Positions 1-10,113 of a stretch of 10,113 bases of DNA are shown here, piece by piece; the first letter of the stretch is position 1; every line of letters starts with the position of its first letter. The notes under the pieces are model-generated. The model was given only the letters and a program-made list of their open reading frames with translations. It did no database searches and was not told the DNA's origin. The DNA lies in NCBI GenBank assembly GCA_903864555.1, contig CAIPGJ010000717.1, forward strand, positions 1 to 10,113, written 5' to 3'. A program made the position numbers and the translations under genes. Source of the DNA: an uncultured Pseudomonadota bacterium (GTDB lineage: Bacteria; Pseudomonadota; Gammaproteobacteria; Burkholderiales; SG8-39).

Positions 1-44
1 TGCCCACCTCAGCCGATATACTGAATTCTGGTTATCTGCTTTTC

Positions 45-59
45 AGGAAATGGTTTCCT
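45..59. repeat. Short perfect inverted repeat downstream of the first CoA-transferase gene
   Basis: The arms AGGAAA and TTTCCT flank a three-base TGG centre. The repeat lies 57 bases beyond the stop codon of the minus-strand CoA-transferase gene. Read in that gene's direction it is followed by GAAAAG and not a run of T, so it is not a convincing intrinsic terminator. It could be a weak hairpin or a protein-binding dyad belonging to whatever lies beyond the window edge. Bases 1-115 hold no gene that I can support. Confidence 0.3.
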
Positions 60-115
60 TGCCGGCGCTGCGGAATAGCCAGTCGCGCGCCAGCCGCGCA
101 CCAGACAAAACCTGC

Positions 116-1324
116 CTACTTGCCTTTTCTGTCGCTTTGTCCGGCCAGGCCGATGATGCTTCTGGAGGCCAGGTCCCCGATCTCCGACTGGTCCATGCCA
201 AGAAGTCCGCTGAGGACATCTTCGGTATGGAGCCCCATGGATGGCGCCATGGAAGGTGCTTGGGCCTTCCACTGATCGACACGGATGGGAGAGCGTGCCA
301 CGGTGACACGCTCGCTTCCCTCCCCCACTTCCATGAGCGCCCCGGTGAAGCTGGCCTGCTCCGAACGCAGCGCATCATGCAGCTCCAGGACGGGACTGGT
401 GGGAACATCGGCTTTTTCCAGAATGGCCAGCCATTCATCACGCGGCTTCTGACTGAACAGCGCAGCCATGTCATGCAACAACATGTCCCGATGCTTCAGC
501 CGTGCTGCATTGTTCCGGTAGCGCGGATCATCGATCCATTCGTCCTTGCCCAGCGCCTTGCAGGTGGCAATCCAGAAATTCTGGGTGAAAGCGCCAACCA
601 TGACGTATTCACCATCGGCACAAACAAAGGCCTGGTAGGGAACGATCTGCGCATGCCCCCGGCCAACCCGGGGTATCCGGGTTCCACGCGCGGCGGAAGG
701 GATGTAGTTGGACATCATCGCAAAGGCACTGTCCAGCATCGAAACCTGGATATGCTGCCCCTCTGGATGGTGTGGGCGCGCATACAACGCCGCGAGCACT
801 CCCGACAGACCGAACAGCCCCGAAGCGTAATCGGCAATGGGCGCGCCGATGCGTACCGGCCCGCCGCCTTCCTCGCCGGTGATGCCCATGAGCCCGGATA
901 CGCTCTGCAGAATGATGTCGTTGGCCGGGCGGTCAGCCCAGGGGCCCGCCTGGCCAAAGGCGGAAATCGAGCAAAAGATCAATCCCTGCCTGAGCTTGCG
1001 CAGGTCTTCAAATCCAAGGCCGAGACGCTCCATTACGCCTGGCCGGAAATTCTGCACAACGATGTCGCATTGGGCAGCGATCCTGCGTGCCAGCGCCACG
1101 CCTTCGGGATGGGCCAGGTCGATGCAAATGTCCTTCTTGTCACGGTTGAGCGCCACGTAATACTCGGCAACATGGCGGATACCATCGCCGCGTCCGTGCC
1201 TTTCCACCTTGATGACCTCGGCCCCCATGTCTGCGAGATACATGGTGGCAAAAGGTCCCGCGGCAGCGTGAGTGAAATCAAGAACCCTGAGTCCCTCCAG
1301 AGGGCGTCTTTGCGGCTTTTCCAT
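116..1324 (-). CDS. Family III (CaiB/BaiF) CoA-transferase, copy 1
   Basis: The predicted protein has 402 residues, the usual length of CaiB/BaiF (formyl-CoA transferase type) enzymes, which move CoA between carboxylic acids through an aspartyl-CoA thioester in the cytoplasm. The N-terminus carries the family opening LEGLRVLDF and then GPFATMYLADMGAEVIKVE, with NFRPGVMERLGL further in. The expected catalytic aspartate is in the segment QVSMLDSAF, at about residue 198. The ATG at 1322-1324 was chosen because it places the family N-terminus directly after the start and has AGG six bases upstream. In-frame starts at 1354 and 1423 would add 10 or 33 residues that do not resemble the family. The gene follows the LysR gene on the same strand after 105 bases and may be cotranscribed with it or have its own promoter. 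It is a diverged relative of the 2624-3859 gene; both end in a similar LLxMDQxE segment. Family assignment is firm; the substrate is unknown. Confidence 0.93.
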   Translation of the reverse strand: MEKPQRRPLEGLRVLDFTHAAAGPFATMYLADMGAEVIKVERHGRGDGIRHVAEYYVALNRDKKDICIDLAHPEGVALARRIAAQCDIVVQNFRPGVMERLGLGFEDLRKLRQGLIFCSISAFGQAGPWADRPANDIILQSVSGLMGITGEEGGGPVRIGAPIADYASGLFGLSGVLAALYARPHHPEGQHIQVSMLDSAFAMMSNYIPSAARGTRIPRVGRGHAQIVPYQAFVCADGEYVMVGAFTQNFWIATCKALGKDEWIDDPRYRNNAARLKHRDMLLHDMAALFSQKPRDEWLAILEKADVPTSPVLELHDALRSEQASFTGALMEVGEGSERVTVARSPIRVDQWKAQAPSMAPSMGLHTEDVLSGLLGMDQSEIGDLASRSIIGLAGQSDRKGK

Positions 1325-1429
1325 GCTGAACCTGCTATCTGAAGAATTGAACATGTCGGGACGGCCTGTCCATCCCGCCTGGATACATGCACCAATGGTG
1401 CATGCTGGCGATGCAATGACCACAACTGC

Positions 1430-2356
1430 CTACATCTGCACATCCACCGATGGGAACGCGGTATCAACGGCGTTCTTCATGACTTCCGCTATGACCTTCT
1501 TCACCGCACGGATGGCATGCGTCTGCGGCCGCTTGAAGGCCGTTGCAACCACGGTCACGGATTCGAGCCGTGGCCGCAGGGGGAATGCCTGCAGCAATCC
1601 GGTCGAGATCTCCTTCTGGACGGCAGGCAGCGGCACCACGGTGTGGGCGTGACCTGCGAGCACCAGCTCCTTGAGCACTGACAGCGTGTCCATTTCGAAT
1701 GCGAGATTGAGATGCACGCCATGCTCGGCACAGGCCTCCTCAAGCGTCACGCGCAGGCCATTCTTGCGGGTGGGCAGCACCAGGGGCACATCGGCGAGCC
1801 GAACCAGATCAGCATAGGGCTCCTTCTTGCCAATGGGCGACAGGCCTGCCTTGGACACGAGATAAAGTCCCGCCTTGGCCAGGCCATCAACATTCACCTG
1901 CCGGGAACGCCTGGCATTGTTGAGCAGCGCAATGTCCAGACTGCCATCGATGAGCCACTCGTGCACATAACCGCTAAAGCCGCACACGACATTGAGGCGG
2001 ATATCCGGGTATTGCTGGCGCACCGCCATCACCGTTGCCAAGCCAAACATTTCGGCCTTGGTGGGCGTCATGCCCACGGTCACATTGCCACGCGGACTGC
2101 GCTCCCTTTGCAGCGAACCCCGAAGTATCTCGACTTGGGAAAGAACCGGACGGATGCCCTCGACGAAGCGCTCCCCTTCCTTGGTCAGCGCCACGCCACG
2201 ACCGTGCCGGTACAGCAGGCGGGCACCGCAGTCTTTTTCCAGCCTCGCGATCAAGCGCCCGAACGTCGGCTGAGCCATGCCGATCTTGGAAGCCGCTTTT
2301 GCGAAGCTTCCGGTTTCGGCAGCCAGCAGCAGGTAATCAACCAGCTTTAGATCCAT
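1430..2356 (-). CDS. LysR-type transcriptional regulator
   Basis: The protein has 308 residues, standard for LysR-type regulators. The winged helix-turn-helix fills residues 3-62, with the recognisable stretch GSFAKAASKIGMAQPTFGRL at about 16-35 and then the wing LYRHGRGVALTKEGERF. From about residue 90 the effector-binding fold begins (GNVTVGMTPTKAEMFGLA) and runs to about 295, including the DGSLDIALLNN segment typical of the first subdomain. Such proteins bind DNA as tetramers at T-N11-A dyads and respond to a small pathway metabolite. The start is the ATG at 2354-2356; no strong ribosome binding site precedes it. The gene sits between two CoA-transferase genes on the same strand. By inference it regulates this locus, and a matching dyad lies in the divergent control region at 5201-5215. 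The effector is unknown. Confidence 0.95.
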   Translation of the reverse strand: MDLKLVDYLLLAAETGSFAKAASKIGMAQPTFGRLIARLEKDCGARLLYRHGRGVALTKEGERFVEGIRPVLSQVEILRGSLQRERSPRGNVTVGMTPTKAEMFGLATVMAVRQQYPDIRLNVVCGFSGYVHEWLIDGSLDIALLNNARRSRQVNVDGLAKAGLYLVSKAGLSPIGKKEPYADLVRLADVPLVLPTRKNGLRVTLEEACAEHGVHLNLAFEMDTLSVLKELVLAGHAHTVVPLPAVQKEISTGLLQAFPLRPRLESVTVVATAFKRPQTHAIRAVKKVIAEVMKNAVDTAFPSVDVQM

Positions 2357-2623
2357 CTGTTTTCTGCGCTCGGTTCCTGCCCCTCAGGGCCGGTCACACT
2401 CGATAATGCAGTCAGTCCGGGAGTGTCGCAACAAGATGCTCCGGCTGCCCCAGGATACTAACAAGATTCCGGTACCCTGCTCATCGGCAATGACTGATTG
2501 TCCGGGGTTGACCGGCTCGCATCATCGGTGAGTGAACGCTGCAAACCCGGGAACCCGGCTCAGAAACAAACAGGGGGTTCAGAGCATCCTCAGGCATGGC
2601 CCGCAGCAGGCTCCCGTCCCGAA

Positions 2624-3859
2624 CTAGATCACCTTTTCCTGGATGAGCTGCTCCAGCTCCGCCTGGTCCATCTTGAGCAGGCCAGCCAGCACCTGAGCCG
2701 TATGCTGGCCCTCGGTAGGCGCCGGGGCATCGAAACTGGCATCGAAATTCTGGAACTTGACCGGGTATCCTGCCACGGTTGCACCCGCAGAATCGCCCAC
2801 CATGGGGTGGGGCAACTTGCCCACCAGCCCACGCGACTTGAGGTGTGGATCACTCAGCAGTTCGGGGATGGATGTCACCGGCCCGCAAGCCAGCCCCACC
2901 GACTCGCACGCGCGAACCGCCTCCACCTTGGTCAGGGTGCCTGTCCACTCGTTCACCAACCGGTCCACTTCCTTGACGTTGACCATGCGGTGATCGAGTG
3001 TTGCGAAGCGCGGATCCTTCGCCAATTCCTCGCGCCCCATCAACGCAGTCAGGCGCGCCCACTGATGCTGTTGGCCAGCCATGATGACGACGGTGCCGTC
3101 CTTGCATTCATAGGAATTGGCCGGCACCAGCGCCATCTGGTTGCCCACGCGCGCAGTCCTGGCATCGGAGGCAATGTAATCAAGGGGCGCATCCCAGACC
3201 AGCGATGCGAGGCAATCGAGCATGGCGACATCGATGAACTGGCCTTCGCCAGTCCTGTCGCGCTGCCTTAGCGCAGCAAGTATCCCGGAGGTTGCGAACA
3301 GAGGGGCAACGCCATCGCCGGCCAGAAAGCCTGCACGGGTTGGCGGGCCGTCGGCAAACCCGGTCATCTCCATCACCCCGCTCATCGCCTGAACGACCGT
3401 GTCGTAGGCCGCTCGGGTGCGGTAGGGCCCGGAGTGCCCGAAACCGGTAATGGAACAGCAGATGATGTCCTTCTTGATCTGCCGCAGTTTTTCATAGGTG
3501 ATTCCCAGGCGCTCGGTGACTCCGGGGCGGTAATTGTCCAGCACCACATCGGAGATCGCCACCAGGCGATAGAAGATCGCTATGCCCTTGGGTGACTTCA
3601 GGTTGAGCGTCAGCCCCTTCTTGCCCCGGTTACGTTTGAGAAAGTAGATCGCCATGTCGGTGGGGTCATCGTCCATGGCAGCGATTCCCCTGGCACCAAG
3701 GTACGGGCCGGCGCGGCGCGCTGAATCACCCACGCCGGGCGCTTCGATTTTCAGAACCTCCGCCCCGAGCGCCACGAAATGGGCTGCGCACATGGGCCCG
3801 GAAGCCGCCTGGGTAAGATCGAGAACTCGCAGGTCAGAGAGCGGTTTATCGATCGCCAT
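2624..3859 (-). CDS. Family III (CaiB/BaiF) CoA-transferase, copy 2
   Basis: The protein has 411 residues, full length for the family. It opens with LSDLRVLDLTQAASGPMCAAHFVALGAEVLKIE in family style (written here as consecutive family blocks LSDLRVLDL and GAEVLKIE), has DNYRPGVTERLGI at about 108-120 and FGHSGPY at about 140-146. The catalytic aspartate is D215 in the block IDVAMLD. It is expected to transfer CoA to a carboxylate substrate in the cytoplasm. The ATG at 3857-3859 lies 3 bases after the stop codon of the MaoC-like gene and is served by a strong ribosome binding site at 3871-3877. The two genes are therefore almost certainly one transcript, and the dehydratase and the transferase probably act in succession on the same CoA thioester. 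It is clearly homologous to the CoA-transferase at 116-1324 but well diverged, so the two probably use different substrates or run in different directions. The substrate is not deducible. Confidence 0.95.
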   Translation of the reverse strand: MAIDKPLSDLRVLDLTQAASGPMCAAHFVALGAEVLKIEAPGVGDSARRAGPYLGARGIAAMDDDPTDMAIYFLKRNRGKKGLTLNLKSPKGIAIFYRLVAISDVVLDNYRPGVTERLGITYEKLRQIKKDIICCSITGFGHSGPYRTRAAYDTVVQAMSGVMEMTGFADGPPTRAGFLAGDGVAPLFATSGILAALRQRDRTGEGQFIDVAMLDCLASLVWDAPLDYIASDARTARVGNQMALVPANSYECKDGTVVIMAGQQHQWARLTALMGREELAKDPRFATLDHRMVNVKEVDRLVNEWTGTLTKVEAVRACESVGLACGPVTSIPELLSDPHLKSRGLVGKLPHPMVGDSAGATVAGYPVKFQNFDASFDAPAPTEGQHTAQVLAGLLKMDQAELEQLIQEKVI

Positions 3860-3862
3860 GGC

Positions 3863-4996
3863 TCAGGCCGCTCCTTCTTTTCTGGAGGGCAGCCGGATGA
3901 TGGCTTCACCGGTTGCGTGGCAGTTCCCCCGCTGCGTTTCGGCCTTCATGGCGAGCTTCACCAGGCATTCGCCATCCTGCATGAATTTCTCAGCCACGCT
4001 GCCGCGAATCCAGGTGGTATCCCCGACATAGTTCGGCGAGAGGAAAGATGTGCGCAACTCCTTGAGCCAGGCAACATCCCCCATCCAGTTGGTCGCGAGG
4101 TGGGCAAACCAGCAGCTGCGCTGCCTGCCGGTATCGTAGGGCGCCCCCAGCCCGCTGCGTCTGGCCAGCTCGGCATCGAAGTGGGCGCTTTCTGGCGAAT
4201 GACTGATGTTGGTAACCGGGTCAACGATGGCCAGCCCGGGACGTTCCCTGAACTGCAGGTATCGCAGCTTGAGCGGGAGCAGCAGCGGCGCCCCGGCACC
4301 CATCCAGAAACAGATGATGTCAGACACCGTGAGCGGTCCCTTGACCACATGACCTGCGCTGTCTCCGACGCTGACATCCTCCCAGAAGCGCGGGTCCGCG
4401 CCGCGAATGGACTCGGTCTCGTAGTCCTTGTAGATCGACTGCATTTCTTCGGTGGTATAGCGATAAGGCTCGATGGCCTGGTATTTCTTGCTGGCTGTGG
4501 CCTTGCTTCGCTCTGCGCGGATCACCAGGGTACGGTAGGTGGTGTGCACCTCGTTCTTCTGGTTGCGGATCAGATGCTCGAAAGTCTGATGAATGGCGCG
4601 TCCACCCCATTTGCTCGGCTTTTCAGTGACCGAGGTCAGGCCTCGCGTCGAATTGATCACATCGCCGGGATAGATGGGCTGGTGAAACAACCATTCATCG
4701 GTGGCATGCAGCGCAAAGATTCCCGGCAGGCCCGTTCCCTTCTGTCCGCCCGAGAGTGCGACATAACCCGTAAGCGGGGCGGCGATGACGGACTTGTAGG
4801 GCGAGGCTGCCCCATAGGCCTTGTCCGAATAGAGCGGATTTTCCGTGGCCACGCAGTACTGCGCAAATCGCCTGATCACATCATCGGTGATGGTGGTGAA
4901 TGAAGGATCAGCCGGATAGGCTTTGCCGACGCGTCGTTTCACACGCTCTACGTCGCTGTCCTTGATCGTCAGATTGCCCGAGTTGCCAATGGCCAC
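3863..4996 (-). CDS. MaoC-like double-hotdog acyl-CoA dehydratase/hydratase (FAS1-like dehydratase N-domain)
   Basis: The protein has 377 residues, consistent with two hotdog folds in one chain. The first, about 30-165, has the FAS1-like dehydratase pattern (FAQYCVATENPLYSD at 44-58, then SVIAAPLTGY and the HQPIYPGD strand at 105-112). The second, about 200-370, has GPLTVSDIICF, then SAHFDAELARRSGLGAPYDTG at 271-291 broken as SAHFD and GLGAPYDTG, followed by NWMGD and a second GDTTWIRG strand. H272 and D274 are candidates for the hydratase catalytic region; the N-terminal copy has tyrosine where a histidine would be expected and is probably structural. The family adds or removes water on enoyl/hydroxyacyl-CoA thioesters, including mesaconyl-CoA-type substrates. 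The start is GTG at 4994-4996, supported by GGAG six bases upstream (5003-5006). It is the first gene of the minus-strand pair with the CoA-transferase. The fold is firm; the exact reaction is inferred. Confidence 0.87.
   Translation of the reverse strand: MAIGNSGNLTIKDSDVERVKRRVGKAYPADPSFTTITDDVIRRFAQYCVATENPLYSDKAYGAASPYKSVIAAPLTGYVALSGGQKGTGLPGIFALHATDEWLFHQPIYPGDVINSTRGLTSVTEKPSKWGGRAIHQTFEHLIRNQKNEVHTTYRTLVIRAERSKATASKKYQAIEPYRYTTEEMQSIYKDYETESIRGADPRFWEDVSVGDSAGHVVKGPLTVSDIICFWMGAGAPLLLPLKLRYLQFRERPGLAIVDPVTNISHSPESAHFDAELARRSGLGAPYDTGRQRSCWFAHLATNWMGDVAWLKELRTSFLSPNYVGDTTWIRGSVAEKFMQDGECLVKLAMKAETQRGNCHATGEAIIRLPSRKEGAA
3871..3877 (-). promoter_or_regulatory. Ribosome binding site of CoA-transferase copy 2
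   Basis: The minus strand reads GAAGGAG here, inside the last codons of the MaoC-like gene and 11 bases before the ATG of the CoA-transferase. It supports translation of both genes from one mRNA. Confidence 0.7.
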
Positions 4997-5352
4997 GATT
5001 CACTCCGAGATTAGTCTTTCATTGCCTATGAACGGGGTCGCTGCCTGCCAGTCAGCCAGATAGACCTGCCACATCTGCCGCCATGGATGACGGACAGGTT
5101 GGCCTGCAATACGTTTGGTTTTACCCAACGGTCTTGCCCATAGAACACCGCGGGACACAATAGGGCCGAAGCGATGCTTTGGAAATACAGCAAACTGGGT
5201 ATCTGATATTCAGATTCCGTTTAGCTCAGGACCGGGTGGGGGCGATAAAGTAGCCACCGCTTCGCCTGAACACAAAAGCAGGACCGAGCACATTGGCTGC
5301 GCAATGGTTGCCGACGAAGCGCCTGCTTGCAGCCTATCAACAGAGGCAACTG
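4997..5352. promoter_or_regulatory. Divergent intergenic control region between the two gene arms
   Basis: These 356 bases separate the minus-strand dehydratase gene from the plus-strand CoA-transferase gene and must hold promoters for both arms. I see a perfect LysR-type dyad at 5201-5215 and an imperfect dyad at 5112-5130 (CGTTTGG, five bases, CCCAACG, one mismatch). Weak sigma-70-like boxes occur on the plus strand, TTTAGC at 5220-5225 and GATAAA at 5244-5249 with an 18-base spacer, just right of the dyad. They match the consensus poorly and are only a suggestion. The stretch is visibly more AT-rich around 5175-5225 than the flanking genes. No convincing small gene is present. A TTG at 5293 in frame with the plus-strand gene could extend that protein by 20 residues into this region. 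Confidence 0.6.
5201..5215. promoter_or_regulatory. Candidate LysR operator, ATC-N9-GAT palindrome
   Basis: The sequence ATCTGATATTCAGAT is a perfect inverted repeat of six-base arms ATCTGA and TCAGAT around TAT. It satisfies both the general LysR-type T-N11-A rule and the stricter ATC-N9-GAT form known from NodD-like sites. It lies in the divergent promoter region, 137 bases before the ATG at 5353, and a LysR gene is in the same locus, so it is the best candidate for that protein's recognition site. It could control both arms. Binding is inferred, not shown. Confidence 0.6.
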
Positions 5353-7092
5353 ATGGACGATTCACCCAGCAGCGATCAGCCAGGCTTGCCCTGGCTGGCC
5401 GAGGACATCCGCCCGGACCGGTTGATGAGCCTTGAACAGGCACTTTCCAGTTTCGTGCTCCCTGACAGCAGTGTCTATATCGCTACCGATGTGCAGGCTG
5501 CCGTGCGTGGCATTGCCCGACAGTTTGCCCTGAGCGGCGCCGGGCTCACAGTCATCTGCCTGCGAGCAGGCGCCAGCCATGTCGGCGAATTGCTGCATGC
5601 GGGCCTGGTTAAAAAGCTCATCGCCGCCTCGTTCGGCGTGCAGTTCCCGGCGTTCCAGCCCTGCCCGCTGGTGCAGCGCCGCTATCAGGCAGGCGACACC
5701 CAATTTGAATCCTGGTCCCTGTTCTCACTGGTGCAGCGCCTGATGGCCGGCGCCATGGGCATTCCCTTCTTTCCGACAAGGTCCCTGGTCGGTTCCGCAA
5801 TGACAGCCCATGCGGATTACGCCACCTTGCCCAGCCCTTTTTCCGGAGAGTCGGTGGCCGTGGTCTCGGCGCTGACCCCCGATGTCACCATAGCCCACGC
5901 GCTGGCTGCCGATACGGCAGGCAACGCCATCGTGGTGCCACCCTTCGAAGACGATCTGTGGTCGACGCGGGCCGCAACAAAGGGCGTCATCGTCCTCGCG
6001 GAGAACATCGTTCCCACGGCATTCCTCCGCCAGCACGCGAACCTGGTGCGGATTCCGGCGGCCAAGGTCATCGCGGTCTGCCACACGCCTTATGCCGCCC
6101 ATCCGGAAGGCTATGAAAGCGGCCTGGATCTGGACCTGCCCATCACGCGCTACGCCAGAGATGTCACCCACTATCAGGATTACGCGCGGGCGGCCCGCGA
6201 TGACGGGGCCTTCCGGCAATGGGCCAAGGAATGGATCACCGGTATTGAAAGTCATGCGGCCTACGTCAGTCGCCTGGATCTCGACCGTACAGGTACCGGG
6301 AACTCTGCCGAATCACGAAAGCCGCCTTCCCTGGCGCAGGTCTATTCCCGCTACACCGAACGCATGGCAGAACCATGGACGCCAGTGGACATGATGATCG
6401 TGGCAACGGCGCGCATGGTCCGGGACCTCGTGATGTCAAAGAAGTACAAGACCATGCTGGTGGGTGCCGGCAATTGTCGGACAGCAGGCGCGCTCGCCTA
6501 TTACCTCCTGAAAAAAGCCGGATGCGCATTGACTCTGGTCGAGGGAACGGGACGTGTCGGTTATGAACCTCTGCCCATAGCCAATGCCAACCGGCTGACT
6601 TCCACCATGCTCACCGGCACGGTGGACGCCTATGGCACCCTGGTCGGTGGCCATCAGAATCAATGCCTGGCGCTGCTCGGTTCCGGGGAAATCGATGTAT
6701 TCGGCAACATGAATTCGACTTTCTCCCATGGCACCTTTCTGGTCGGCTCGGGCGGCTCCAATGACGCTGTCAGCCTGGCCGCCGAAACCCTGGTGATGAT
6801 GAGGCAGAGCGCCCGTCGCATGGTGCCACGGGTGGAGTGCGTCACTTCGCCCGGATCCCGGGTGACGCAGCTCATCTCCGAGCAAGGCATTTACGACAAG
6901 GATGCCGATGGACGTTTCCTTCTGCAGGGATACTTTGCCTATGACGGCATCCGGACGGCGGATGAGGCAACCAGGGCGATCCAGGAAAAATGCGGATGGC
7001 CGATCAGGACTGGCAATCTGCACAGCATTGCCCCGCCCTCTGACGAGGAATTATCGATTCTGCGCTGGCTAACCGGGACGCCAAGCCCATGA
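5353..7092 (+). CDS. Single-chain family I (glutaconate-type) CoA-transferase, alpha and beta halves fused
   Basis: The protein has 579 residues from the ATG at 5353. The N-terminal half resembles the alpha subunit of glutaconate-type CoA-transferases: MSLEQALSSFV, GLTVICLRAGAS, ELLHAGLVKKL, then ESWSLFSLVQRLMAGAMGIPF and PTRSLVGS (given as separate blocks). The C-terminal half, from about residue 340, resembles the beta subunit: MIVATARMVRDLV, a glycine-rich MLVGAGNCRTAGALA segment, LVEGTGRVGYEP, TLVGGHQNQ and LVGSGGSND. The glutamate of VEGTG (residue 397) is the likely acceptor of CoA, matching the catalytic beta-subunit glutamate. In most relatives the halves are separate genes of roughly 300 residues each. 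AGAGG (5342-5346) six bases before the ATG decides the start; an upstream TTG at 5293, also with a possible AGGA, would add 20 residues. It heads the plus-strand arm. A CoA hydrolase or ring-opening role as in IpdAB-like proteins is an alternative to transfer. Confidence 0.85.
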   Translation: MDDSPSSDQPGLPWLAEDIRPDRLMSLEQALSSFVLPDSSVYIATDVQAAVRGIARQFALSGAGLTVICLRAGASHVGELLHAGLVKKLIAASFGVQFPAFQPCPLVQRRYQAGDTQFESWSLFSLVQRLMAGAMGIPFFPTRSLVGSAMTAHADYATLPSPFSGESVAVVSALTPDVTIAHALAADTAGNAIVVPPFEDDLWSTRAATKGVIVLAENIVPTAFLRQHANLVRIPAAKVIAVCHTPYAAHPEGYESGLDLDLPITRYARDVTHYQDYARAARDDGAFRQWAKEWITGIESHAAYVSRLDLDRTGTGNSAESRKPPSLAQVYSRYTERMAEPWTPVDMMIVATARMVRDLVMSKKYKTMLVGAGNCRTAGALAYYLLKKAGCALTLVEGTGRVGYEPLPIANANRLTSTMLTGTVDAYGTLVGGHQNQCLALLGSGEIDVFGNMNSTFSHGTFLVGSGGSNDAVSLAAETLVMMRQSARRMVPRVECVTSPGSRVTQLISEQGIYDKDADGRFLLQGYFAYDGIRTADEATRAIQEKCGWPIRTGNLHSIAPPSDEELSILRWLTGTPSP

Positions 7093-7221
7093 GTCAAGGC
7101 CATCTTCCATGCCGTTCAGCGCTGACCGGCTGAATACGGATTGCGCCCACCAGGCCAGGCAAAAGTCATGACCATTGTGCCGGGGGACTCAGCACCACAT
7201 CGAGCATGTCCATTCAAATGC

Positions 7222-7229
7222 AGGAGGAG
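7222..7229 (+). promoter_or_regulatory. Ribosome binding site of the Bug receptor gene
   Basis: AGGAGGAG, six bases before the ATG at 7236, is close to ideal. It selects this ATG over the in-frame ATG at 7206, which has no comparable site. Confidence 0.8.
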
Positions 7230-7235
7230 CAGAAC

Positions 7236-8273
7236 ATGAAGCACTGTCCAGGTCTTACCGCAATATCGGCGATGCATCGAGTCTCACAGAGAACCATGCA
7301 GCGCATGCGTCCGGCACGCTTGCTCGGTCCGGTCATGCTCGCCTGCCTGCTCAATGCCGGGTCAGCCGTGGCCCAGTATCCTGCCAAGCCGGTACGGGTG
7401 GTCGTCCCCTACGGCGTCGGCACGTCCACCGATCTGCTGGCACGCGCCGTGGGCGAGCCCATGTCCAAGTCGCTGGGACAGGCAATCCTGGTCGACAATC
7501 GTGCCGGTGCCAATTCCACCCTGGGCACGGAAATGGTGGCGCGCTCCCCCAATGACGGTTACACCATCCTCTTCGCCACCAACGCGGGCATGGCCGCCAG
7601 CCCGGCCGGGCTGTGGCGCAACATCAGCTATGATCCGATCAAGGATTTCGCCCCCATCAGCCTGGTCGCCTCGATTTATCACATCCTGGTCGTCAATCCT
7701 TCGCTTCCGGCACAGAACCTGCCGCAGCTGGTGACCCTGCTCAAGGCCAATCCGGGCAAATACAACTATGGCAGTGCCAATACCGCGGGCTTTGTATACA
7801 TGGAAGTGTTCAAGAGGCTGACCGGCGCCAATGTCGTCAACGTTCCCTACAAATCCTCACCACAGGCCAGCACCGACCTCATCAGCGGCCGCATCCACAT
7901 GATGTTCATCGACCCGGCCACGGGCGTGCCCAGGGTGCGCGCCGGCCAGTTGCGCGCGATTGCGTCGGTGCTTCGCCGCTCGCCGCTGCTGCCGGACCTG
8001 CCCACCTTCGCCGAATCCGGCGTGGATGGCATCGTCGATGCCTCCGGCTGGTATGCCTACTATGCCCCGGCTGGCACCGCACCGGCCATTGTGGGACGAC
8101 TCAACCGCGAAATTGTCGGCGTTCTGAAGACACCGCTCATTCGCGACTGGATTGTCAACAACGGCTACAACGTGGTCGGGTCCAGCCCCGAGGAGCTGGA
8201 CACCTATACCAGGAAGCAGATTGAGTTCTGGACCCAGCTCATCAAGGACATGAACATCGAACCGGCTGGCTGA
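7236..8273 (+). CDS. Bug-family (TctC-like) periplasmic solute-binding receptor
   Basis: The precursor has 345 residues. A long positively charged n-region (MQRMRPARL) leads into a hydrophobic core (GPVMLACLLNAG) and a probable signal peptidase I site SAVA|Q between residues 46 and 47, giving a mature protein of about 299 residues, normal for the family. The mature start QYPAKPVRVVVPYG, then TDLLARAVGEPMSKSLGQ, DNRAGANS and PNDGYTILFA are the hallmark blocks of Bug/TctC receptors. These bind carboxylates in the periplasm and feed tripartite tricarboxylate transporters or act as orphan sensors. No TctA or TctB membrane gene is in the window, as is usual for the many orphan Bug genes of Burkholderiales. 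It lies 143 bases after the CoA-transferase and 66 bases before the selenoprotein gene on the same strand, suggesting that it supplies the pathway's substrate. The n-region is unusually long, and translation could start further in, at the ATG of MHRVS or MQRMR. The ligand is unknown. Confidence 0.93.
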   Translation: MKHCPGLTAISAMHRVSQRTMQRMRPARLLGPVMLACLLNAGSAVAQYPAKPVRVVVPYGVGTSTDLLARAVGEPMSKSLGQAILVDNRAGANSTLGTEMVARSPNDGYTILFATNAGMAASPAGLWRNISYDPIKDFAPISLVASIYHILVVNPSLPAQNLPQLVTLLKANPGKYNYGSANTAGFVYMEVFKRLTGANVVNVPYKSSPQASTDLISGRIHMMFIDPATGVPRVRAGQLRAIASVLRRSPLLPDLPTFAESGVDGIVDASGWYAYYAPAGTAPAIVGRLNREIVGVLKTPLIRDWIVNNGYNVVGSSPEELDTYTRKQIEFWTQLIKDMNIEPAG

Positions 8274-8327
8274 ATCGTCCCGACTGAAACACTTCGGACT
8301 GGATGCCTTTTTGAACATGGATAAAGC

Positions 8328-8333
8328 AAGGAG
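8328..8333 (+). promoter_or_regulatory. Ribosome binding site of the selenoprotein gene
   Basis: AAGGAG, six bases before a GTG codon at 8340-8342. It fixes a non-ATG start for the gene and shows that the 5' part is actively translated. Confidence 0.75.
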
Positions 8334-8339
8334 AACGGC

Positions 8340-10088
8340 GTGGCAAACACGAGCAATGATGGATATTACGAAGCCTATTGGCCACGCACGCCGCGGCAGA
8401 CCGGCATCAAGCCGCTGGCGTCCCGGCTCAAATCGCTGGAAGGCAAGACCATTGCCTTCATCTGGGACTACATCTTTCGCGGCGACGAAATCTTTGCCCA
8501 TCTGGAAGAGGGCCTGAAAGCCCGCTATCCGGGAATGCGCTTTATCAGTTACACCGAGTTCGGCAACGTCCATGCCGGAACGGAGAAGGAGGCGCTGGCG
8601 AGGTTGCCGCAGCAGTTGAAAGACCTGAAAGTGGACGGGGTCGTCTGCGGCATGGCCTGTTGAGGCAGCTGCACGGCCGCCGTGATGCGAGCCAGCGCAG
8701 TCTGCGAAAACGCCGGAGTCCCCGCCGCCTCCCTGACCTGTGAAGGATTCCTCGCACAGGCCGCCGCCACATCGATCGGACTGGGCATGCCCAACATGCC
8801 GGTGGCGATGGTGCCCGGCCATGTGGGCGCCCAAAGCAAGGAGGAGCTCAGGAAGAACATCTTCGAGGTCACCCTGGACCGGGTAATCGACAACCTGACC
8901 CGGATGCCGCCGCCAGCCAGTGCTCGCGGCGAACCCAAAGCCCGCGACATCGTGGTCAAGGGAGGCTTCGATGAGGTGAACCGCCACTTCTACAAGAACG
9001 AGTTGAGCGACGGCCTGCCCATCGTTCCACCCACCCTGGAAAGAATAGAGGCTTTCCTGCGCTTCACCGACCGGGATCCCGACGAGGTATTGGGAATCAT
9101 TCTTCCAGACAGCAGGGCGGCGACCATCTGGAGCATCGCGGTCAATGGCGTCATGGCCGGGTGCCGCCCGGAATACATGCCCGTGCTGATTGCCGCAGTC
9201 GAGGTCATGTGCGACTCCCGCTACGGTGTCGAACATTCCTGCAATACGCCGGGCGCAGAAGCCCTCATCATCATCAACGGCCCCATCATCAAGCAGCTGG
9301 GTTTCAACTACCAGCAGGGCGCCTTGCGCGACGGCATCATGCCCAACACCGCCATAGGCCGGTTCTGGCGGCTATACATGCGCAATGTCGCCGGGTTCCT
9401 GCACAACAAGACCGACAAGGCCACCCATGGGGGTACCTGGCGAGTGGTGCTGGCGGAGAACGAGGATGTGGCGTCAGAAATCGGCTGGGAGCCCAACAGC
9501 GTCGAGATGGGCTTCTCGGCCGGGGACAATGTCGTCACCGTCGCCCGCTACACCGGTGGCGGCGCCTTTCCTTCGGTGATGGGCGACACCCCCGAGACCT
9601 TGCTGCCCTATTTGAATGACTCGGTTGGCCGCATGCATTCCTGGCACATTCACTTCACCGAGGCATCCGGCGACGGCTCGCTGCGGCCGCTGGTGGTCAT
9701 CAGCCCCATTCTTGCCCGGACCATCGCCAAGGCTGGCTGGTCCAAGCACGATGTGAAGGAATACTTCTATCAGCACACCCGCATGACTGCCGGGAAGTTC
9801 GAGCATTTCCTGAGGGAATGGACCGTGAAAGGCACCTGGAACATCGAAACGGCTGTCAAGGAAGGCCGCATGCCAGCGCATTTCCTGGAGTCCAATGATC
9901 CGGAACGCCTCGTTCCCATCGTCTGGCATGCCAAGGACTTCATGATCGTGGTCAGCGGCGACCTGCTGCGCAACAACGCCTTTGTCTTCGCGCACAACGC
10001 CTACATGGGCTATCCGACGGGCAAGAAGATCCGACTGGTGGCCGACTGGGACAGTCGCCTGGCCGAGGCGCAGAAGGCATACGGATGA
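8340..10088 (+). CDS. UGSC-type selenoprotein with C-terminal domain of unknown function (TGA at 8661-8663 read as selenocysteine)
   Basis: The reading frame gives 582 residues if the single in-frame TGA is read as selenocysteine 108. The N-terminal part has an alpha/beta start (GKTIAFIWDYIFRGDEIF, about 35-52) and runs into VVCGMAC-U-GSCTAAV, then ENAGVPAASLTCEGF and MPVAMVPGHVG (about 154-163). C103, C107, U108 and C111 form a likely redox or metal centre. I recall a family of bacterial (seleno)proteins named for this UGSC motif; its function is not established to my knowledge. From about residue 205 comes a second domain of roughly 370 residues with ELSDGLPIVPPT (221-232), VNGVMAGCRPEYMP (268-281) and MPNTAIGRFWRLYMRN (334-349), which I cannot name functionally. 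No signal peptide or membrane segment is seen, so it is probably cytoplasmic. The start is GTG, set by AAGGAG at 8328-8333. The downstream part has no ribosome binding site of its own before GTG 8682 or ATG 8685, arguing for one protein. Alternatives: a nonsense mutation or two separate ORFs. Confidence 0.82.
8661..8663 (+). other. In-frame TGA, probable selenocysteine codon
   Basis: This TGA is the only stop in an otherwise open frame of 583 codons. It sits between MAC and GSC, so the peptide reads CGMAC-U-GSC, with cysteines on both sides as in redox selenoproteins. The frame on both sides gives well-formed protein sequence, and a SECIS-like hairpin follows. Decoding would need SelA/B/C/D from elsewhere in the genome. 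Confidence 0.82.
8668..8701 (+). promoter_or_regulatory. Candidate bacterial SECIS hairpin
   Basis: Hand folding gives C8669-C8672 paired with G8697-G8700 (G8668-U8701 as a closing wobble), an A8673/C8696 mismatch, C8674-G8695, a bulged A8694, G8675-C8677 with G8691-C8693, a bulged A8690, and C8678-C8680 with G8687-G8689. The apical loop is CGUGAU at 8681-8686. The loop begins 17 bases after the TGA, has G in its first two positions and includes a GU, all in line with the published bacterial SECIS consensus. The fold was not computed, so alternatives in this GC-rich stretch are possible. Confidence 0.65.
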
Positions 10089-10113
10089 CATCACGGACTG
10101 GCTCAGGCCAGCA

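Follow-up and report, generated by a model that had tools for sequence, protein, structure and literature searches.

The stretch of DNA analysed here (the window, 10,113 nucleotides) harbours a gene on its forward strand, at positions 8340 to 10088, with an internal stop codon that is most likely read as selenocysteine (Sec); ordinary annotation therefore cuts the gene in two. The original prediction of one selenoprotein gene was real and had been read correctly; the gene belongs, in a long form, to the known selenoprotein family UGSC. The best explanation, which we hold with somewhat better than even confidence, is that it encodes a two-domain UGSC selenoprotein that would act as a substrate-cleaving reductive selenoenzyme. 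The interest of the gene lies in the likely chemistry of its family and in the multiplication of the family within genomes.

The complete gene, as defined by ORF calls and homologs, encodes 582 residues with Sec at position 108 and ends with the stop codon TGA at 10086–10088. The mass calculated for the full-length product, with Cys in place of Sec, is 64 kDa. We re-read the frame from GTG 8340 to the end of the last codon at 10085, and among the 582 codons the sole in-frame stop was the TGA at 8661–8663 (codon 108), lying in CGMAC-U-GSC as had been claimed. The sequence AAGGAG is found at 8328–8333, 6 nt upstream of GTG 8340, and represents the strong ribosome-binding site predicted for the first part of the gene. 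The 3′ part had been said to lack such a site, and inspection of the sequence before GTG 8682 and ATG 8685 revealed nothing resembling AAGGAG. Mechanical ORF calling reproduced the expected split into two pieces of 107 aa (8340–8663) and 468 aa (8682–10088).

A protein search gave 5110 relatives among 7994 candidates scored, and features were counted on the 120 listed homologs. Among these, 109 were 432–473 aa in length, and 78 of the 109 start with MLRASA or VLRASA, just past the TGA; databases thus split, and thereby truncate, most of the listed relatives in the same manner. The remaining 11 listed homologs were full-length, and all 11 possessed Cys at the position of Sec in a motif C-G-[SA]-C. 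We also scanned GTDB species genomes with two peptide patterns, and the best 80 of at least 572 related stretches were collected, corresponding to 79 loci. As both patterns lie within the C-terminal domain, this sample is without bias toward the TGA. In all 79 loci, TGA was present at the codon aligned to codon 108, followed by G-[SAG]-C. Further in-frame stops in these loci (L003, L004, L010 and L012) were located at least 465 codons downstream, at or past the end of the gene, and two loci (L049 and L061) end at contig boundaries. Given the occurrence of TGA at the aligned codon in all 79 loci, we rejected a pseudogene, a sequencing error or two genes as candidates. The gene would have been called into question by homologs whose two halves are always separate genes or by an unrelated residue at the TGA position; what we found were the 11 full-length Cys forms and a TGA in every locus. 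The titles of the records point to beta-, alpha- and gammaproteobacteria, Chloroflexi, Acidimicrobiales and others, and no relatives were found among viral contigs. Several metagenome bins (L002, L005, L010, L013, L014, L017, L042 and others) bear the name Bordetella parapertussis or Klebsiella pneumoniae in their titles, labels that seem doubtful.

The sequence following the TGA was then examined for a SECIS element. In most relatives a hairpin of the form GCCCGC - CGUGNU - GCGGGC, or near it, was found 3′ of the TGA. In a DNA alignment of 51 sequences, the window plus 50 of the 79 loci, the six pairs of the hairpin were formed in 97.3% of the cells, compared to 22.7–53.3% in slid versions. 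In 6 of 50 distinct sequences the outer pair is A-U in place of G-C, and no other pair was changed on both sides. In terms of synonymous conservation beyond codon usage, codons 113, 114, 115, 116 and 117 were the top five of 247 testable codons (all 80 sequences). Codon freeze and covariation thus identify a SECIS-type hairpin at the family level, whereas the window's own copy is weaker and bulged. The latter (8675–8693) consists of GGCCGC, the loop CGUGAU and GCG(A)GCC, with a stem formed by 8675–8680 and 8687–8693 from which A8690 bulges. Compared to the family, two stem positions are altered (C to G and G to A) in addition to the bulged A, while the inner pairs are the same. Its energy was −8.9 kcal/mol against a mean of −12.3 for the 50 relatives (s.d. 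1.6, weakest −8.3), and is thus inside their range. A 66-nt fold of the window alone was unremarkable (z −0.74) and gave no support in itself, and a search of 8200–9000 against Rfam detected no SECIS family, only one sub-threshold chance match. It is plausible that the window's hairpin functions as a SECIS, weaker than the norm and atypical. Comparison of the relatives showed that the TGA at codon 108 has the properties of a conserved Sec codon, with Cys as the alternative, followed by a predicted SECIS hairpin conserved throughout the family.

Concerning the machinery for Sec insertion, we examined the genomes behind 18 of the loci. Matches over curated cut-offs were found for selB, selA and selD in 18 of 18 genomes each, and for tRNA-Sec in 17. 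In 14 control genomes, the same cut-offs were exceeded by selB in 2, selA in 1, selD in 2 and tRNA-Sec in 5; with 5 of 14 controls over the cut-off, the tRNA-Sec search is not very specific. The genome with no tRNA-Sec over the cut-off, G017, was searched twice (150 of 734 candidates were scored in the second search) and its best match was a tRNA-Ser; selA, selB and selD are all present. The best selD match has an in-frame TGA in 11 of the 18 genomes (G001–G018). UGSC selenoproteins have also been described in Geodermatophilaceae whose tRNA-Sec anticodon is CUA (PMC5330540).

The occurrence of sel genes in the relatives, together with the Sec codon and its Cys homologs and the SECIS-type hairpin, supports the predicted single selenoprotein gene. 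The opposing view would treat the TGA as a genuine stop, or as the product of a sequencing error or pseudogene mutation, leaving two proteins or a dead gene. In its favour, of the 51 hairpins that of the window belongs to the four or five weakest and is alone in its two changes, and databases list the 3′ part by itself. This reading is nevertheless contradicted by the TGA shared by 79 of 79 relatives, by the codon choice past the TGA that is frozen in the family, by coding that is continuous on either side, and by the sel genes, and we consider it extremely improbable. That residue 108 is Sec can be regarded as nearly certain.

The primary structure of the selenoprotein was then examined in detail. 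Residues 14–187 (8379–8900) matched the UGSC domain PF24696 with 106.7 bits against a gathering score of 25; the motif had been recognized beforehand as that of a named (seleno)protein family, and this proved to be the case. The protein shares with the UGSC family (PF24696, NF041046, 'UGSC-containing protein') both the domain and the U-G-S-C motif, formed here by U108-G-S-C111 and found as U-G-[SAG]-C in 79 of 79 loci. Unlike the equivalog members, it does not reach the NF041046 cut-off of 125 bits, scoring 56.5 as the whole protein and 61 as the domain. In a study from 2008, UGSC is fused to a domain called Unknown_1, with function unknown (PMC2398784), and a UGSC row in a table of PMC5029168 reads 26 and 33, which we took as organisms and genes. 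PF24696 is not named in the literature searched, while NF041046 is. In the UGSC passages of that selenoprotein literature, we encountered no tested function for UGSC, no link to PrdB or GrdB and no comparable copy numbers.

A confident structural model of the UGSC domain displayed a Rossmann-like core (residues 31–195), with U108 at the start of the helix following a central strand. Searches of the PDB by sequence with the whole protein, the UGSC domain, the C-terminal domain and the PrdB-like set described below resulted in weak, unconvincing matches only. A Foldseek search with the whole model gave ten rows with E≤0.001, led by MetH, fumarase and FtsZ, and with TM-scores of at most 0.32 these were not interpretable. 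A thioredoxin-fold thiol oxidoreductase carrying out general disulphide or peroxide reduction was suggested in print in 2008. The U-x-x-C motif and the thioredoxin-reductase-like neighbours described below are consistent with such a protein; the modelled core is Rossmann-like, and among 50 listed structure matches of the domain none was named thioredoxin-fold, a list that cannot exclude one. We consider the thioredoxin-fold reading improbable.

The UGSC domain did show a remote similarity to the Sec-bearing B subunits of D-proline reductase (PrdB) and of the glycine/sarcosine/betaine reductases (GrdB). When 28 UGSC domains were scanned singly at E≤0.01, 13 matched TIGR04483 (PrdB), the best with 3.6e-5, and the other matches were to TIGR01918 (3), GrdF (3), TIGR01917 (2) and GrdH (2). 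Besides UGSC itself, all five families matched at this threshold are thus PrdB/GrdB kin. At E≤1 the numbers rose to 25 for PrdB, 11 for TIGR01918 and 10 for TIGR01917; 15 of the 28 domains fell short of E 0.01 for PrdB. The UGSC domain of the window matched TIGR04483 with E 0.0068 and 15.9 bits, where the cut-off is 300, and for TIGR01918 it scored 14.6 against 65.45. The protein alignments comprised 27 of the 79 loci (A5) or a part of the 79 (A2). A profile–profile comparison of UGSC with 17 PrdB-like proteins gave a probability of 82 and a score of 42.9, with Sec aligned on Sec, while the best score in 30 column-shuffled controls was 21.3. Controls with the C-terminal domain were below 1%, and UGSC against alignment A4, from which three full-length sequences had been removed, gave 0.19 (hhalign). 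In PrdB and GrdB (TIGR04483, TIGR01918, TIGR01917 and PF07355), the motif is U-x-x-C with its Sec aligned to that of UGSC, and an E-x-x-G-I/V-P/A motif follows in both groups.

PrdB-like selenoproteins themselves were present in 9 of the 18 genomes, in 20 rows (L086–L105) with up to eight in G011. Excluding L094, L098 and L101, all 17 had an in-frame TGA in U-P-x-[CD] and all 17 matched PrdB. The pyruvoyl partner of these reductases, PF09338 (GrdE/PrdA), was absent from 26 of the 27 relatives' genomes examined, and was found in none of the 18 genomes, including the nine with PrdB-like selenoproteins. PrdB and GrdB have this partner, whereas the UGSC relatives lack it in 26 of 27 genomes and have a different, unclassified partner domain instead. 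The C-terminal domain had no similarity to the sole GrdE-like protein found (probability 0.10, with a single sequence). Classical pyruvoyl chemistry therefore cannot be assumed. We read the relationship as one of remote homology and not of membership, as the scores lie far below the cut-offs of the families and 26 of 27 genomes lack PF09338. A probability of 82 in the profile comparison falls short of being conclusive, and the shared Rossmann-like fold and U-x-x-C motif could be convergent. The results support a distant kinship of the N-terminal UGSC domain with these Sec-bearing B subunits.

The remainder of the protein, a C-terminal domain of residues 198–582 (8931–10085), belongs to no Pfam or NCBIfam family. 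By our own ORF calls, a C-domain protein cluster was represented in 25 of the 79 loci by 33 genes, which include truncated fused copies. A C-domain gene that appeared to be stand-alone was directly adjacent to the UGSC gene in 15 of the 79 loci, and all 18 such genes within two places were on the same strand; the other 64 loci, some with short flanks, were without an adjacent one. As read from contig C99 of G017, fusion to a C-domain accounts for 13 of its 20 UGSC matches; of the 7 unfused ones, 6 have a C-domain gene as their immediate neighbour in the same orientation. Five more C-domain ORFs were found elsewhere on this contig. These results support the C-terminal domain as the usual partner of the UGSC domain, either fused or next door.

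Class I fumarate hydratases occupied ranks 1–24 of the Foldseek list for the C-terminal domain, with E-values down to 1.1e-4, and the protein alignment revealed one invariant Cys in this domain, C275. Both observations would fit a protein in which Sec is a metal or cofactor ligand, or a lyase or hydratase with its chemistry in the C-terminal domain, and in which no reductive cleavage takes place. The TM values of the fumarase matches were too low, and we rejected an assignment of the domain as a class I fumarase. The ligand or lyase interpretation as a whole seems unlikely to us, though less so than a thioredoxin-fold oxidoreductase.

We next turned to the gene neighbourhood. A gene for a TctC-type solute receptor (PF03401) is located at 7206–8273 on the forward strand, ending 66 nt 5′ of the selenoprotein start, and judging from this arrangement it is possible that the two are co-transcribed. 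No promoter-like site was found in 7000–10113. Further upstream on the same strand, 5293–7092 encodes a CoA-transferase with a PF01144 N-terminal domain and a sub-threshold acetyl-CoA hydrolase C-terminal match, a possible pathway partner. The opposite strand of the window carries two class III CoA-transferases, a LysR regulator and a FAS1_DH-type dehydratase. The segments 116–1423, 2624–3859, 3863–4996 and 5293–7092 around the gene comprise two class III CoA-transferases, a FAS1_DH/MaoC-type dehydratase and the PF01144 CoA-transferase.

In the relatives, 154 neighbouring proteins were picked from 41 of the 79 loci and 134 were scanned, the 20 omitted being long ones and others. The commonest Pfam family among the 134 was TctC (19), with Pyr_redox_2 found in 14 and class III CoA-transferases in 4. 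Thioredoxin-reductase-like genes occurred in 19 of the 79 loci. In 15 of these the gene lay no more than two genes away, in the same orientation, and in 8 it was adjacent; CxxCDG was present in 19 of 19. None was seen in the available flanks, which differ in length, of the other 60 loci. SelB was encoded in the flanks of 6 of the 79 loci and SelA in those of 5. In L064, L065, L071 and L046, selA and selB are both near the UGSC gene, with selA directly adjacent in three.

The TctC receptors and CoA-transferases suggest small carboxylates as substrates. Classical B subunits use Sec for attack on a substrate carbon. In the reaction that we tentatively propose for the UGSC protein, and to which we give slightly less than an even chance, a small carboxylate-type compound would be bound between both domains. 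The selenolate of U108 would attack an activated carbon of this substrate, and one of its C-N, C-O or C-halogen bonds would be cleaved reductively. The C-terminal domain would hold the substrate, in place of a pyruvoyl subunit. The selenium adduct would be resolved by C111, the proposed resolving residue, with formation of a Se-S bond, from which a thioredoxin-reductase-type system would regenerate the selenol. The many paralogs in a genome, often beside TctC receptors, may each serve a different substrate.

A comparable system would be the fluoroacetate reductase FarB/FarE of Cloacibacillus porcorum, for which attack on the C-F carbon of fluoroacetate by a GrdB-like Sec protein has been proposed (PMC10838667), and in which several B-type paralogs act on different substrates, as we propose for UGSC. 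It differs from the UGSC protein of the window in having a GrdE-like partner and in occurring in Synergistota. The tie to PrdB and GrdB, the usual partner domain and the recurring thioredoxin-reductase-like neighbours together make a concrete reaction class testable. As far as the literature passages on UGSC indicate, the family and a UGSC fusion (2008) were already known, and the likeness to PrdB/GrdB, the partner domain fused or adjacent, the thioredoxin-reductase-like neighbours and the 146 copies described below are what the present analysis adds.

To examine copy number, we searched for PF24696 in the 18 genomes and in 50 further ones. Every genome of both sets (18 of 18, 50 of 50) had matches over the cut-off, and 20 of the 68 have at least 10 matches, a count that is no survey as all 68 had been picked for having the long form. 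There were at least 55 UGSC matches in G025. The largest number was obtained in G017, a groundwater Chloroflexi metagenome-assembled genome (MAG) of 5.0 Mb (L070; also L106–L153), in which all 150 scored matches of 208 candidates were over the cut-off. At least one in-frame TGA was present inside the UGSC match in 146 of the 150, and 4 had none. In a 2026 review, 63 selenoprotein genes in one MAG are given as the new upper bound, along with a warning of mixed strains (PMC13188914). Should they be real, the Sec genes of G017, at least 146, would be more than twice that bound for bacteria, and such copy numbers would alter the picture of the maximal size of a bacterial selenoproteome. It is conceivable, at odds a little below even, that UGSC and its partner domain constitute a very large unrecognized superfamily, descended from PrdB/GrdB, whose selenoenzymes cleave substrates and whose paralogs are each tuned to another compound. 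If this is true, selenium would be central to carbon catabolism in some free-living lineages.

The copies in G017 were inspected further. U-G-x-C in an open frame was seen in all of the best 30 loci, and on contig C99 (350,501 bp) each of the 20 matches contained exactly one TGA, located in U-G-x-C. The two sets together displayed the motif in 47 distinct genes of G017. Identity between distinct genes of this set was at most 73.5%, indicating that the copies are paralogs and not strain duplicates. Three matches in this genome carry two in-frame TGAs.
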